The position numbers were made by a program, and so were the translations under genes. Shown one piece after another: positions 1 through 64,000 of a stretch of DNA of 64,000 nt. The stretch is from Tateyamaria sp. ANG-S1. Its GTDB lineage: Bacteria > Pseudomonadota > Alphaproteobacteria > Rhodobacterales > Rhodobacteraceae. Position 1 is the stretch's first letter. Each line of letters opens with the position of its first letter. The stretch covers positions 62,001-126,000 of the forward strand of contig NZ_JWLL01000006.1 in the NCBI RefSeq assembly GCF_000814025.1, in the 5' to 3' direction. Under the pieces are notes generated by a model. It ran no database searches. It was not told where the DNA came from and was given only the letters and a program-made list of their open reading frames with translations.

Positions 1-54
1 TTCCGCCGAGTGCAGATTGCCGCTCTCGTAGTCGATCAGAACCGTCAGGCTCAT
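1..54 (-). CDS. hisH: Imidazole glycerol phosphate synthase subunit HisH, N-terminal fragment
   Basis: Only the first 18 codons are inside the window. Read on the minus strand from 54 they give a start Met, then a hydrophobic strand ending in [12 protein letters not shown], the usual beginning of HisH, the glutamine amidotransferase subunit that feeds ammonia to HisF in histidine synthesis. Its ATG overlaps the hisB stop codon (ATGA at 54-51), so the two are translationally coupled. The catalytic triad lies outside the window, so the call rests on the N-terminus and on the hisB neighbour. Confidence 0.8.
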
Positions 55-638
55 AGGCTGCCCTTGGTCGAGGGGATGGCATCCGCCGTACGCGGATCCA
101 CCTCTAGCGCCACACGTAACGCCCGCGCCACCGCCTTGAACGCCGCTTCGGCAATGTGGTGGCTGTTCAGCCCGTGCAGCATGTCCACATGCAGCGTGAT
201 GCCGCCATGGGTGCTCAGCGCCTGGAAAAACTCGCGCACCAGCTCGGTGTCAAAGGTACCGATCTTAGGGGTCGGCAGGTCCACGTTCCACACAAGGAAA
301 GGTCGCCCCGAAAGGTCAAGTGCTGCCCGCACCAGCGCGTCATCCATGGGCAACAGGCAGGACCCGTAGCGCTGGATTCCTTTTTTGTTTCCAACGGCTT
401 GGCTCAGCGCCTGACCGATGGCAATGCCCACATCCTCGACCGTGTGGTGATCGTCGATATGCAGATCCCCTTTGCACCGCACTGTCATGTCGATCAGCGC
501 GTGGCGGGCCAACTGGTCCAGCATGTGGTCGAAGAACCCAACGCCGGTCTCGTTGTCATAAGTGCCCGTGCCATCAAGGTTGAGGGAGACCGAAATGTCG
601 GTCTCCGCCGTGGTCCGGGTGAGGGTGCTCGTGCGCAT
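51..638 (-). CDS. hisB: Imidazoleglycerol-phosphate dehydratase HisB
   Basis: 195 residues, the normal length of monofunctional HisB, which dehydrates imidazoleglycerol phosphate to imidazole-acetol phosphate in histidine synthesis (cytoplasm). Two manganese-binding HH motifs are visible: DDHHTVED near residues 62-69 and [13 protein letters not shown] from about residue 156. The frame stays open to 824, but I place the start at 638 because a strong GGAGG sits just upstream there and the protein then begins with the typical short strand before GFFDHML. It is followed by hisH with a 4-base overlap, so it probably heads a his operon leaving the window. Confidence 0.96.
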
Positions 639-777
639 GGCGCGCCTCCTGCAAATGTGGTCGCGGCTCTCTATAGGCGGGCAGGGCAGTGCCGCCAAGA
701 GGGAGGCCGCAGCGCTTGCGGGCACCTGTGCAGACGTGCCACTACATTCCCATGCCACCTGAGCAAAGGCCAAGCCC

Positions 778-1017
778 ATGACCACCTGCGTCTTCATCCA
801 GATCCGCTGCCGCCCCGGCTCCACCTACAAGGTCGCCGAAGAGATCGCGCTGCGCGAAATCCACTCGGAGCTATATTCCACATCAGGCGACTATGACCTG
901 CTGATGAAGGTCTACATCCCCGAAGGACAGGATGTGGGCAAATACATCAATGATGAGTTGCTGGATATCCAGGGGATAGAACGGTCACTGACAACTATGA
1001 CGTTCAAGGTATTTTAG
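778..1017 (+). CDS. Stand-alone Lrp/AsnC-type ligand-binding (RAM) domain protein
   Basis: 79 residues that match only the effector-binding half of Lrp/AsnC regulators: a beta-alpha-beta-beta-alpha-beta pattern with GDYDLLMKV in the middle and a final strand ending in TTMTFKVF. There is no helix-turn-helix, so it cannot be an ordinary DNA-binding regulator. Stand-alone RAM domains are known; they form oligomers and may bind amino acids or modulate full-length Lrp proteins. It is divergent from hisB with a 139-base gap, which invites a link to amino acid sensing, but that is inference. Confidence 0.85.
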
Positions 1018-1124
1018 ACTTTTTATCAAAGGGCTACGCCGCAGCCGCCCCGCCGTTGGCAACGCCTCGTCTGCGTCGCTCACGCAAGCCGTTGGCCCAT
1101 GTACCCCCTTGAAACCAACCCGCC

Positions 1125-1150
1125 AAAAAAAAGGCCACCCGAAGGTGGCC
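1125..1150 (-). terminator. Rho-independent terminator of the tRNA-Gly gene
   Basis: A perfect 7-bp stem (GGCCACC / GGTGGCC, loop CGAA, 1133-1150) is followed on the minus strand by eight T residues (complement of 1125-1132). It lies about 30 bases past the tRNA 3' end. On the plus strand it is followed by TGTTTTTC and so could also stop transcription from the 778-1017 gene. Confidence 0.85.
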
Positions 1151-1178
1151 TGTTTTTCACTCCCGGTTGGGAGGATGT

Positions 1179-1253
1179 TGGAGCGGGCGAGGCGATTCGA
1201 ACGCCCGACCCTAACCTTGGCAAGGTTATGCTCTACCCCTGAGCTACGCCCGC
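1179..1253 (-). tRNA. tRNA-Gly (anticodon GCC)
   Basis: Read on the minus strand, the acceptor stem GCGGGCG (1253-1247) pairs with CGCCCGC, followed by discriminator T and an encoded CCA at 1181-1179. The D-arm GCTCAGGGGTAGAGC, anticodon loop TTGCCAA with GCC at its centre, and T-loop GTTCGAATC are all present. The length with CCA is 75 bases. It decodes GGC/GGU glycine codons. Confidence 0.97.
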
Positions 1254-1270
1254 TTCCTTGGGTGAGCCGT

Positions 1271-1299
1271 GGAATACTTTCAGCAGACGTGGCCTGCAA
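1271..1299 (-). promoter_or_regulatory. Likely sigma70-type promoter of tRNA-Gly
   Basis: On the minus strand TTGCAG (1299-1294) is separated by 17 bases from TATTCC (1276-1271). This would start transcription about 10 bases before the tRNA 5' end. Both hexamers are only partial consensus matches, so the call leans on position and spacing. Confidence 0.5.
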
Positions 1300-1373
1300 G
1301 TGGAAAATGGGGCGTTGTCGCAAAAAATTTCCGCTGCCGCGACGGAAAGCATGTGGCGCGTCGTTGAACGGCC

Positions 1374-1757
1374 ATGACCCACCACTCGCGGCATATTCTT
1401 GCGATCCTGATCCTGACATGGACCTGTGTTTCAGCGCTCCCCGTCGTTGCGCATGATGGATCGCACACACCCAGCATGGTGGCCCGCGTCGATGCGGCCA
1501 CCATGCTGGGCAACCGGGTCGATCTGCGTTTGACGCTGACGGGCTTCAGGGCCCCGCTGGTGCTTGACGAGATGGCAGCATACGGCGCGACGGTTCAGTT
1601 TCAGGGTCCCCTCACCGTGGGGTTTGCCGAGGATACCGCACTGATCGTCACCGTCACTTTTGACGATGCCTCGCCGGGTCTCTTCACGCTGATGCTTGAT
1701 TTTGGTGAGGCTGGCCAAGGTACCGTGACCGTCATTCCCACCGTGGCGACACATTGA
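1374..1757 (+). CDS. Small secreted protein of unknown function
   Basis: 127 residues. The N-terminus is a clear signal peptide (basic start, hydrophobic core ILAILILTWTCVSALPVV, cleavage probably after VVA before HDG). The mature part, about 100 residues, looks like a small all-beta periplasmic domain, with alternating hydrophobic strands and two short acidic turns. I recognise no family. It ends 29 bases before the YHYH-domain gene and both are exported, so they are probably one operon. The HDGSH segment at the mature N-terminus could bind metal, but that is speculation. Confidence 0.75.
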   Translation: MTHHSRHILAILILTWTCVSALPVVAHDGSHTPSMVARVDAATMLGNRVDLRLTLTGFRAPLVLDEMAAYGATVQFQGPLTVGFAEDTALIVTVTFDDASPGLFTLMLDFGEAGQGTVTVIPTVATH

Positions 1758-1786
1758 CAACACAGCCAAACAGGAAGGTTCTCACC

Positions 1787-2680
1787 ATGCTATTTACGCT
1801 ATCCTCCGCAAAGTCATTGGTTCTGGCCTTCGCCATCGTGCTGGGATGCGCGGCCTCCGGTGATGCGCAACCGCGCCTGCGCGTGCACACAGCGACCGAA
1901 GCAGAGCCGTTGTCGCTCATGGCCCTGCGCGACACGCCACGCGGGGCCGAGGTTGCGATGCAGGTCACAGGCAGCACCCGCGTCATCACCTCAAACGGGA
2001 TGCCCAGCCACGAGGTGGGTGCCTTCCCAAACAGGGGCAACCCGCACCGCGTTTCCGCCCAGTCCTACCGATTTGAAATGCCACTCGAACCGCAGGTGGG
2101 GCAGGCAAAGCCATTGCCAAGGTTTGCGTCCTTCGGCGTTGCGGTGAACGGCGTGCCGTTTGATCCCAATGCGGCCGAGTTCTGGCAGGGCGATCCGCAG
2201 TCCGGTTGGACTTACAACGCACTAGGTGGGGCCGTGGCGTTGGGGCTTGATGCAAACTATGCCCATGTGCAACCAAGCGGGGCCTATCATTACCATGGTC
2301 TACCGGTCGGACTGATGCAGCAACTTGGCTGGTCCGCGTCCGCGCCATCGCCGCTTATCGGTTTCGCAGCGGATGGCTTTCCAATCTACGCACTGACGGC
2401 CAGCGTGGACGGGCAGATTGTGCGCATGACCTCGTCCTACCAGTTGAAGTCGGGCCAGCGCCCCGGAGGGTCCGCGCCGGGTGGTGTCTATGACGGCGCA
2501 TTCACGCAGGACTATGCCTATGTTGCAGGTTCGGGCACTTTAGACGAATGCAACGGCGCGCAGGTGACGACGGCCGAGTTTCCAAAGGGCACCTACGCCT
2601 ATTTCCTGACGGATGTCTATCCGACCGTGCCGCGTTGCCTAAAGGGCGAAATGGGCAGCGGTTTGACCAAGCGGCGCTAG
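1787..2680 (+). CDS. Secreted YHYH domain-containing protein
   Basis: 297 residues with a signal peptide (KSLVLAFAIVLGCAASGDA) and a GAYHYHGLP motif near residue 170, the hallmark of YHYH-domain proteins. Other family features are the phrase GVAVNGVPFDP before it and IGFAADGFPIY after it. The biochemical role of the family is unknown; the paired histidines suggest metal binding. I chose the ATG at 1787 over a TTG at 1754 because AGGAAGG precedes it and it starts the signal peptide directly. The end overlaps the end of the convergent VOC gene by 4 bases. Confidence 0.88.
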   Translation: MLFTLSSAKSLVLAFAIVLGCAASGDAQPRLRVHTATEAEPLSLMALRDTPRGAEVAMQVTGSTRVITSNGMPSHEVGAFPNRGNPHRVSAQSYRFEMPLEPQVGQAKPLPRFASFGVAVNGVPFDPNAAEFWQGDPQSGWTYNALGGAVALGLDANYAHVQPSGAYHYHGLPVGLMQQLGWSASAPSPLIGFAADGFPIYALTASVDGQIVRMTSSYQLKSGQRPGGSAPGGVYDGAFTQDYAYVAGSGTLDECNGAQVTTAEFPKGTYAYFLTDVYPTVPRCLKGEMGSGLTKRR

Positions 2681-3063
2681 GTCTTCTGGATCAGGTCCCA
2701 GCGGTTCCCGAACAGGTCGCGAAACACGGCGACGGTGCCATAGGGTTCGTGACGCGGCTCTTCCTCGAATGTGATGCCCGGTTGCGCACTCAGCTGTGCG
2801 TGGTCGCGGGCGAAATCATCGCTGTGCAGGAACAGCCACACACGACCTGCGCCCTGATTGCCGATGGCGGCTTGCTGTTCGGGCGTGTCGGCCCGCGCAA
2901 GCACGAAGGTGGGGCCGCCCGCAGGCGGCTGTACCTCGACCCAGCGTTTGTGGCCCTGATCAATGTCTGCGACCAGCCTGAACCCCATTTGCTCGCAATA
3001 AAAGGCAATGGCGCTGTCGTAGTCGGGCACAATCAGCGAGAGAGAACCGAGATGGGTGGTCAC
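2677..3063 (-). CDS. VOC (glyoxalase/bleomycin resistance) family protein
   Basis: 128 residues with the paired beta-alpha-beta-beta-beta modules of the vicinal oxygen chelate fold: SLSLIVPDYDSAIAFYCEQ at the start and AVFRDLFGNRWDLIQ at the end. The usual metal ligands are partly visible (Glu in the RWVEVQ strand). Substrate cannot be read from sequence; members include lyases, dioxygenases and drug-binding proteins. It begins with GTG overlapping the stop of the preceding membrane protein gene (GTGA), so the two are coupled. It is the last gene of the pyc chain. Confidence 0.88.
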   Translation of the reverse strand: MTTHLGSLSLIVPDYDSAIAFYCEQMGFRLVADIDQGHKRWVEVQPPAGGPTFVLARADTPEQQAAIGNQGAGRVWLFLHSDDFARDHAQLSAQPGITFEEEPRHEPYGTVAVFRDLFGNRWDLIQKT

Positions 3064-3533
3064 TTGGACCCGGTCTTGGTCGACAGGAAATAGGTAAGCG
3101 CCGCAATGACCAGTGCGCAGGCAACGCCATAGCCCAATAGGTCCGTCTCGCCGTTCCAGCCCACGACTTGCCCTAGAAACAACACGCCAAGTACCACGAT
3201 GACCACCGCGATCAGCTTGTTCTTCAGATCATCCAGCGTCTTGATCGACAGCCAGCCGGGCACGTTGATGTCGGAACTGATGAACAGCTCATAAAGCCCG
3301 AGCGCGATGATGTAGAACACGGTGCCGAGCAGGAACAGGTCCACGATCTCGATGAATTCGAGGGCCAGCGCCTTGGCCCCTTTTCGCGACACTTCCCCGG
3401 ATTCGATGGTAACCCAAACCAACTGCGCGGCTTCAAGCAAGCCGTAGATCAGCAGGGTTGTGGCTGCGATCAGGGAGCCGAGAACGGCAAGAACAATCAA
3501 AAAGCGGCTGGCGCCGAGCGTTTTACTAAGCAT
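3060..3533 (-). CDS. YqhA/UPF0114-type inner membrane protein
   Basis: 157 residues with four predicted membrane segments: about residues 10-33, 60-82, 105-125 and 130-150. The LALEFIEIVDLFLLGTVFYIIALGLYELF-like core (split here only for length) followed by a short soluble SIKTLDDLKNKL linker is characteristic of the YqhA family, whose function is unknown. The frame is open upstream to 3674, but the preceding residues are basic and proline-rich and would put a poor extension before the first membrane helix; ATG at 3533 is preferred. It overlaps the VOC gene by 4 bases. Confidence 0.85.
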   Translation of the reverse strand: MLSKTLGASRFLIVLAVLGSLIAATTLLIYGLLEAAQLVWVTIESGEVSRKGAKALALEFIEIVDLFLLGTVFYIIALGLYELFISSDINVPGWLSIKTLDDLKNKLIAVVIVVLGVLFLGQVVGWNGETDLLGYGVACALVIAALTYFLSTKTGSK

Positions 3534-3562
3534 GGCAGTGTTGTTGCGCGGAAAGGCACGCT

Positions 3563-4285
3563 TCAACAAGGGGGGCGTACGGTTTTTCCGGCGCGTCTGT
3601 GGTGTGCAAGGAACGGTTTGACCAAGGCGCGGGCATGGTCGGGCTCGATCTGCCACGAACAGGCAATTTCCCATGCAGCGGCCGCGTGTCGTTCCGCTGG
3701 CGTGCCAAGACCAAGTGCCACGCGGTCAAAGCCGGGATGGTCCATGCGGGCTTCATCCCAGTCGATGATCGTGATCCTGTCGCCCGTCTGGATCAGGTTG
3801 GAGGCGTTCAGATCCCCATGCACCACGCAAGGGCCCTCATGGTCCAGCGCGCGCCAAGCCGCCCGGAGGGCGCGGGCCAGTGGCGGCGGAAGATGGCTCA
3901 GATTGATGTCGCCGCCATGCGGCAGATATAGGAGCGCCTTCGATGAGGCGAAGCCTTGCCGCTGCTTGATGGTTCGTGTCCCAAGCGCAAGCTGGGGCCA
4001 GACATCCTGCAGGCAGGATGGATCGCAGGGTGTGCCCCTGCAAAAGGGTTCGCAGGTCCAGCCATCCACGATCAACGTGCCACCCGCGCTGCGCATCGGG
4101 CGGGTAGCAGACAGACCCGACCGTTCAAGCGCGTCTATAACTGGCAGTAGCCACGCTATGCCCGCCTCGGATCGGCGCGTGGTTTTCAGGACGTGATCGC
4201 CCACCCGCAGGACCGTGTTGCGGTGCCCGCCGGGTAGGGGGGCGGGCGTGCCCATCAGCCCCCATGCGCCCAGCGGCGGGGTCAC
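3563..4285 (-). CDS. Aminoglycoside phosphotransferase (APH)/choline kinase-fold protein
   Basis: 240 residues. The kinase-like core motifs are VVHGDLNASNLI (Brenner motif with catalytic Asp and Asn, near residues 155-166) and IIDWDEARMDHP (the DFG-equivalent Asp, about 173-184). The N-lobe is short, with GGHRNTVLRV as a possible glycine-rich loop and VLKT carrying the likely ATP lysine. The substrate is unknown; the family phosphorylates small hydroxylated molecules, and genomic context does not suggest antibiotic resistance. It starts with GTG overlapping the pyc stop codon (GTGA), so it is translated with pyruvate carboxylase. Confidence 0.85.
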   Translation of the reverse strand: MTPPLGAWGLMGTPAPLPGGHRNTVLRVGDHVLKTTRRSEAGIAWLLPVIDALERSGLSATRPMRSAGGTLIVDGWTCEPFCRGTPCDPSCLQDVWPQLALGTRTIKQRQGFASSKALLYLPHGGDINLSHLPPPLARALRAAWRALDHEGPCVVHGDLNASNLIQTGDRITIIDWDEARMDHPGFDRVALGLGTPAERHAAAAWEIACSWQIEPDHARALVKPFLAHHRRAGKTVRPPC

Positions 4286-7200
4286 TCCAACTCGACCAGC
4301 AGGTCCTTGGCGTCGATTTGGCCGCCTGCGGCCACGTGCACGGCCTTGACCACCGCGTCGCGTTCGGCGTGGATGCCGGTTTCCATCTTCATCGCCTCGA
4401 TGGTCAGGAGCAGGTCGCCTTCGCAGACTTCCTGACCTGCCGTGACACCCACGCTGGCCACAACACCGGGCATCGGCGCGCCAACATGACTGGCATTGCC
4501 GTCCTCTGCTTTCGGGCGCGAGACGGTTTGCGATTTGACCAGACGGTTGGGCACACGGATCGTCCGAGGTTGGCCGTTGAGTTCAAAGAACACACGCACT
4601 TCGCCGTCTTCGTTGGTCTCGCCCACCGCTTGTAGGCGGATTTCCAGCGTCTTGCCGGGGTCGATTTCTGCCGTGATCTCATCACCCGGTTTCATGCCGT
4701 AGAAGAACGTCTTGGTCGGCAGCGCGCGGACCGGGCCATAGGTGCGGTGCCGGCCCATGTAGTCGAGGAAAACCTTGGGATACATCAGGTAGCCCGACAG
4801 GTCCTCATCATCGACGGACTTGCCATCGAGTTGGCCGGACAGGTCAGAGCGGGTTTCTTCCAGGTCCACCGGCGGCACATCCGCACCTGGGCGGGCGGTG
4901 TTAGGTTCTTCGCCTTTCAGGATCTTCTGCTGAATCCCGTGCGGGAAGCCGCCGGGAGGCTGACCAAGGTTGCCGCGCATCATGTCGACGACAGAGTCAG
5001 GGAAGGCGACCTCTTTGCTGGGGTCCTCGACCTCGTCGCGGCTGAGCCCTTGGGACACCATCATCAGGGCCATGTCGCCCACCACTTTGGAGGACGGCGT
5101 CACCTTCACGATGTCGCCGAACATCTGGTTCACATCCGCATAGGTGCGGGCCACTTCCGGCCAACGCTCTTCGAGACCCATCGACCGCGCTTGCGCCTTG
5201 AGGTTGGTGAACTGACCGCCGGGCATTTCGTGCAGATAAACCTCGGACGACGGGGCCTGCATGCCGCTTTCAAACGCGGTGTAGTGAGCGCGAACCGCAT
5301 CCCAGTAGTCCGAGATGTCGCGCACCGCGTCGATGTCGATGCCGGTGTCGCGGTCGGTGTGTTGCAGCGCTTCGACGACCGTGCCGAGCGTGGCTTGGGA
5401 CGTGTTGCCTGACAGCGCGTCCATGGCGCAATCGACGGCGTCCACACCTGCCTCTGCTGCGGCGAGGATCGTGGCCACAGCCACACCTGCGGTGTCGTGG
5501 GTATGGAAGTGGATGGGCAGGCCCACCTCTTGCTTCAACGCGCGGATGAGTTGCTTGGCCGCGGCGGGCTTCAGCAAGCCCGCCATGTCCTTGAGGCCCA
5601 GCACATGCGCACCTGCGTCTTTCAGCTGGTTGCCCATATCGACATAGTATTTCAGGTCATACTTGGCCCGGTCCGGGTCCATGATGTCGCCGGTGTAGCA
5701 GATCGTGCCTTCGCAGATTTTGTTCTGCTCCTGCACCGCATCCATGGCGACGCGCATGTTTTCGACCCAGTTGAGGCTGTCGAACACACGGAAGACGTCG
5801 ATGCCTGTGGTGGCGGCCACGCGCACGAATTCCTGCACCACGTTGTCGGGGTAGTTGGTGTAGCCAACCCCGTTGGCCCCGCGCAGCAGCATTTGCGTCA
5901 TCAGGTTCGGCATCCGCTCGCGCAGGTCGCGCAGGCGTTGCCATGGGCATTCCTGCAGGAAGCGATAGGCTACGTCGAAGGTCGCACCGCCCCAGCATTC
6001 CATCGAGAAAAGCTGCGGCAGGTTGGCGGCATAGGCGGGGGCCACCTTGATCATGTCATAGCTGCGCATGCGGGTGGCCAGCAGCGACTGGTGCCCGTCG
6101 CGCATGGTGGTGTCGGTGATCAGCAGTTGCTGCTGGGACTTCATCCAGTCTGCAACGGCCTGCGGGCCCTTCTGTTCCAGCAGGTTGCGGGTGCCCATCT
6201 GGTGGGACGGGTCAGCTTGCAGCGATGGCGGCTTGGGGTCCTTGATGTCGGCGCGGGGGCGGGGGCGGTCTTTGACCTCCGGGTGCCCGTTCACGGTGAT
6301 GTCTGCGATATAGGTCAGCACCTTGGTGCCGCGGTCGCGGCGTTTGGGGAACTGGAAGAGTTCAGGCGTCTCGTCGATGAACTTGGTGGTGTATTCATTC
6401 GACAGGAAGGTCGGGTGCTTGAGCAGGTTTTCGACAAAGGCGATGTTTGTCGACACGCCGCGGATGCGGAATTCGCGCAGGGCGCGGTCCATGCGGGCGA
6501 TGGCGATCTCGGGCGTCGGGCCCTTGGATGTCACCTTGGTCAGCAGAGAGTCGTAGTAGCGGGTGATGACCCCGCCCGCATAGGCCGTCCCGCCATCGAG
6601 ACGGATGCCAAGCCCAGTGGCCGAGCGGTAGGCGGTGATGCGGCCATAGTCGGGGATGAAGTTGTTCTGCGGGTCTTCGGTCGTCACGCGGGTTTGCAGC
6701 GCGTGGCCCATCAGTTTGATGTCTTTCTGCGCGGCCATGCCGGTGGCCTCATCAATCGGCTTGCCTTCGGCAATCAGGATTTGGGCGCGGACGATGTCGA
6801 TCCCGGTGACTTCTTCGGTCACGGTGTGTTCGACCTGGACGCGGGGGTTCACTTCGATGAAGTAGAACTTGCCGGTTTCCATATCCATCAGGAACTCGAC
6901 CGTGCCCGCACATTCGTAGTTCACGTGCTTGCAGATCTTGTAGCCGAGGTCGCAGATCTCTTCGCGCTGCTCATCGCTCAGATACGGCGCAGGGGCGCGC
7001 TCCACGACCTTCTGATTGCGGCGCTGGACGGAACAGTCGCGTTCGAACAGGTGGTACATCCCGCCATGTTTGTCGCCGAGGATTTGAACCTCCACGTGGC
7101 GGGCGCGGGTGATCATCTTTTCCAGATACCCTTCGCCGTTGCCGAAGGCCGCTTCGGCCTCACGGCGGCCCTCCAGCACCTTTTCCTCGACCTCTTCTTC

Positions 7201-7728
7201 ACCAAAGATCGGGCGCATGCCACGACCGCCACCGCCCCAGGAGGCTTTGAGCATCAGGGGATACCCGATCTCTTTGGCTTCCTTCCGGATGGCGTCCATG
7301 TCATCGCCCAGCACTTCGGTGGCGGGGATGACAGGCACGCCAGCAGCGATGGCCACCTTGCGGGCGCTGGCCTTGTCGCCAAGGGCGCGCATGGTCTCGG
7401 ATTTCGGGCCGATGAAGGTGATGCCGTTCTTTTCGCAGGCATCCACGAATTCCGGGTTCTCGGACAGCAGGCCGTACCCTGGGTGGATGGCATCTGCCCC
7501 GCTTTCGCGGGCGACGCGGATCATCTCGTCAATGCTCAGATAGGCCGCAACAGGACCCAAGCCCTCGCCGATGCGGTAGGCTTCATCCGCCTTAAACCGG
7601 TGCAGGCCCAGCTTGTCTTCCTCGGCAAAGACGGCGACCGTCTTTTTCCCCATTTCGTTGGCCGCACGCATGATGCGGATGGCGATCTCACCGCGGTTGG
7701 CGATGAGAATCTTCTGGAAATCGGGCAT
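4282..7728 (-). CDS. pyc: Pyruvate carboxylase
   Basis: 1148 residues, the full length of single-chain pyruvate carboxylase, which makes oxaloacetate from pyruvate and bicarbonate with ATP and biotin. Domain order: biotin carboxylase (begins KILIANRGEIAIRIMRA; ATP-grasp with SWGGGGRGMR), carboxyltransferase (starts DTTMRDGHQSLLATRMRS; metal-binding HFHTHDTAG), the conserved linker/allosteric region, and a C-terminal biotinyl domain with EAMKME, biotin on Lys about 1114. I start at 7728, where GGGGGAACCACC precedes ATG, rather than at the in-frame ATG at 7767. It heads a chain of four overlapping or closely spaced genes. Confidence 0.97.
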   Translation of the reverse strand: MPDFQKILIANRGEIAIRIMRAANEMGKKTVAVFAEEDKLGLHRFKADEAYRIGEGLGPVAAYLSIDEMIRVARESGADAIHPGYGLLSENPEFVDACEKNGITFIGPKSETMRALGDKASARKVAIAAGVPVIPATEVLGDDMDAIRKEAKEIGYPLMLKASWGGGGRGMRPIFGEEEVEEKVLEGRREAEAAFGNGEGYLEKMITRARHVEVQILGDKHGGMYHLFERDCSVQRRNQKVVERAPAPYLSDEQREEICDLGYKICKHVNYECAGTVEFLMDMETGKFYFIEVNPRVQVEHTVTEEVTGIDIVRAQILIAEGKPIDEATGMAAQKDIKLMGHALQTRVTTEDPQNNFIPDYGRITAYRSATGLGIRLDGGTAYAGGVITRYYDSLLTKVTSKGPTPEIAIARMDRALREFRIRGVSTNIAFVENLLKHPTFLSNEYTTKFIDETPELFQFPKRRDRGTKVLTYIADITVNGHPEVKDRPRPRADIKDPKPPSLQADPSHQMGTRNLLEQKGPQAVADWMKSQQQLLITDTTMRDGHQSLLATRMRSYDMIKVAPAYAANLPQLFSMECWGGATFDVAYRFLQECPWQRLRDLRERMPNLMTQMLLRGANGVGYTNYPDNVVQEFVRVAATTGIDVFRVFDSLNWVENMRVAMDAVQEQNKICEGTICYTGDIMDPDRAKYDLKYYVDMGNQLKDAGAHVLGLKDMAGLLKPAAAKQLIRALKQEVGLPIHFHTHDTAGVAVATILAAAEAGVDAVDCAMDALSGNTSQATLGTVVEALQHTDRDTGIDIDAVRDISDYWDAVRAHYTAFESGMQAPSSEVYLHEMPGGQFTNLKAQARSMGLEERWPEVARTYADVNQMFGDIVKVTPSSKVVGDMALMMVSQGLSRDEVEDPSKEVAFPDSVVDMMRGNLGQPPGGFPHGIQQKILKGEEPNTARPGADVPPVDLEETRSDLSGQLDGKSVDDEDLSGYLMYPKVFLDYMGRHRTYGPVRALPTKTFFYGMKPGDEITAEIDPGKTLEIRLQAVGETNEDGEVRVFFELNGQPRTIRVPNRLVKSQTVSRPKAEDGNASHVGAPMPGVVASVGVTAGQEVCEGDLLLTIEAMKMETGIHAERDAVVKAVHVAAGGQIDAKDLLVELE

Positions 7729-7778
7729 GGTGGTTCCCCCCGGGGCCGTATTTTGCAGTCGCGGCATTCTCTATGACG

Positions 7779-7793
7779 TTTACGTGACGCAAA
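7779..7793. promoter_or_regulatory. Inverted repeat upstream of pyc
   Basis: TTTACGT-G-ACGCAAA is a near-perfect inverted repeat about 50 bases upstream of the pyc start codon. It has the size and place of a dimeric regulator operator, but I cannot assign a regulator. Confidence 0.3.
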
Positions 7794-7818
7794 CAATACG
7801 TGGTTATGGGTAGGCGAG

Positions 7819-7844
7819 GTAGGGCGCATCGGGATGCGCCCTAC
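7819..7844. repeat. Perfect 11-bp hairpin between sodC and pyc (REP-like)
   Basis: GTAGGGCGCAT and ATGCGCCCTAC form a perfect 11-bp stem around CGGG. There is no T-run on either side, so it is not a classical terminator. It lies 16 bases past the sodC stop codon. Palindromes with a TAGGGCGC core are common as dispersed REP-like units; copy number in this genome cannot be judged from one window. Confidence 0.6.
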
Positions 7845-7860
7845 GAGGTTGCATGGGGGG

Positions 7861-8406
7861 TTAGCCTGCTTCCAGAGTGCCGCAGACGATGCGCGGCCCT
7901 GCGCCGCCAATAGGCTGGCTGATCTGATCGTCCGCATTGGCATGGATCACAATGGCAGTGCCATCCGCATCCAGCAGCGGCAGATCACCGCCGTCGAGCG
8001 AGGCGCCGTCCTTGAAGAACTGCATCTCGCCCACGCCATCTGTGCCAACAAAGATGTTGCCCAGATCGCCTTTGCCGGGTCCTGCCGGGTTTAGAAGGCC
8101 GTGTTCGCCTTCGCCCTCACCATGGTGACCGTGCGAGGATTTGAATTCGGTCCCCGCATCGCAATGCGCCGTGGCATGAAAATGGACACCCTTCTTGCCC
8201 GGTGGCAGGTCGCTGACCCGGATGTGGACCAGCACGCCATGGGGGCTTTGTTGCAGGTTTGCCGTACCGATGACCGTGCCTTCGAGGTTCTTTAACTCAG
8301 CCGTCGCGGTTGTGCCGTGCCCAGCCGCAAGTGCGGCCTGCCCGCCGACGGCCACGCTGCCAGCCAGGATAGTCGAGACAAGTACGTTACGCATTGTCTT
8401 GGTCAT
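7861..8406 (-). CDS. sodC: Periplasmic Cu/Zn superoxide dismutase family protein
   Basis: 181 residues with a signal peptide ending in AALA before AGHG, so it acts in the periplasm. Copper-site residues are recognisable: GVHFHATAHCD (two His, plus the structural Cys) and VIHANADD (fourth His). In the zinc loop a His-rich stretch and EHGLLNPAGP are present, and the Asp of KGDLGN is kept, but the His normally found in the GPHAGD segment is replaced (GPGKGD). The second Cys is in IVCGTLEAG. Start at 8406 follows AAGGAGCG; the ATG 13 codons earlier has no such site. Activity may differ from classical SodC because one zinc ligand is absent. Confidence 0.9.
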   Translation of the reverse strand: MTKTMRNVLVSTILAGSVAVGGQAALAAGHGTTATAELKNLEGTVIGTANLQQSPHGVLVHIRVSDLPPGKKGVHFHATAHCDAGTEFKSSHGHHGEGEGEHGLLNPAGPGKGDLGNIFVGTDGVGEMQFFKDGASLDGGDLPLLDADGTAIVIHANADDQISQPIGGAGPRIVCGTLEAG

Positions 8407-8511
8407 TGATCGCTCCTTCAGGTTTGTGTGCAAGTGCAGAACCAACCCGTGATGTCCGGAGCTTATTCGATGCCAGTTTGTCGCACGGCGCAGGGGTCGG
8501 CGATGTGCCGC

Positions 8512-9651
8512 TCAGTCGCGTGCAAAGGGCTTCGGCAGGTCGCGCAAGGTGCGCGCACCCAGCTGGCCCATATTGGCCTTCAAATCTTCGCGCAGGATAT
8601 GAACGAGATGATCAATCCCGTCCGGTCCGAGGGCCGCAAGAGCGTAGTGCCAGGCCCGGCCAAGCATCACGAAATCTGCGCCCGAGGCCATGGCACGCAG
8701 GATATCGAGGCCGCCCTCCACCCCGCTGTCGAAGATCAGCGGCAGCTTAGTGGCGCGGCGGATCGCGGGCAGCACTTCGATCGTACCGGGGGCTGCGTCG
8801 AACTGTCGGCCCGCATGGTTCGATACCCAAATCGCATCCACGCCCAGCCCTTCAAGCCGCTCCGCATCGGTGCCGCGCATGACGCCTTTGACCACGAAGG
8901 GGCCATCCCAGGCATCCCGCAGCCACGAGACATAGTCCCAATCGGGTGAGGTGCGCAGGAGGTAGCCGACATGGGCCGTCACCGGCAGGTTCTCTGTCGC
9001 GGCGGTGGTGTAGGCGTCCAGCATCCGCATGTGTGGCATGCCCTTGCGCGCCATCGCCAGCGCCCAGGCCGGGCGCATCGCGACCTGCGCCAGCAGGCGC
9101 GGCGTCAGCCTTGGTGGGTTGGTAAGCCCCGAGCGCGTCTGTCGTTCGCGCCGCGAGGCGACCGGCACATCGACCGTCAGCACCAGCGTCTTGAACCCGG
9201 CAGAGCGGGCGCGGTGCAGCATGTCGCGCCGGATGCCTTCATCGCGCGGCGGGTACATCTGAAACCAGGCATCATCGCCCAATACCGGTGCGACATCCTC
9301 CGGTGACGCGGCGGCAACTGTAGACAATGTGTAAGGCAGGTTCAGCCGCGCCGCCCCGCGCGCAAGGTGCCGTTCCGTATCCGGCCACATCAGTCCTGAC
9401 ATACCGACAGGTGCGATGCCGAAAGGCAGCGGGCGGTCGCGCCCGAGAAGCGTGGTGGACAGATCCGGTTCGAACTCGCCATGCAGGATTGACGGCATAA
9501 GGCCGACCCGGTCCAGCGCCACCCGGTTGCGCCGCCGCGTGGCCTCGTCGCCCGTGCCGCTGTCAAGGTACTCCCAGACGAATTTCGGGATGCGAGTGCG
9601 CGCGCGTGCGCGCAGGTCGCTGAGGGCGGGAAATCGGGTGTTCAGGTCCAT
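8512..9651 (-). CDS. FMN-dependent alpha-hydroxy-acid dehydrogenase (LldD/glycolate oxidase family)
   Basis: 379 residues. The family signature SNHAGRQFD (catalytic His and substrate Arg) is present after WDGPFVVKGVMRGTD (FMN-binding Lys). The FMN phosphate region DSGVEGGLDILRAMASGADFVMLGR follows, split here as DSGVEGG and MASGADFVMLGRAW. The N-terminus LRARARTRIPKFVWEYLDSG is also typical. Substrates of the family include L-lactate, glycolate and mandelate; the sequence does not decide between them. Start is uncertain: ATG at 9651 is used, but an in-frame GTG at 9675 adds eight residues and neither has a strong ribosome site. Confidence 0.9.
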   Translation of the reverse strand: MDLNTRFPALSDLRARARTRIPKFVWEYLDSGTGDEATRRRNRVALDRVGLMPSILHGEFEPDLSTTLLGRDRPLPFGIAPVGMSGLMWPDTERHLARGAARLNLPYTLSTVAAASPEDVAPVLGDDAWFQMYPPRDEGIRRDMLHRARSAGFKTLVLTVDVPVASRRERQTRSGLTNPPRLTPRLLAQVAMRPAWALAMARKGMPHMRMLDAYTTAATENLPVTAHVGYLLRTSPDWDYVSWLRDAWDGPFVVKGVMRGTDAERLEGLGVDAIWVSNHAGRQFDAAPGTIEVLPAIRRATKLPLIFDSGVEGGLDILRAMASGADFVMLGRAWHYALAALGPDGIDHLVHILREDLKANMGQLGARTLRDLPKPFARD

Positions 9652-9789
9652 GCGCGCGTTTATGACGAGCGCCACGTGGGGATGTCCAGCAAACCGAGCG
9701 GATCAGTGGCTGAGTTAAATCATTTTTTAAGGACATTTTCGCAAAAGTGGATTCGTCGCTCAATACACACCCCTGGGAAGGAACTGACC

Positions 9790-10272
9790 ATGCAAGCACT
9801 GATCATCGACCGGCAAGCGGACCGCCTTGACCAAAGCCAAATCGCCCTCATGAATGCCGGTATTCAGGTCACGGGCACGGGCAGCCTTCTTGTGGCCGAG
9901 ACGTGTATCCAACGCTTGGGTGTGGATCTGCTGGTGATCGAAAAGTCCACTATTGGCGACGCCTTGGGCGATACGCTGGGCATGGCCGAAGAAGGCAACA
10001 GTCATCTTGTGTCCATCCTGCGGACACCTGATGTGGCCGAGGATCAGGATGCGCTGTCGCCCCATTTCCCGTCATTGCACTGCATCGTTGGTCAAGAGGT
10101 CTCGAACGAGGTGGCAATTAAACTCGGGCTGGCGTCGCTGCGCGCGCAGGCGACGCGGTCGGCGATGCCTGCACGGGCGCTGCGGATGAAAAAGCCGAAC
10201 CTCGAAGCGGCGCGCGCCGCATATGCCGCCCGTGTGCCGCAGGTTGATAATATCTTCGCCGAGGCGGTCTGA
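9790..10272 (+). CDS. Degenerate receiver-like protein
   Basis: 160 residues. The first about 115 residues follow the alternating strand-helix pattern of response-regulator receivers: MQALIIDRQA (strand 1 with one acidic pocket Asp kept), AGIQVTGTGS (strand 2), GVDLLVIE (strand 3). The phosphoacceptor position at the end of strand 3 is Glu51 rather than Asp. The C-terminal tail is basic, then has AARAAYAARVPQVDNIFAEAV. No output domain is present. Start at 9790 is set by GGAAGGA upstream. It could be a phospho-independent docking or signalling protein; the function is not known to me. Confidence 0.7.
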   Translation: MQALIIDRQADRLDQSQIALMNAGIQVTGTGSLLVAETCIQRLGVDLLVIEKSTIGDALGDTLGMAEEGNSHLVSILRTPDVAEDQDALSPHFPSLHCIVGQEVSNEVAIKLGLASLRAQATRSAMPARALRMKKPNLEAARAAYAARVPQVDNIFAEAV

Positions 10273-10347
10273 CCTTTTAAGTCAGACGGCCTGGGAACAG
10301 ATCAAGAACAGCTTTCGCTTTGCCATGGGCCGCGCTATGTTTGGCCC

Positions 10348-12777
10348 ATGAGCAGTTTTGACGAATTCGACGCCTTCGAGGGGGCCTCTTTGTCGGCGCG
10401 CGCGATGCAGGCGCGCCCGCAGCCTTACCTCGACGGCCTGAACCCCGCGCAGCGTGAAGCGGTCGAGACATTGGACGGCCCGGTCCTGATGCTGGCCGGG
10501 GCGGGGACGGGCAAGACACGCGCGCTGACGGCGCGCATCGTGCATCTGCTGAATACGGGGCGTGCCCGTCCGAACGAGATTCTCGCCGTGACATTCACCA
10601 ACAAGGCCGCGCGCGAGATGAAAAACCGCGTGGGCCAGATGCTCGGTCAGCAGATTGAGGGGATGCCCTGGCTGGGCACTTTCCATGCGATCTGTGTGAA
10701 ATTGTTGCGGCGTCATGCGGAGTTGGTGGGGCTCAAGACGAACTTCACCATTCTGGACACCGACGATCAAATCCGGTTGCTCAAGCAACTGATTTCCGCC
10801 GCAAATATCGATGACAAGCGCTGGCCTGCGCGGCAGTTGGCGTCGATCATCGATGGGTGGAAGAACCGGGCGCTGACCCCGGATAAGGTACCCGCTGCAG
10901 ATGCGGGGGCGTACAATCACAAGGGTGTTGATCTCTATGCGCAGTATCAGGCGCGGTTGAAGGAACTGAACGCTTGCGACTTCGGCGACCTGCTTTTGCA
11001 CATGGTCACCATTTTTCAGACGCATTCGGATGTGTTGGCGCAGTATCAGCGCTGGTTCGCTTTCATCCTGGTGGACGAGTATCAGGACACGAATGTCGCG
11101 CAATATCTGTGGCTTAGGCTGCTGGCGCAGGGACACAAGAACATCTGCTGTGTGGGCGATGACGATCAGTCGATCTATGGCTGGCGCGGGGCCGAGGTCG
11201 GCAACATCCTACGGTTTGAAAAGGATTTTCCGGGCGCGCATGTGGTGCGGTTGGAGCAGAACTACCGCTCGACGCCCCACATTCTGGCCGCCGCATCCGG
11301 TGTGATTGACGGGAACGAGAACCGGCTGGGCAAGACGCTTTGGACCGACAAGAACGATGGCGAGAAGGTCCGCCTGATCGGCCATTGGGACGGTGAGGAA
11401 GAAGCGCGCTGGATCGGGGAAGAGATTGAGGCGTCCCAGAAAGGCACACGAGGTGTGCGGCCTATGTCCTTGGAAGATATCGCTATTCTGGTGCGCGCTT
11501 CGCATCAAATGCGGGCGTTCGAGGATCGGTTCCTGACCATTGGGTTGCCCTACCGCGTGATCGGTGGGCCGCGATTCTACGAGCGGATGGAGATCCGGGA
11601 TGCGATGGCTTACTTGCGGGTGGTTGTGTCGCCCGACGATGATCTGGCGTTTGAGCGGATTGTGAACACGCCGAAGCGCGGGCTGGGCGACAAGGCGCAG
11701 CAGACCATTCAGATTACCGCCCGTGCCAATGGGGTGCCCTTGGTCGAAGGGGCGCGGCTGGCGGTTGAGCAGGGGTTGATAAAAGGCAAGGGCGGCAATG
11801 AGTTACGCGCCCTTGTTGACGGGATCGCGCGGTGGCATTCGAAACTGCGCGGGCCGCGGATCGAGGTCGCTGAGGACGACAGCGTTCTCGATGATGGTGC
11901 AGGGCCGCTGCGGGTTGAGTATGGGCCGCCGCCGGTGAGCCATATCGAGTTGGCGGAGATCATTCTGGACGAGTCCGGCTATACCGCCCATTGGCAGAAC
12001 GACAAGACTCCGGAAGCGCCGGGGCGGCTGGAGAACTTGAAGGAACTCGTGAAAGCCCTTGAATCCTTTGAGAATTTGCAAGGCTTCCTCGAGCATGTTT
12101 CGCTGGTGATGGACAACGCATCAGAGGATGATGAGGCGAAGGTTTCGATCATGACGCTGCATGCGGCGAAGGGACTTGAGTTTCCTCAGGTGTTCTTGCC
12201 TGGCTGGGAAGACGGGCTGTTTCCGTCGCAGCGGTCGATGGATGAGAGCGGGGTCAAGGGGCTCGAGGAGGAGCGGCGGCTGGCCTATGTTGGCATCACG
12301 CGGGCGGAGGAGGTGTGCACCATCTCGTTCGCGTCGAACCGGCGGATGTTCGGGCAATGGCAGTCGTCCATGCCGTCGCGCTTTGTCGATGAACTGCCCG
12401 AGGATCATGTGGATGTGCTGACGCCACCGGGCCTATATGGGGGTGGCTTTGGGGCGGCTGCACCAAATATGGGGGCGGAATCGCGGCTGCATCAGGCGGC
12501 AGCGGACGCGAATGTGTATAATTCACCGGGCTGGAAGCGGCTGCAGGCGCGGGCCGGGGAGCGGCCGTTGAGCCAGCCGCAGGAGAGCCGAAATACCGTG
12601 ATCGACCTCAATGCCGTGTCGGCCTTTACCGTGGGCGAGCGGGTGTTTCACCAGAAGTTCGGCTATGGCGCGATTGTCGGGATCGAGGGCGACAAGCTGG
12701 AGGTCGACTTTGAAAAGGCGGGGCTGAAGAAGGTTGTCTCGCGCTTTGTGTCGGGGACGGATGACATTCCGTTTTGA
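10348..12777 (+). CDS. uvrD: ATP-dependent DNA helicase UvrD/PcrA (superfamily 1)
   Basis: 809 residues. Helicase motifs in order: Q-motif LNPAQREAV (about 31-39), Walker A GAGTGKT (51-57), Ia TFTNKAAREM, II VDEYQDTN, III GDDDQSIYGWRGA, IV LEQNYRST, V TLHAAKGLEFPQVF, VI EERRLAYVGITRA. The C-terminus (HQKFGYGAIVGIEGDKLEVDF) is the Tudor-like domain that in PcrA/UvrD contacts RNA polymerase. It unwinds DNA 3' to 5' in nucleotide excision and mismatch repair. It is a single gene with its own terminator just downstream. Confidence 0.97.
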   Translation: MSSFDEFDAFEGASLSARAMQARPQPYLDGLNPAQREAVETLDGPVLMLAGAGTGKTRALTARIVHLLNTGRARPNEILAVTFTNKAAREMKNRVGQMLGQQIEGMPWLGTFHAICVKLLRRHAELVGLKTNFTILDTDDQIRLLKQLISAANIDDKRWPARQLASIIDGWKNRALTPDKVPAADAGAYNHKGVDLYAQYQARLKELNACDFGDLLLHMVTIFQTHSDVLAQYQRWFAFILVDEYQDTNVAQYLWLRLLAQGHKNICCVGDDDQSIYGWRGAEVGNILRFEKDFPGAHVVRLEQNYRSTPHILAAASGVIDGNENRLGKTLWTDKNDGEKVRLIGHWDGEEEARWIGEEIEASQKGTRGVRPMSLEDIAILVRASHQMRAFEDRFLTIGLPYRVIGGPRFYERMEIRDAMAYLRVVVSPDDDLAFERIVNTPKRGLGDKAQQTIQITARANGVPLVEGARLAVEQGLIKGKGGNELRALVDGIARWHSKLRGPRIEVAEDDSVLDDGAGPLRVEYGPPPVSHIELAEIILDESGYTAHWQNDKTPEAPGRLENLKELVKALESFENLQGFLEHVSLVMDNASEDDEAKVSIMTLHAAKGLEFPQVFLPGWEDGLFPSQRSMDESGVKGLEEERRLAYVGITRAEEVCTISFASNRRMFGQWQSSMPSRFVDELPEDHVDVLTPPGLYGGGFGAAAPNMGAESRLHQAAADANVYNSPGWKRLQARAGERPLSQPQESRNTVIDLNAVSAFTVGERVFHQKFGYGAIVGIEGDKLEVDFEKAGLKKVVSRFVSGTDDIPF

Positions 12778-12798
12778 GGTCCGCGGGCTGAATGGTTA

Positions 12799-12822
12799 AC
12801 GGGGCGTGCGGTGCCCCGTTTT
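12799..12822 (+). terminator. Rho-independent terminator of uvrD
   Basis: ACGGGGC (12799-12805) pairs with GCCCCGT (12813-12819) around a 7-base loop, followed by TTTT. It sits 22 bases past the uvrD stop codon. Confidence 0.75.
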
Positions 12823-12825
12823 GGC

Positions 12826-12935
12826 GAAACTGCACATTTTCATCTGGAAACTGCGTGTTTTGACCCCCGCGAGTCGGGGTGTTTTTCGGGTGATTTGGTG
12901 AAACTGCACATTTTGGGGCTGAAACTGCGTGTTTT
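12826..12935. repeat. Four copies of a 15-bp GAAACTGC(A/G)(C/T)(A/G)TTTT motif
   Basis: GAAACTGCACATTTT occurs at 12826 and 12900 and GAAACTGCGTGTTTT at 12847 and 12921. The two types alternate, with a 6-base spacer inside each pair, and the pair recurs after exactly 74 bases, while the DNA between pairs is unrelated. A weak hairpin ACCCC...GGGGT followed by TGTTTTTC (12863-12886) lies between the pairs. The block sits between the convergent ends of uvrD and the ECF41 gene. Confidence 0.75.
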
Positions 12936-12958
12936 GCAGGCTCGTGCGCGGCGCTTTG

Positions 12959-12997
12959 ACGTTAACGGATCGGTTACGAATGGCCGCCCGTTAACGT
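12959..12997. repeat. Inverted repeat at the 3' end of the ECF41 gene
   Basis: ACGTTAACGG (12959-12968) and CCGTTAACGT (12988-12997) are exact reverse complements separated by 19 bases; each arm is itself nearly palindromic around TTAA. It lies 14 bases beyond the sigma factor stop codon on the minus strand. No T-run follows, so it is not a standard terminator. Confidence 0.5.
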
Positions 12998-13010
12998 TTG
13001 CGTTTCGAGC

Positions 13011-13946
13011 TTAACTGTTTTGAAGGGTTTGGCCGTCGGGCGGCTCTGTTTGCTGGCGCAAAGGCGCCCGCCCGCCGACCCGGTGTGCGAGCGCGGGCCA
13101 GAGCTTGTCCGGGTTGCGGAGGGTGTACATCCAGCAGATTTGACCGTGGGCGTTGAGGGCCGCTGTGAAGAGCGTGTGCGCCACGCCGTTGTCCGTCATC
13201 AACAGGGCGGGATGGCTATTGGCGGTGACTGGGACGGGCGTCAGGCCGCTTGCGTGTTTCAGGGTGACTGCGTGCGAGACCAGCACGATGTCGTCCGGGC
13301 CGATGAGCGGGCGGCGGGCGGCGCGGGCCTTGGCCCCGCCGTCGGAGATCGAGATGGCGTCGTCCGAGAGGTACGCCTTGGCCGCGTCTATGTCGCCCGT
13401 GGCGATGGCGGCGAGAAAGCCGCTGATCTGGGCGGCGCGTTTGCCTGCCGGTTGCGTGAGGTCCGGGGCGGATTGCGCGACCCGGCGGTGGGCGCGGCTG
13501 ACCAATTGGCGGCAGGCGGCTTCGGATTTTCCCAGCGTTTCTGCGATGTCGGCATAGGAGGCATCGAAGGCTTCGCGCAGGACAAAGGCGGCGCGTTCGC
13601 TGCTGGGGAGCGTGTCCATCATCCACAGGAGTGCCAGTTCGCAGTCCTGCGCCAAGGCAAAGCTGTCTTCGGCGGTGTGGGTGTCCATGAGCAGCGGTTC
13701 GGGCAGCCATGGGCCGACATAGCTCTCGCGCCGCGCCTTGGCCCGGCGCAGGCTGTCGATGGCGACGCGGGTGGCGGCGGTGCGCAGCCATGCGGCGGGG
13801 GTGTGGATGGCGGCGTGATCCGCGGTGGACCATTTGAGCCACGTGTCCTGCACCGCATCCTCGGCCAGCGCGCGTTCGCCGAGCATGCGGTAGCACAGGG
13901 CCGTGAGCATGGGCCGCTGTGCTTCGAAGTGTTGGGTCCAGTTCAT
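13011..13946 (-). CDS. ECF41-family RNA polymerase sigma factor with SnoaL-like C-terminal domain
   Basis: 311 residues: sigma region 2 (about 5-75, with ALAEDAVQDTWLKW), region 4 (about 105-160, AFVLREAFDASYADIAETLGK), then a 120-residue C-terminal extension. Three marks of the ECF41 group are visible: WLPEP at 80-84 in the linker, a DGGxK motif (DGGAK, 202-206) and NPDKL at about 278-282. In this group the fused C-terminal domain replaces the anti-sigma factor and modulates activity, as shown for R. sphaeroides and Bacillus licheniformis. Its ATG overlaps the stop of the upstream decarboxylase gene (ATGA), so both are on one transcript from the promoter at 14618-14644. Confidence 0.93.
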   Translation of the reverse strand: MNWTQHFEAQRPMLTALCYRMLGERALAEDAVQDTWLKWSTADHAAIHTPAAWLRTAATRVAIDSLRRAKARRESYVGPWLPEPLLMDTHTAEDSFALAQDCELALLWMMDTLPSSERAAFVLREAFDASYADIAETLGKSEAACRQLVSRAHRRVAQSAPDLTQPAGKRAAQISGFLAAIATGDIDAAKAYLSDDAISISDGGAKARAARRPLIGPDDIVLVSHAVTLKHASGLTPVPVTANSHPALLMTDNGVAHTLFTAALNAHGQICWMYTLRNPDKLWPALAHRVGGRAPLRQQTEPPDGQTLQNS

Positions 13947-14491
13947 GCGGGGGCCGGGTCCGTGAGGGTGACGGATGTGCCGCCGACATCGAGCCGTTGG
14001 CAGAGCTTGCCGTGGCCCATGCCGCGTTTCAGCACCGGGTAGGTGCGGGTGAAGGCGGCCGCGAAGGAGGCGGCGATGATGGCGCGTGGGCCATGGGCTG
14101 CTTCGATCTGTGCGCGCAGGGCGTCGAGATTGTCGTCACCGCGGATGGCGGCCCATGCGAACTGGTAGCCGAGGCCGAAATCGCCTGCGGCGTCGGCCTG
14201 GCCGTTGAGGCTGGCCTGAATGTCTGCCGCTCGTGCGCCGAAGGCCAGTGCCATGTCCGCGGTGAGTTGGGCGCAGGGGCCACAGTCCCCTTCGACCGCC
14301 GCGCCGACCATGGCACCTAGGCGGATGTGATTCGCGCTGGCGGGGCCGGCGTAGTTGCTGACCATCTGGAACATCGCGAGGCGGAGACCGGCCCGTGGGT
14401 CTGTGTCGATCATGTCATGCTGGTATTGTGCGTTGTAGTTGAACGCGCGGGCAAAGCGGCGGGTGCTGGCGTGGAGAAGTGCGCGGATCAT
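13943..14491 (-). CDS. Carboxymuconolactone decarboxylase/AhpD-family protein (ECF41 partner)
   Basis: 182 residues. The AhpD-type redox centre ExxCxxC is seen as EGDCGPC at 67-73, within an all-helical sequence. ECF41 sigma factors are typically encoded with one of three protein types (carboxymuconolactone decarboxylase, oxidoreductase or epimerase-like), and this gene fits the first. The substrate is unknown; the CxxC suggests a thiol-based redox or peroxidase-like role. AAGGAG lies 8 bases before the ATG. The gene is upstream of and overlaps the sigma factor gene, so the pair is co-regulated. Confidence 0.88.
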   Translation of the reverse strand: MIRALLHASTRRFARAFNYNAQYQHDMIDTDPRAGLRLAMFQMVSNYAGPASANHIRLGAMVGAAVEGDCGPCAQLTADMALAFGARAADIQASLNGQADAAGDFGLGYQFAWAAIRGDDNLDALRAQIEAAHGPRAIIAASFAAAFTRTYPVLKRGMGHGKLCQRLDVGGTSVTLTDPAPA

Positions 14492-14617
14492 TGGGTCTGC
14501 TCCTTGGGGTCTATTGAGGGGACGAGGGTACGGCTTGTCCAGACCGGAGGCGGGGTGTGTCGGGGGGAGATGTGCGGCATGTGGTCAGCCCTGGTTCCTG
14601 TTGCTGTTGGAACCTGT

Positions 14618-14644
14618 GACGCAGCGCGGCCCGTGGATGTGACA
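14618..14644 (-). promoter_or_regulatory. ECF41-type promoter of the decarboxylase-sigma operon
   Basis: On the minus strand TGTCACA (14644-14638), 16 bases, then CGTC (14621-14618). This equals the published ECF41 target consensus (TGTCACA in the -35 region, CGTC in the -10 region). Transcription would begin near 14611, giving a leader of about 120 bases before the decarboxylase start. It implies autoregulation of the sigma factor. Confidence 0.8.
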
Positions 14645-14670
14645 TCACGGGCGACATTTTTGGGGGGCTG

Positions 14671-14753
14671 AAAAAGAAAAAGCGGCGATCCCAGGGAGGA
14701 GGAGGGGATCGCCGCCGTCTTGATGCCCGCCGGTCAGGGAGGAGGAGGACCGG
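14671..14753 (-). ncRNA. Cuckoo/CcsR-type small RNA 3 (two CCUCCUCCC hairpins, terminal terminator)
   Basis: Two hairpins present the motif in the loop on the minus strand. The first has stem arms 14730-14735 and 14748-14753 (CCGGTC/GACCGG) and a 12-base loop. The second has a perfect 11-bp stem, 14682-14692 with 14705-14715, and the same loop. The second is followed by TTTTTCTTTTT (complement of 14671-14681) and therefore doubles as the Rho-independent terminator of the whole array. Confidence 0.85.
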
Positions 14754-14792
14754 ATCGGACACATCTGGTGCACCACTTGGTGCGGTATTCGC

Positions 14793-14875
14793 GCGGCGAC
14801 ATTCGGGAGGAGGTGAATGCCGCCGCTCTTGCAACATCGCGCCGGTCAGGGAGGAGGAGGACCGGGGTGCGATGT
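14793..14875 (-). ncRNA. Cuckoo/CcsR-type small RNA 2 (two CCUCCUCCC hairpins)
   Basis: The first hairpin spans 14834-14875 with two stacked stems (ACATCGC/GCGATGT outside, CCGGTC/GACCGG inside) and an AGGGAGGAGGAG loop (plus-strand reading). The second spans 14793-14826 (GCGGC..CATTC paired with GAATG..GCCGC) and also has the motif in the loop. Spacing between the two motifs is about 44 bases, as in the other two units. No T-run follows, so release would need processing. Confidence 0.82.
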
Positions 14876-14894
14876 ATCGCTGTGTTTTGTTTGT

Positions 14895-14968
14895 GCGGCG
14901 GCGCCAGGGAGGAGGAGGGCGCCGCCGCCAATTTCAGATGCCCTCAGGGAGGAGGAGAGGACGATCTG
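14895..14968 (-). ncRNA. Cuckoo/CcsR-type small RNA 1 (two CCUCCUCCC hairpins)
   Basis: It begins only 16 bases past the stop codon of the DUF1127 gene. The first hairpin (14935-14968) has an imperfect stem (CAGAT/ATCTG and CCTC/GAGG). The second (14895-14928) has a perfect 11-bp GC-rich stem. Both expose CCUCCUCCC in the loop on the minus-strand transcript. No terminator follows, which fits release by RNase processing from a joint transcript, as described for CcsR RNAs of R. sphaeroides. Confidence 0.83.
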
Positions 14969-14983
14969 ATCCTTGTGTTCGTG

Positions 14984-15214
14984 TTATGCGGCCAGCTCGT
15001 GTGCTGATTCCCATGCCACGCGCTTCAGTTCCGACCGGTGCAGGCCCAGATCGGCCAGTTCGCGGTTGGACAGGGCGCTGAGTTCGTTCAGCGTTGTGCG
15101 GTAGACGCGCCGTTGTGCGCGCCGGTCTGCGGCGGCTTCGAACATACGTGCTGCGGTGCCCAGGATGCGTTCAACTAGGTCGCTGCGCTGTGCTACGTCG
15201 TTGTAATAGGCCAT
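14984..15214 (-). CDS. ccaF1: DUF1127 protein, likely CcaF1 orthologue
   Basis: 76 residues, strongly basic, with the DUF1127 core TTLNELSALSNRELADLGL and a short C-terminal tail. In R. sphaeroides the 71-residue DUF1127 protein CcaF1 (RSP_6037) is an RNA-binding protein that affects sRNA maturation, and its gene is followed by the co-transcribed CcsR1-4 RNAs. The same arrangement is present here (three RNA units directly downstream). Start at 15214 is set by GAGG 9 bases upstream; the open frame extends to 15298 without a better start. The orthology is inferred from length, family and context. Confidence 0.85.
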   Translation of the reverse strand: MAYYNDVAQRSDLVERILGTAARMFEAAADRRAQRRVYRTTLNELSALSNRELADLGLHRSELKRVAWESAHELAA

Positions 15215-15246
15215 GTTTTTTGCCTCATGCTCATTTCGTTGATGGT

Positions 15247-15274
15247 TATATAGGCCCATGCTGCACCTGCACAA
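15247..15274 (-). promoter_or_regulatory. Probable promoter of the DUF1127-cuckoo RNA operon
   Basis: On the minus strand TTGTGC (15274-15269), 16 bases, then TATATA (15252-15247), with CC just before it. Transcription would start about 25 bases before the DUF1127 start codon. In R. sphaeroides this operon depends on the heat-shock sigma factors RpoHI/RpoHII; the sequence here does not settle which sigma factor is used. Confidence 0.5.
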
Positions 15275-15431
15275 TACATACCGAAACAATGCTGCCATGC
15301 AGCAATTGCATAGACCCTGAGTTGAAATCGGCGGCAGTGTGCACAGGAATGTGGCGTGTGGGCCTTGACCATCGGCGGGCCCTTGCCACTGGCGAAATAA
15401 CTGCCATCTCTTGCATCACAAAGCGGAGAGA

Positions 15432-16508
15432 ATGAGCATGTCGATACCCAAGGATCACGTCATGGAAGCGCTGGCCCGGATTGGCATGCCGGATGGCGGG
15501 GACCTGATCAGTCGCGACTTGATTCGTGCGGTGCAGATCCAGGGCGATGCGGTTCAGTTTGTGATCGAGGCGCCGACGCCGGAGTTGGCGGCAAAGATGG
15601 AGCCGGTGCGCGCCGCTGCCGAGGCTGCCGTGCGCGGCTTAGCGGGTGTGGGCGAGGTGCGTGTGGCGTTGACCGCCCATGGGCCGGCCAAGAAGCCACC
15701 GGCCCCCAGCCTGAAGATCGGCGGCCATCCCAAGCCGCAGGACGGCCCGACCAAGCCTGTGGGTGTGAAGCGTATTCTGGCTATTGGCTCGGGCAAGGGT
15801 GGTGTGGGGAAGTCGACCGTGTCGTCGAACCTTGCCGTGGCACTGGCCAAGCAGGGCCGGAAGGTCGGGTTGCTGGATGCAGATATATACGGTCCATCCC
15901 AGCCCCGCATGATGGGGGTGAACAAGCGCCCCGCCTCGCCCGATGGCAAGACCATCATTCCCCTGCACGCCCATGGCGTGACCCTGATGTCCATCGGCTT
16001 CATGCTGGAGGAGGGGAAGGCCGTTGTCTGGCGTGGGCCGATGCTGATGGGCGCCTTGCAGCAGATGCTGGGGCAGGTGGAGTGGGGCGAGCTGGATGTG
16101 CTGCTGGTTGATCTGCCGCCGGGGACAGGCGATGTGCAGTTGACCTTATGTACCAAGTCAGAGCTGTCGGGGGCGATTGTCGTGTCCACGCCGCAGGATG
16201 TGGCGTTGATCGATGCGCGCAAGGCGCTGGACATGTTTGCGACGTTGAAGACGCCCGTGTTGGGGTTGATCGAGAATATGTCGATGTTTGTGTGCCCCGA
16301 CTGTGGGTCGGAGCATCAGATCTTTGGTCAGGGTGGTGTGGCGGCTGAGGCTGACAAGCTGGGTGTGCCGCTGCTTGGGGCCTTGCCGATTGATCTTGAG
16401 ACCCGGTTGGCGGGCGATGGCGGCACGCCTGTTGCTGTCGGGGATGGCGCGATGGCGCAGGCCTATGCCCGCATTGCCGAGGGGTTGATCAAGGGCGGGA
16501 TGGCCTAG
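15432..16508 (+). CDS. mrp: Mrp/ApbC/NBP35 family iron-sulfur cluster carrier ATPase
   Basis: 358 residues. The N-terminal MIP18-like domain (about 1-85) is followed by a deviant Walker A GSGKGGVGKST (119-129), the switch DADIYGPSQPRM, and the Fe-S binding CPDC in FVCPDCGSEHQIFG. The family binds and transfers [4Fe-4S] clusters to apoproteins in the cytoplasm. Start at 15432 follows GGAGAG; two in-frame ATG codons lie six bases apart (MSMS). The gene ends overlapping the convergent membrane protein gene by 4 bases. Confidence 0.95.
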   Translation: MSMSIPKDHVMEALARIGMPDGGDLISRDLIRAVQIQGDAVQFVIEAPTPELAAKMEPVRAAAEAAVRGLAGVGEVRVALTAHGPAKKPPAPSLKIGGHPKPQDGPTKPVGVKRILAIGSGKGGVGKSTVSSNLAVALAKQGRKVGLLDADIYGPSQPRMMGVNKRPASPDGKTIIPLHAHGVTLMSIGFMLEEGKAVVWRGPMLMGALQQMLGQVEWGELDVLLVDLPPGTGDVQLTLCTKSELSGAIVVSTPQDVALIDARKALDMFATLKTPVLGLIENMSMFVCPDCGSEHQIFGQGGVAAEADKLGVPLLGALPIDLETRLAGDGGTPVAVGDGAMAQAYARIAEGLIKGGMA

Positions 16509-17278
16509 ACCTCGCGCCCCTCGACCGCGATGCCATAGAGTGTTGTCAGGATGCTGGCGCTGATGAGCGCGTAGAGCAGGGACACGATGACGGCGATGAG
16601 TGCGCTGACGATGTTGTCCGTCAGGATGGCGTCGAAGGCGAGGTTCAGAAGAAAGTCGATCACGGCCAATATGATCATGATCCCGAAGATCGTGGCGGCC
16701 AGTGGTTTGGTGGCTTGCCAGCTGTCGCTGAAGCTCATCTTGTGCCCGATGGTGCAGGCGGGGAGGATCAGGCTCCACCTGAGGAAAATCCAGCCCAGCA
16801 CGGCAAAGGCGGGTATGGCCACGAGGCTGGCGACCACGTCGCCTGCACCTGCTGCAACAAGGCCGACCGGGATGAAGACCGGGATGGCGACCAGCATGAT
16901 GACAATGCCTAGCAGAAGGCTGCGGCCCAGATAGCCCAGCACGATGCCTGCGTTTGGCGTGAACCCCTCGTGCCGCCGGTCGGTTGGCAGCAGGACGAAG
17001 CGGTGCCAGGCGGCGATCATAATGATATAGCCGACGATCAGCATCAGGGCGGCGGGGAAGATGAGCCCGAAGTTTACATCCCTGACCTCGATGCTGGAGT
17101 CCGTAAACGGGTCTTCGAGGGTGGTCATGCCGGTGGCGAGGCCGGGTTCGACCACGAAGAGGATCGCCGATCCGATGGCGAGCACGGCCAGGCCAGCCCA
17201 GGTGGCCCGCACGGTCGCCGAGAAGTCGCGGAACACCATGGCGATGGCGTGATTGAAGATGCGGACGGCGTTGGACAT
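16505..17278 (-). CDS. Polytopic membrane protein of unknown function
   Basis: 257 residues with about six hydrophobic segments (near 25-45, 70-95, 115-150, 160-180, 195-215, 225-250) and a soluble N-terminal start MSNAVRIFNHAIAMVFRDF. The pattern resembles the membrane domain often called glycerophosphoryl diester phosphodiesterase membrane domain or YciC-like, but no catalytic motif is present and I do not assign a function. AGGAG precedes the ATG at 17278. The open frame reaches 17575 but the extra part is not membrane-like and overlaps the dcw upstream region. Confidence 0.75.
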   Translation of the reverse strand: MSNAVRIFNHAIAMVFRDFSATVRATWAGLAVLAIGSAILFVVEPGLATGMTTLEDPFTDSSIEVRDVNFGLIFPAALMLIVGYIIMIAAWHRFVLLPTDRRHEGFTPNAGIVLGYLGRSLLLGIVIMLVAIPVFIPVGLVAAGAGDVVASLVAIPAFAVLGWIFLRWSLILPACTIGHKMSFSDSWQATKPLAATIFGIMIILAVIDFLLNLAFDAILTDNIVSALIAVIVSLLYALISASILTTLYGIAVEGREV

Positions 17279-17373
17279 GTCGGCTCCTGTCTGGTCGTGC
17301 CGTGCTGTTGCCGCGTCCGCGCGGGGCGCGCAAGGGATTTCATGGGACGGATGGCCCGATATGGGACGCGCCA

Positions 17374-17388
17374 TGGGAAACCATGGGT
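17374..17388. promoter_or_regulatory. MraZ-type box pair (upstream site 1)
   Basis: TGGGA-AACCA-TGGGT: two TGGGN pentamers with a 5-base spacer, the spacing of known MraZ operators. Two further TGGGA pentamers lie nearby (17343, 17362) but not in phase. The site is about 100 bases upstream of the minus-strand membrane protein gene and 45 bases before a possible plus-strand promoter at 17433. Confidence 0.4.
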
Positions 17389-17432
17389 AAACATCCATAA
17401 AACCCCCGTGATTCGAATCAACTTCTTGCATT

Positions 17433-17460
17433 TTGACATGATATGTGTGGAACATAGACA
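17433..17460 (+). promoter_or_regulatory. Possible promoter upstream of the dcw leader
   Basis: TTGACA (17433-17438), 16 bases, then TAGACA (17455-17460). The -35 is a perfect sigma70 hexamer, the -10 is weak. Overlapping GANTC sites (GATTCGAATC, 17410-17419), the target of the cell-cycle methylase CcrM, lie just upstream. It could give a longer dcw transcript or an unannotated RNA. Confidence 0.35.
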
Positions 17461-17498
17461 GAACATTTCTGCCCGTGTGCAGATGTTTGCGCAATTCT

Positions 17499-17513
17499 TG
17501 GGAATTTGTGGGA
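17499..17513. promoter_or_regulatory. MraZ-type box pair (upstream site 2)
   Basis: TGGGA-ATTTG-TGGGA, again two TGGGN pentamers spaced by 5 bases, about 40 bases downstream of the possible promoter at 17433-17460. Confidence 0.4.
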
Positions 17514-17536
17514 TAGGATGCGCCGTGAAGTGGCGG

Positions 17537-17550
17537 CACAATATATTGTG
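17537..17550. promoter_or_regulatory. Perfect 14-bp palindrome CACAATATATTGTG with a near copy at 17601
   Basis: CACAATATATTGTG is its own reverse complement. A related CACAATATGTTGTT lies at 17601-17614, a start-to-start distance of 64 bases. Size and symmetry fit a dimeric transcription factor operator upstream of the dcw promoter. The regulator is unknown. Confidence 0.45.
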
Positions 17551-17665
17551 CATATGCCCGCGTATGTAACATCATAATCCGCTTGAGTAGCTGATTTTAC
17601 CACAATATGTTGTTTTTCAGGATCTGCGAAAACAAGCTGTAGTGTGTTGTGCCCTCAAAAAACCA

Positions 17666-17694
17666 TTGCGTCCCATGTTTTCCCACGTCATACC
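17666..17694 (+). promoter_or_regulatory. Likely main dcw promoter with MraZ boxes in its spacer
   Basis: TTGCGT (17666-17671), 17 bases, then CATACC (17689-17694). The spacer holds TCCCA-TGTTT-TCCCA (17671-17685), which on the minus strand is TGGGA-AAACA-TGGGA, the direct-repeat form bound by MraZ. A start near 17701 gives a leader of about 300 bases before mraZ, close to the extended leader reported for R. sphaeroides. The hexamers are weak matches, so the promoter is inferred from combined evidence; autorepression by MraZ would follow. Confidence 0.5.
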
Positions 17695-17701
17695 TACTGA
17701 C

Positions 17702-17918
17702 ATCAGATGAGAACGAGCACGGGGCACCAAACGACCCCAAGCAAACAACAAAACTCTAGCAGGTTTCATACAGGCACCTCGCTTTCATCAGACCAGAGAT
17801 CCGGCGCGCGAGCGAGCAGACATCCCCCCAGGTGGCGCGCGCAGCTGGACATCCCGCGAGGCGGGACGAGGGCGGCGGGTTGATCAGTGGCAGCAGATCA
17901 ACCCGCCGTTTCATTTCA
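17702..17918 (+). ncRNA. upsM: UpsM-like sRNA/5' leader of the dcw cluster
   Basis: The roughly 215 bases from the inferred start to a strong hairpin upstream of mraZ have no convincing coding frame. In R. sphaeroides the dcw cluster is preceded by a long leader carrying UpsM, a 206-nt sRNA ended by a Rho-independent terminator. Position, length and the final hairpin agree here. A smaller hairpin TCCCGC-gag-GCGGGA lies inside at 17852-17866. The sequence could not be compared with R. sphaeroides UpsM, so this is an assignment by context. Confidence 0.55.
17874..17918 (+). terminator. Leader terminator/attenuator upstream of mraZ
   Basis: GGCGGGTTGATC (17874-17885) and GATCAACCCGCC (17896-17907) form a perfect 12-bp stem with a 10-base loop, followed by GTTTCATTTC. 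It lies 95 bases before the mraZ start codon, so it must allow read-through for dcw expression; partial termination would yield the sRNA. Confidence 0.75.
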
Positions 17919-18002
17919 AGGGCTCCGAAAAGAGAGCGCAGGTGACTGGGGAACGAATTTAAGCGCTGCGGCGCGAAGGTGAAATAGGGACGGGCCAAAA
18001 CG

Positions 18003-18494
18003 GTGGCACGCAGGTTCAGAGGCGAAAGCGACCACAAGGTGGACGCAAAGGGGCGGGTGTCTATCCCGGCCTCGTTTCGTCGTGTGATCGAAGCCTGTGA
18101 TCCCGACTGGACTGAGGGCCTGCCGCCCCGCATCATCATCGTCTATGGGGGCGCGACCCGCGACTACCTTGAAGGCTTCACCGTCGAAGCCATGGACGAG
18201 GTGGACGAGAAGATTTCCAAATTCCCGCGCGGCTCGGGCAAGCGGAAGGCGATGGAGCGTCTGTATAGCGCGCAGTCCATCGAAGCGGTTGTGGACGATA
18301 CGGGCCGTATCGTGTTGCCCGCGAAGCTGCGCGAGAAGATCGGCCTTGATGGCATGGCGCGGTTCGTGTCCTCGGGCGACACGTTCGAGATTTGGCAGCC
18401 TGACGCCTATGACGAGAGTATCGCGGCGCTGGATGATGATGGGTTCGATCCTGATCTGGACCCGTCAGCCTACCTAGACGGGGACATGGAGTAG
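18003..18494 (+). CDS. mraZ: Transcriptional regulator MraZ
   Basis: 163 residues, GTG start. Two SpoVT/AbrB-like repeats each carry the DxxxR motif: DAKGRVSIPASFR (about 14-26) and DDTGRIVLPAKLR (about 98-110). MraZ is a ring-forming DNA-binding protein that in E. coli represses its own dcw operon through TGGGN direct repeats; such repeats occur in the upstream region here. First gene of the cluster, followed after 3 bases by rsmH. The acidic C-terminal tail (DDDGFDPDLDPSAYLDGD) is longer than in E. coli. Confidence 0.96.
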   Translation: MARRFRGESDHKVDAKGRVSIPASFRRVIEACDPDWTEGLPPRIIIVYGGATRDYLEGFTVEAMDEVDEKISKFPRGSGKRKAMERLYSAQSIEAVVDDTGRIVLPAKLREKIGLDGMARFVSSGDTFEIWQPDAYDESIAALDDDGFDPDLDPSAYLDGDME

Positions 18495-18497
18495 GGA

Positions 18498-19460
18498 ATG
18501 GCTGGGGGGCCTCATATTCCGGTTCTGATCGACGCGATCCTGCGGGAATGCGCACCTGTTCACGGTACATGGTTGGATGGCACCTTTGGTGCGGGCGGGT
18601 ATACCCGCGCTTTGCTTGATGCTGGAGCCGACACCGTGATTGCCGTGGATCGTGATCCTTTGGCCTTTGAATTGGCTGGGGAATGGGCTGCGGCCTATGG
18701 CGACCGGATCGTGATGCAGCCGGGTGTGTTTTCGAAGTTGGATGAGTATGGCGCGGGCCTTGATGGCGTTGTGCTGGATCTGGGTGTGTCGTCGATGCAG
18801 TTGGACCGGGCGGAGCGCGGGTTCTCTTTCATGCAGGATGGGCCTCTGGATATGCGCATGTCGCAGGATGGGCCCTCTGCCGCTGACATTGTGAATGAAG
18901 CCGATGAGGGCGTGCTGGCGGACATTCTGTTTCAGTATGGCGAAGAGCGGGCGTCCCGCCGCATTGCACGCGCGATCATCACGGCGCGGCCGATCACCAC
19001 GACGCTGGAATTGGTGGGCGTCATTGAGAAGTGCCTGCCCCGTCCGAAGCCCGGTCAGTCGCATCCCGCGACCCGCAGTTTTCAGGCGCTGCGGATTGCT
19101 GTGAACAATGAATATGATGAGCTGTATCAGGGGCTTATGGCGGCTGAACGCGCGTTGAAGCCCGGTGGGCAATTGGCCGTTGTGACCTTTCATTCGGTCG
19201 AGGACCGGATGGTGAAGCGCTTTATGACCGCCCGTGGCGGGCGGCAGGCGAATGCCAACCGCTATGCGCCTGAGGTCGAGGCAGCCCCCGCGCAGTTCGA
19301 GTTGCGGACCCGCAAGGCGATTGGCCCGGACAGGGATGAGTTGGAGATGAACCCGCGCAGCCGGTCGGCCAAGCTGCGGGTGGCGGTGCGCACGAACGCA
19401 CCTGCCGGTGAGATTGACGCAAAGAGTATTGGGATGCCGCAGGTCAGGGGAGCCATCTGA
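18498..19460 (+). CDS. rsmH: 16S rRNA (cytosine1402-N4)-methyltransferase RsmH
   Basis: 320 residues. It starts [18 protein letters not shown], the conserved N-terminus, followed by the SAM-binding [14 protein letters not shown] and later [20 protein letters not shown] (split in the protein by one more residue) and [12 protein letters not shown] at the C-terminus. It methylates N4 of C1402 in the ribosomal decoding centre. Second gene of the dcw cluster; its TGA overlaps the ftsL ATG by one base. Confidence 0.97.
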
Positions 19461-19807
19461 TGCGCACGGTTTTGTACATTTTGACGACTATGGCTGTGAT
19501 CGGCCTCGCCTTCTGGGCGTATCGCGAGAATTACGCGACGCAAGATGCGCTGGCCAAGACGGACCGGCTGCACCGCGATATTCGCGAGGCGCATGCACGG
19601 CTGGCGGTGTTGAAGGCGGAGTGGGCGTATCTGAACCGGCCTGACCGGTTGCGCGATCTGGCCGACATCAATTTCGACAGTCTGGGCCTGTTGCCGTTCC
19701 GCCCCGATCAGTTTGGTCATGTGGATGAGGTGGCCTATCCCGCGCAGCGGACCCTTGTGATCGACAATGCCGTTGAAGTGTCCGGTGAGTTGGAGCAGCA
19801 GCCTTGA
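19460..19807 (+). CDS. ftsL: Cell division protein FtsL
   Basis: 115 residues: one membrane segment at about 4-20 (VLYILTTMAVIGLAFWAY) followed by a coiled coil and the segment EWAYLNRPDRLRDLADI, typical of alphaproteobacterial FtsL. It acts in the inner membrane with FtsB and FtsQ to activate FtsW-FtsI at the septum. Identification rests on topology, size and its place between rsmH and ftsI, since FtsL diverges strongly. Confidence 0.9.
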   Translation: MRTVLYILTTMAVIGLAFWAYRENYATQDALAKTDRLHRDIREAHARLAVLKAEWAYLNRPDRLRDLADINFDSLGLLPFRPDQFGHVDEVAYPAQRTLVIDNAVEVSGELEQQP

Positions 19808-21594
19808 CCCGTACACCCCTGCGCCCGCTGGCCCGTATCCTGCCCGCCCGTGCCGCCGGTGAAAGCACCGAAGCCATTGAGCGCGAGAACCTGCGCAACC
19901 GCCATGAAGAGATGCGCGACCGGGCCCGGCAGCGCGCCGAGGGGCGGTTGCTGGTGTTGGGCCTCTTCTTTTTCTGTGCTTTTGCGACCGTGGGCGTGCG
20001 CATGGGGATGCTGGCCACGTCCGAGCCGGTGGAACCGCGTGCCAGTGCGCAAGGCGCTGTGATTTCCGCCGCGCGCGCGGATATTGTGGACCGGCATGGG
20101 CGCTTGCTCGCCACGAACTTTGAGACGCATGCGCTTTATGCGCAGCCGCCGCATATGATTGATCCCGAGGCGTCGGCCCGGAAGCTGGCGGAGATTTTCC
20201 CGGATCTGGATGAGAACAAGCTGCTCAAGGACTTTACCGGCAAGCGGAAATTCCTGTGGGTCCGGCGCAAGATCAGCCCCGAGCAGATGCAGGCGGTGCA
20301 TGAGATTGGCGATCCCGGTCTGCTTTTTGGACCGCGTGACATGCGGCTGTATCCCAATGGCACCCTTGCCGCCCACGTGTTGGGTGGGGCGAGTTTTGGC
20401 AAGGAAGGTGTGAGTGCGGCCGAGGTGATCGGTGTTGCGGGTGTTGAGAAGCAGTTTGACGACTATCTGCGTGATCCGGCCAACGGGCAGAAGCCGCTGG
20501 AGCTGGCGCTGGACCTGACTGTGCAGGCCGCCGCCGAGCGTGTGCTGCATGGCGGGATGCGGTTGATGAACGCCAAGGGGGCGTCATCGGTGCTGATGGA
20601 TGTGAAGACAGGCGAGGTGATCTCGGTCGTGAGCCTGCCGCATTTTGACCCGAACAACCGCCCGCGTCCTGCGACGACGGGAGATCAGAGTGACAGTCCG
20701 CTGTTCAACCGGTCGGTGCAGGGGGTGTATGAGCTTGGCTCGGCCTTCAAGATCTTTACTGCGGCGCAGGCTGTGGAACTGGGTATTGTGACGCCCTCGA
20801 CCATCATCAACACGGCGGGGCCGATGCGGGTGGGCGGTTTCCGGATTGGCGAGTTCCAGAACAAGAATTACGGCAAGATCAGCGTGGCCGACATTGTCGT
20901 GAAATCCTCGAACCGGGGGACGGGGCGGCTGGTGTTGCAGATCGGCAAGGAGCGGCAGCAGGAGTTCCTGAAGAAGATGGGCTTCTTTGAGCCCACCGAC
21001 TTCGAGATTGTGGAAGCGCGTCAGGGCAAGCCGCTGTTGCCGCGCCGCTGGACGGATTTGTCTGCGGTGACGGTGAGTTATGGGCACGGGCTGTCATCGT
21101 CGCCCATGCACCTGGCGGCGGGTTATGCGGCGATTGCCAATGGCGGGCGGATGGTGAAGCCCACGATCCTCAAGCAGGATGGCCCGCGTCTGGGCGAGCG
21201 GGTGATGAGCGAGGGCACCGCACGTGCAGCCCGAGCAATGCTGCGCAAGGTTGTCACCGATGGCACGGCAAGCATGGCGGAAGTGCCGGGCTATGCCGTG
21301 GGTGGCAAGACGGGCACGGCGGACAAGCCCAAGGCGCGCGGTGGCGGGTATTATGACGACAAGGTCATTGCGACCTTTGCCACGATGTTCCCGGCTCATG
21401 ATCCAAAATACGTTCTGGTCGTGACGCTGGACGAGCCTGTCGAGACCTCTGGCGACAAACCGCGCAGGAGTGCGGGCTGGACGGCTGTGCCGGTGGCTGC
21501 CGAGATGATCGGGCGTGTTGCCCCCTTGCTGGGCCTGCGGCCAAGCGTTGAACCTGTCTCTCTCGCTGATATAACGCTGACCAGCAGCAACTGA
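19804..21594 (+). CDS. ftsI: Septal peptidoglycan transpeptidase FtsI (PBP3)
   Basis: 596 residues: a short cytoplasmic N-terminus, membrane segment near 50-72, pedestal domain, then the transpeptidase with SxxK as GSAFK, SxN as SSN in VVKSSNRGTG, and KTG in VGGKTGTADK. It crosslinks septal peptidoglycan in the periplasm with FtsW. The reading frame opens with TTG overlapping the ftsL stop codon (TTGA), with GGAG about 10 bases upstream; the next ATG would remove about 37 residues of cytoplasmic tail, so the TTG start is likely but not certain. Confidence 0.96.
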   Translation: MTRTPLRPLARILPARAAGESTEAIERENLRNRHEEMRDRARQRAEGRLLVLGLFFFCAFATVGVRMGMLATSEPVEPRASAQGAVISAARADIVDRHGRLLATNFETHALYAQPPHMIDPEASARKLAEIFPDLDENKLLKDFTGKRKFLWVRRKISPEQMQAVHEIGDPGLLFGPRDMRLYPNGTLAAHVLGGASFGKEGVSAAEVIGVAGVEKQFDDYLRDPANGQKPLELALDLTVQAAAERVLHGGMRLMNAKGASSVLMDVKTGEVISVVSLPHFDPNNRPRPATTGDQSDSPLFNRSVQGVYELGSAFKIFTAAQAVELGIVTPSTIINTAGPMRVGGFRIGEFQNKNYGKISVADIVVKSSNRGTGRLVLQIGKERQQEFLKKMGFFEPTDFEIVEARQGKPLLPRRWTDLSAVTVSYGHGLSSSPMHLAAGYAAIANGGRMVKPTILKQDGPRLGERVMSEGTARAARAMLRKVVTDGTASMAEVPGYAVGGKTGTADKPKARGGGYYDDKVIATFATMFPAHDPKYVLVVTLDEPVETSGDKPRRSAGWTAVPVAAEMIGRVAPLLGLRPSVEPVSLADITLTSSN

Positions 21595-21628
21595 GGTGCG
21601 CATCGCACCCGAACCATAGGGCCGAGAC

Positions 21629-23122
21629 ATGGGCGCGCAGGCACGATCACTCTCATCGCTGGGCCTGACGGCCCGGGGTGGGGCCAATCCGCAGATCACC
21701 GGCATCGCCGTGGACAGCCGCGAGGTGAAGGACGGTTTTCTGTTCGCCGCCATGCCGGGCAGTCGGGTGCATGGGGCGGAGTTCATTCAATATGCGGTGC
21801 GCATGGGCGCCTCGGCCATCCTGACGGATGTTCTCGGCGCCGAGATTGCGGCGGAGTGGTTGGGTGACGTGGCCGTGGTTGTCACGGACGCGCCGCGTGA
21901 GGCGTTGAGCCGGGCCGCTGCACTGTGGTTTGGCGGGCAGCCCGAGGTGCTGGTGGCGGTCACCGGGACGAATGGCAAGACGTCTGTGTCCACTTTTGTC
22001 CGGCAGATCTGGATCGAGATGGAATTGCCTGCCGTCAATCTGGGCACAACGGGGGTGGAGGGTGCGTGGACAGCACCCTTGGCCCATACCACGCCTGAAC
22101 CCATCACGCTGCATCGCACATTGGCCGAAGCGAAGGCCAACGGGATCACCCATGCCGCGATGGAGGCGTCCTCGCACGGGTTGGACCAGCGTCGGTTGGA
22201 TGGCGTGACACTGATGGCGGCCGGGTTCACTAATTTCAGCCAGGATCATCTGGATTACCACAAGACGTTTGAGGCCTATTTCGACGCCAAGGCGGCGCTC
22301 TTTGCCCGTGTGCTGCCCGAGGAGGGGATTGCCGTCATCAATCTGGATGATGCGCGCGGAGTGGATATGGCCGCGATTGCGCGCGCGCGGGGGCAGACGG
22401 TGCTGGCCGTGGGGCGTGATGGGGGCGATCTGCGCCTGACCGCGCAACGCTTCGACGCGACGGGGCAGGATGTGCGGTTTGAGTATGAGGGCAAGGCCTA
22501 TACCGCGCGGCTGCCGCTGATTGGCGGCTTTCAGGCGGACAATGTGATGCTGGCCTGTGGGCTGGTCATTGCCTGCGGGGCGGAGCCTGCGCGGGTGTTC
22601 GAGACCTTGCCGCATCTGGGCACTGTGCGGGGCCGCATGCAGCTGGCCGCGACCCGTGAGAACGGGGCCGCGGTGTTTGTTGACTATTCCCATACGCCGG
22701 ATGCGGTGGCCACGGCGCTGAAGGCGATGCGCCCGCATGTGATGGGGCGGTTGATTGTTGTCGTGGGCGCGGGTGGCGACCGGGATATGGGCAAGCGTCC
22801 CCTGATGGGGCAGGCGGCGGCGGAGAATGCCGATATTGTCTTTATCACCGATGACAATCCGCGCAGTGAGGATCCGGCCCTGATCCGGGCCGCCGTGATG
22901 GAGGGCGCGCTGGGCGTTGGCGGGTCCGCCAGCGTGACCGAGGTGGGCGACCGGGCCGAGGCGATCCTGCGCGGTGTCGATGCGCTTGGTCCCGGTGATG
23001 CGCTGCTGATCGCGGGCAAGGGCCATGAGACGGGGCAGATCGTGGGCGACGACGTGCTGCCCTTTGATGATGCCGAGCAGGCGAGCGTGGCCGTGGCGGC
23101 GCTGGAAGGACGGTTGACATGA
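21629..23122 (+). CDS. murE: UDP-MurNAc-L-Ala-D-Glu:meso-diaminopimelate ligase MurE
   Basis: 497 residues. ATP loop VTGTNGKTSVSTF, carbamylated-lysine region, and the selectivity motif DNPR in TDDNPRSEDP, which marks the meso-diaminopimelate-adding enzyme as opposed to the lysine type. It catalyses the third ligation of the peptidoglycan stem peptide in the cytoplasm. It lies 34 bases after ftsI and overlaps murF by 4 bases (ATGA). Confidence 0.97.
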   Translation: MGAQARSLSSLGLTARGGANPQITGIAVDSREVKDGFLFAAMPGSRVHGAEFIQYAVRMGASAILTDVLGAEIAAEWLGDVAVVVTDAPREALSRAAALWFGGQPEVLVAVTGTNGKTSVSTFVRQIWIEMELPAVNLGTTGVEGAWTAPLAHTTPEPITLHRTLAEAKANGITHAAMEASSHGLDQRRLDGVTLMAAGFTNFSQDHLDYHKTFEAYFDAKAALFARVLPEEGIAVINLDDARGVDMAAIARARGQTVLAVGRDGGDLRLTAQRFDATGQDVRFEYEGKAYTARLPLIGGFQADNVMLACGLVIACGAEPARVFETLPHLGTVRGRMQLAATRENGAAVFVDYSHTPDAVATALKAMRPHVMGRLIVVVGAGGDRDMGKRPLMGQAAAENADIVFITDDNPRSEDPALIRAAVMEGALGVGGSASVTEVGDRAEAILRGVDALGPGDALLIAGKGHETGQIVGDDVLPFDDAEQASVAVAALEGRLT

Positions 23123-24567
23123 CGCTTTGGACATCGGCCGAGGCTGCGGCGGCCACGGGTGGCCGCGCGACCTGTGATTGGGCCGCGACGGGTGTGTCGA
23201 TTGACACGCGGACGCTTGAGGCCGGGGACTTGTTTGTCGCTTTGAAGGCGGCGCGCGATGGGCATGAGTTTGTCGCGCAGGCGTTGGAGAAGGGCGCGGC
23301 AGCGGCGCTGGTGTCCCATGTGCCCGAGGGTGTGGCAGAGGATGCGCCGCTGTTGATTGTGCCAGATGTTCTGGAGGGGTTGGAGGCGCTTGGGACCGCG
23401 GCCCGTGCCCGGACCGAGGCGCGTGTGGTGGCGATCACCGGGTCGGTTGGCAAGACCTCGACCAAGGAGATGTTGCGCGCGGTGCTGTCCGATCAGGGTC
23501 GGACCCATGCCAGCGTTGCCAGCTACAACAACCATTGGGGTGTGCCCCTGACACTGGCGCGGATGCCTGCGGACACGGAATATGCCGTGATCGAGATCGG
23601 GATGAGCAATCCGGGGGAGATTGCGCCACTGGCCAAGATGGCGCGCCCGCATGTCGCGATGATCACGACCGTGGCGGCGGCGCATCTGGAGGCGTTTGAG
23701 AGCATCGAGGGGATTGCGGTTGAAAAGGCGTCAATCCTGGAAGGGTTGGAACATGGCGGGACGGCCGTTCTGAACAACGACTGTTCGACGGCGGCCATCC
23801 TGCAGGCCAAGGCCCATGACATGAAGCGCCGCGACATTGGCTTTGGCGAACACGGCTTTAATTTCAAATTGAAATCGGTGGATTTGCAGCGCGATGCGAC
23901 GGTGGTGCAGGCGGAGGCGCATGAGGCGCCTTTGCTGTTCAAGATCGGGGCCGTGGGCCAGCACTATGCCATGAATGGCTTGGGTGCCTTGGCGTCGGCC
24001 GAGGCCTTGGGCGCCGATCTGGCGCTGGCCGCGCAATCGCTGGGCCGCTGGTCGCCCTATGAGGGGCGTGGGGCGCGCGAGGTCATCACGCTTGATCCGA
24101 TTGAGACGGATATGACGCTGGAGCTGATCGACGACAGCTACAATGCGAACCCGACCTCGATGGCGGCGGCTTTGGCGGTTCTAGCGGCGGCAGAGGTCAC
24201 CCACGACATCGGGCGCGTCAGCAAGGGGCGGCGGATCGCCTTTCTGGGGGATATGAAGGAGCTTGGTCCGGATGGGCCTGCGATGCACGCGGAGCTGGCG
24301 CAGTTGGAGACGATGGAGCGGATCGATAAGGTGCACTGTATCGGTCCGCTGATGAAGCATCTGTACGACGCGCTGCCTGCCGAGAAGCAGGGGCTGTGGG
24401 CTGAGACTTCCGACGAGATGGCCGCGCAGGTGGCCCGCCGCCTCGACAGCGGTGACGTTGTTCTGGCAAAGGGCTCTCTGACGATGAACCTTGCCCGCGT
24501 CGTTGACGCGATCCGCAAAATGGGCCATCCGGTAGATAAGGGCGAAGACCCACACGATAAGAACTAG
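23119..24567 (+). CDS. murF: UDP-MurNAc-tripeptide:D-Ala-D-Ala ligase MurF
   Basis: 482 residues. ATP loop ITGSVGKTSTKEM, followed by SYNNHWGVPLTL, the conserved MurF substrate region, and DDSYNANPTSM in the C-terminal part. It adds D-alanyl-D-alanine to complete UDP-MurNAc-pentapeptide. ATG overlaps the murE stop codon. The C-terminal end is slightly longer than in E. coli MurF. Confidence 0.97.
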   Translation: MTLWTSAEAAAATGGRATCDWAATGVSIDTRTLEAGDLFVALKAARDGHEFVAQALEKGAAAALVSHVPEGVAEDAPLLIVPDVLEGLEALGTAARARTEARVVAITGSVGKTSTKEMLRAVLSDQGRTHASVASYNNHWGVPLTLARMPADTEYAVIEIGMSNPGEIAPLAKMARPHVAMITTVAAAHLEAFESIEGIAVEKASILEGLEHGGTAVLNNDCSTAAILQAKAHDMKRRDIGFGEHGFNFKLKSVDLQRDATVVQAEAHEAPLLFKIGAVGQHYAMNGLGALASAEALGADLALAAQSLGRWSPYEGRGAREVITLDPIETDMTLELIDDSYNANPTSMAAALAVLAAAEVTHDIGRVSKGRRIAFLGDMKELGPDGPAMHAELAQLETMERIDKVHCIGPLMKHLYDALPAEKQGLWAETSDEMAAQVARRLDSGDVVLAKGSLTMNLARVVDAIRKMGHPVDKGEDPHDKN

Positions 24568-24579
24568 GGACAGGCAGGC

Positions 24580-25662
24580 ATGCTATTTTGGTTGACGGCA
24601 CTTTCGGATGGCGGGGACGTGTTCAACCTGTTCCGCTATATCACCTTCCGGGCCGGTGGGGCGTTCATGACGGCCCTTTTGTTTGGTTTTCTGTTTGGCC
24701 GACCGCTGATTGCGGTGCTGCGCAAGAAGCAGGGCAAGGGGCAGCCCATTCGCGATGACGGGCCCGAGGGGCACTTTGCCAAGGCGGGCACGCCGACCAT
24801 GGGCGGGTTGTTGATTGTCGGTGCGCTTGTCACGTCGACCTTGCTGTGGGCGCGGTGGGACAATCCGTTTATGTGGATTGTGCTGGGGGTGACGTTGGCC
24901 TTTGCGCTGATCGGGTTTGCCGACGACTATGCCAAGGTGTCCAAGCAGAACACGGCGGGGGTGCCGGGCAAGGTGCGGCTGCTTCTGGGATTTATCATCG
25001 CGGGCGTGGCTGCGTTTTTCGCCACGATGAACCATCCCGACATGCTGCAGAACCAGTTGGCGGTGCCGGTGTTCAAGGACCTGCTTGTCAACCTTGGTGT
25101 CCTGTTCATCCCGTTCTCGATCATCGTGATTGTGGGATCTGCCAATGCTGTGAACCTGACCGACGGACTGGATGGGCTGGCGATCATGCCGGTGATGATT
25201 GCGGGCGGTACGCTTGGCATTATCGCATATGCCGTGGGGCGTGTGGACTTCACCGATTACCTGGATGTGCATTATGTGCCCGGTACGGGTGAGCTTTTGA
25301 TCTTTACTGCCGCGCTCTTTGGCGGGGGCCTGGGCTTTCTGTGGTACAATGCACCGCCTGCGGCGGTGTTCATGGGGGACACCGGCTCGCTGGCTCTGGG
25401 CGGTGCATTGGGAGCGATTGCGGTGGCGACAAAGCACGAGCTGGTGCTGGCCATTGTGGGTGGCCTCTTCGTGGTCGAGGCGCTGTCTGTGATCGTGCAG
25501 GTGCTGTACTTCAAGCGGACGGGCAAGCGGGTGTTCCTGATGGCCCCCATTCACCACCACTATGAAAAGAAGGGCTGGGCCGAGCCGCAGATCGTGATCC
25601 GGTTCTGGATCATCTCGCTGATCCTGGCGATGATCGGGCTGGCCACGCTGAAGGTGCGCTAG
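24580..25662 (+). CDS. mraY: Phospho-MurNAc-pentapeptide transferase MraY
   Basis: 360 residues with ten hydrophobic segments. Conserved cytoplasmic motifs: [20 protein letters not shown] with TPTMGGLLI after it, the Asp pair in [19 protein letters not shown], and [12 protein letters not shown] near the end. It transfers phospho-MurNAc-pentapeptide to undecaprenyl phosphate, making lipid I in the inner membrane. The stop codon TAG overlaps the GTG of the next gene by one base. Confidence 0.98.
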
Positions 25663-26318
25663 TGCCGCGCGCGCTGGTCACGGGCGGCAATCGCGGCATC
25701 GGGTATGCGATGGCCGAGGGGCTGTGCGCGCGAGGCGTGGACGTGGTCATCGGGGCGCGCGATGCACAGGCGGGTGCTGCGGCAGCCGCCGCCATTGGGT
25801 GCGATTGGGTGCAATTGGACCTTGAGGCCCCCGAGAGTTTTGCCCCGGCCATCGCGGACGCAGGCGAGATTGACATCCTGATCAACAACGCGGGCATCCT
25901 GATCGAAGACAGCATGATTGCGCATCCCGACGGCCTGCGCCGGTCGATGCAGGTCATGTTCCACGCGCCCTTTGAGCTGATCCTGCTGTGCCTGCCGCAT
26001 ATGGCGAAAGCCGGGCATGGGCGGATCATCAACCTCAGCTCCGGCTGGGGCGCCTTTGATGAAGGGCTGGAAGGCCCCGGCGGCTATGGTGTTGCCAAGG
26101 CCGCGCTGAACGCGCTGTCTCATGCCCTGCCGCGCGATCTGCCGACAGGTGTCAGCATCAACGCGATGTGCCCGGGCTGGGTGCATACGCGCATGGGCGG
26201 TCAGGCCGCGCCGCGTACCCCGGAGGAAGGGGCCGACACTGCCATCTGGCTAGCACTCGATGCACCCCCATATCTGACAGGCAAGTTCTTTCGAGACCGA
26301 GAGGAAAAGGCGTGGTGA
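25662..26318 (+). CDS. SDR-family oxidoreductase inside the dcw cluster
   Basis: 218 residues, GTG start overlapping the mraY stop. Rossmann motif TGGNRGIG (7-14), NNAG (about 87-90), the catalytic Ser region NLSSGWG and the YxxxK pair as YGVAKAAL. This is a classical short-chain dehydrogenase with NAD(P)H; the substrate is unknown. The place between mraY and murD, with translational coupling to mraY, is not part of the classic dcw order and suggests insertion or a role linked to envelope growth. It is followed directly by the repeat at 26323-26370. Confidence 0.9.
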   Translation: MPRALVTGGNRGIGYAMAEGLCARGVDVVIGARDAQAGAAAAAAIGCDWVQLDLEAPESFAPAIADAGEIDILINNAGILIEDSMIAHPDGLRRSMQVMFHAPFELILLCLPHMAKAGHGRIINLSSGWGAFDEGLEGPGGYGVAKAALNALSHALPRDLPTGVSINAMCPGWVHTRMGGQAAPRTPEEGADTAIWLALDAPPYLTGKFFRDREEKAW

Positions 26319-26322
26319 TGAT

Positions 26323-26370
26323 CTTTCTTCTGGCTGAAAATACCTCGGGGGTCTGGGGGCAGAGCCCCCA
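26323..26370 (+). repeat. Stop-proximal repeat, copy A
   Basis: It begins 4 bases after the SDR stop codon: TTTCTTCTGGCTGAAAATAC, then CTCGGGGGTC, then hairpin TGGGGGC-aga-GCCCCCA (26354-26370). Related sequences follow two other stop codons at 60.5 and 63.2 kb in the same orientation relative to the upstream gene. There is no T-run after the hairpin. Confidence 0.8.
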
Positions 26371-26382
26371 GGGCGTCACGCT

Positions 26383-27777
26383 ATGATCCCGGTGCAGGGT
26401 CTGACCGGCGCGCGGGTCGCGGTGCTTGGCCTGGGCCGGTCTGGCCTGTCCGCTGCACGTGCGCTGGCGGCAGGTGGTGCGACGCCGGTGTGCTGGGACG
26501 ACAACCCGGAGGCGCAAGCGCGCGCCGAGGCGGAGGGGTTCACCTGTCTCAACCTCAAGAAACAGGGTGCCTTTGAGGACATCGCGCGGCTGATTGTCAG
26601 CCCGGGCATTCCGCATCTTTACCCGTCGCCGAACCCTGTCATTGCGGCAGCCTTGGCGGCCGGTGTGCCGGTCGACAATGATATCGGGCTGTTCTTTCAG
26701 TCCTTTGCGACATCCGACTGGCACCGCTTTGACACCGCGCCGCGGGTCATTGCAGTCACCGGGTCCAACGGTAAGTCCACGACCTGCGCGCTGCTTCACC
26801 ACATCATGGAGGTGGCGGGGCGGCCTAGCCAGTTGGCGGGCAATATAGGTCGCGGTGTGCTGGACATCGACCCGCCCCATGACGGCGAAGTGGTGGTCTT
26901 GGAGCTGTCGAGTTACCAGACCGATCTGGCGCGCAGCCTGACGCCGGACGTGGCCGTGTTTACGAACCTGTCCCCCGACCATCTGGACCGCCACGCGGGC
27001 ATGGGTGGCTATTTCGCGGCCAAGCGTCGGCTCTTTGCCGAGGGCGGGCCGGATCGGGCCGTAATCGGTGTGGATGAGGATGAGGGGCGGTTTTTGGCCG
27101 GGCAGCTTGCCGAAGTGCCGACGGATGATCGGGTGATCCGGGTGTCCGTCGCTGAGAAGTTGACCGGGCCCGGCTGGCAGGTCTTTGCGAAGAAAGGGTT
27201 TCTGTCGGAGTATCGCAAGGGGCGTCAGGTGGCGTCCGTTGACTTGCGCGGCGTGGCGGGATTACCGGGCGCGCACAACCATCAGAACGCCTGTGCCGCC
27301 TATGCTGCTGCCCGTGCGGTTGGGGTGGCGCCGAAGGTGATCGAGCAGGCGTTTCACAGCTTTGCTGGCCTGCCCCATCGCAGCCAGACCATCGCTGAGG
27401 CGGGTGGCGTGCGCTATGTCAACGACAGCAAGGCCACAAATGTTGACAGCGCGGCCAAGGCGCTTGCCGCCTTCGACAACATCCGCTGGATTTGCGGCGG
27501 TTTGCAAAAGGAGGGTGGGCTGGAGGGCCTCGCATCGTCCTTGGGCAAGGTGAAGAAAGCCTATGTCATCGGGCGCGAGGCGGCGCAGTTTGCCATGCAG
27601 ATTGACGTGGATGCGCAGGTGTGTGGAACGATGGAGACTGCCGTTGAGGCTGCGATGGTTGAGGCGGAAGACGGTGATGTGGTGCTGCTTGCGCCCGCGG
27701 CGGCGAGTTTCGATCAATATGACAGTTTCGAGCGTCGCGGTGAGGATTTCGTGGCGGAAGTGACCAGGCGGTTGTGA
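26383..27777 (+). CDS. murD: UDP-MurNAc-L-alanine:D-glutamate ligase MurD
   Basis: 464 residues. N-terminal Rossmann part begins [23 protein letters not shown] loop [23 protein letters not shown] and [12 protein letters not shown] in the central domain; [11 protein letters not shown] in the C-terminal domain. It adds D-glutamate to UDP-MurNAc-L-Ala. Separated from the SDR gene by 64 bases that hold repeat A; no promoter was identified there, so it probably depends on read-through. Confidence 0.97.
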
Positions 27778-28121
27778 TCCAGCGGAGCGCGCGTACGCGC
27801 GCACGACATTTTTTGGTTTTGGCTTCGGACCCACCAAAACAAAGCCTTTGTCTCTGATCCGCCATGCGCATGATCTTTGGCGTGACAGCTCCGACCGTCT
27901 TTCCCAAGCAAAATAGCCGTATCCCCGCTGGGCGGGGCCCCTCGGCGATTTTGCTTGTCAAAGCCCGTCGGCCCCGTCTCTTGAAGATCAAGCGAGGACG
28001 GCTCCGAAACAAAGAGATTGCGACTGCAAAGGCAGGCGCAATCAGTGGCAAGGGTAGCTTTGCCTGCAAAGCTGCCAGCCACGCCATGGAGGAACTGGGT
28101 GCTTGCAATGCGTGACCGACG
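27778..28121. repeat. Intergenic block rich in inverted repeats; no gene seen
   Basis: Six inverted repeats lie in 344 bases: 27787-27802 (16-bp palindrome GCGCGCGTACGCGCGC, perhaps the murD terminator with later ATTTTTT), 27816-27840 (GTTTTGG/CCAAAAC), 27906-27956 (a 14-bp stem AAGCAAAATAGCCG/CGGCGATTTTGCTT with one mismatch, enclosing CCCCGC-tgg-GCGGGG), 28016-28043 (GATTGCG/CGCAATC), 28053-28076 (11-bp stem, 2-base loop) and 28110-28127 (GCGTGAC/GTCACGC, overlapping the stop of the FAD oxidoreductase). Open frames across it overlap this symmetry and look non-coding. Confidence 0.6.
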
Positions 28122-29294
28122 TCACGCCTGTTCCGAAATATGCCGCGCCGTGGCCATGGCCGAGGACCAGGCCCATTGGAAATTGTAGCCGCCCAGCCAA
28201 CCCGTCACGTCGAGCGCTTCGCCGATAAAGTATAGGCCCGGCGTGGTTTGGGATTCCATGGTTTTTGAGCTGATCTGATCGGTGGCGACGCCGCCGCGTG
28301 TCACCTCCGCCGTGCGGTAGCCTTCGGTGCCGCCGGGGGTGAGCTGCCATTGGGTCAGGTCGTGGGTGAGTGCGTAGATGCGCGCGTCCGACAGGTCGCC
28401 GAGGCGGCCTGAGAGGTCCATCTGGGTGCTGAGGTGATCGACGAGGCGCGCGGGCAGGTGGCGGGAGAGTTCCGTTGTCAGGGCTTTCTTGCCGTCGCTG
28501 GTGCGTTTGTCGCGTAGGGTCGCGGCGAGGTTTGTTTCGGGGGCGAGGTGGACCGTGATCGCGTCGCCTGCATCCCAATAGCTGGAGGCTTGCAGGATGG
28601 CGGGACCCGAGAGGCCGCGGTGGGTGAAGAGCATCCCTTCGTCGAAGCTGGTGCCGTTTGCTGTGACGCGCGCGGGGCATGAGACGCCGGAAATGTCGGC
28701 GAAGCGGCGGTCGGGGAAGGTGAAGGGGACAAGGGCGGGTTCTGTGGCAGTGATCCGGTGGCCGAATTGTTTGGCGATGTCGTAGGCGAAGCCGGTGGCG
28801 CCCATCTTGGGGATGGATTTGCCGCCTGTGGCGATGACGGCGTTGCGGGCCGTGAGTGTGCGGGTGCCGTTGAGGGTGAAGGTGAACCCTTCGTTACCCT
28901 TTGCAAATTCTGTGACCTCGGTTTGCAAATGTAACTCAACCCCGGCGGACTGCATGAGGCCGCGTAGCATGGCGATGATGTCCTTGGCCGAATTGTCGCA
29001 GAAAAGCTGGCCGAGGGTTTTCTCGTGCCAGGCGATGCCATGCCGGTCGACGAGGTCGATGAAATCCCATTGGGTGTAGCGGGCGAGGGCGGATTTGGCG
29101 AAGTGGGGGTTCTCGCTGATGAAGGCGTGGGCGTCGCAATAGAGGTTTGTGAAATTGCAGCGCCCGCCGCCGGAGATGCGGATTTTTTCGCCCGGAGCCT
29201 TGGCGTGATCGACCAGCAGCACGCGCCTGCCTGCATGGGCCGCGCACATCATGCCCGCCGCCCCGGCGCCGATGATCAGGGTATCAAAATCCAT
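28122..29294 (-). CDS. NAD(P)/FAD-dependent oxidoreductase, HI0933/YhiN (BaiN-like) family
   Basis: 390 residues. FAD-binding GxGxxG as IIGAGAAGMMCA at the N-terminus, then the family signature KIRISGGGRCNFTN, and a C-terminal second dinucleotide segment with GLYFIGEALDVTGWLGGYNFQ (split: GLYFIGEALD, GWLGGYNFQWAW). Members are flavoproteins of uncertain physiological role. It is the only minus-strand gene inside the dcw region and interrupts murD-ftsW. Start at ATG 29294; an ATG six codons upstream is possible. Confidence 0.9.
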   Translation of the reverse strand: MDFDTLIIGAGAAGMMCAAHAGRRVLLVDHAKAPGEKIRISGGGRCNFTNLYCDAHAFISENPHFAKSALARYTQWDFIDLVDRHGIAWHEKTLGQLFCDNSAKDIIAMLRGLMQSAGVELHLQTEVTEFAKGNEGFTFTLNGTRTLTARNAVIATGGKSIPKMGATGFAYDIAKQFGHRITATEPALVPFTFPDRRFADISGVSCPARVTANGTSFDEGMLFTHRGLSGPAILQASSYWDAGDAITVHLAPETNLAATLRDKRTSDGKKALTTELSRHLPARLVDHLSTQMDLSGRLGDLSDARIYALTHDLTQWQLTPGGTEGYRTAEVTRGGVATDQISSKTMESQTTPGLYFIGEALDVTGWLGGYNFQWAWSSAMATARHISEQA

Positions 29295-29400
29295 GACGTC
29301 CCCGTGCAGCATTGCACAGAAAGGGTCAAGCAGGCGGGGTTGTGCGCAAATGTCGCTCGCTTACCTGACTGGGAGTGAAACATTTTACGGGAGACCGCAT

Positions 29401-29928
29401 ATGACTGCTTTGGCCGCTGGCTCTGACTTTCCGAAACTTGATGTCGCGCAGTTGGGCGGCGGGACGCTGACGCTGGGCGCGCCCCGTGGGGGGCACGACT
29501 GGCAACTCGTTGTCGTTTATCGCGGCCTGCATTGTCCGCTGTGCAAGAAGTACCTGGCGCAGTTGCAGGAGTTGGAAAGCGCATTCAATGCCGAAGGTGT
29601 CGATGTTGTTGCCGTCTCTGGCGATCCCGAAGACAAGGCGCAAGCGATGGTGGACGAAAAGGAGCTGTCTTTGGCGATGGGCTTTGGTCTGAGCGTTGCG
29701 CAGATGGTGGAGCTGGGTGTGTACGTGTCCGATCCGCGTAGCCCGCAGGAGACGGATCGTCCGTTTCCTGAGCCCGGTCTGTTTGTTGTGAACGGGGACG
29801 GGGCGATCCAGATGGTGGATGTGTCGAACGCGCCCTTCCTGCGTCCCGATCTGCAGGCGGTGCTGAACGGCATCAAGTTCATCCGCGCCAATGATTACCC
29901 GATCCGGGGCACGCACAAGGCTGCTTGA
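29401..29928 (+). CDS. Peroxiredoxin-like (AhpC/TSA) family protein
   Basis: 175 residues with a thioredoxin fold: VVVYRGLHCPLCKKYLAQL carries CPLC at the position of the peroxidatic Cys, and VVAVSGDPEDKA and LFVVNGDG follow. The CxxC instead of the single Cys of classic peroxiredoxins places it in the peroxiredoxin-like group with a thiol-disulfide role. GGGAG precedes the ATG at 29401. It is divergent from the FAD oxidoreductase (106 bases), and ends with its own terminator before ftsW. Confidence 0.88.
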   Translation: MTALAAGSDFPKLDVAQLGGGTLTLGAPRGGHDWQLVVVYRGLHCPLCKKYLAQLQELESAFNAEGVDVVAVSGDPEDKAQAMVDEKELSLAMGFGLSVAQMVELGVYVSDPRSPQETDRPFPEPGLFVVNGDGAIQMVDVSNAPFLRPDLQAVLNGIKFIRANDYPIRGTHKAA

Positions 29929-29949
29929 CGGGGCGGCGTAACCTTGCCT

Positions 29950-29987
29950 GCGGGCCAGTAAACTAAGGCTGGCCCGCGCGTTCTTTT
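29950..29987 (+). terminator. Rho-independent terminator between peroxiredoxin and ftsW
   Basis: GCGGGCCAG (29950-29958) pairs perfectly with CTGGCCCGC (29969-29977), followed shortly by TTCTTTT (29981-29987). It should separate the peroxiredoxin transcript from the second half of the dcw cluster, so ftsW needs a promoter between 29988 and 30063 or read-through. Confidence 0.75.
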
Positions 29988-30063
29988 GCCGCTATGCTTG
30001 GCGCTAACGCACGCGGGACCAACCCGCGGCGTGAGGCAGAGACAGGCAGCAAGGCGGCAGATC

Positions 30064-31227
30064 ATGACTGAAATGGTCTATGGCGCGGTCCCGGTGCGGG
30101 ACGGCGAACCCATTCTTCCTAAGTGGTGGCGCACGGTCGACAAATGGTCGTTGAGTTGTGTGCTGTTCCTCTTTGCCATTGGCCTGCTTCTGGGGCTCGC
30201 GGCGTCGGTGCCGCTGGCGGAGAAGAACGGATTTCCCCCCTTTCACTATGTGACCCGGCAGGCGCTGTTTGGCGTGCTGGCGCTGATGGTGATGATTGTC
30301 ACGTCGATGATGTCGCCGGTTGTGGTGCGGCGTTTGGCTGTGCTGGGGTTCCTTGTGTCCTTTGTCGCGCTTGCGATGCTGCCTTTCTTTGGCACCGACT
30401 TCGGTAAGGGTGCTGTGCGGTGGTATTCGCTTGGCTTTGCCGCGATCCAGCCGTCTGAGTTTTTGAAACCCGGTTTTGTTGTCGCTGCCGCGTGGATGCT
30501 GGCGGCGAGCCAGGATTTGAACGGGCCGCCGGGGCGGACGTGGTCCTTTGCCTTGTGCATCTCCATCGTGCTGATGCTGGCGCTGCAGCCTGACTTTGGC
30601 CAAGCCTGCCTGGTCCTGTTTGGCTGGGGTGTGATGTATTTCGTGGCCGGTGCGCCGATGATCCTGCTTGTCGGCATGGCGGGGCTGGTCGTGTTTGGCG
30701 GCACGATTGCCTATTCCAATTCCGAGCACTTTGCCCGCAGGATTGACGGATTCCTGAGCCCAGATGTCGATCCGCGTACGCAGTTGGGCTATGCCACCAA
30801 CGCCATCCAAGAGGGTGGTCTGTTCGGCGTCGGCGTGGGCGAGGGGCAGGTGAAATGGTCGCTGCCCGATGCGCATACGGACTTCATCATTGCCGTGGCG
30901 GCAGAGGAATATGGCCTAATCCTCGTTCTGTGCATCATCGCGCTCTATACCGGGATCGTTGTGCGGTCGTTGATGCGCCTGATGCGGGAGCGTGATCCGT
31001 TCATTCGGCTGGCGGGCACGGGGCTTGCCTGCATGTTTGGCGTGCAGGCCATGATCAACATGGGTGTGGCTGTACGCTTGCTGCCTGCCAAGGGCATGAC
31101 CTTGCCCTTTGTCAGCTATGGCGGGTCGTCGGTGATTGCCTCCGGCATTGCCGTGGGCATGCTCCTGGCCTTTACCCGGAGCCGTCCGCAGGGCGAGATT
31201 TCTGATCTTTTGGGGCGTCGCCGATGA
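30064..31227 (+). CDS. ftsW: Septal peptidoglycan polymerase FtsW (SEDS family)
   Basis: 387 residues with about ten membrane segments. SEDS motifs: [24 protein letters not shown] loop (split: [15 protein letters not shown]), [18 protein letters not shown], and [14 protein letters not shown] near the end. It polymerises lipid II with FtsI at the septum. Start at 30064 places 40 cytoplasmic residues before the first membrane helix, usual for alphaproteobacteria; the frame is open further upstream to 29986. Its end overlaps murG by 4 bases. Confidence 0.96.
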
Positions 31228-32327
31228 CGAAACAGCCGCTTCTCCTTATGGCCGCAGGTGGGTCTGGTGGACACATGTTCCCGGCCCAGGCGCTGGCCGA
31301 GGCGATGCTGGCGCGCGGTTGGCGGGTGAAGCTGAGTACGGATGCGCGCGGTGCGCGGTATACCGAGGGTTTTCCCCATACGACCGAGATTGAGCAAGTG
31401 TCGTCCGCCACTTTCGCGCGCGGTGGGCCGCTGGCCAAAGCGGCGGTGCCGTTCCGCATTGCGGCGGGGATTGCCGGGGCGAAGATCAAGATGTTGCGGG
31501 ATCGACCTGCGGCCGTTGTGGGCTTCGGTGGCTATCCCACCATTCCGGCGCTGGCGGCGGCGACCATCCTGCGTGTGCCGCGCATGATCCATGAGCAGAA
31601 TGGTGTGCTGGGGCGCGTGAACCAGCTGTTTGCCAAGCGCGTTGATGTGGTGGCCTGTGGCACGTGGCCCACGGAACTGCCCGAAGGTGTCGAGGGCACC
31701 TATGTCGGCAATCCTGTGCGCGGGTCCGTGTTGGAACGGGCAGGGGCGGGCTATATCGCGCCCGGTGACTACCCGATGGAGATTTTGGTGATCGGCGGCA
31801 GCCAGGGTGCGCGCATCCTGTCCGATGTGATCCCGCCCGCCATTGCCAGCCTGTCGATGGAGCGCCTGCGCAACCTGCGCGTGAGCCATCAGGCGCGCGG
31901 CGAGGATGAGGAGCGTGTGCGCACCTTCTATGCCGAGAACGGGATCAACGCCGATGTGCAGCCGTTCTTTCACGATGTGCCGCGGCGGATGACCGAGTCG
32001 CAGTTGATCATCTCGCGCTCTGGGGCGTCGTCGGTTGCGGACATCTCGATCATCGGGCGTCCGTCGATCCTTGTGCCGCTTGCGTCGGCCATTCGCGATG
32101 AGCAGACGGCCAATGCGCGGGGGCTTGTCGATGCGGGGGCGGCGATCCTGATCCCCGAAAGCCAGTTGAGCGTCGAGAACGTGGCCGAACAGATCAATGC
32201 GGTGCTGGACAATCCCGACGGCGCGTTGCAAATGGCCAACTCCGCGCTGACCGTTGCCAAGCCGGATGCCACCGAACAACTTGTCTACTTGGTCGAGACC
32301 CTCAGCCAGAAAGGGAATGCCCAATGA
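31224..32327 (+). CDS. murG: UDP-GlcNAc:lipid I N-acetylglucosaminyltransferase MurG
   Basis: 367 residues. N-terminal glycine loop [17 protein letters not shown], the conserved [11 protein letters not shown] (acceptor domain), second glycine loop [13 protein letters not shown], and the UDP-GlcNAc site region [12 protein letters not shown] with [14 protein letters not shown]. It makes lipid II on the inner face of the membrane. ATG overlaps the ftsW stop, and its own stop overlaps murC (ATGA). Confidence 0.97.
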
Positions 32328-33730
32328 ATGCCGCCACCAAACTGCCCGGAGACGTGGGTCCCATTCATTTCGTCGGCATCGGCGGGATTGGCATGTCGGG
32401 CATTGCCGAGGTGCTGTTGAACCATGGGTATGTGGTGCAGGGGTCTGACCTGAAGCGCACGGCGATAACCGAGCGGTTGGAAGAGTTGGGTGCGCGGGTT
32501 TTCGTGGGCCAGAATGCGAAGAACATTGAAGAGGCGGAGGTTGTCGTGATCTCTTCCGCGATCAAGCCGGGCAATGCGGAGCTGGACGCCGCGCGGGCGC
32601 GCGGCCTGCCCATCGTGCGGCGGGCCGAGATGCTGGCGGAACTTATGCGGTTGCGGTCGAACATTGCCGTGGCGGGCACGCATGGGAAGACGACGACCAC
32701 CACCATGGTTGCGGCCCTGCTGGATGAGGGCAAGTTTGATCCGACTGTGGTGAATGGCGGGATCATCCACGCCTATGGCTCGAATGCGCGCAAGGGTGAT
32801 GGCGAGTGGATGGTGGTGGAGGCCGACGAGAGCGACGGCACTTTCAACCGCTTGCCCGCGACCATTGCCATCGTGACCAATATCGACCCCGAGCATATGG
32901 AGCATTGGGGGACGGAAGAGGCGCTGCACAAGGGCTTTTACGAGTTTGTGTCAAACATTCCGTTCTACGGGTTGGCGGTGTGCTGCACCGATGATCCGGA
33001 TGTGCAGAGCCTTGTCGGCAAGATCACGGACCGTCGTGTCGTGACCTATGGCTTCAATGCGCAGGCCGATGTGCGGGCGATGAACCTGACCTATGAGAAT
33101 GGCGTGGCCCATTTTGATATCGCTTTGCAGGCCGAGGATCAGGTGATTGAGGGCTGCAGCCTGCCGATGCCTGGGGATCACAACGTGTCGAACGCGCTGA
33201 GCGCGGTGGCTGTGGCCCGGCATCTGGGCATGAAGGGCGATGAGATCCGCAGTGCTTTGGCGAAGTTCGGGGGCGTTAACCGTCGGTTTACCCGGGTGGG
33301 CGAGGTTGAGGGCATCACGATCATCGACGATTACGGCCACCACCCAACCGAGATTGCCGCCGTGCTGAAAGCTGCACGCCAAGCCACGACGGGCCGCGTC
33401 ATCGCGGTTCATCAGCCGCATCGCTATACGCGGCTGCATCACCATTTCGAGGAGTTCTGCTCCTGCTTCAATGATGCGGATGTCGTGGGGATTGGTGATG
33501 TGTTTGCTGCCGGTGAGGACCCCATTGAGGGCGCGAGCCGCGACGATCTGGTGGCTGGGTTGATCCGTCATGGGCACCGTCACGCGCGTGCCGTGGTGGA
33601 TGAGAACGATCTGGAGCGGCTGGTGCGCGAGCAGGCGCGGTCGGGTGATATGGTTGTGTGTCTGGGCGCCGGGTCGATCAGTGCCTGGGCCAACGGGTTG
33701 CCCGCGCGGTTGCACAAGGGTGCTGCGTGA
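32324..33730 (+). CDS. murC: UDP-MurNAc:L-alanine ligase MurC
   Basis: 468 residues. [17 protein letters not shown] at the N-terminus (UDP binding), ATP loop [23 protein letters not shown], and [18 protein letters not shown] and HQPHRYTR in the C-terminal domain. It adds the first amino acid of the stem peptide. Its TGA overlaps the GTG start of the next small gene. Confidence 0.97.
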
Positions 33731-33957
33731 CCACCGTCGCCATCATATTCGTGCTGTTGATGCTGCCGATTGGCATCCTGCTGCGTATGCGTAACTTGGT
33801 GAAAGTGTTGGGCGTGCTTGTCATTCTGTGCGTTGTTCTCAGCCTCTATCACCTGTTTGCCGGTGGGCCGGGCTCGCCTTTGTTCTTTGCTGGACCTGCG
33901 GCGCTTGCCCTGATGCTTGGCTGGACCGTTGGCGGGCGGATCGGGGGGCGCGGGTGA
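33727..33957 (+). CDS. Small two-helix membrane protein between murC and DUF2484 genes
   Basis: 76 residues beginning at GTG that overlaps the murC stop (GTGA). Two membrane segments (about 4-20 and 26-43) are followed by a third hydrophobic stretch before a GGRIGGRG tail. I recognise no family. It ends overlapping the next gene by one base (TGATG). The continuous run of overlapping stops and starts from murC to 34731 supports that it is translated. Confidence 0.75.
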
Positions 33958-34217
33958 TGCTCTTGTGGGTGTGTATCGGCTGGGTTCTGGCCGCGACATG
34001 TGTCGCGATGCTGCCGATGCGGCGGCAATATGTGCCGGGTGTTGCTTTGCTCATTGCGGCACCCGTCCTGATCGTGTGGATCAGTGTGGCTGTGGCCTGG
34101 TGGGCGGGTTTGCTGGCCCTTGCCGCGTTCGTGTCGATGTTCCGCAATCCGCTCCGCTATTTCTGGGCCAAGGCCCGTGGTCAAAATCCTCAACTTCCGC
34201 CGGAGTTGCGTTCATGA
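33957..34217 (+). CDS. DUF2484-like small membrane protein, copy 1
   Basis: 86 residues, three hydrophobic segments: about 2-20, 28-50 and 50-63, then a basic tail. Conserved points shared with the next gene are CxxWV(L/V)A near the start, MLP(M)R after helix 1, and NPLRYFWAKARG at the end. DUF2484 proteins are known from Rhodobacteraceae in this position; their function is unknown, and the place between murC and murB suggests a link to envelope growth. TGATG overlap with the gene before and ATGA with the gene after. Confidence 0.8.
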   Translation: MLLWVCIGWVLAATCVAMLPMRRQYVPGVALLIAAPVLIVWISVAVAWWAGLLALAAFVSMFRNPLRYFWAKARGQNPQLPPELRS

Positions 34218-34462
34218 GTATGTCGTTGATCCTTGCCTGCCTGTGGGCCGTTGTTGCGAATGTGCTGGCGATGATGCCGAGCCGGGACAATCATTGGACC
34301 AATGCCTATGGCCTGATCACGGTGGGCATTCCGATCATCGGATATGTCACCTGGCAGCACGGGCCGTGGGTTGGAATTGCGGTGATGGTCGCGGGCATGA
34401 GCATTCTGCGCTGGCCTGTCATCTATCTGAGCCGCTGGATCAAGGGGAGGCTGATCCGATGA
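34214..34462 (+). CDS. DUF2484-like small membrane protein, copy 2
   Basis: 82 residues. It aligns end to end with the preceding protein: [19 protein letters not shown] matches the first helix and MLPMRR turn, [16 protein letters not shown] the second, and [17 protein letters not shown] the end. This indicates a tandem duplication that has diverged well beyond 50 percent. ATGA overlaps on both sides place it in the same coupled unit as murC and the next small gene. Confidence 0.8.
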
Positions 34463-34731
34463 CGATGTATGTCATTTCATTTGCAGCGCTGGGGCTGGGC
34501 ATTGCCACGGGTTGGAGCATGGCGTCACGCTTTATGCTGCGGCGCATGGTTGGCGTGTTCCTATTGCTGGTGGCCGCTGTTGTGTGGGTGGGCATGTCGC
34601 CGGACAGCTTGCCCGGCGATGGGTTTGCTGTGGTGGTTGCGACATATCTCGTGGGCTTGCCCATGGCGGCTGGCATGGTTGGTGGTGCGATCATGTCGTG
34701 GTTGTTCCGCAGGAGCCGCGCCGCATCTTGA
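34459..34731 (+). CDS. Small membrane protein before murB
   Basis: 90 residues with three hydrophobic segments: about 5-20 ([16 protein letters not shown]), 31-48 ([15 protein letters not shown]) and 58-82. The N-terminal pattern of a glycine-rich helix followed by SRFMLRRM differs from the DUF2484 pair, and I cannot name the family. It overlaps the previous gene (ATGA). murB follows after 32 bases, or with a TTGA overlap if murB starts at TTG 34728. Confidence 0.7.
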
Positions 34732-34763
34732 CCTTGGTGGCCCGCAGCGGCATTGCGAGCGCC

Positions 34764-35687
34764 ATGACCTATGACCTTCCGCCTGTGCGCGGCACTCTGA
34801 CACCGAACAAGGACTTGTCCGGCCTGACGTGGCTGCGTGTGGGCGGGCCCGCGGATTGGCTGTTCCAGCCCGCCGATGTCGAGGATCTGAGCGATTTTCT
34901 GGCGGCACTTGATCCGTCGGTGCAGGTCTTTCCCATGGGTGTGGGCAGCAACCTGATCGTGCGTGACGGTGGGCTGCGCGCAGTTGTGATCCGGCTGGGG
35001 CGCGGCTTTAACGGGATTGAGGTGGGCGAGGACACGGTGACGGTTGGTGCAGCGGCGCTGGATGCCCATGTGGCGCGCAAGGCGGCGGATGCGGGGATCG
35101 ACCTGACCTTTCTGCGCACGATCCCCGGTGCCATCGGCGGTGCTGTGCGGATGAATGCTGGGTGCTATGGCAGCTATACGGCGGACGTGTTCGTCGAGGC
35201 GCAGGCGGTGCTGCGGGATGGCACCGTGACGACGCTGCACGCCGACGACCTGAACTTTCAATACCGACAGAGTGATTTGCCCGAAGGCGCTGTGCTGACC
35301 CATGTGACGCTGCGCGGCCCGATGGGAGAGCCGGACGCGCTCCATGCGCGCATGGAAGATCAACTGGCAAAGCGCGACGCGACACAGCCGACCAAGGACC
35401 GCAGCGCCGGGTCGACCTTTCGCAATCCGGCGGGCTTTTCCTCGACCGGGCGGGACGATGATGTCCATGATCTGAAGGCCTGGAAGGTCATCGAGGACGC
35501 GGGCATGCGCGGCGCGCGACGGGGCGGGGCACAGATGAGCGAGAAGCACTCGAACTTCCTGATCAACACCGGGCAGGCAACCGCCGCCGATCTCGAAGGA
35601 TTGGGCGAGGACGTGCGAAAAAAGGTTTACGATTCCAGCGGCGTCACGCTAGAATGGGAAATTATGCGCATCGGTGATCCGGCATAG
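34764..35687 (+). CDS. murB: UDP-N-acetylenolpyruvoylglucosamine reductase MurB
   Basis: 307 residues, type I/II size. FAD-binding motifs: [30 protein letters not shown], and [20 protein letters not shown]; catalytic Ser in [10 protein letters not shown] and C-terminal Glu in [14 protein letters not shown]. It reduces enolpyruvyl-UDP-GlcNAc to UDP-MurNAc. ATG at 34764 is chosen; a TTG at 34728 overlapping the previous stop would add 12 residues and cannot be excluded. Confidence 0.95.
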
Positions 35688-35763
35688 GATCGCAGGCGCA
35701 CGGCAGGCCGAAAATCGGCGAAAAATCGAGGGTCCGCAAAAGGACCCCGGGACTTAGAGGCAC

Positions 35764-36684
35764 ATGGCGGGGCAGTCGAGCAGACGTTCCAAAGTGGCGG
35801 TGTTATTGGGTGGCCCCTCGGCTGAGCGCGAGGTGTCGTTGTCAACAGGACAGGCCTGTGCAGCCGCGCTGAGGGACATGGGTTATGAAGTGGTCGAGGT
35901 CGATGCAGGCCCCGACCTTGCTTCGGTTTTGCAGGACATTGCGCCCGATGCTGTTCTGAACTGCCTGCATGGCCGTTGGGGCGAGGATGGCTGTGTGCAG
36001 GGCATCCTTGAATGGCTGGGCATTCCCTATTCGCACTCGGGTGTTCTGGCCTCCGCCCTTGCCATGGACAAGCAGCGCAGCAAGGACGTGTATCGCACGG
36101 TTGGTCTGCCGGTGGTGGACAGCGTGATTTGTCCCAAGGCCGATGTGATGGCCGACCATGTGATGGCGCCGCCCTATGTCGTCAAACCCAATAACGAAGG
36201 GTCGAGCGTGGGTGTCTACCTCGTCCAAGATGGCGCGAACGGTCCACCGAAGCTGGACGACCAGATGCCCGATCATGTGATGGTCGAGGCGTTCGCCCAT
36301 GGGCGGGAATTGACCACGACCGTGATGGGGGATCGTGCCCTTGGCGTGACCGACATCATCACGGACGGCTGGTATGATTACGATGCCAAGTACAAGCCCG
36401 GCGGGTCGCGGCACGAAATCCCGGCCAATGTGCCAAAGGAGATTTCCGACCTCTGCCTTGAATATGCGCTACGCGCCCATGAGGCGCTTGGGTGCCGTGG
36501 CGTGAGCCGGACGGATTTTCGTTGGGATGAGAGCAAGGGCGCTGCGGGCCTGATCCTGCTGGAGACCAACACCCAACCCGGCATGACGCCCACTTCGCTG
36601 ACGCCGGAGCAGGCGCAGGCGGCTGGCATGAGTTTTGGTGAGCTCTGCGCATGGATGGTGGAGGATGCCTCGTGCAACAGGTGA
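35764..36684 (+). CDS. ddl: D-alanine:D-alanine ligase
   Basis: 306 residues, ATP-grasp fold. [17 protein letters not shown] at the N-terminus (Glu-Ser pair), [18 protein letters not shown] (ATP binding), and [20 protein letters not shown] (metal-binding Glu/Asn) at the C-terminus. It supplies D-Ala-D-Ala for MurF. It begins 76 bases after murB, and overlaps ftsQ by 13 bases. Confidence 0.97.
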
Positions 36685-37544
36685 AGCGCCCCGATCCCGC
36701 CCCGTCGCGCTGGTCCTGGCGCATGCAGCGCCTGATGCTGACGCCGGGTGTGCGGCTGCTTTTGCGGGCGGGCATTCCCTTTGCCGTGTGCTTTGGCGGC
36801 GCAAGCTGGTGGCTGTCGAACCCCGACACGCAGGCCGCCATTCAGGCCACCGTGGCCGAGGCGCGTGCCAGCATCGAAGAACGGCCGGAGTTCCGGGTGA
36901 ACCTGATGGCCATCGACGGGGCCGACACCGAACTGGCAGAGGCGATCCGCGTTGCCGTTCCGCTGGATTTCCCGTTGTCCTCCTTTGACATCGATCCTGC
37001 TGCCATCCGCGACACTGTTCTGCAAATGCCGCCGGTCCGAGAAGCGTCCGTGCGCATCCGTCCGGGTGGCATTCTGCAGGTCGACATCACGCCCCGTGTG
37101 CCCGTTGCCATCTGGCGCAGGCCCGAGGGGCTGACCCTGATTGACGCCAGTGGCGCGCATGTCCGCCCGATCCCGCGCCGCAACGCGCGCCCCGATCTGC
37201 CCGTGATCGCAGGGGAGGGGGCCGCAGCGCATGTGGGCGAGGCGATGCAACTGATCGCCGCCGGTGCGCCGCTGGGCAACCGTTTGCGCGGCCTGGTCCG
37301 TTTGGGCGATCGCCGCTGGGACCTGGTGCTGGACCGCAACCAGCGCATCATGCTGCCCACCGAAGGGGCCGTTCAGGCGCTGGAGCGTGTGATCGCCCTT
37401 GATGAAGTGGACGAGGTTCTGAAGCGCGATGTTGAGCGCATCGACCTGCGTCTGACCGACCGCCCCACCGTGCGCATGACAGATTACTCCACCGAAGAAT
37501 GGTGGCGCATCCGACAATTGAATTCCGGGACCGAAAGACAGTGA
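36672..37544 (+). CDS. ftsQ: Cell division protein FtsQ
   Basis: 290 residues: cytoplasmic basic N-terminus, one membrane segment near 30-47, POTRA domain (about 70-140, starting [20 protein letters not shown]) and the FtsQ beta domain with [16 protein letters not shown]. It is a bitopic divisome scaffold that binds FtsL and FtsB. I start at GTG 36672 because GGAGG lies 7 bases upstream; an ATG at 36651 is also in frame. The TGA overlaps the ftsA ATG by one base. Confidence 0.93.
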
Positions 37545-38878
37545 TGACCGACCTTTACGCCAGCCAACGCAGCATGCGGAACATGCGCAAGATCGCGATG
37601 CAGCGGGGTGTGGTTGCTATTCTGGACGTGGGCAGTTCCAAGATCGCCTGCCTGGTTCTGCGCTTTGACGGAAGCACCAAGCTGGGCGATGAGGGCGAGA
37701 TAGGCTCGCTCGCCGGGCAGTCCGGGTTTCGGGTCATTGGGGCGGCCACAACACGGTCGCGCGGGGTCCGCTTTGGCGAGATCAGCGCCATGCAGGAGAC
37801 CGAGCGCGCCATTCGCACTGCCTTGCAAGCCGCGCAGAAGATGGCGGGTATTCGGGTGGACCACGTGATTGCCTGCTTTGCCGGGGCCGAGCCGCGCAGC
37901 TACGGGCTGGACGCGCGCCTTGATCTGGATGGCGAGGTCGTGACCGAGCAGGACGTGGCCCGTGTGCTGTCGCGCTGTGACGTGCCGGACTACGGTGCCG
38001 GTCGCGAGGTGCTGCATGCGCAGCCGGTGAACTTTGCCCTCGACCACCGTTCGGGCCTGTCGGACCCGCGCGGGCAGATGGGCAATGAGCTGGCCGTGGA
38101 CCTGCACATGCTCACCGTGGACGCGCAGGCGGTTCAGCATCTGGCGCACTGTATCAAGCGCTGTGATCTGGAGCTGGCGGGCATTGCTTCGTCCGCCTAT
38201 GCGTCGGGTATCTCGGCTTTGGTTGAGGATGAGCAGGAGTTGGGGGCCGCTTGTATTGACCTCGGCGGCGGGTCTACGGGCGTGTCGATCTTTATCAAGA
38301 AGCACATGATCTATGGCGATGCGGTGCGTATGGGTGGCGATCACGTCACCAGCGACATCTCAATGGGTCTGCAGGTGCCGATGAGCAACGCCGAGCGGAT
38401 CAAGACGTTCTATGGCGGTGTCCATGCCACCGGGATGGATGATCGCGAGATGATCGAGATTGGTGGTGACACCGGCGACTATGAACACGATCGGCGCACG
38501 GCATCGCGCGCGGAATTGATCGGCATCATGCGCCCCCGTGTGGAAGAGATCCTTGAGGAAGTACGCGCCCGTCTGGATGCGGCGGGTTTTGATCACCTGC
38601 CGAGCCAGCAGATCGTGCTGACGGGCGGGGGCAGCCAGATCCCAGGCCTTGATGGGCTGGCGTCCAAGATCCTTGGCCAGCAGGTGCGTCTGGGCCGTCC
38701 CCTGCGCGTGCATGGCTTGCCGCAGGCGGCGACGGGGCCGGGTTTTGCCTCTGCCGTTGGCCTCGCGCTGTTTGCTGCGCATCCGCAGGATGAGTGGTGG
38801 GATTTCGACATCCCGGCCGACCGCTACCCGGCACGCAGCCTGCGCCGCGCGGTCAAATGGTTCCGCGACAACTGGTAG
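37544..38878 (+). CDS. ftsA: Cell division protein FtsA
   Basis: 444 residues, actin-like ATPase fold. Phosphate 1 VVAILDVGSSKIACLV, phosphate 2 CIDLGGGSTGVSIF, adenosine motif LTGGGSQIPGL, and a C-terminal amphipathic stretch RSLRRAVKWFRDNW for membrane attachment. It tethers FtsZ filaments to the inner membrane. Start overlaps ftsQ; 174 bases separate it from ftsZ. Confidence 0.96.
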   Translation: MTDLYASQRSMRNMRKIAMQRGVVAILDVGSSKIACLVLRFDGSTKLGDEGEIGSLAGQSGFRVIGAATTRSRGVRFGEISAMQETERAIRTALQAAQKMAGIRVDHVIACFAGAEPRSYGLDARLDLDGEVVTEQDVARVLSRCDVPDYGAGREVLHAQPVNFALDHRSGLSDPRGQMGNELAVDLHMLTVDAQAVQHLAHCIKRCDLELAGIASSAYASGISALVEDEQELGAACIDLGGGSTGVSIFIKKHMIYGDAVRMGGDHVTSDISMGLQVPMSNAERIKTFYGGVHATGMDDREMIEIGGDTGDYEHDRRTASRAELIGIMRPRVEEILEEVRARLDAAGFDHLPSQQIVLTGGGSQIPGLDGLASKILGQQVRLGRPLRVHGLPQAATGPGFASAVGLALFAAHPQDEWWDFDIPADRYPARSLRRAVKWFRDNW

Positions 38879-39052
38879 TAGCGACATCTGGTGTCGATGC
38901 GGACATCCGGTAAAAAATAGCGAGAATTCGCCCATATTTTGCGGTGTTTTTGCGATTTAAGGGTGACGTTTGAACCTTGAATCGCTACGGTTGTGAAAAT
39001 TTAGGCACAAAAACACCCGCGAATGCGGCAACCACACAGGCGGACCTGACCT
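38879..39052. promoter_or_regulatory. ftsA-ftsZ intergenic region, likely carrying an ftsZ promoter
   Basis: 174 AT-richer bases. A CcrM-type GANTC site (GAATC, 38979-38983) and a TTAA half site in TTTAAGGGTGACG (about 38956-38968) resemble parts of cell-cycle control sites known upstream of ftsZ in other alphaproteobacteria, but no complete CtrA site or clear -35/-10 pair is visible. Confidence 0.4.
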
Positions 39053-40684
39053 ATGACCCTGAACCTTTCCATGCCCGGACATGACGAGTTGAAACCGCGT
39101 ATCACCGTCTTTGGTGTCGGTGGTGCGGGGGGCAACGCCGTCAATAACATGATTGAAAAACAACTGGATGGCGTCGATTTCGTCGTTGCCAACACGGATG
39201 CGCAAGCGCTGCAACAGTCCGCCGCGACGAACCGGGTCCAGTTGGGTATCAAAGTGACCGAAGGTCTTGGCGCCGGGGCACGTGCCAGTGTGGGTGCCGC
39301 TGCCGCCGAAGAATCAATCGAACAGATCGTGGACCACCTTGCCGGAGCGCACATGTGCTTCATCACCGCCGGTATGGGCGGCGGCACAGGTACAGGCGCT
39401 GCGCCGATTATCGCGCAAGCCGCGCGGGAGTTGGGCGTTCTGACTGTCGGTGTTGTCACCAAGCCCTTCCAGTTCGAAGGCGCCAAGCGGATGCGTCAGG
39501 CCGAAGACGGTGTCGACAGTCTGCAGAAGATGGTCGATACGCTGATCATCATCCCGAACCAGAACCTGTTCCGCCTTGCCAATGAAAAGACGACCTTTAC
39601 CGAGGCGTTCTCGATGGCTGACGACGTGCTGTATCAGGGCGTCAAAGGCGTGACCGACCTGATGGTCCGTCCGGGTCTCATCAACCTTGATTTTGCGGAC
39701 GTGCGTGCCGTGATGGATGAGATGGGCAAAGCCATGATGGGCACGGGTGAGGCTGATGGTGAAGACCGCGCCATTCAGGCCGCCGAAAAGGCCATTGCCA
39801 ACCCGCTGCTGGATGAGATTTCGCTGCGCGGCGCGAAGGGTGTGCTGATCAACATCACCGGCGCGCACGACCTGACCCTGTTCGAACTGGACGAGGCCGC
39901 CAACCGCATCCGCGAGGAAGTGGATCCGGATGCCAACATCATCGTGGGCTCCACCCTCGATACCGCTATGGAAGGTATGATGCGTGTGAGCGTTGTGGCC
40001 ACCGGCATCGATGCAACGGACGTGCAGACCGAAATTCCGGTGCCGCGCCGGTCCATGGCGGCCCCGCTGCCGCAGACCACCGCAACCGAAGCGCCGGCCC
40101 CTGCGCCGGAGCCTATGCCCGAACCTGCCGCAGCGCCCATTGCGGCTGCGGCTGAAGAACCGTCGCTGTTCCAGGACTTCGAAGCCCCGGCAGCGCAGGA
40201 CGCGCCGCAATACAACTACGTCGAAGAGGCGGCACCCGCCGCAGATGACGACCTGCCGCCCCCGGCATACCAGCCGCAAGTGGCCGCGTTTGAGCCCAAG
40301 CCCGATCCGGAAATTACCCCTGCGGAAGAGTTTGTTGCCCCCCGTGCACCTGCGCCCGGCACACCATCGCCCGAGGCGCTGGCCCGTCTGCGCGCGGCCA
40401 CGCAAAAGGCTGCACCTGCGGCGGCGCAGCAGCAACAACCGGCACCAGGTGCTTCGGCAGCGGCAGCGGACAAGCCACGGTTTGGGATCAACTCACTGAT
40501 CAACCGTATGACAGGCACGAATGAGGGCGCCGCAGGTGCTGAACGTTCTGCACGCCAGCAGCCGCCGGTTCAGGCCCGTGGGGCCGCGCCAGCCCCCGCA
40601 CCGGCCCCACGTCCGGCAGAGGCGGCCGACCCTGATCAGGAACGGATTGAAATCCCGGCCTTCCTGCGGCGTCAGGCGAACTGA
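39053..40684 (+). CDS. ftsZ: Cell division protein FtsZ
   Basis: 543 residues, about 160 longer than E. coli FtsZ. GTPase part begins [18 protein letters not shown]; tubulin signature [15 protein letters not shown]7 loop [11 protein letters not shown]. After about residue 320 follows a long Pro/Ala/Glu-rich disordered linker of about 200 residues, then the C-terminal binding peptide [13 protein letters not shown], which contacts FtsA and other partners. Long linkers are usual in alphaproteobacteria. It forms the Z ring. A terminator follows at 40705. Confidence 0.98.
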
Positions 40685-40704
40685 TTTTCGCTCACAAACA
40701 GGTC

Positions 40705-40740
40705 AAGAGGTCGCTGCAAAGCGGCCTCTTTTCTTTTTTA
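40705..40740 (+). terminator. Rho-independent terminator of ftsZ
   Basis: AAGAGGTCGCT (40705-40715) pairs with AGCGGCCTCTT (40720-40730), loop GCAA, one U-G pair, then TTTTCTTTTTT. It closes the dcw cluster 20 bases after ftsZ. Confidence 0.92.
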
Positions 40741-40881
40741 GAAACAGGCACTTACAGGCCGTCGGGCACGTTGCTGCGCATCTGTTACCTCCATGTTTCA
40801 GACCGTTGCAAAGAGTGAGTTGTGTGTTGCCCCCCGCACCCTTAGCTGTGAATGCGTCGAGTATTGATATGGGTGGGGCCC

Positions 40882-41805
40882 GTGCAGACAACAGTTAAAG
40901 GACCTGTAGTGTTCACCGGATGCGGACTGCATTCCGGTAAAGCTGCGCGTCTTACGATCCGTCCCGCCATGGCAGAGCATGGTATCTGGTTTCGCCGCAC
41001 AGACATCAACGACCGCGATGCGTTGGTCCCAGCGCGCTACGATGCGGTGCACCAATCCCCGCTGTGCACCACGTTGGTCAATGACGCAGGCGTATCCGTA
41101 GGGACGGTCGAACACATCATGGCGGCCATTGCAGGCTGCGGTGTGCACAACGCCCTGATCGAGATTGACGGACCCGAAGTGCCGATTGTTGACGGCTCTG
41201 CGTTGCCATTCGTGCGCGGCATCATGCAGCGCGGTCTGCGCCGCTTGCCCGCCCGTGTGCGCGCGCTGGAAGTGCTGAAGACCGTCGCAGTTACCCAAGG
41301 TGATGCGAGTGCCAGCATCGCACCAGCCAAAGAGATGCGCATCGATTTCCACATCGACTTTTCCGACACGGCCATTGGCCGCCAGTCGAAGTCGCTGAAT
41401 ATGGCGAATGGCAGCTTTGCCCGCGAGTTGAGCGACAGCCGCACCTTCTGCCGTCAGGACGACGTCAAGAACATGCAGGCCAATGGCCTTGCCTTGGGTG
41501 GTGCGCCCGGCGTGAACGCGGTTGTCTTTGACGGTGATCGCGTATCGAGCCCCGGTGGCCTGCGCCATTCTGACGAACCTGTGCGCCACAAGATGCTGGA
41601 CGCTTTGGGCGATCTGGCGCTGGCGGGTGCACCACTGATCGGTCACTACACCGGTGTCCGCGCGGGTCACACGCTGACCAACCAATTGCTGCGTGAACTC
41701 TTTGCCACACCGGATGCCGTCCGCATGGTCACATGCGATCCAGAGATGACCGCGCGGCTGCCCGGCGCCGGTCTTGTCTGGGACGAAATTCCAGAAGTCG
41801 CCTGA
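40882..41805 (+). CDS. lpxC: UDP-3-O-acyl-N-acetylglucosamine deacetylase LpxC
   Basis: 307 residues, equal to E. coli LpxC. Zinc and catalytic residues: VGTVEHIMAAIAGCGVHN (first His), LPFVRGI region, and RHKMLDALGDLALAG (His and Asp ligands), plus the late His in RAGHTLTN. It commits the cell to lipid A synthesis. GTG at 40882 gives the family N-terminus QTTVKGPVVFTGCGLHSG directly; GTG 40873 and ATG 40852 are in-frame alternatives. It follows ftsZ as in many proteobacteria but has its own intergenic region of about 150 bases. Confidence 0.95.
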   Translation: MQTTVKGPVVFTGCGLHSGKAARLTIRPAMAEHGIWFRRTDINDRDALVPARYDAVHQSPLCTTLVNDAGVSVGTVEHIMAAIAGCGVHNALIEIDGPEVPIVDGSALPFVRGIMQRGLRRLPARVRALEVLKTVAVTQGDASASIAPAKEMRIDFHIDFSDTAIGRQSKSLNMANGSFARELSDSRTFCRQDDVKNMQANGLALGGAPGVNAVVFDGDRVSSPGGLRHSDEPVRHKMLDALGDLALAGAPLIGHYTGVRAGHTLTNQLLRELFATPDAVRMVTCDPEMTARLPGAGLVWDEIPEVA

Positions 41806-41912
41806 ACGGCGCCTGACCGGTAAATCGTCATTTCACCCTGTGAAAACTTTGTGCTAGAGACGGGCAAACAGCCTGAAACGGGCGGTGTTGAGCATCTTGG
41901 GGGTGGCAAGGG

Positions 41913-42782
41913 ATGATCCGCGGAAATTCCATCGCGCGTCTTGCAGCAGTGATGACCGTAACGGCTGTTTTGGCAGCCTGCGGCGGCGGCGACGGGCGCC
42001 CGACCACCGGTGGCTTTTTCAACCGGCAGGAAGTGCCGCTTGAGAATTTCTCGGCCGAACAGATCTTTGAGCGCGGTGAATTCGAACTGGAGCAGGGCGA
42101 CCTGACCGATGCCGCCTTCTACTTTGGCGAGATTGAGCGGCTTTATCCCTATTCCGATTGGGCGCGCCGCGCGCTGATCATGCAGGCCTTTGCCTACCAT
42201 CGGGACAAGGATTATCCCAACAGCCGTTCGTCCGCACAGCGGTTCATTGACTTCTATCCCGATGATGACGATGCGGCCTATGCCCAGTATCTGCTGGCCC
42301 TTAGCTACTATGATCAGATTGACGAGGTGGGGCGCGATCAGGGCCTGACCTTCCAGGCGCTGCAATCGCTGCGCGAGGTGATCGAGCGTTATCCCGACAG
42401 CGAATATGCCAGGTCTTCGATCCTGAAATTCGACCTCGCCTTTGACCATCTGGCGGGCAAAGAGATGGAGATCGGGCGTTTCTATCTGCGTCGCGACAAC
42501 TTTGCTGCTGCCATCAACCGGTTCCGTGTGGTGGTTGAGGATTTCCAGACCACAACGCACACGCCTGAGGCGCTGCACCGTTTGGTCGAATCCTACCTGT
42601 CGCTTGGTCTGACGGATGAGGCGCAGACGGCTGGCGCCATTCTGGGGTATAACTACCAGTCGACGGAGTGGTATCAGGACAGCTTCAACCTGCTGACCGG
42701 GCAGGGGCTTGAGCCCAACCCGCGTGGCAACAACTGGCTGTCCGAGATCTATCGTCAGATGATCAAGGGTCGGTGGCTCTGA
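41913..42782 (+). CDS. bamD: Outer membrane protein assembly factor BamD
   Basis: 289 residues. Lipoprotein signal with lipobox LAAC at about residues 20-23, then tetratricopeptide-like repeats: SAEQIFERGEFELEQGDLTDAA, followed by segments around IERLYPYSDWARRA, FIDFYPDDDDAAYAQYLLA and VIERYPDSEYARSS. BamD is the essential lipoprotein of the BAM complex. The gene ends 40 bases before recN. Confidence 0.95.
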   Translation: MIRGNSIARLAAVMTVTAVLAACGGGDGRPTTGGFFNRQEVPLENFSAEQIFERGEFELEQGDLTDAAFYFGEIERLYPYSDWARRALIMQAFAYHRDKDYPNSRSSAQRFIDFYPDDDDAAYAQYLLALSYYDQIDEVGRDQGLTFQALQSLREVIERYPDSEYARSSILKFDLAFDHLAGKEMEIGRFYLRRDNFAAAINRFRVVVEDFQTTTHTPEALHRLVESYLSLGLTDEAQTAGAILGYNYQSTEWYQDSFNLLTGQGLEPNPRGNNWLSEIYRQMIKGRWL

Positions 42783-42822
42783 TCAACGGGCGCGGTGCGC
42801 CGCGCGTGACCGGGGTCTGCTG

Positions 42823-44472
42823 ATGTTGCGCGGGTTGGACATATCCGACATGCTGATCATCGACCGGCTGGAACTGCAGTTCCAGCCTGGCCTCAACGTG
42901 CTGACCGGTGAGACGGGCGCGGGCAAGTCGATCCTTCTGGACAGTCTGGGCTTTGTGCTGGGGTGGCGCGGCCGTGCTGATCTGGTGCGGCAGGGGGCTG
43001 CGCAGGGCGAGGTGACGGCGTGGTTTGATCTGGCCGACGGACACCCGGCGCGCGCGGTGCTTGAAGAGGCGGGTCTGCCCGTGGACGACGAGTTGATCCT
43101 GCGCCGTGTGAACACCGCAGACGGGCGCAAGACGGCTTGGGTCAACGACCGCCGCTGTTCGGGTGAAGTGTTGCGGGCGCTGTCCGACACCCTGATCGAA
43201 CTGCATGGCCAGCATGATGACCGGGGCCTGTTGAACCCGCGTGGGCATCGCGCGATCCTTGATGACTTTGCCGGACTGGACGCTGCGCGGGACAAGACGC
43301 GCAAGGCGTGGCGGGCTGTTGGGCATGCGAAAAAGGCGCTGGAGGCGGCGGAGGCGGCCATGGCCGCCATTCGCGAGGAAGAGGATTTTCTGCGTCATGC
43401 CGTGGCCGAGTTGGACGCCCTTGATCCGCAGCCGGGCGAGGAAGCGGAACTGGATACCAAACGCCGTCTGATGCAAGGCGCTGAGCGCATTCGCGAGGAC
43501 GTGCAGCGCGCCCATCAGGTTCTTGGCCACGATGGGGCCGAGGGCGCGGTGAGCGATGCGATCCGTTGGCTGGACGGCGTCGCTGACAGTGCAGAGGGCC
43601 AGCTTGACGCGCCGCTGGCGGCGCTTTCGCGGGCCATGGTCGAGTTGGACGAGGCGACCGACGGCATCGTTGCGGCGCTCGAAACCCTGACATTCAACCC
43701 GTCTGAGCTGGAAGACACCGAGGAGCGGCTGTTCGCCATGCGCGGGCTGGCCCGTAAGCATGATGTGATTCCGGACGAATTGGCGCGCTTTGCGGGCGAC
43801 CTGCGGACCAAGCTGTCGGCGTTGGACGCGGGCGATGCCGACCTTGGCCGCTTGCGATCCGAGTTGGACGCCGCGCAATCCGCTTATGATGCAGCAGCGG
43901 ACAAGCTGGGTGCGGCCCGCCGCAAGTCGGCCAAGGCGCTCGACAAGGCCGTGATGGCAGAGCTTGCCCCGCTCAAGATGGAACGGGCCGTGTTCGAGAC
44001 CCAGATCACCGATGAAGAGCCGGGGCCGGAGGGGCGTGATGCTGTCGCCTTTACCGTTGCGACGAACCCCGGCGCACCTGCCGGACCGCTGAACAAGATC
44101 GCGTCTGGTGGCGAACTCAGCCGGTTTCTGCTGGCGCTGAAAGTGTGCCTCACGCGGGAGCAATCGGGCCTGACCATGATCTTTGACGAGATCGACCGGG
44201 GCGTGGGCGGTGCCACAGCCGATGCGGTGGGGCGGCGCCTGAGCCAGATCGCCGAAACGGGGCAGGTTCTGGTTGTGACCCACTCGCCGCAGGTGGCGGC
44301 GCTGGGTGCGCATCATTGGCGCGTGGAAAAGAAGGTGGCCAAGGGTATGACCACCTCGCAAGTCGTACCGCTTGCCGCGCCCGAGCGGGTGGACGAGATC
44401 GCGCGTATGCTCGCCGGTGACACCATCACAGACGAGGCGCGGGGGGCCGCCCGCGCGCTTCTGAGCGGTTAG
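42823..44472 (+). CDS. recN: DNA repair protein RecN
   Basis: 549 residues, SMC-like. Walker A GETGAGKSILLDSLG at the N-terminus, long coiled-coil arms (about 150-370), ABC signature SGGELSRFLLALK and Walker B TMIFDEIDRGVGG, then VLVVTHSPQVAALG. It acts early in double-strand break repair. It starts with ATG at 42823 without a strong ribosome site (a CTG/TGATG context precedes). Confidence 0.96.
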   Translation: MLRGLDISDMLIIDRLELQFQPGLNVLTGETGAGKSILLDSLGFVLGWRGRADLVRQGAAQGEVTAWFDLADGHPARAVLEEAGLPVDDELILRRVNTADGRKTAWVNDRRCSGEVLRALSDTLIELHGQHDDRGLLNPRGHRAILDDFAGLDAARDKTRKAWRAVGHAKKALEAAEAAMAAIREEEDFLRHAVAELDALDPQPGEEAELDTKRRLMQGAERIREDVQRAHQVLGHDGAEGAVSDAIRWLDGVADSAEGQLDAPLAALSRAMVELDEATDGIVAALETLTFNPSELEDTEERLFAMRGLARKHDVIPDELARFAGDLRTKLSALDAGDADLGRLRSELDAAQSAYDAAADKLGAARRKSAKALDKAVMAELAPLKMERAVFETQITDEEPGPEGRDAVAFTVATNPGAPAGPLNKIASGGELSRFLLALKVCLTREQSGLTMIFDEIDRGVGGATADAVGRRLSQIAETGQVLVVTHSPQVAALGAHHWRVEKKVAKGMTTSQVVPLAAPERVDEIARMLAGDTITDEARGAARALLSG

Positions 44473-44567
44473 GGCCACAATCGCGATGCTGTGACACCGC
44501 GGGGGCTTTCGCAGCTGCGGCATTCGGCGTAACGCTTGGACAGCCACAGTTCTTGCAGCCCGGTCCC

Positions 44568-46256
44568 ATGTCCGCCCCCGACCGATCCATTCTGTCCCAG
44601 CAACTCGACCTTGCCGTCACTGCTTGCAAGGGCGGCTGGCACGTGCTGCGGCATCGGGGGCCGAACCAGTTGCAATTCTGGTTCATCGCTCTTGCTATTG
44701 GTATTGCCGCAGGTTTCGCAGCGCTGTTCTTCCGCAAGGGGATTGAGGCTTTGCAGGCCTATCTCTACGGCACTGAAGACGTGCAATACCTGCACACCTT
44801 CGCGTCATCCCTGCCATGGTACTGGATCCTGGTGATCCCTATCGCGGGGGGGCTGGTGACTGGTCTGATCCTGCACAATTTCACCAAGGATGGTGTGGCC
44901 CGCAGTGTGGCAGACGTGATCGAAGGCGCGGCCCTGCGCGACGGGCGCGTCAGCACGCGGGCCGGGGTCGCCTCGGCCTTCGCCAGTTTTATCACCCTGT
45001 CGACGGGCGGCTCCACGGGGCGGGAGGGTCCAGTGGTGCACATGGCGGCCGTCATTTCGACCAAGGTGTGCCGTTGGATCAAGGCGGATGGGGTCACGGG
45101 CCGCGACCTGTTGGGCTGTGCTGTGGCCGCTGCCGTCTCGGCCAGCTTCAACGCGCCCATTGCCGGGGCGCTCTTTGCCCTTGAAGTCGTGCTGCGCCAC
45201 TTCGCTGTCCATGCCTTTGCCCCCATTGTTATCGCCAGCGTGGCTGGCACGGTGATCAACCGCCTTGAATTTGGCGATGTGACCGAGTTCATGGCGCCCG
45301 ACACCAACGAGTTGGTGTTCTATCAGGAACTGCCTGCCTTCCTGCTGCTTGGCTTGCTCTGTGGTTTGGTTGCCGTTGTGCTGATGCGCGCAATTTTCTG
45401 GACGGATGATATGGGCACCGCGTTTCAATCTCGCACAGGTTTGCCCCGCTGGCTGCGCCCGGCTGTCGCTGGTGCGCTGCTGGGTGGCATGGCGATCTTC
45501 TATCCGCACATCATTGGCGTCGGTTATGAAACCACCTCACTCGCCTTGACGGGGCAATTGGCGCTGAACGAGGTGGTGGTGTTCATCATTATGAAGACCG
45601 CCGCCGTGGCGATCACAATGGCGGGGCGCATGGGCGGCGGGGTGTTTTCGCCGTCGCTGATGATCGGGGCGCTGACCGGTCTGGGGTTTGGCCTCGTGGC
45701 AACAGGCATCTTCCCCGATGTGTCCGGGTCAGTGACGCTTTATGCGCTGGCCGGGATGGGGGCGGTGGCTGCTGCTGTGCTGGGCGCGCCGATTTCGACC
45801 ACTCTCATTGTCTTTGAATTGACCGGCGACTGGCAGACGGGGCTGGCCGTGATGGTGGCTGTGTCGATGTCCACAGCGCTGTCCTCACGTCTTGTCGATC
45901 GCTCCTTCTTTCTCACTCAGCTGGAGCGGCGTGGCGTCCACCTTGCCGCCGGGCCGCAAGCCTATCTGCTGGCGATGTTCCGCGTGGGGTCGGTCATGCG
46001 CAAACAGGACGACGCCCGTGCTGCGGACGAGGCGCGCTGTTGGGAGATGATCGGTGAGGGGATCTATGTAGACCAAAACGCCACGCTTGAGGCCGCCATG
46101 CCGATTTTTGACCGGACCATGGTGCGGTTCATTCCGGTGGTGACGCTGACGGGTGAGAATGCCGCGCCCGAGCTACAGGGCGCGCTGTTCCATGTGGATG
46201 CGTTGAAAGCCTATAACCGTGCGCTGGCCGCCACTGCGGCCGAGGAGCATAGCTAG
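44568..46256 (+). CDS. ClC-family chloride channel/antiporter
   Basis: 562 residues with the 18-helix ClC pattern. Motif 1 (usually GSGIPE) is STGGSTGREGPVVHMA, which keeps GREGP with the gating Glu; GGVFSPSLMIGA gives the GxFxP motif; GAPISTTLIVFELTG follows. The C-terminal 120 residues are cytoplasmic and could hold a degenerate CBS-like part. Whether it is a channel or a proton antiporter depends on a second Glu that I cannot place with certainty. Start at ATG 44568; a TTG at 44553 is also open. Confidence 0.92.
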   Translation: MSAPDRSILSQQLDLAVTACKGGWHVLRHRGPNQLQFWFIALAIGIAAGFAALFFRKGIEALQAYLYGTEDVQYLHTFASSLPWYWILVIPIAGGLVTGLILHNFTKDGVARSVADVIEGAALRDGRVSTRAGVASAFASFITLSTGGSTGREGPVVHMAAVISTKVCRWIKADGVTGRDLLGCAVAAAVSASFNAPIAGALFALEVVLRHFAVHAFAPIVIASVAGTVINRLEFGDVTEFMAPDTNELVFYQELPAFLLLGLLCGLVAVVLMRAIFWTDDMGTAFQSRTGLPRWLRPAVAGALLGGMAIFYPHIIGVGYETTSLALTGQLALNEVVVFIIMKTAAVAITMAGRMGGGVFSPSLMIGALTGLGFGLVATGIFPDVSGSVTLYALAGMGAVAAAVLGAPISTTLIVFELTGDWQTGLAVMVAVSMSTALSSRLVDRSFFLTQLERRGVHLAAGPQAYLLAMFRVGSVMRKQDDARAADEARCWEMIGEGIYVDQNATLEAAMPIFDRTMVRFIPVVTLTGENAAPELQGALFHVDALKAYNRALAATAAEEHS

Positions 46257-46597
46257 ATTTCTTCGACCGTGACGCCGTTGTTTGTGTAGAAGGCCAGGTG
46301 GTCCTTGATCCGTGCGACACCGTCCAGCGGTGCCTCATAGGTCCAGACGGCGTTGGCCAGTGTCTGAGACTTTGTCACCACGGAATAGTAGTTTGCATCG
46401 CCCTTGTGCGGGCAATGGGTGGTCTTGTCGGTGCGGTCGAGAAAGGCCATCGCGATGTCGTCGCGCGGGAAGTAGATGACCGAAGGGTAGTCGCCTTCGC
46501 TCAGCTCAAGTGCTGCGCTGCTTTCGCCCAGTACGGCCCCACCTGCGCGCACTGTCCATGTGCCGGGTGCCTTGCGGATCGTGATGTGATCAGCCAT
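46253..46597 (-). CDS. DUF427 family protein
   Basis: 114 residues. Family features: the N-terminus ITIRKAPGTWTVRAGGAVLGES, YFPRDDIAMAFLDRTDKTTHCPHKG-type core (split: YFPRDDIAMAFL, TTHCPHKGDANYYSV) and VWTYEAP before ARIKDHLAFY. DUF427 proteins are small beta proteins of unknown function. AAGGAGG stands just before the ATG. Convergent with the ClC gene, sharing CTAG at 46253-46256. Confidence 0.92.
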   Translation of the reverse strand: MADHITIRKAPGTWTVRAGGAVLGESSAALELSEGDYPSVIYFPRDDIAMAFLDRTDKTTHCPHKGDANYYSVVTKSQTLANAVWTYEAPLDGVARIKDHLAFYTNNGVTVEEI

Positions 46598-46673
46598 GCC
46601 TGAGCCTCCTTCTCATTGCATTTCCGTCGTGATGAAGCGCCGGTGTAACAGAGAAATGACACCCGGGCCAGTG

Positions 46674-48464
46674 TTAGAGCGGGGCGCAGGCTTGCAGTAG
46701 CCACGTGCGCGCCTCATCCGACACGCGCGGGCCGATTTTCTCAAGCGTTTCAGCGTGGTAGGCGTTGAGCCACGCACGCGATGGCGCATCCAGAATGTCC
46801 ACGACAATCAGGCGTTGGTCGATGGGGGCAAAGGTGAGTGTGCGCCACGACAGCATCTCGCGATGGGCGTCACCGCCGGGCGGGCATTCAGCCTGTTCCA
46901 CGACAATCAGGTTCTCGATCCGGATGCCGAAGCCGCCCTCGCGGTAGTAGCCTGGCTCATTCGACAGGATCATGCCCGGCTGGAACGGCACAGTGCTCAC
47001 GCGGCTCAGCCTTTGCGGTCCCTCGTGCACCGACAGATAGGCGCCCACACCGTGGCCCAGTCCGTGGTCAAAGTCTTGGTGCGCATACCAGAGCGGTGCG
47101 CGGCCAATGGCTTCGATGTCGCGCCCGCCGAGCCCTTTGGGCCAGATCAGGCGTGACATGCTGATCATACCCATCAGCACGCGGGTAAAGGCGGCACGCG
47201 CCTCGTCCGGCGGCGTGCCGATGGCGATCGTGCGAGTGATGTCGGTGGTACCGTCCAGATACTGACCACCGCTGTCCAGAACGATCAGTTGCCCGTCGTC
47301 TAGCGTGCTGTCGGTTTCCTCGGTCACGCGGTAGTGCATGATAGCGCCGTTGGGGCCGGTGCCCGCAATGGTCTCGAAGCTAATGTCCTGCAGTGCGTTG
47401 TCACGGCGGCGGTATTGCTCGAGTTGCGTGACCACTTGCGTTTCGCGCAGGCTCCCGGGGGCTTGCGCATCGAGCCATGCCAGCAGTTCCACCAACGCTG
47501 CGCCATCGCGCAGATGCGCCTCGGCGCTGCCTGCAATCTCAGCTTCGTTCTTGCAGGCCTTGGGCAGCGCGCACGGGTCGTCGCCCCATTGCATGCGATC
47601 CCCGATGGCATCGGCGACAATCACCGGGACTGAAGACTTTTCGAGACGCACGGGCCCTTCAAGTTCAGCAAGCGTGCCAAGAAAGGCGTCGGGCGCATGG
47701 CACGTCACATCGCCGCCCAGATGATCGCGCACCTCGACCAGCTTGGCCGTGTCCATGAACAGGTCAACCGCGCCCGAGGCATGCAGGATGGCAAAGCCTT
47801 GCGCAATCGGATTGCGCGGAATGTCGGAACCGCGGATGTTCAACAGCCAACACAGGCTGTCGGGCAGAGTGATCACGGCCGAAGCCGCCCCGGCCTCGGT
47901 CAAGCCCTTCGCCAAACGTGCGCGCTTGTCTTCGTGGCTTTCGCCGGCGAATTCCAATGGATGGACCTTGGCCATCTCGGCGGCTGGCCCCGGTTGATCG
48001 TCCCAGATGCGGTCCACGAGGTTCTCGCATTGCACCAGCGCGATCCCGATGCCCTTCAATCCGTCCTCGGCCTGTGCAATCTGGCCGGGCGTGTGCAGCC
48101 AGGGATCAAAGCCGACCTTGCCGCCGTCGGGCAACTGCTCTTTCAGCCAGTCAGACAGCGATGTCTCGGGCCATGGCACGGGCGTGTAGTCTTTGGCCAC
48201 CTGCGCCTTCACCTGTGTCCGATACCGACCATCAATGAACACCCCGGCCACGTCCCGCAAAGCCGCGCAGAACCCGGCAGATCCGGTAAACCCGGTCAAC
48301 CACGCCAACCGCTCATCGCGGGCCGAGACATACTCACCCTGATGCGCATCCGCACGCGGGACGAGGAACCCATCCAGCCCGTCGGCTTCCAACTCAGCGC
48401 GCAACGCCTTCAATCGCGGTGGACCTTGTTCCGGACGTGCTGTGACCTCAAAGCTCTGGAACAT
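46674..48464 (-). CDS. pepP: Xaa-Pro aminopeptidase (aminopeptidase P, M24 family)
   Basis: 596 residues: two creatinase N-terminal domains (about 1-300), M24 catalytic domain and a short C-terminal part, the three-domain form found in alphaproteobacteria and eukaryotes. Metal ligands: Asp pair in GGQYLDGTTDITRTIAIG, His in GHGVGAYLSVHEGP, Glu in SNEPGYYREGGFGIR, Glu in IRIENLIVV. It removes N-terminal residues before proline in the cytoplasm. Confidence 0.94.
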   Translation of the reverse strand: MFQSFEVTARPEQGPPRLKALRAELEADGLDGFLVPRADAHQGEYVSARDERLAWLTGFTGSAGFCAALRDVAGVFIDGRYRTQVKAQVAKDYTPVPWPETSLSDWLKEQLPDGGKVGFDPWLHTPGQIAQAEDGLKGIGIALVQCENLVDRIWDDQPGPAAEMAKVHPLEFAGESHEDKRARLAKGLTEAGAASAVITLPDSLCWLLNIRGSDIPRNPIAQGFAILHASGAVDLFMDTAKLVEVRDHLGGDVTCHAPDAFLGTLAELEGPVRLEKSSVPVIVADAIGDRMQWGDDPCALPKACKNEAEIAGSAEAHLRDGAALVELLAWLDAQAPGSLRETQVVTQLEQYRRRDNALQDISFETIAGTGPNGAIMHYRVTEETDSTLDDGQLIVLDSGGQYLDGTTDITRTIAIGTPPDEARAAFTRVLMGMISMSRLIWPKGLGGRDIEAIGRAPLWYAHQDFDHGLGHGVGAYLSVHEGPQRLSRVSTVPFQPGMILSNEPGYYREGGFGIRIENLIVVEQAECPPGGDAHREMLSWRTLTFAPIDQRLIVVDILDAPSRAWLNAYHAETLEKIGPRVSDEARTWLLQACAPL

Positions 48465-48510
48465 GATCCACCTTCATCTTGCCAAATAAACTCTCCCCGA
48501 AGGGCCGATC

Positions 48511-50388
48511 TCAACTCGCGCGCTTCATCCCCATAACGCGCGCCCGCGCCCGTGGATCACTGTCAAAGAGCGCCGCCAATTGCTCTGTCATGGCTCCCGC
48601 CAATTGCTCCACGTCTGTGATAGTCACGGCGCGGTCATAGTAGCGGGTAACGTCATGCCCGATGCCGATGGCAAGCAACTCAACAGCCCGTTTGCGCTCA
48701 ACCATCGCAATCACGTCGCGCAGGTGTTTTTCCAGATAGTTCGCAGGATTCACCGACAATGTGCTGTCATCGACGGGTGCGCCGTCAGAAATTACCATCA
48801 GGATCTTGCGCGCTTCGGGGCGTGCGATCATGCGGCGATGCGCCCATTCCAACGCTTCGCCGTCGATGTTTTCCTTCAGCAAGCCTTCCTTCATCATCAG
48901 CCCCAGATTGGGCCGCGTCCGACGCCAGGGTGCGTCGGCTGATTTGTAGATGATGTGGCGCAGGTCGTTCAGACGACCGGGCTGGCTTGGTCGGCCATCG
49001 TTCAACCACGCCTCACGGGCAAGACCGCCCTTCCATGCCCGGGTGGTGAAGCCTAGGATTTCGACCTTCACATTGCAGCGCTCCAGCGTGCGGGCCAGAA
49101 CGTCGGCGCAGATGGCGGCGATGGAAATCGGACGTCCACGCATCGATCCGGAGTTGTCGAGGAGCAGCGTCACGACAGTATCACGGAACTCCGTGTCCTT
49201 CTCGACCTTGAAGGACAGGGGCGTCGTCGGGTTCGCCACCACACGGGCCAAACGGCCCGCATCCAGCATTCCTTCCTCCCGGTCGAACTCCCACGACCGG
49301 TTCTGCTGCGCCTGCAAGCGGCGCTGCAGCTTGTTGGCGAGACGTGACACGGCACCTTTCAGCGGCTCCAACTGCTGGTCCAGATAGGCGCGCAAACGCT
49401 CCAACTCGACCGGCTCGGCCAGATCTTCGGCCCCGATTTCCTCGTCATGCGCATCCAGATAGACCTGATAGTCCGGATCAGCCTCGGACACCGGCTGCGG
49501 GGCAGGGGGTTCAAGCGGGGCCTCACCCTCCGGCATCTCTGCCTCTTCGCCCAGTTCCTGATCGGCCATGTCGTCCATGGAGACCTGGGCTTCGGACGAA
49601 TCCTGCGTCTCGTCCTGCGAGCTTTCAGGCGTGCCTTCGGCGTTCTCCTCGTCCTGATCGTCTTGGCCTGTGCTGTCGGGCTCCTGATCCTCTTCCTGGC
49701 CTTCCTCGGCCTCGTCTTCCATGTCGTCGTCAAGCTGGTCGGGGTCATCGCCCAACTGATCGCCATAGCCGAGGTCTGTGATCACCTGCCGCGCAAATTT
49801 CGCAAAGGCGGCTTGATCATCCAGAATATCGCCAAGGTTTTCGAGCGTGCCGCCCGCCTGATCCTCAATGAACCCGCGCCACAGCTCCATGGCGTTCTCG
49901 GCCCCGGAGGGCAGATCGCGGCCCGTCGCCAAATGCCGCACCAGATAGCCCGCCGCTGCCGCTAAAGGCACGTCAGAGGCCTGCTTGCATTGGTCATAGC
50001 CCTTGCGCACCGCCTCATTGGCGATCTTGGCGTCGATATTGCCTGCGGTGCCCGGCATGTCGCGCGCGCCCATCGCTTCGCAACGGGCTGTTTCCATGGC
50101 CTCGTAGAGATCCCGCGCCATCTCGCCCTGCGGAGAATAGCGCGCATGGGTCTGCCCGTTGTGATAGCGGCGGTGCAACGCCAGCGCATCAGCGGTGCCA
50201 CGCGCCAGCAGCACTTCCTCGCGCGTCATGCGGCGGGACACTTGCGGCAAGCGCATGGAATCGCCCGACACACCCGCCGGATCGACGGAGTAGGAGACGC
50301 TCAACTCCGGGTCATTCGCCATGACCTTGGTGGCCTCGGCGAGCGCCTTTTTGAACGGATCGGCGGGGTTGTCGTTTTGGGTGCTCAT
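48511..50388 (-). CDS. cobT: Aerobic cobaltochelatase subunit CobT
   Basis: 625 residues. N-terminal [15 protein letters not shown], a central very acidic region (about 215-300, D/E-rich), and a C-terminal von Willebrand A domain with the MIDAS motif DNSGSMRG and ISDGAPVDD. With CobS (AAA+) and CobN it inserts cobalt into hydrogenobyrinic acid diamide in aerobic cobalamin synthesis. Its ATG overlaps the stop of the racemase-like gene (ATGA), which in turn follows cobS, so the three form one operon. Confidence 0.95.
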
Positions 50389-51086
50389 GCAGAACCGCCT
50401 ACAGAATGATCAGAGAGGGTGGCGCGCCCGGTCGCGAGGGCAACCAGCACGTCCACATGGATATCAAGCGCGTCGATGACTTCATAGCCCACGTCGCGCC
50501 CATCAAAGGCGAGGTTCAAATCGGTCCCCGCCAAAACAACGGCCTGCGCGCCGGCGTCGATCAGCTTGCGCCCTTCTTCGATGAAAAAGGCGCGTTGTGC
50601 GTCAGTGCATGTGCCTGCGAGCGCCATGTCGGTATAGGCTGTGCCGACACCGTCAATGTCTTGCGGCGCAACGGCGCCTGTATGTTCAAGCTGGCCATAA
50701 AGCTGCGTCCGCATGACGACACCCGTTCCAAGCAAACCCACGGTCTCTAACCCTTGGGCTACGAAAAACGCGTCAAGCGGGCTCACTGCGCTGACCAAAG
50801 GCAGGGGTGACAGCGGCGCAGTTTCCTCAAAGCAAAAGTGCCCACCCAACGATGTGATGGCGGCGCACTCTGCGCCTGCCGCCTTCAACTGGCCGATGAG
50901 GTCCGCGTAAATCCGCGCCTGTGCCGATTTATTCCCGGCCTTGTTGTTGGCAAGCAGGGTAGACGCCTCTGTGTTGACTATGGTCAACTCCAATGGCGCG
51001 CCCAAAGACCGCATCTCATCGGTCAGGCGCTTGTAGTACGAAATCGTTGCTGCAGGACCAATGCCGCCAATCAGGCCGATATGCAT
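50385..51086 (-). CDS. Aspartate/glutamate racemase superfamily protein lacking both catalytic Cys motifs
   Basis: 233 residues. Fold-level features are clear: [20 protein letters not shown] at the N-terminus, TIVNTEAS strand end, and the C-terminal half repeat. At the first catalytic position the usual CNTAH motif reads [10 protein letters not shown] (76-85), and at the second the usual GCTE motif reads LAGTDLNL (185-192). Neither canonical cysteine is present, although Cys85 is close to the first site. The protein may bind a small acid without racemising it or use other chemistry. Sits between cobS and cobT, overlapping cobT and 15 bases from cobS. Confidence 0.85.
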
Positions 51087-51101
51087 CGTGCCTCCTTCGG
51101 C

Positions 51102-52088
51102 TTATCCCAGGCTCACACTCGCCGCACTTTCCGGCAGCTCTTCGTCAAACAGGCGCTGATAGAACTCGGCAACCGTCTGCCGTTCCAACTCATCGCATTT
51201 GTTCAGGAACGAAAGCCGGAACGCATAGCCCACATTGCGGAAAATCTCGGCATTCTGAGCCCAGGCAATCACGGTCCGCGGCGACATCACCGTCGACAGG
51301 TCCCCGTTCATGAATGCCGTCCGCGTCAGGTCGGCCACGGTAACCATCTGTTTGATGGTCTTGCGGCCCTCTGCCGTGTTGTAGTGTGGGTTCTTGGCCA
51401 GCACGATCGCCGTTTCGGCATCAATCGACAAGTAGTTCAATGTCGCCACCAGCGACCAACGGTCCATCTGACCTTGGTTGATCTGTTGGGTGCCGTGATA
51501 CAGGCCCGTCGTGTCGCCCAAACCGACGGTGTTTGCCGTCGCGAAGATGCGGAAATAGGGGTGCGGGTTGATGACCTGGTTCTGGTCCAGCAGCGTCAGC
51601 TTGCCGTCCACTTCCAGCACGCGCTGGATGACAAACATCACATCGGCGCGGCCCGCGTCGTATTCATCGAACACGATGGCGGTGGGGTTGCGCAGGGCCC
51701 AAGGCAGGATACCCTCTTGGAAATCAGTGACTTGCTTGCCATCCTTCAGCTTGATGGCGTCCTTGCCGATCAGGTCGATCCGGGAGATATGGCTGTCGAG
51801 GTTCACGCGCACAGCGGGCCAGTTCAGGCGCGCGGCGACCTGTTCGATGTGGGTCGATTTGCCCGTGCCGTGATAGCCTTGGATCATCACTCGGCGGTTG
51901 TGGGAAAACCCTGCAAGGATCGCCAGTGTCGTGTCGGGATCGAACTTGTAGGTGCTGTCGAGGTCCGGTACGCGGTCGGTGCGGTCTGCAAAGCCCTTGA
52001 CCACCATGTCGGTGTCGATGCCGAACACCTCGCGGACCGAGATCTCTTCGGTTGGTTTTGCATTGATGTCCATCGCGCCGTCCGCCAT
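51102..52088 (-). CDS. cobS: Aerobic cobaltochelatase subunit CobS
   Basis: 328 residues, MoxR-type AAA+ ATPase. N-terminus [22 protein letters not shown] is the family start; Walker [10 protein letters not shown], Walker [13 protein letters not shown], and sensor region [20 protein letters not shown]. It forms the ATPase ring of the CobNST cobalt chelatase with CobT. First gene of the cobS-racemase-cobT group. A hairpin with T-run lies in its leader at 52113-52133. Confidence 0.96.
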
Positions 52089-52112
52089 CTCAACTGTCCT
52101 TCAACATAGAAA

Positions 52113-52133
52113 ACGCGCCCCGGATGGGCGCGT
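52113..52133 (-). terminator. Hairpin with T-run 25 bases upstream of cobS
   Basis: ACGCGCCC (52113-52120) and GGGCGCGT (52126-52133) form a perfect 8-bp stem with 5-base loop; on the minus strand TTTTC follows. It lies between any cobS promoter further upstream and the start codon, so it is either an attenuator or the cobS promoter lies inside the last 25 bases, which is unlikely. No B12 riboswitch box was found upstream. Confidence 0.5.
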
Positions 52134-52307
52134 GGATCGTGGTGCAACATATGGCGGGAAAGGGCAAGGGGAAGGGGGGCATGTCTTAAACCCTATTTGC
52201 ACAAATCCCCGGCCACTGCTGCACGCCATCTGCACAATTGCAGGGCCATCATGGGGCATCGGTCCAGAAGAGGAAAGCAGTGATGCCAGTTTTCAGTTCA
52301 ACCCGGT

Positions 52308-52748
52308 GTGCGTGCGCCGTGGGCAGCATGTGTGCGGGGCTTTCCGTCGCAATTGCGATGCCAGGCCGCAGGCGGCGATTTGGCGCGGTTTCTGCCAGAC
52401 GCTCCGCTGTTTCACGTGTCGGCAGCGTCTGGCGCCGCTTTGGCGGGTTTTCTGCTTGCGGACGGTTTTGGGCGGCGGCGATGGCGCGGGCATCTCATCG
52501 GCGGTCTGACATGTGTTGCTGTGACACTCCTGGGGGCGTGGTTTGGCGCATCCATTGCGCTTGCATTCACTGCAAGCGGACATGCCGGTGCGACTTTGTC
52601 AGATGTTGTCGGAAACGCACCGTTTCTTGGTTTTATCGCAATCGCCGATGCGCTCAGCACCAGCTTGCCTGTCGCCGCAACCTGGGCGATCGCGATGACG
52701 CTTGTTCAGCTTTGGATGCGCAGGCGGCGCGGCGCACAGCCTACTTAA
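52308..52748 (+). CDS. Small membrane protein, possibly frameshifted at its 5' end
   Basis: 146 residues from GTG 52308. Three hydrophobic helices are clear: SAASGAALAGFLLADGF, GLTCVAVTLLGAWFGASIALAF (about 65-86) and APFLGFIAIADALSTSLPVAATWAIAM-type end (split: FLGFIAIADAL, PVAATWAIAMTLV). The first 20 codons look unnatural (several Cys and Arg). A better start, ATG 52283 with GAGGAAAG upstream, opens another frame with a hydrophobic MCAGLSVAIAM segment; a one-base change near 52365 would join both. The end overlaps the convergent J-domain gene by 8 bases. No family recognised. Confidence 0.5.
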   Translation: MRAPWAACVRGFPSQLRCQAAGGDLARFLPDAPLFHVSAASGAALAGFLLADGFGRRRWRGHLIGGLTCVAVTLLGAWFGASIALAFTASGHAGATLSDVVGNAPFLGFIAIADALSTSLPVAATWAIAMTLVQLWMRRRRGAQPT

Positions 52749-53367
52749 AATTCCGGCTGTCCTTGATCTGATCCCAGGCCCATACAACCTCCTGCAGCTG
52801 CTCTTCCTGGCTGCGATCCCCGCCATTCATGTCGGGGTGCAGCACCTTGATCAGCTTCTTGTAGGCTTTGCGTACGTCGGCCTTGGTGTCATCAGCCTTG
52901 GCATCCAGGATTTCGATGGCGCGCTTCTCGGTTGGGGGCAGGCGGCGGGCGGCGGCTGATCCACCGCGTCCGGGGTTTTGGGTCGCGTTCTTGCCCAGCA
53001 CTTGATGGGGGTCTTCGATGCCCAAACGAGCCCAGGCGCGCGCTTCGGGATCACCCAGCGGTTTGGTCTGGCGCTCCCACACCTTGTCTTTGGATTGCTG
53101 CGCATTGATCTCGGCCTCGGTCGTGCCGTCGAAGAAATTCCACTTGTTGTTGTATTCGCGCACGTGCTGCTGGCAGAACCAGTAGAAATCATCCAGCACA
53201 TCGGGCGCTTTGGGCGCGCGGAACTTGCCGGGCTCGTTGCAACCTTCGTGGTCACAGATGCGTGTCGACGTCTCTGACGCCCCTGACATACCCCTCCGTC
53301 CGCGCGGATTTTTCTTTTTCGCAGACGACACGGACATATCGAAACCGAAGGGGTCAGGCTTGCGCAT
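52741..53367 (-). CDS. J-domain (DnaJ-like) protein
   Basis: 208 residues. The J domain lies at the C-terminus: EILDAKADDTKADVRKAYKKLIKVLHPD with the essential HPD at 177-179, then NGGDRSQEEQLQEVVWAWDQI (split for length after QLQEV). The N-terminal part has a CDHEGC and CQQH pair (about 38-75), which may bind zinc. It would stimulate an Hsp70 ATPase on specific clients. Start at 53367 is chosen because the extension to 53484 is not conserved-looking. Divergent from bolA by 76 bases. Confidence 0.88.
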   Translation of the reverse strand: MRKPDPFGFDMSVSSAKKKNPRGRRGMSGASETSTRICDHEGCNEPGKFRAPKAPDVLDDFYWFCQQHVREYNNKWNFFDGTTEAEINAQQSKDKVWERQTKPLGDPEARAWARLGIEDPHQVLGKNATQNPGRGGSAAARRLPPTEKRAIEILDAKADDTKADVRKAYKKLIKVLHPDMNGGDRSQEEQLQEVVWAWDQIKDSRNFK

Positions 53368-53443
53368 GGGAAGGGGTCCTTTCCGACTCAGGCCCACAAG
53401 TTTAGAGTCTGGTTCCAGAGATTGAAGAGGGTGGGCGAAAAAA

Positions 53444-53713
53444 ATGTCAGGCGAGATGACCGTTCGGCAAGAAATCGAAGACAAATTGCGGGCCGCATTC
53501 GATGCGCGCGAAATCGAGGTTGTGGACGACAGCGCCAGTCATGCGGGCCACGCTGGTGCGCCTGCGGCCGGTCAAAGCCACTTCAATGTCATGCTCCGAA
53601 GCCCTGAATTTGAAGGAAAAAACCGGATTGCACGCCATCGATCTGTGCATCAGGCACTTGGACCGGACCTTATCAACCGCATTCACGCGCTGGCACTGGA
53701 CCTTGACGTCTGA
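53444..53713 (+). CDS. BolA family protein
   Basis: 89 residues. The BolA fold is visible as EIEDKLRAAFDAREIEVVDDS, then HFNVMLRSPEFEGKNRIARHRSVHQAL (split: HFNVMLRSPEFEGKN, RIARHRSVHQAL), with the conserved RHRxVxxAL motif. BolA proteins partner with monothiol glutaredoxins to bind [2Fe-2S] clusters and regulate iron or stress responses. Alternative start Met5. No glutaredoxin gene is seen within the window. Confidence 0.93.
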   Translation: MSGEMTVRQEIEDKLRAAFDAREIEVVDDSASHAGHAGAPAAGQSHFNVMLRSPEFEGKNRIARHRSVHQALGPDLINRIHALALDLDV

Positions 53714-53719
53714 GGCGGT

Positions 53720-54199
53720 CTAGTTCTCGGTGTTTTTAACCCTGCGCTGGTCTGCCAGCTTTCTCAGCGATGCGGTCATCCCGGACACCGGGCTTGTCTC
53801 TTCGACGCCATCGTCCTTGGCCATATGAGTGGCCCCCGGCCCGGGCACGAAGTCGTCCTTTTCATGGGCGTCTTCTTGCGCAGAATCCGATGCCGCGTCG
53901 GGCGAAACATGCGGCGTTTCGCTGGGGGCAGGCAGCAGTTCAGGTTCGAAGTCATCCATGGGTTCGTTCACGGGTCTGCGGAACACCAGCATATTGCGCC
54001 ATTCGGTTGTGCTACCCGTCAGGCCGGACCTTTCGATTGATGGCAATGTCTCGGCGCGCTGAAACTCCCATCCCTCGCGACCCATGTCGTTCATCAATGT
54101 CTCAAGCGCAAAGGCAAAGCGCGCCTCGGCGCTCTTGATCCCCTTGGCCTTCTGTCCCTTGGTGGGGGCAGGCATGACCTTGTATTCCCAACCCGACAT
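53720..54199 (-). CDS. DUF4177-type small protein with disordered tail
   Basis: 159 residues. The first about 75 residues, GWEYKVMPAP and NDMGREGWEFQRAETLPS with MLVFRRP, match the DUF4177 pattern (a compact alpha-beta unit with repeated W-E). After residue 80 follows an acidic, Pro/Ser-rich tail likely to be disordered, then a short basic end. Function unknown. Start at Met 54199 (five codons inside the longest frame) starts the domain directly. Convergent with bolA. Confidence 0.8.
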   Translation of the reverse strand: MSGWEYKVMPAPTKGQKAKGIKSAEARFAFALETLMNDMGREGWEFQRAETLPSIERSGLTGSTTEWRNMLVFRRPVNEPMDDFEPELLPAPSETPHVSPDAASDSAQEDAHEKDDFVPGPGATHMAKDDGVEETSPVSGMTASLRKLADQRRVKNTEN

Positions 54200-54265
54200 G
54201 TCGCGTCCCTTCATCTTGCTTCGGGCGGATATATCCGCGCTGTGAACCAGAGGAAAGGGTTGCCC

Positions 54266-54739
54266 CTACGGCCGCCGGATACCGATGCGCGCATGCACCG
54301 CATCGGGCTTGGGCAGCGTGGCGTGGGCTTCGGCCACCGTTTGTACGCGGGACAGGACATCGGCAGGCATCGGAGCGACGCGCGGACCGGACTGATCCAC
54401 ATGCAGCGTCATCGTCTCGCCCGTTGCAGCCAGCCATCCATCCGTATGGCGCAGCTCCTGAAACGAGTGCAGCCGTTTTTCGTCATGATCCACAAGGTGA
54501 TAGGTCACGATCACCGGATCGTTCACATGCAACTCGCGCACATATCGGACGTGGAATTCGGCGGCATAGGTCGTGTTGCCCGTGCGCGACTGATAGCCGG
54601 GGCCAAAGCCGAATTGCTCGAACATCTGGTCGGCCCCCATGTCAAACAGCACACCGTAATAGGCCATGTTGAGATGGCCGTTGAAATCGATCCACTCCGG
54701 TTTGACCGTCATCACGGTCGATTGAAACGGCGCCTGCAT
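54266..54739 (-). CDS. Acyl-CoA thioesterase, hotdog fold (4HBT)
   Basis: 157 residues. KPEWIDFNGHLNMAYYGVLFD carries the 4HBT signature with the catalytic Asp of the D-x-N-x-H-x-N pattern (DFNGHLN), and AEFHVRYVRELHVND and GETMTLHVD follow as the beta sheet. It probably hydrolyses acyl-CoA; chain preference unknown. AGGAGG lies 6 bases before the ATG. Divergent from the methyltransferase gene. Confidence 0.9.
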   Translation of the reverse strand: MQAPFQSTVMTVKPEWIDFNGHLNMAYYGVLFDMGADQMFEQFGFGPGYQSRTGNTTYAAEFHVRYVRELHVNDPVIVTYHLVDHDEKRLHSFQELRHTDGWLAATGETMTLHVDQSGPRVAPMPADVLSRVQTVAEAHATLPKPDAVHARIGIRRP

Positions 54740-54824
54740 CGCGGCCTCCTCTTGGTAACCTGTTCCGGATTGCACGCAGGCGTAAGGCTGGTAAAGGTCA
54801 AACCATTGTCTAAGTGGATTGATT

Positions 54825-56003
54825 ATGACTGATATCGTGCGCGCCCAGTACGAGGCGTTTCCGTATCCCGACCGCAAACCGACCGACGAACGCAAACGGC
54901 TTATCACCGGCTCACCGTCGCTGCCGGTCGAGATGGACCACTGGCTGTGGGGCGGAGCACGCGACTGGTCGCAGCCGCTCAAGGCGCTGGTGGCGGGCGG
55001 CGGGACGGGTGACGCGCTGATCCAGCTTGCGCAGAAGCTGACTGATGCGGGGCGGCCCTATGACATTACGTATCTGGATCTGTCGCAGGCGTCGCGGCGG
55101 ATTGCAGAAAAGCGGGCCGAAGTGCGCAAGCTCATGGGCATCACCTTTGTCACCGGCTCACTGCTGGATGCGGGGGCGTATGGCTCTTTCGATTACATCG
55201 ACTGCTGCGGCGTGCTGCACCATCTGCCCGACCCGCAGGCGGGATTGGATGCGTTGGCTGGCGCGTTGAAGCCAGACGGAGGCATTGGCCTGATGGTCTA
55301 TGCGCCGCATGGCAGATCCGGGGTCTATCCGTTGCAGGCGGCCTTCAACGCGCTCTTCGGGGATCTGCCGCCCGAAAAGCAACTCAAGGCGGCCAAGCGC
55401 ATATTCGACCGGCTTCCTGACGCGCATCCGTTCAAGCGGAACGCCCGTGTGGTGGATCACACAAACGGAGATGCCGGGTTCTACGACTTGCTTTTGCACT
55501 CTCAGGACCGGCCCTTCACAATCACTGAACTGGTTTCGGCACTGCATGCCGCCGATCTGGACTATGCAGGGTCGCCCGAGCCTATGCTTTACGATCCGAC
55601 ACCCCTGCTGGATGCCGCCTGTGACCTTGATCAAGTTGCCCAGATGCAATTGGCCGAAGACCTGCGGGGCACGTTCAAGACACATGTCGCTTACGTTCGT
55701 CCCAAGGGTGCAGTGATTGCGCCGCCCTTGGGCAAGCCCGATGCTATTCCTCACCTGCGAGACGTGGACGCGAACGCGCTGGCCAACCATGTCGCGCAGG
55801 GCAAAGGCATCACCATCGACACGGCGGGTGAAGCGTTTCGCTTTGATGTGTCTGCGCAGGCAGCGTCGTTAATTCAGCGGGTGGACGGTGTGCGTCCGCT
55901 TTCTGACATTACCCGATCTGATGTGGAGCGTGAGGCTTGGTCATCTGTGGAAACCGCGCTTTGTAGCGCGGGCATGATGCACTATTCGCGACTGCTGGCG
56001 TAG
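54825..56003 (+). CDS. Class I SAM-dependent methyltransferase
   Basis: 392 residues. It begins VRAQYEAFPYPDRKP, a phrase seen at the N-terminus of a family of methyltransferases; the SAM site is LVAGGGTGDALIQLAQKL (about 56-73), followed by ITYLDLS and FDYIDCCGVLHHLPDPQAGL. The C-terminal 180 residues contain no motif I recognise. The substrate is unknown. ATG at 54825 is used; a TTG two codons earlier is open. Confidence 0.88.
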   Translation: MTDIVRAQYEAFPYPDRKPTDERKRLITGSPSLPVEMDHWLWGGARDWSQPLKALVAGGGTGDALIQLAQKLTDAGRPYDITYLDLSQASRRIAEKRAEVRKLMGITFVTGSLLDAGAYGSFDYIDCCGVLHHLPDPQAGLDALAGALKPDGGIGLMVYAPHGRSGVYPLQAAFNALFGDLPPEKQLKAAKRIFDRLPDAHPFKRNARVVDHTNGDAGFYDLLLHSQDRPFTITELVSALHAADLDYAGSPEPMLYDPTPLLDAACDLDQVAQMQLAEDLRGTFKTHVAYVRPKGAVIAPPLGKPDAIPHLRDVDANALANHVAQGKGITIDTAGEAFRFDVSAQAASLIQRVDGVRPLSDITRSDVEREAWSSVETALCSAGMMHYSRLLA

Positions 56004-56110
56004 GGTGTGCATTCACTGCGCACCGCACGGGGCGTGACATTGCCACCGGGTGTCGCTCTCGCGCATCCCCCAAAGGGGATACGCTGCCGCGCACTCAATC
56101 CAAAAGCCGT

Positions 56111-57625
56111 TTAACCGTTGAGCTTTTTCGCGACGATCTCGTTCACGGCTTTTGGATTGGCCTTCCCACCCGTCGCCTTCATCACCTGACCCACGAACCA
56201 ACCCGCCAGTTTCGGGTTCTCCTTGGCCTTTTCAACCTGCGCTGGGTTGGCCGCAATCACTTCGTCCACGGCCTTTTCAATCGCGCCGGTGTCCGTCACC
56301 TGCTTCATACCGCGGGCTTCGACCACCTCGGCCGGATCGCCGCCTTCGGTGTAGATGATCTCGAACAGGTCCTTGCCAATCTTGCCGGAAATGTCGCCCT
56401 TACCGATCAGGTCAATGATGCGGCCAAGCTGTGCGGGCGATACAGGGCTTTCGGTGATGCCTTTGTCGCCATCGCGCTTTAACCGACCAAACAACTCGTT
56501 GATCGTCCAGTTCGCCGCCTGCTTGCCATCGCGGCCTTCCGCCACCGCTTCGAAATAGGCGGCCGTGTCCACGTCCGCCGTCAGCACGGATGCGTCATAG
56601 TCGGTCAGTCCGAAGTCACCGATAAAGCGCGCCTTCTTGGCGTCGGGCAACTCGGGCAGGGAGGCCGCGATGTCGTCGACCCAACCCTGCTCGATCTCCA
56701 ACGGCAGCAGGTCGGGGTCGGGGAAATAGCGGTAGTCATGCGCCTCTTCCTTGGACCGCATCGACCGTGTCTCGCCCTTGTCGGGATCATAGAGGCGGGT
56801 TTCCTGATCGACCGTTCCACCGCCTTCGACGATGGCGATCTGACGCCGTGCTTCGACCTCAATCGCCTGCTGGATAAAGCGCATCGAGTTCATGTTCTTG
56901 ATCTCGCAGCGCGTGCCCAGATGCGAAAAGTCCTGTGTCTCCTGATATTTCTCGTAGTCGCCGGGCCGACATATCGACACGTTCACGTCCGCGCGCAGGT
57001 TACCGTTCTGCATGTTTCCGTCGCAGGTGCCGAGATAGCGCATGATCTGGCGCAGCTTGGCGATATAGGAGGCAGCTTCTTCCGGCCCACGGATGTCGGG
57101 GCGCGAGACAATCTCCATCAGGCAGACGCCGGTGCGGTTCAGATCCACAAAGGACATGTTCGGGTCCATGTCGTGGATCGACTTGCCTGCGTCCTGTTCC
57201 ATGTGGATGCGTTCGATGCGCACCATCCGTGCGGTCCCGTCACCGAGTTCGACCAATACTTTGCCTTCGCCCACGATGGGGTGGTAGAGCTGCGAAATCT
57301 GGTAGCCCTGCGGCAGGTCCGGGTAGAAATAGTTCTTGCGGTCAAAGGCTGAGTGCAGATTGATCTCGGCCTTCAGGCCCAGCCCCGTGCGCACGGCCTG
57401 TTCCACGCAGTATTCGTTGATGACTGGCAGCATTCCGGGCATGGCCGCGTCCACGAAGGCCACATTCGAATTGGGCTCGGCCCCGAACCTGGTCGATGCG
57501 CCCGAAAACAGTTTGGCATTCGACGACACCTGCGCGTGCACTTCCATCCCGATCACCAGTTCCCAATCGTGCTTGGCACCGGCAATGGTTTTGGGTTTCG
57601 GCAGGTCGTAGGTCAGGTCAAGCAT
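56111..57625 (-). CDS. gatB: Aspartyl/glutamyl-tRNA(Asn/Gln) amidotransferase subunit B
   Basis: 504 residues. [25 protein letters not shown] (split: [20 protein letters not shown]) starts the kinase domain, with [15 protein letters not shown], and [32 protein letters not shown] next; the C-terminal YqeY-like helical domain ends in [10 protein letters not shown]. It forms GatCAB, which amidates mischarged Glu-tRNA(Gln) or Asp-tRNA(Asn). gatA and gatC are not adjacent here. Convergent with the methyltransferase gene across a 107-base gap that holds no clear terminator. Confidence 0.97.
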
Positions 57626-57745
57626 GGTCTCACCGCGTCAGGATCATGGGGCTTTTTGCCGTGTAATGCGCCACCGCACCGCTCGCAAGAGGGCGCGACG
57701 ATGCAGCACCTGTGCAGCAGGCGTGTTGCGTGCATTCTGAGCGAC

Positions 57746-58234
57746 ATGAAGATTGACGAAATCCCCGTCCCGCCCGGCTCCCTGATCGCGCCCTTTGCCG
57801 AGAAAGAGGCGCATTACACCGATTGTTTTGAGACACCGGTGTCCAGGCCCATATCGCTTGGTGCGTTCATCTATGCCTTCTACACCCAGCCCCTGTTCAA
57901 GGCGGAACGGCTGGTCCTGCGGATCGCAGCGCGGCAACCCTCCACCGATGGTGAGGCGCGGGCCCTGGCCGATGGGCAGACGGACGGGTTTGCCGTCTGG
58001 GCCGTCGCGGGCCGCTCGGACAGCGAGCTTTTGATGGCGGACCGGTCCGGGCGGACGATGTCCTGGCTGATGGCGGATGCCGGGCATCTGCGGTTCGGAT
58101 CGGTTGTGGTGCCTGCGCGCACAAGATCGGGCAAGCTGACGCTTGGCCCTGTCTTTCACAGCCTTCTGTCGGCGCACAAGGTCTATTCCCGTGCGCTTCT
58201 GTCCGGGGCGGTTCGGCGGGTTCAGAAGGACTGA
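57746..58234 (+). CDS. Conserved hypothetical protein, possibly DUF2867-like
   Basis: 162 residues, soluble. DEIPVPPGSLIAPFAEKEAHYTD starts it, with ISLGAFIYAFYTQPLFKAERL and a late beta segment LRFGSVVVPARTRSG. The pattern of a single small alpha-beta barrel with conserved ...SWLM... resembles DUF2867 proteins, but I am not sure of the family. Divergent from gatB (120 bases), and it ends 13 bases inside the end of the convergent hypothetical gene. Confidence 0.75.
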   Translation: MKIDEIPVPPGSLIAPFAEKEAHYTDCFETPVSRPISLGAFIYAFYTQPLFKAERLVLRIAARQPSTDGEARALADGQTDGFAVWAVAGRSDSELLMADRSGRTMSWLMADAGHLRFGSVVVPARTRSGKLTLGPVFHSLLSAHKVYSRALLSGAVRRVQKD

Positions 58235-59532
58235 AGCTCCGGCCCGTCCTGTGTGAAGACGACACTCTTGCCCGTTGCCAACTCGCGTCGGAACAACTGG
58301 TTGAGATAGCGCAGCGCATCCGCATGGCCCGAGGCCGCAAACTTGTCGGCGCAGCGCACGCGCAACCCGTTGTCAAAGCCGCGCGCGGCATGGGCCCAAA
58401 GCATCGGGTGCAGCTCGGTCAGATGCTCGCGCACGATCTCGTCTGCGGCAGCGGCGATCTGGATCCGGATGTAGTCAGTCTCGTCATGGCCCGTGGGCGT
58501 CGCCCCCATGGTGTTGGTGCAATAGGCGGCCAGCAGATTGACAGTGTGCTGATCGTTGGTGCGCTTCAGGATGTCGTTCAGACCGTCAAGGAAGAAGTCG
58601 AGGTCGAGACGGGCGCAGGCCGCGCTGTCCTGTGCGATGGCATCGAACATCACCCAGGCATATGCGCCCGTGCCCCATAGGTCATAGGTGCGGCCCGCGG
58701 CGCGGCGGGCCTCCAGTTCCAGCCGCTCATAGCTGCCGTGCCAGCGGGGCAGCAGGTGGGTGCCCATGGCGCGAAAGGCGCGGGCATTGTGGGGGTCCAA
58801 CTCGATCCATGTCTCGTAGCGGGACACAACCTCGCGCGGGGAACCGCCACGACCTGTGATCAGCGCGCAATCTGCGGCGGCGAGCATAGGGCAGTTTTCG
58901 CCCCGGGCGTCATGTTCTATCAGGATGTCAGCGGCCCGGTCGAAATGCGCGGCAAAGGCCTCGCGATTGCGCGCGGGAACCTCAACTTCCCAACCAGTGC
59001 CGCGCCAGGCCCAACCGATGTCCATATGGGCATTGGCCACAATAGCGGCGATCACAGGCTCGTCGGGATGCTCGGCCAGCACTTGTTCCAGCGCTTCGAT
59101 GCCATCCAGAAGCGGTGCCTTGGGGTCGGGGCGGCCCAGCAAAAGCGCGTGTTCGGCTGCACCAACGACATCGGCCCGCGCGCCATAGGCTAAAAGCTCC
59201 GCCACCGGGGTTCCGCCCAGTGTCTTCTGCCGCGCGCCACTTGTGCGCCGTATTTCGGCGCTCAAACGGGTCCAGTCATCAAGACGCGCCAGTTTCAGGC
59301 CGCGCGCCCGGTGCATGTCGCAGGCGCGGTCTTCGGCCGTCGGGTCGGGGCAGGGGATGGTGACGTCGCCGCGACGCGGTGCGGCGGGCGTTGCTGGAAC
59401 GCAGGGCTGCTCTGCCGCGCGCAACTTGCCTGGCCCCTGCAAAACGCCATCCGGCGCCATCGTTACATCCGGTCGCGCCAACTTGCCGCGAAGTTGCACC
59501 AAAGGGGCCATCAAGCGCTCTGCAAAAGCCAT
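58222..59532 (-). CDS. Hypothetical protein with helical-repeat-like sequence
   Basis: 436 residues, no signal peptide. The middle and C-terminal parts are rich in Ala/Leu helices in pairs, such as AEHALLLGRPDPKAPLLDGI and EQVLAEHPDEPVIAAIVANAH, and SRYETWIELDPHNARAFRAMG, the latter resembling a tetratricopeptide unit. The N-terminal 100 residues contain a cysteine pair (QPC, IPC) and are Pro-rich. No catalytic motif found. Start at 59532 is a choice among several; ATG 59565 and others upstream are open. Confidence 0.7.
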   Translation of the reverse strand: MAFAERLMAPLVQLRGKLARPDVTMAPDGVLQGPGKLRAAEQPCVPATPAAPRRGDVTIPCPDPTAEDRACDMHRARGLKLARLDDWTRLSAEIRRTSGARQKTLGGTPVAELLAYGARADVVGAAEHALLLGRPDPKAPLLDGIEALEQVLAEHPDEPVIAAIVANAHMDIGWAWRGTGWEVEVPARNREAFAAHFDRAADILIEHDARGENCPMLAAADCALITGRGGSPREVVSRYETWIELDPHNARAFRAMGTHLLPRWHGSYERLELEARRAAGRTYDLWGTGAYAWVMFDAIAQDSAACARLDLDFFLDGLNDILKRTNDQHTVNLLAAYCTNTMGATPTGHDETDYIRIQIAAAADEIVREHLTELHPMLWAHAARGFDNGLRVRCADKFAASGHADALRYLNQLFRRELATGKSVVFTQDGPELQSF

Positions 59533-59765
59533 CGTTACACATCCACTACTAACTACAGGTTCCATAATGACCGGCAAATGGGACACAAAAGGGGCAAGGC
59601 CGGGACATGTTCGGGCCGCGCATCGGTTCATTTTCCGGTTTTTCGCGCCAAGATTCCGACAATGCCTGCGCCGCGTGCGCATTGTCGCCGATCCGTGTAG
59701 AAGTCGCGGTTTCCCGCCGGCCAAACAGGTGGACAGCCGGGCGGCGCGATTTGCATAGTTAGGCC

Positions 59766-60434
59766 ATGTTTGGCTGTCGTCTGCTCTTGTGCGCCGTGCT
59801 TTGCGTTATCGCCCCGTTGGCTTTTGCCGAGGACAGTCCGGACCCCTATGACGGGCTGCGTCCTCCGGCACGGTCAGGCGACGTGCCCCGGACCCGCTGG
59901 ACCCACCAGCCGGGGCACATGCTGTGGAACCGTGCGGCGCTTTCTGCGCTCAAGACGCATGGTCGGCCGTTGGTCGATCTGGTGCCCGCAGATATCGAGG
60001 ACTGGTGCCCGCGCTATCCCCAGGCCAATGACGCGCAGCGGCGGGCCTTTTGGCTTGGCTTTTTGTCGGCGCTGGCCAAACACGAAAGCACGTACCGGCC
60101 GCGTGCGGTCGGCGGGGGCGGCAGGTGGTACGGTCTGTTGCAGATCCTGCCTGCGACGGCGCGCGGATATGGCTGCAATGTCGGCACGGGCGAGGAACTG
60201 AAGAACGGCGCGGCGAACCTGAGTTGCGCCATTCGCATCATGGCAGTGACGGTGCCGCGGGACGGCGTGATCTATGGGCGTGGCGGCAAGGGTGTCGCGG
60301 CAGATTGGGGGCCGCTGCGGTCTGCATCGAAACGGGCCGATATGGCGGCCTGGTTGAAGCGGCAGCGCTATTGCGCGCCCCTTGATGCCGTGCGGCCTGT
60401 GTCCAGGCCCGCAGCGCTTCTGGCACCTGACTGA
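59766..60434 (+). CDS. Secreted lytic transglycosylase-like (SLT) protein
   Basis: 222 residues with a signal peptide (CRLLLCAVLCVIAPLAFA before EDSPD). The SLT motif is present: LAKHESTYRPRAVGGGGRWYG with the catalytic Glu in KHEST, GLLQILPATARGYGC and a late NLSCAIRIMA. It would cleave peptidoglycan glycan strands in the periplasm. Four cysteines in the mature part may form disulfides. It ends before the hairpin region at 60440-60542 shared with the convergent lipoprotein gene. Confidence 0.88.
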   Translation: MFGCRLLLCAVLCVIAPLAFAEDSPDPYDGLRPPARSGDVPRTRWTHQPGHMLWNRAALSALKTHGRPLVDLVPADIEDWCPRYPQANDAQRRAFWLGFLSALAKHESTYRPRAVGGGGRWYGLLQILPATARGYGCNVGTGEELKNGAANLSCAIRIMAVTVPRDGVIYGRGGKGVAADWGPLRSASKRADMAAWLKRQRYCAPLDAVRPVSRPAALLAPD

Positions 60435-60439
60435 ATTGC

Positions 60440-60457
60440 GCGCCCCTGAAGGGGCGC
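60440..60457. terminator. Hairpin after the SLT gene
   Basis: GCGCCCCT-GA-AGGGGCGC, a perfect 8-bp stem 5 bases past the stop codon; a further inverted repeat GCATCTG/CAGATGC follows at about 60470-60490. T-runs are weak (GTTTTG), so termination strength is unclear. Confidence 0.5.
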
Positions 60458-60496
60458 ACGAGATGTTTTGCATCTGCCTTCGCCAGATGCGGTGAT

Positions 60497-60542
60497 GCGA
60501 GGCTCTGCCTCGCGCTCCGAGGTGTTTTTCGCCAGAAGAAAG
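60497..60542 (-). repeat. Stop-proximal repeat, copy B
   Basis: On the minus strand, directly after the TAG of the lipoprotein hydrolase gene (one base gap): CTTTCTTCTGGCGAAAAACA, then CCTCGGAGC, then hairpin GCGAGGC-aga-GCCTCGC (60497-60513). It keeps the layout of copy A with a changed hairpin sequence that preserves pairing. Confidence 0.75.
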
Positions 60543-60543
60543 G

Positions 60544-61428
60544 CTATTGGAGGGTCGCGCCGATCTGGTCCCAGACCTGCGGATAGGTCAGCAGGATCAG
60601 GTGGCCGTGTCCGTCGATGAATGTGATGTTTGCCCCCGGCAAGCTGTTTACGAAACGCTGGGTGGGGCGCGGGGGGAAGACCGGGTCGACAGCGCCGTGG
60701 TAGAAGGTGATCTGCGCTCCGCTGAGGGCTTCGGGATCGGGGTTCGTCCAGCGGCGCAGATCGCGTGTGTGGCGGCGGTAAAGCCCGTCTTCTGGCAGCT
60801 CGATTCGGGCGGTGTTGGCTTCGACCAGCGCGTCGGCGGCCTGTGCGCGTTCCGGGACAGTCTCCACATCCGGGCCATAGGCCAGACGCCGGTAGTATTC
60901 GAGCCAGACGGTTCGCGGGTTCAGGCTGCGCGTCCGGGCCGCTGCAGCGACCGTTCCAGCCGCGCCGCGCAGACCTGCGAGGATCGGTTGCGGGGCGGGC
61001 AGGGCGGTTGAGATGCCGCTCACCCGCACCTCCGTATCCGGGCTGAGGGCGCGAATGTCCTTGGCCGCTTCCAGCGCGATGACGGCACCTGTCGAGTGGC
61101 CTATGAGGTCGATCCATTTCAGCTCGTAGGTCTGTACAAGTTGTGCGATGCGTGCTGCCGCGCGGTCGAGATCGACGCTTTCGGCACTCGGGCGGCCATC
61201 GAAGCCCGGCAGGCGGAAATAGGCAATCGCGCGGTCGCGTGTCGCGAAGCGCTCGATCGGTGTCAGCACCCGGATCGAGGTCATGGCGCCGGGAATGGCA
61301 AGGACTGCGCTGTCGGCCCGCGCCATGGCTCTTGCATTGTAGATGAGCGGATCGCTGAGGGATGACTCCTTGGGTGCCGTGCAGGCGGTGAGCCACAGCG
61401 CGGCAGCAATTGTCAGAAGCCACCTCAT
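60544..61428 (-). CDS. Alpha/beta hydrolase lipoprotein
   Basis: 294 residues. Lipoprotein signal: LLTIAAALWLTAC with lipobox LTAC, so likely membrane anchored. Nucleophile elbow GHSTGAVIAL, AYFRLPGFDGR as oxyanion region, acidic residue in FYHGAVDPVFP, and His in DGHGHLILLTYP, giving a complete Ser-Asp-His triad. Substrate unknown. The ATG overlaps the stop codon of the upstream PH-like gene (ATGA). Confidence 0.88.
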   Translation of the reverse strand: MRWLLTIAAALWLTACTAPKESSLSDPLIYNARAMARADSAVLAIPGAMTSIRVLTPIERFATRDRAIAYFRLPGFDGRPSAESVDLDRAAARIAQLVQTYELKWIDLIGHSTGAVIALEAAKDIRALSPDTEVRVSGISTALPAPQPILAGLRGAAGTVAAAARTRSLNPRTVWLEYYRRLAYGPDVETVPERAQAADALVEANTARIELPEDGLYRRHTRDLRRWTNPDPEALSGAQITFYHGAVDPVFPPRPTQRFVNSLPGANITFIDGHGHLILLTYPQVWDQIGATLQ

Positions 61429-61856
61429 CCCAACAAAGAGAAATGATGCCGTTTTACCGTCACGCCGCGCTCTGTGAGCACCTGTTCGAACGTGTCGGCA
61501 GGGGGTGTCGCTTCGAGCGGGATGCGGACCTTGCGTCCGGAGGTCAGCATGGCTGAGGCCCGGACCGAGAAGTCGAGCCGTGTGTCGAGGCGGATATGGT
61601 CGATCTTGTTCCACGCAATCTCTCCGGTGCGGCGCCCTGCGAACCATGCCAGGCCCTGCGTCCCCAAGGTCAGGCCTGACATGCGGCCCGACATCAGGTC
61701 ATAAAGCGCCGGTGCCGTGCATAGGGCGATCAGGCCCATCAGGATGGGCGAGGCATCGATCAGGGCGATGGCGGCAAGGATCAGCGCCCAGATCACAACC
61801 AACGCAATTAAAGTCCGTCGGTTCCGGCCTGTTGTTTCGAACCGGTAGGGCGTCAT
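61425..61856 (-). CDS. Two-helix membrane protein with PH-like C-terminal domain
   Basis: 143 residues. Two membrane segments (about 15-33 and 39-55) are followed by a soluble beta-rich part with LTLGTQGLAWFAGRRTGEIAW and KIDHIRLDTRL, which resembles bacterial PH-like (YdbS/YdbT-type) domains. Function unknown. It overlaps both the SDR gene before it and the hydrolase gene after it by 4 bases. Confidence 0.75.
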   Translation of the reverse strand: MTPYRFETTGRNRRTLIALVVIWALILAAIALIDASPILMGLIALCTAPALYDLMSGRMSGLTLGTQGLAWFAGRRTGEIAWNKIDHIRLDTRLDFSVRASAMLTSGRKVRIPLEATPPADTFEQVLTERGVTVKRHHFSLLG

Positions 61857-62596
61857 CGCCCGCCCGTCACCTCAAGAGCGGATCCCGTCACATAGCTCGC
61901 ATCGTCGGAGGCCAGCCACAGGATGGCCTTGGCGACCTCCTCTGCTGATCCTTCGCGCCGCATGGGCACCATATGGGCAAGCTTCTGGGCGCGGCCCGGT
62001 TCGCCGCCCTTGGCGTGGAGTTCCGTGTCGATCAGGCCCGGGCGCACCGACATGACGCGGATGCCATCGGGTGCGACCTCGTCCGACAGCCCCTTGGTGA
62101 AGGTGTCGATGGCGGCCTTGGATGCGGCGTAGTCGATGTACTGGTTGCCGGACCCCAGCCGCGCCGCGGCGGACGAGATGTTTATGATGGCACCGCCCGT
62201 GCCTTGGGCCTGCATCCGGATCACCGCCTCTTTCGCGACCAGCATGGCACCGATGACATTGACGTTCATCATGCGGGTCAGGCGGGCGTGTGTGATCTCG
62301 GTCAGCTTGGCCGTCTGGTCCACGATCCCTGCGTTATTGATCAGCACGTTGAGGCGGCCAAAGGCATCGTCAGCGGCCTTGAAGATTTGCGTGATGTGGT
62401 CCGGGTTGGCAACGTCGCCCTGCACGGTGATGGCTTTGGCGCCTTGGGCTTCGACGGCGGCCTTGGCTGCGTTGGCGCCATCTGCGTCGCTGCGGTAGGC
62501 CAGTACGAAGTCATAGTCGGCGGCACCCAACCGGGCGCAGGCGGCACCGATGCCAGCTGATGCGCCTGTGATCAGGCAAACGGGGCGTTGGGACAT
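61853..62596 (-). CDS. SDR-family oxidoreductase
   Basis: 247 residues. Cofactor motif CLITGASAGIGAACA (6-20), NNAG (about 88-91), Ser in INISSAAARLGSG, catalytic pair YIDYAASKAAI, and the SxRPGLIDTELH segment. It looks like a classical tetrameric SDR with a sequence close to glucose or 3-oxoacyl reductases, but the substrate cannot be stated. The C-terminal GSALEVTGGR is typical. AAAGG precedes ATG 62596. Overlaps the next gene. Confidence 0.92.
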   Translation of the reverse strand: MSQRPVCLITGASAGIGAACARLGAADYDFVLAYRSDADGANAAKAAVEAQGAKAITVQGDVANPDHITQIFKAADDAFGRLNVLINNAGIVDQTAKLTEITHARLTRMMNVNVIGAMLVAKEAVIRMQAQGTGGAIINISSAAARLGSGNQYIDYAASKAAIDTFTKGLSDEVAPDGIRVMSVRPGLIDTELHAKGGEPGRAQKLAHMVPMRREGSAEEVAKAILWLASDDASYVTGSALEVTGGR

Positions 62597-62617
62597 GGAA
62601 TGACCTTTCAAGTTCAA

Positions 62618-63133
62618 TCAGTTCAAGGGCGTATCGGAGACGAAAGACGTGCCCGGGCTGTAGATATGAAACCCGTCGAGGTCCCCTTTGCCCACCTTCG
62701 CCCCTGCCATGCGTACCGTCGCATAGGCAAGCGTCAGGTGAAACTGCGCATTGGGCAGCGCGTAGAGCAGGGCATAGTCGCGGCCCGATTGGGTCAGTTC
62801 GGCCTCGCCCGCTATATGGGTAATCTTGCGGGTGTCGGCACCGTTCAGTGCAGCGCGGTCAAGCTGGTCGAGCAGAAAGCGCATGTCATGGGCAAGGGCG
62901 AGGATCGCACCGGGATCGGTATCCATCGGCATCTCGGGCACCTCGTCGCCCGTCAGGGGCATCACCGTACGCGCCACATATCCCAGCGCCACGCAGAAAT
63001 GCTCGGCTGCGGAAAAGCTGTCGGCGGCAAGCCGCGCCTCAAGCTGCGCCGGATCGTCGAGGCATGCCAGCAGGCGCGGCACAGCGTCGGTCAGGCGTTT
63101 GAGCGGTGGGATCGTGGCGTCGTAGAGGTCCAT
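62618..63133 (-). CDS. DUF1993 family protein
   Basis: 171 residues, helical. MDLYDATIPPLKRLTDAVP at the start, a middle segment AEHFCVALGYVARTVM and, near the end, LPNAQFHLTLAYATVRMAGAKVGKGDLDGFH (split: LPNAQFHLTLAYA, AGAKVGKGDLDG) match the DUF1993 pattern of a DinB-like helical bundle. Function unknown. It starts the minus-strand group with the SDR gene 21 bases later. Confidence 0.88.
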   Translation of the reverse strand: MDLYDATIPPLKRLTDAVPRLLACLDDPAQLEARLAADSFSAAEHFCVALGYVARTVMPLTGDEVPEMPMDTDPGAILALAHDMRFLLDQLDRAALNGADTRKITHIAGEAELTQSGRDYALLYALPNAQFHLTLAYATVRMAGAKVGKGDLDGFHIYSPGTSFVSDTPLN

Positions 63134-63158
63134 GGGTGGTCTTGTGGCACGGGCAGGA

Positions 63159-63207
63159 CCGGGGGTTCTACCCCCGGACCCCCGTGGTATTTTCAGTCAG
63201 AAGAAAC
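63159..63207 (-). repeat. Stop-proximal repeat, copy C
   Basis: On the minus strand one base after the pepN stop codon: GTTTCTTCTGACTGAAAATA, then CCACGGGGGTC, then hairpin CCGGGGGT-aga-ACCCCCGG (63159-63177). Same order and orientation as copies A and B. Confidence 0.8.
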
Positions 63208-63208
63208 A

Positions 63209-64000
63209 TCAGGCTTCGCGGATGCGCGTGATCATCTCGGTCGTGTCCCGGCTGAGGTTTGGGGTGGAGGCGATGCGCTCAAGCTCCTTCCCGATCATGG
63301 ACTGGCGGATGGCGTCGTAGCGCCGCCAGGTTTGGAAGGCCGAACACATCCGTGCCGTGGTCTGGGGATTGACCGGGTCAAGTTTGATCAGCCAGTCGGC
63401 CAGCAAGGTGTAGCCTGATCCGTCCTTGGCATGAAAGCCTGCGTGATGGCCCGAGAAGGTGCCCAGCGTGGCGCGGAAGCGGTTGGGGTTTTTCCAGTTG
63501 AAATCCGGATGCTGGGTCAGCGCCTTGGCTGTGTCGGCGGCGTCGTCCGGTTCGGCTTCTATCACCTGCAACCCGAACCATTTGTCCATGACCAGCCGAT
63601 CATGCTTCCACTGCGCTTCGAACTGGGCGAGGGCGGCGTCACCCCGGCCCGCGCGGATCAGATAGGCGAGGGCGGCCAGCTGCTGGGTCATGTTCGTGGC
63701 CCCATCAAACTGCGCCTGAGCCGCGTCGCCACCGTCGAGGATCGTCAACAGTGACAGAACGGAATTGCCAAGCGCGCGCTGCCCAGACTGCTTAGCATCG
63801 GGGGCATAGGGGGCGTCGACCTGATGTCGGGCGTAGACGTCGGGCAGGGCGTGTGCCATTCGCTCTGCCAGCGCCTTGCGGTGCGCCTCGCCTGCGTCCC
63901 AGATGGCATCAGGGTCCGGCGTCGTGCCTGCCTCATGCAGATCTGCAGCCAGTTGCGACTGGCCCGGCAGGGCGAACGTGTAGGCGCGGTAGGCAGGATC
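63209..64000 (-). CDS. pepN: Aminopeptidase N, C-terminal part
   Basis: The frame is open from the stop codon at 63209 to the window edge, 263 codons, starting at the edge with DPAYRAYTFALPGQSQLA. The text RALGNSVLSLLTILDGGDA, FSGHHAGFHAKDGSGYTLLADWL (split: FHAKDGSGYTLLADW) and QMSCAF-like ARMCSAFQTWRRYD matches the helical C-terminal domain of E. coli-type PepN. The zinc-binding HExxH lies outside the window. Its stop is followed directly by repeat C. Confidence 0.92.
   Translation of the reverse strand, partial: DPAYRAYTFALPGQSQLAADLHEAGTTPDPDAIWDAGEAHRKALAERMAHALPDVYARHQVDAPYAPDAKQSGQRALGNSVLSLLTILDGGDAAQAQFDGATNMTQQLAALAYLIRAGRGDAALAQFEAQWKHDRLVMDKWFGLQVIEAEPDDAADTAKALTQHPDFNWKNPNRFRATLGTFSGHHAGFHAKDGSGYTLLADWLIKLDPVNPQTTARMCSAFQTWRRYDAIRQSMIGKELERIASTPNLSRDTTEMITRIREA

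Follow-up and report, generated by a model that had tools for sequence, protein, structure and literature searches.

In R. sphaeroides, the ccaF1-CcsR1-4 operon (RF02791) combines a DUF1127 gene with tandem two-hairpin RNAs that carry CCUCCUCCC loops, and it ends in an intrinsic terminator. Published work on this operon describes maturation of the RNAs by RNase E, binding to Hfq, induction by stress and an effect of CcaF1 (PMC8307010, PMC8625941), and ccaF1 is reported to be under the control of RpoHI/RpoHII (PMC10253847). Members of the cuckoo RNA family consist of 2-4 hairpins whose loops carry a conserved motif (PMC4504443). The loops of this RNA type, those of R. sphaeroides RS0680a included, have been described as anti-Shine-Dalgarno (PMC3927594), and action of the loops on Shine-Dalgarno sequences is the published view (PMC3927594, PMC10746234).

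Related elements have been described in rhizobia and Brucella. The ar14/NfeR1 RNA of Sinorhizobium (RF02344) carries CCUCCUCCC loops and is activated by LsrB via a TGCA-N6-GCAT site at -72 to -60 (PMC10746234). In Brucella, the regulator VtlR, whose binding motif is CAATGCAGCCATGCA, activates the sRNA AbcR2 and three DUF1127 proteins (PMC12595884). LsrB has been termed unique to the Rhizobiales and linked to trxB (PMC11975290), and VtlR/LsrB has elsewhere been placed in many Alphaproteobacteria (PMC7486931).

Here, we analyze a 64-kb stretch of DNA from Tateyamaria sp. ANG-S1 (the window), in which a DUF1127 gene is followed by an array of three two-hairpin units, compared with four in R. sphaeroides. 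We describe the array, its structure and conservation, a promoter box and its placement across relatives, and an LsrB-family protein encoded in the same genome. The array itself is a further member of a family already known; the new element is the proposed switching of the operon by an LsrB/VtlR-family activator, which we put forward from sequence comparison.

Organization of the array

Six copies of CCTCCTCCC lie on the minus strand within 262 bases (14694-14955), with none on the plus strand (Table 1). Six sites in the window compare with 0.52 expected, and none of 100 shuffles reached at least six. The start-to-start spacings of 40, 58, 44, 68, and 43 divide the motifs into three pairs, and all six are placed in predicted hairpin loops, giving three two-hairpin units between the DUF1127 gene and the terminator. 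An earlier note on this DNA had described six minus-strand hairpins with the motif in the loop, in three pairs with 40-44 bases between motifs and with a T-run at the last hairpin only. This description holds, with start distances of 40, 44, and 43 within the pairs and a T-run after B3. The note had placed A3 at 14730-14753; the fold of unit 3 widens it to the extent listed in Table 1. The claim of differing stems around a constant loop was right in part, but the lower stem of the second hairpins (B1-B3) is in each case of the GCGGCGGC / GCCGCCGC type, and 26 bases are identical between A2 and A3.

Table 1. Features of the operon and its upstream region, with positions numbered along the window.
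Feature	Position	Strand	Remarks
LsrB/VtlR-like upstream box	15287-15304	minus	TGCTGCATGGCAGCA (15304-15290) overlapping TGCATGGCAGCATTG (15301-15287)
Second half-site TTGTGCAGGTGCAGCA	15259-15274	minus	about 31 bp from the first; includes the TTG of a possible -35
Possible -10 CTATAT, with a C before it (CCTATAT)	15248-15253	minus	putative
DUF1127 gene (CcaF1-like), 76 aa	14984-15214	minus	PF06568, 46.4 bits, E 3.2e-12
Unit 1, hairpin A1	14935-14968	minus	loop motif 14947-14955
Unit 1, hairpin B1	14895-14928	minus	loop motif 14907-14915
Unit 2, hairpin A2	14834-14875	minus	loop motif 14849-14857
Unit 2, hairpin B2	14793-14826	minus	loop motif 14805-14813
Unit 3, hairpin A3	about 14723-14762	minus	loop motif 14737-14745; extent from the fold of unit 3
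Unit 3, hairpin B3	14681-14716	minus	loop motif 14694-14702; terminator stem
T-run 3' of B3	14671-14681	minus	probable intrinsic terminator, read directly from the sequence

The units fold with energies of -43.6, -43.4, and -43.1 kcal/mol (z of -5.5, -5.0, and -5.1; 0/200 shuffles for each), and the entire array reaches a z of -8.4, with none of 100 shuffles as good. Taken singly, five of the six hairpins fold better than all 200 shuffles; A3 does not go beyond them (z -1.4, 16/200 as good). The T-run terminator is absent from a consensus terminator scan, which admits loops of 3-8 only. In the genome as a whole, the single motif is not enriched: it has 25 sites (6 in the array, 19 elsewhere), fewer than the 33 of its reversed control. 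The four matches to the motif pair equal the number produced by the window's own spacings. A small additional hairpin, GCACCAAGTGGTGC, lies on the minus strand between units 2 and 3 (14770-14783).

Among the best 80 of 242 related stretches from named genomes, those closest to the DUF1127 protein come from Tateyamaria, with up to 90% identity. The gene has a weak GAGG as its own Shine-Dalgarno sequence and may thus escape its own RNAs. Upstream of it, on the opposite strand, is a frame for an Mrp-type ATPase, and downstream of the array, on the same strand, are a 182-aa frame with no Pfam match and a sigma-70-like protein.

Assignment to the CcsR/cuckoo family

At the Rfam gathering scores, the window yields a tRNA only and nothing at the array. 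In an E-value search, CcsR1 (RF02791) aligned over its full length (1-83/83) to all three units, with 46.5 bits (E 2.3e-10) for unit 1, 32.8 bits (E 2.6e-6) for unit 2, and 44.0 bits (E 1.3e-9) for unit 3. None of the three scores reaches the CcsR1 gathering threshold of 65.3 bits, so the units are not formal members of RF02791 and are filed under the wider cuckoo/CcsR type. The ar14 model (RF02344) gave 46.8 and 46.1 bits, short of its gathering score of 58.8, and these matches cross the unit borders.

A covariance model, R1, was built from 50 units of loci L043-L105, all outside Tateyamaria. These were taken from 98 non-redundant units, themselves from a set of 220 from which ambiguous spacings had been excluded. 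The structure of R1, obtained with RNAalifold, models hairpin B only because the register of hairpin A shifts between units, and hairpin A was for this reason examined by permutation instead. R1 matches unit 1 at 77.8 bits (E 1.2e-21), unit 3 at 68.5 bits (E 6.1e-19), and unit 2 at 49.9 bits (E 1.8e-13), and the next match in the window has 11.6 bits. Across the 50 units, the window not among them, hairpin B has double-sided changes at 8/8 modelled pairs, and 91.7% of cells pair. Its covariation score is 0.624, compared to 0.300 for shuffles (0/500) and a maximum of 0.224 when the structure is slid, while the bare count of pairs with double changes does not go beyond shuffles (73/500). For hairpin A, the 98 units in one fixed register pair at 0.672, compared to 0.478 when the 3' arms are re-dealt (0/1000 permutations). 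Together, the two analyses show that the stems vary with pairing retained while the loop is constant.

The covariance search therefore does not score these hairpins as chance. The CcsR/cuckoo identity proposed in the earlier note is borne out by the full-length CcsR1 alignment and by R1 E-values of 1e-21 to 2e-13, as is the ccaF1-CcsR layout, a DUF1127 gene and then the array, which recurs across DUF1127 loci of relatives. In the window, the CcsR-operon layout, with the gene before the array and a terminator after the last unit, is seen directly. Judged by sequence and predicted structure, the array belongs, as a new member, to the CcsR/cuckoo sRNAs, an anti-Shine-Dalgarno family.

Distribution and genomic context

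Two copies of CCTCCTCCC 20-50 bases apart occur in 107 of 149 Rhodobacteraceae genomes, where the reversed control gives at most 4 per genome and 0 in most. Among the best 80 of 242 stretches, 75 DUF1127 loci carry at least one exact motif on the strand of the gene, although in two of these (L055, L085) it lies upstream of the gene only. R1 recovers four of the five motif-less loci (L040, L041, L042, and L056) at 43.8-51.5 bits. L040, examined entire, has shortened CUCCUCCC / UCCUCCC loops; in the fifth, L057, the sequence stops about 228 bases beyond the gene. A sample of 30 motif-pair loci, one listed site each from 30 of the 107 genomes, has a DUF1127 frame upstream at 23, downstream at one (L111), and none at six, one of which (L112) resembles coding sequence. 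At least five T in eight bases follow the last hairpin at 76 of 104 loci with at least two motifs (L026-L135 and the window).

Other arrangements were also seen. In a Sulfitobacter MAG (L044) and in Sulfitobacter (L045-L047), the array is upstream of the DUF1127 gene, and one exact motif is still found after the gene. Plasmids of Haematobacter, Qingshengfaniella, and Salipiger (L229, L230, L231) carry free-standing two-hairpin cuckoo RNAs that score 70-75 bits with R1, with no gene listed under them and no box of the kind described below; they look like a second, plasmid-borne class of cuckoo RNA. In one genome (L126; G039:C16, C17, C62), several contigs carry near-identical cuckoo pairs, which suggests dispersed copies. 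In the Tateyamaria genome (L001 / L282, G000:C1:11517) and in G043 (L289), an Hsp20-type gene (assigned by eye) has one hairpin with a CTCCTCCTCCC-type loop after its stop codon. Such 3' UTR hairpins are sporadic, found at 2 of 30 Hsp20 loci, from 58 matching genomes of 61, the Tateyamaria genome included. Elsewhere in the same genome (L025, G000:C32:58057, at about 1480-1545), CCTCCTCCC stands at the apex of a long terminator-like hairpin that precedes a gene resembling, by eye, a nitrate-type ABC transporter binding protein.

It could be argued that the hairpins work in cis only, as terminators or stabilizers of the DUF1127 mRNA, and that tandem duplication alone accounts for the constant loop. 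The hairpins are directly 3' of a coding gene, the last one is the terminator, and neighbouring units are sometimes near-identical (A2/A3 in the window; G051). This reading is nevertheless very improbable: stems covary around fixed loops in 50 units from other genera, 13 arrays have no detected DUF1127 gene (ten of the 79 box sites below and the three plasmid copies), and CcsR and NfeR1 are published as trans-acting sRNAs.

A promoter box conserved with the operon

The region upstream of the DUF1127 gene contains a box that the earlier note overlooked. TGCTGCATGGCAGCA is a perfect inverted repeat, and the overlapping TGCATGGCAGCATTG is the reverse complement of the Brucella VtlR motif at 14/15 bases. 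The chance of one match in 600 bases, assuming uniform bases, is about 5e-5 with one mismatch to 1e-3 with two. A sigma-70 promoter scan of this region found no promoter. If transcription starts near 15241, the GCAT...T core would be at about -59 to -47; in S. meliloti, the LsrB site of PabcR1 is at -61 to -49 (PMC8844928). The strict LsrB consensus, GCAT-N3-TG-N3-T, is unmet in the window, where AG takes the place of TG, and the spacing is N5 rather than the N6 of the NfeR1 site, making the window site a variant. For this reason, we stop short of calling the operon a proven member of the LsrB/VtlR regulon and claim instead that it works like one. The box has a single exact copy in the genome. 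The upstream half recurs elsewhere in 12 one-mismatch copies (reversed control 0), 10 of them inside frames of at least 100 aa, and none of the 12 has an exact second half or TCCTCCC within 1200 bases.

The VtlR motif is found with at most three mismatches upstream of 89 of 95 DUF1127 loci that have a motif within 400 bases downstream (window included), and with at most four mismatches upstream of all 95. L075 was left out of this count, having an upstream stretch of less than 500 bases. With 200 shuffled motifs (at most three mismatches, one strand), the mean was 0.5 and the maximum 5 of 95, and a distant control stretch 900-1500 bases downstream contained the VtlR motif in 0/91. The loci are homologous, however, and 89/95 thus does not equal 95 independent matches for the VtlR identity. 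A VtlR-like site is also present at four of six DUF1127 loci without a motif within 400 bases.

Comparison of DUF1127-locus promoters gave the exact bipartite pattern GCATRGCNGCATTG-N8-16-TTGTGCA, which occurs at 79 sites in 77 of 148 Rhodobacteraceae genomes, with a reversed control of 0. We read all 79 sites (30 loci, 48 stretches, and the window), and every one precedes a cuckoo array and/or a DUF1127 gene: both at 62, an array without a detected DUF1127 frame at 10, a DUF1127 gene with one exact motif at three, and a DUF1127 gene with zero exact motifs at four, two of which (L202, L235) have UCCUCCC words downstream. The spacer is 12 bases at 32 sites and 13 bases at 47. TTGTGCA is followed by NNYGCAGCA in 77/79, the consensus T position is A or G in 77/79 and T in 2/79, and CYTA occurs within 35 bases after TTGTGCA in only 37/79. 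In a class-wide draw of 385 genomes, two had the exact pattern, both Rhodobacteraceae and one of them the Tateyamaria genome; outside the family it was found in 0/380.

The exact box occurs twice in two genomes, G048 and G094, where the parts of the operon are separate. In both, a lone two-hairpin unit followed by a T-run stands behind one box, and a DUF1127 gene with no motifs stands behind the other. We read this arrangement as an operon that has split with the box retained by both parts, although the same picture would result from the fusion of two boxed genes. Sulfitobacter L045 is similar, its array and DUF1127 gene each having their own box-like site. At seven sites where the array is not behind a DUF1127 gene, one of which (L112) looks coding, a site within three mismatches was found at L114 only. 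Motif pairs without an exact box occur in many genomes, such as G039, G041, and G086.

A candidate LsrB/VtlR-type regulator

Searching the Tateyamaria genome with a trxB-linked LysR protein of the LsrB type from alphaproteobacterium L165, one of 30 trxB loci examined, identified a LysR protein (G000:C29:257160-258023) with 48% identity and a score of 286 bits; the second best of the 31 matches in this genome scored 118 bits. Against 9HH1, A. tumefaciens LsrB (PMC11975290), the protein scores 241 bits, compared to 97.5 for the next chain, and 48 of 65 N-terminal residues are identical. On these comparisons, the genome clearly encodes a relative of LsrB/VtlR. Relatives at E 1e-45 or better are found in 145 of 148 genomes of the family (in pieces in G028 and G114), so the presence of an LsrB-type protein is not discriminating. 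In 17 genomes where the best match spans most of the Tateyamaria protein at no more than 68% identity, there is no motif pair and no exact box; these genomes are confounded by shared ancestry, and the Fisher p was accordingly given no weight.

The gene for this protein is not adjacent to trxB, whose neighbourhood contains no LysR gene and which adjoins an Lrp gene. The protein has one cysteine (190), and none at the positions of LsrB C144, C236, C244, and C273. With these cysteines missing, the thiol switch, a property of A. tumefaciens LsrB (PMC11975290), is not conserved. We propose that the LsrB-type protein may bind the box and control the operon.

The main competing explanation is that this is an ordinary CcsR/cuckoo operon under RpoHI/RpoHII alone, or that a factor other than the LsrB/VtlR relative binds the palindrome. 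An RpoHI/RpoHII promoter is reported at R. sphaeroides ccaF1 (PMC10253847), TTG and CCTATAT are plausibly spaced in the window, the strict LsrB consensus is one base off, and the LsrB cysteines are absent. We consider this explanation rather unlikely, as two half-sites conserved at 79 sites, one upstream of the -35 and one over it, exceed the needs of a sigma factor and the window motif is one base from the VtlR motif; moreover, Brucella VtlR activates DUF1127 genes (PMC12595884), and the CCUCCUCCC sRNAs of Sinorhizobium are controlled via an LsrB box (PMC10746234). The locus is probably an operon of the ccaF1 type whose CcsR/cuckoo array has three units and which is switched by an LsrB/VtlR-family activator.

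Proposed mechanism and targets

In the mechanism that we propose for the switched operon, a stress signal would activate the LsrB-type protein. This activator would bind the palindrome at about -60 to -46 and the half-site over the -35, positions predicted from the sequence, and might act with an RpoH-type polymerase, as in R. sphaeroides. A putative single transcript would run from about 15241 to about 14671 and encode the DUF1127 protein. By analogy with its R. sphaeroides homologue, RNase E would cleave the 3' part to yield three sRNAs, each with two hairpins and roughly 85-95 nt long, and CcaF1 would affect their maturation. The UCCUCCUCCCU-type loops would then pair with purine-rich Shine-Dalgarno sequences, silencing mRNAs under stress. 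For this species, we infer the binding of the regulator to the box, its signal, the start site, processing by RNase E, and blocking of Shine-Dalgarno sequences.

The full nine-base complement of the loop, GGGAGGAGG, is found before an ATG in three matches, two of which are the array's own opposite strand. With perfect nine-base targets nearly absent (one outside the array), targeting would use shorter cores such as GGAGGA. This word occurs before ATG 355 times, compared to 63 in the control; it is common there, and the count is not proof of targets.

Comparison with described systems

The operon is like ccaF1-CcsR1-4 in its DUF1127 gene, tandem RNAs, and terminator, and unlike it in the number of units and in the LsrB/VtlR-like box described here. 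Among the literature matches listed, with most of the subscription literature outside the search, we found no report of such a box at ccaF1 and no LsrB-cuckoo link in Rhodobacteraceae. Among 19 of these matches, PMC12501420 alone has both CcaF1/CcsR and LsrB/VtlR terms, and its sole mention of LsrB is a reference. With the cuckoo RNAs, the array has in common the loop motif, variable stems, and consecutive hairpins; while a cuckoo RNA has 2-4 hairpins, the box-linked arrays at the 79 sites contain 0 to 17 exact motifs, the high counts arising because several RNAs stand in tandem. The loops are the same as those of ar14/NfeR1, whose S. meliloti gene also has an LsrB box upstream, and the single free-standing two-hairpin unit of G048 and G094, with its box and T-run, resembles this RNA. 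In contrast, ar14 consists of three hairpins and its S. meliloti promoter is of the sigma-70 type, whereas in the window the RNA makes up the 3' part of what is probably an mRNA.

The resemblance to the VtlR/LsrB regulon of Brucella and Agrobacterium, with its AbcR sRNAs, extends to a LysR-type regulator, anti-Shine-Dalgarno sRNAs, small DUF1127 proteins, and a near-identical motif. The differences are that sites of the window type have A or G for the consensus T and comprise two half-sites, that a genome usually has the exact site only once, at a single operon, and that the regulator gene is away from trxB and its product is without the LsrB cysteines. On balance, we favour a circuit of ancient origin, common to Rhizobiales and Rhodobacteraceae, in which LsrB/VtlR would control anti-Shine-Dalgarno sRNAs together with a DUF1127 protein. 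In Rhodobacteraceae, the circuit would have narrowed until each genome has, in essence, a single full operator, located at the cuckoo/DUF1127 operon and kept by both parts when these are apart, and the LsrB-type protein would be a dedicated translation-silencing switch that responds to a signal other than the thiol switch.

Implications

The box may tie the array to a regulator so far studied mainly in rhizobia and their relatives. If this is true, it joins the CcaF1/CcsR stress RNAs of Rhodobacteraceae with the LsrB/VtlR regulon of rhizobia and Brucella, and a transcription factor would be named for the CcaF1/CcsR system. The exact operator, usually one per genome, is a sequence handle, and this handle opens the association of DUF1127 proteins with anti-Shine-Dalgarno RNAs to direct testing in marine bacteria.
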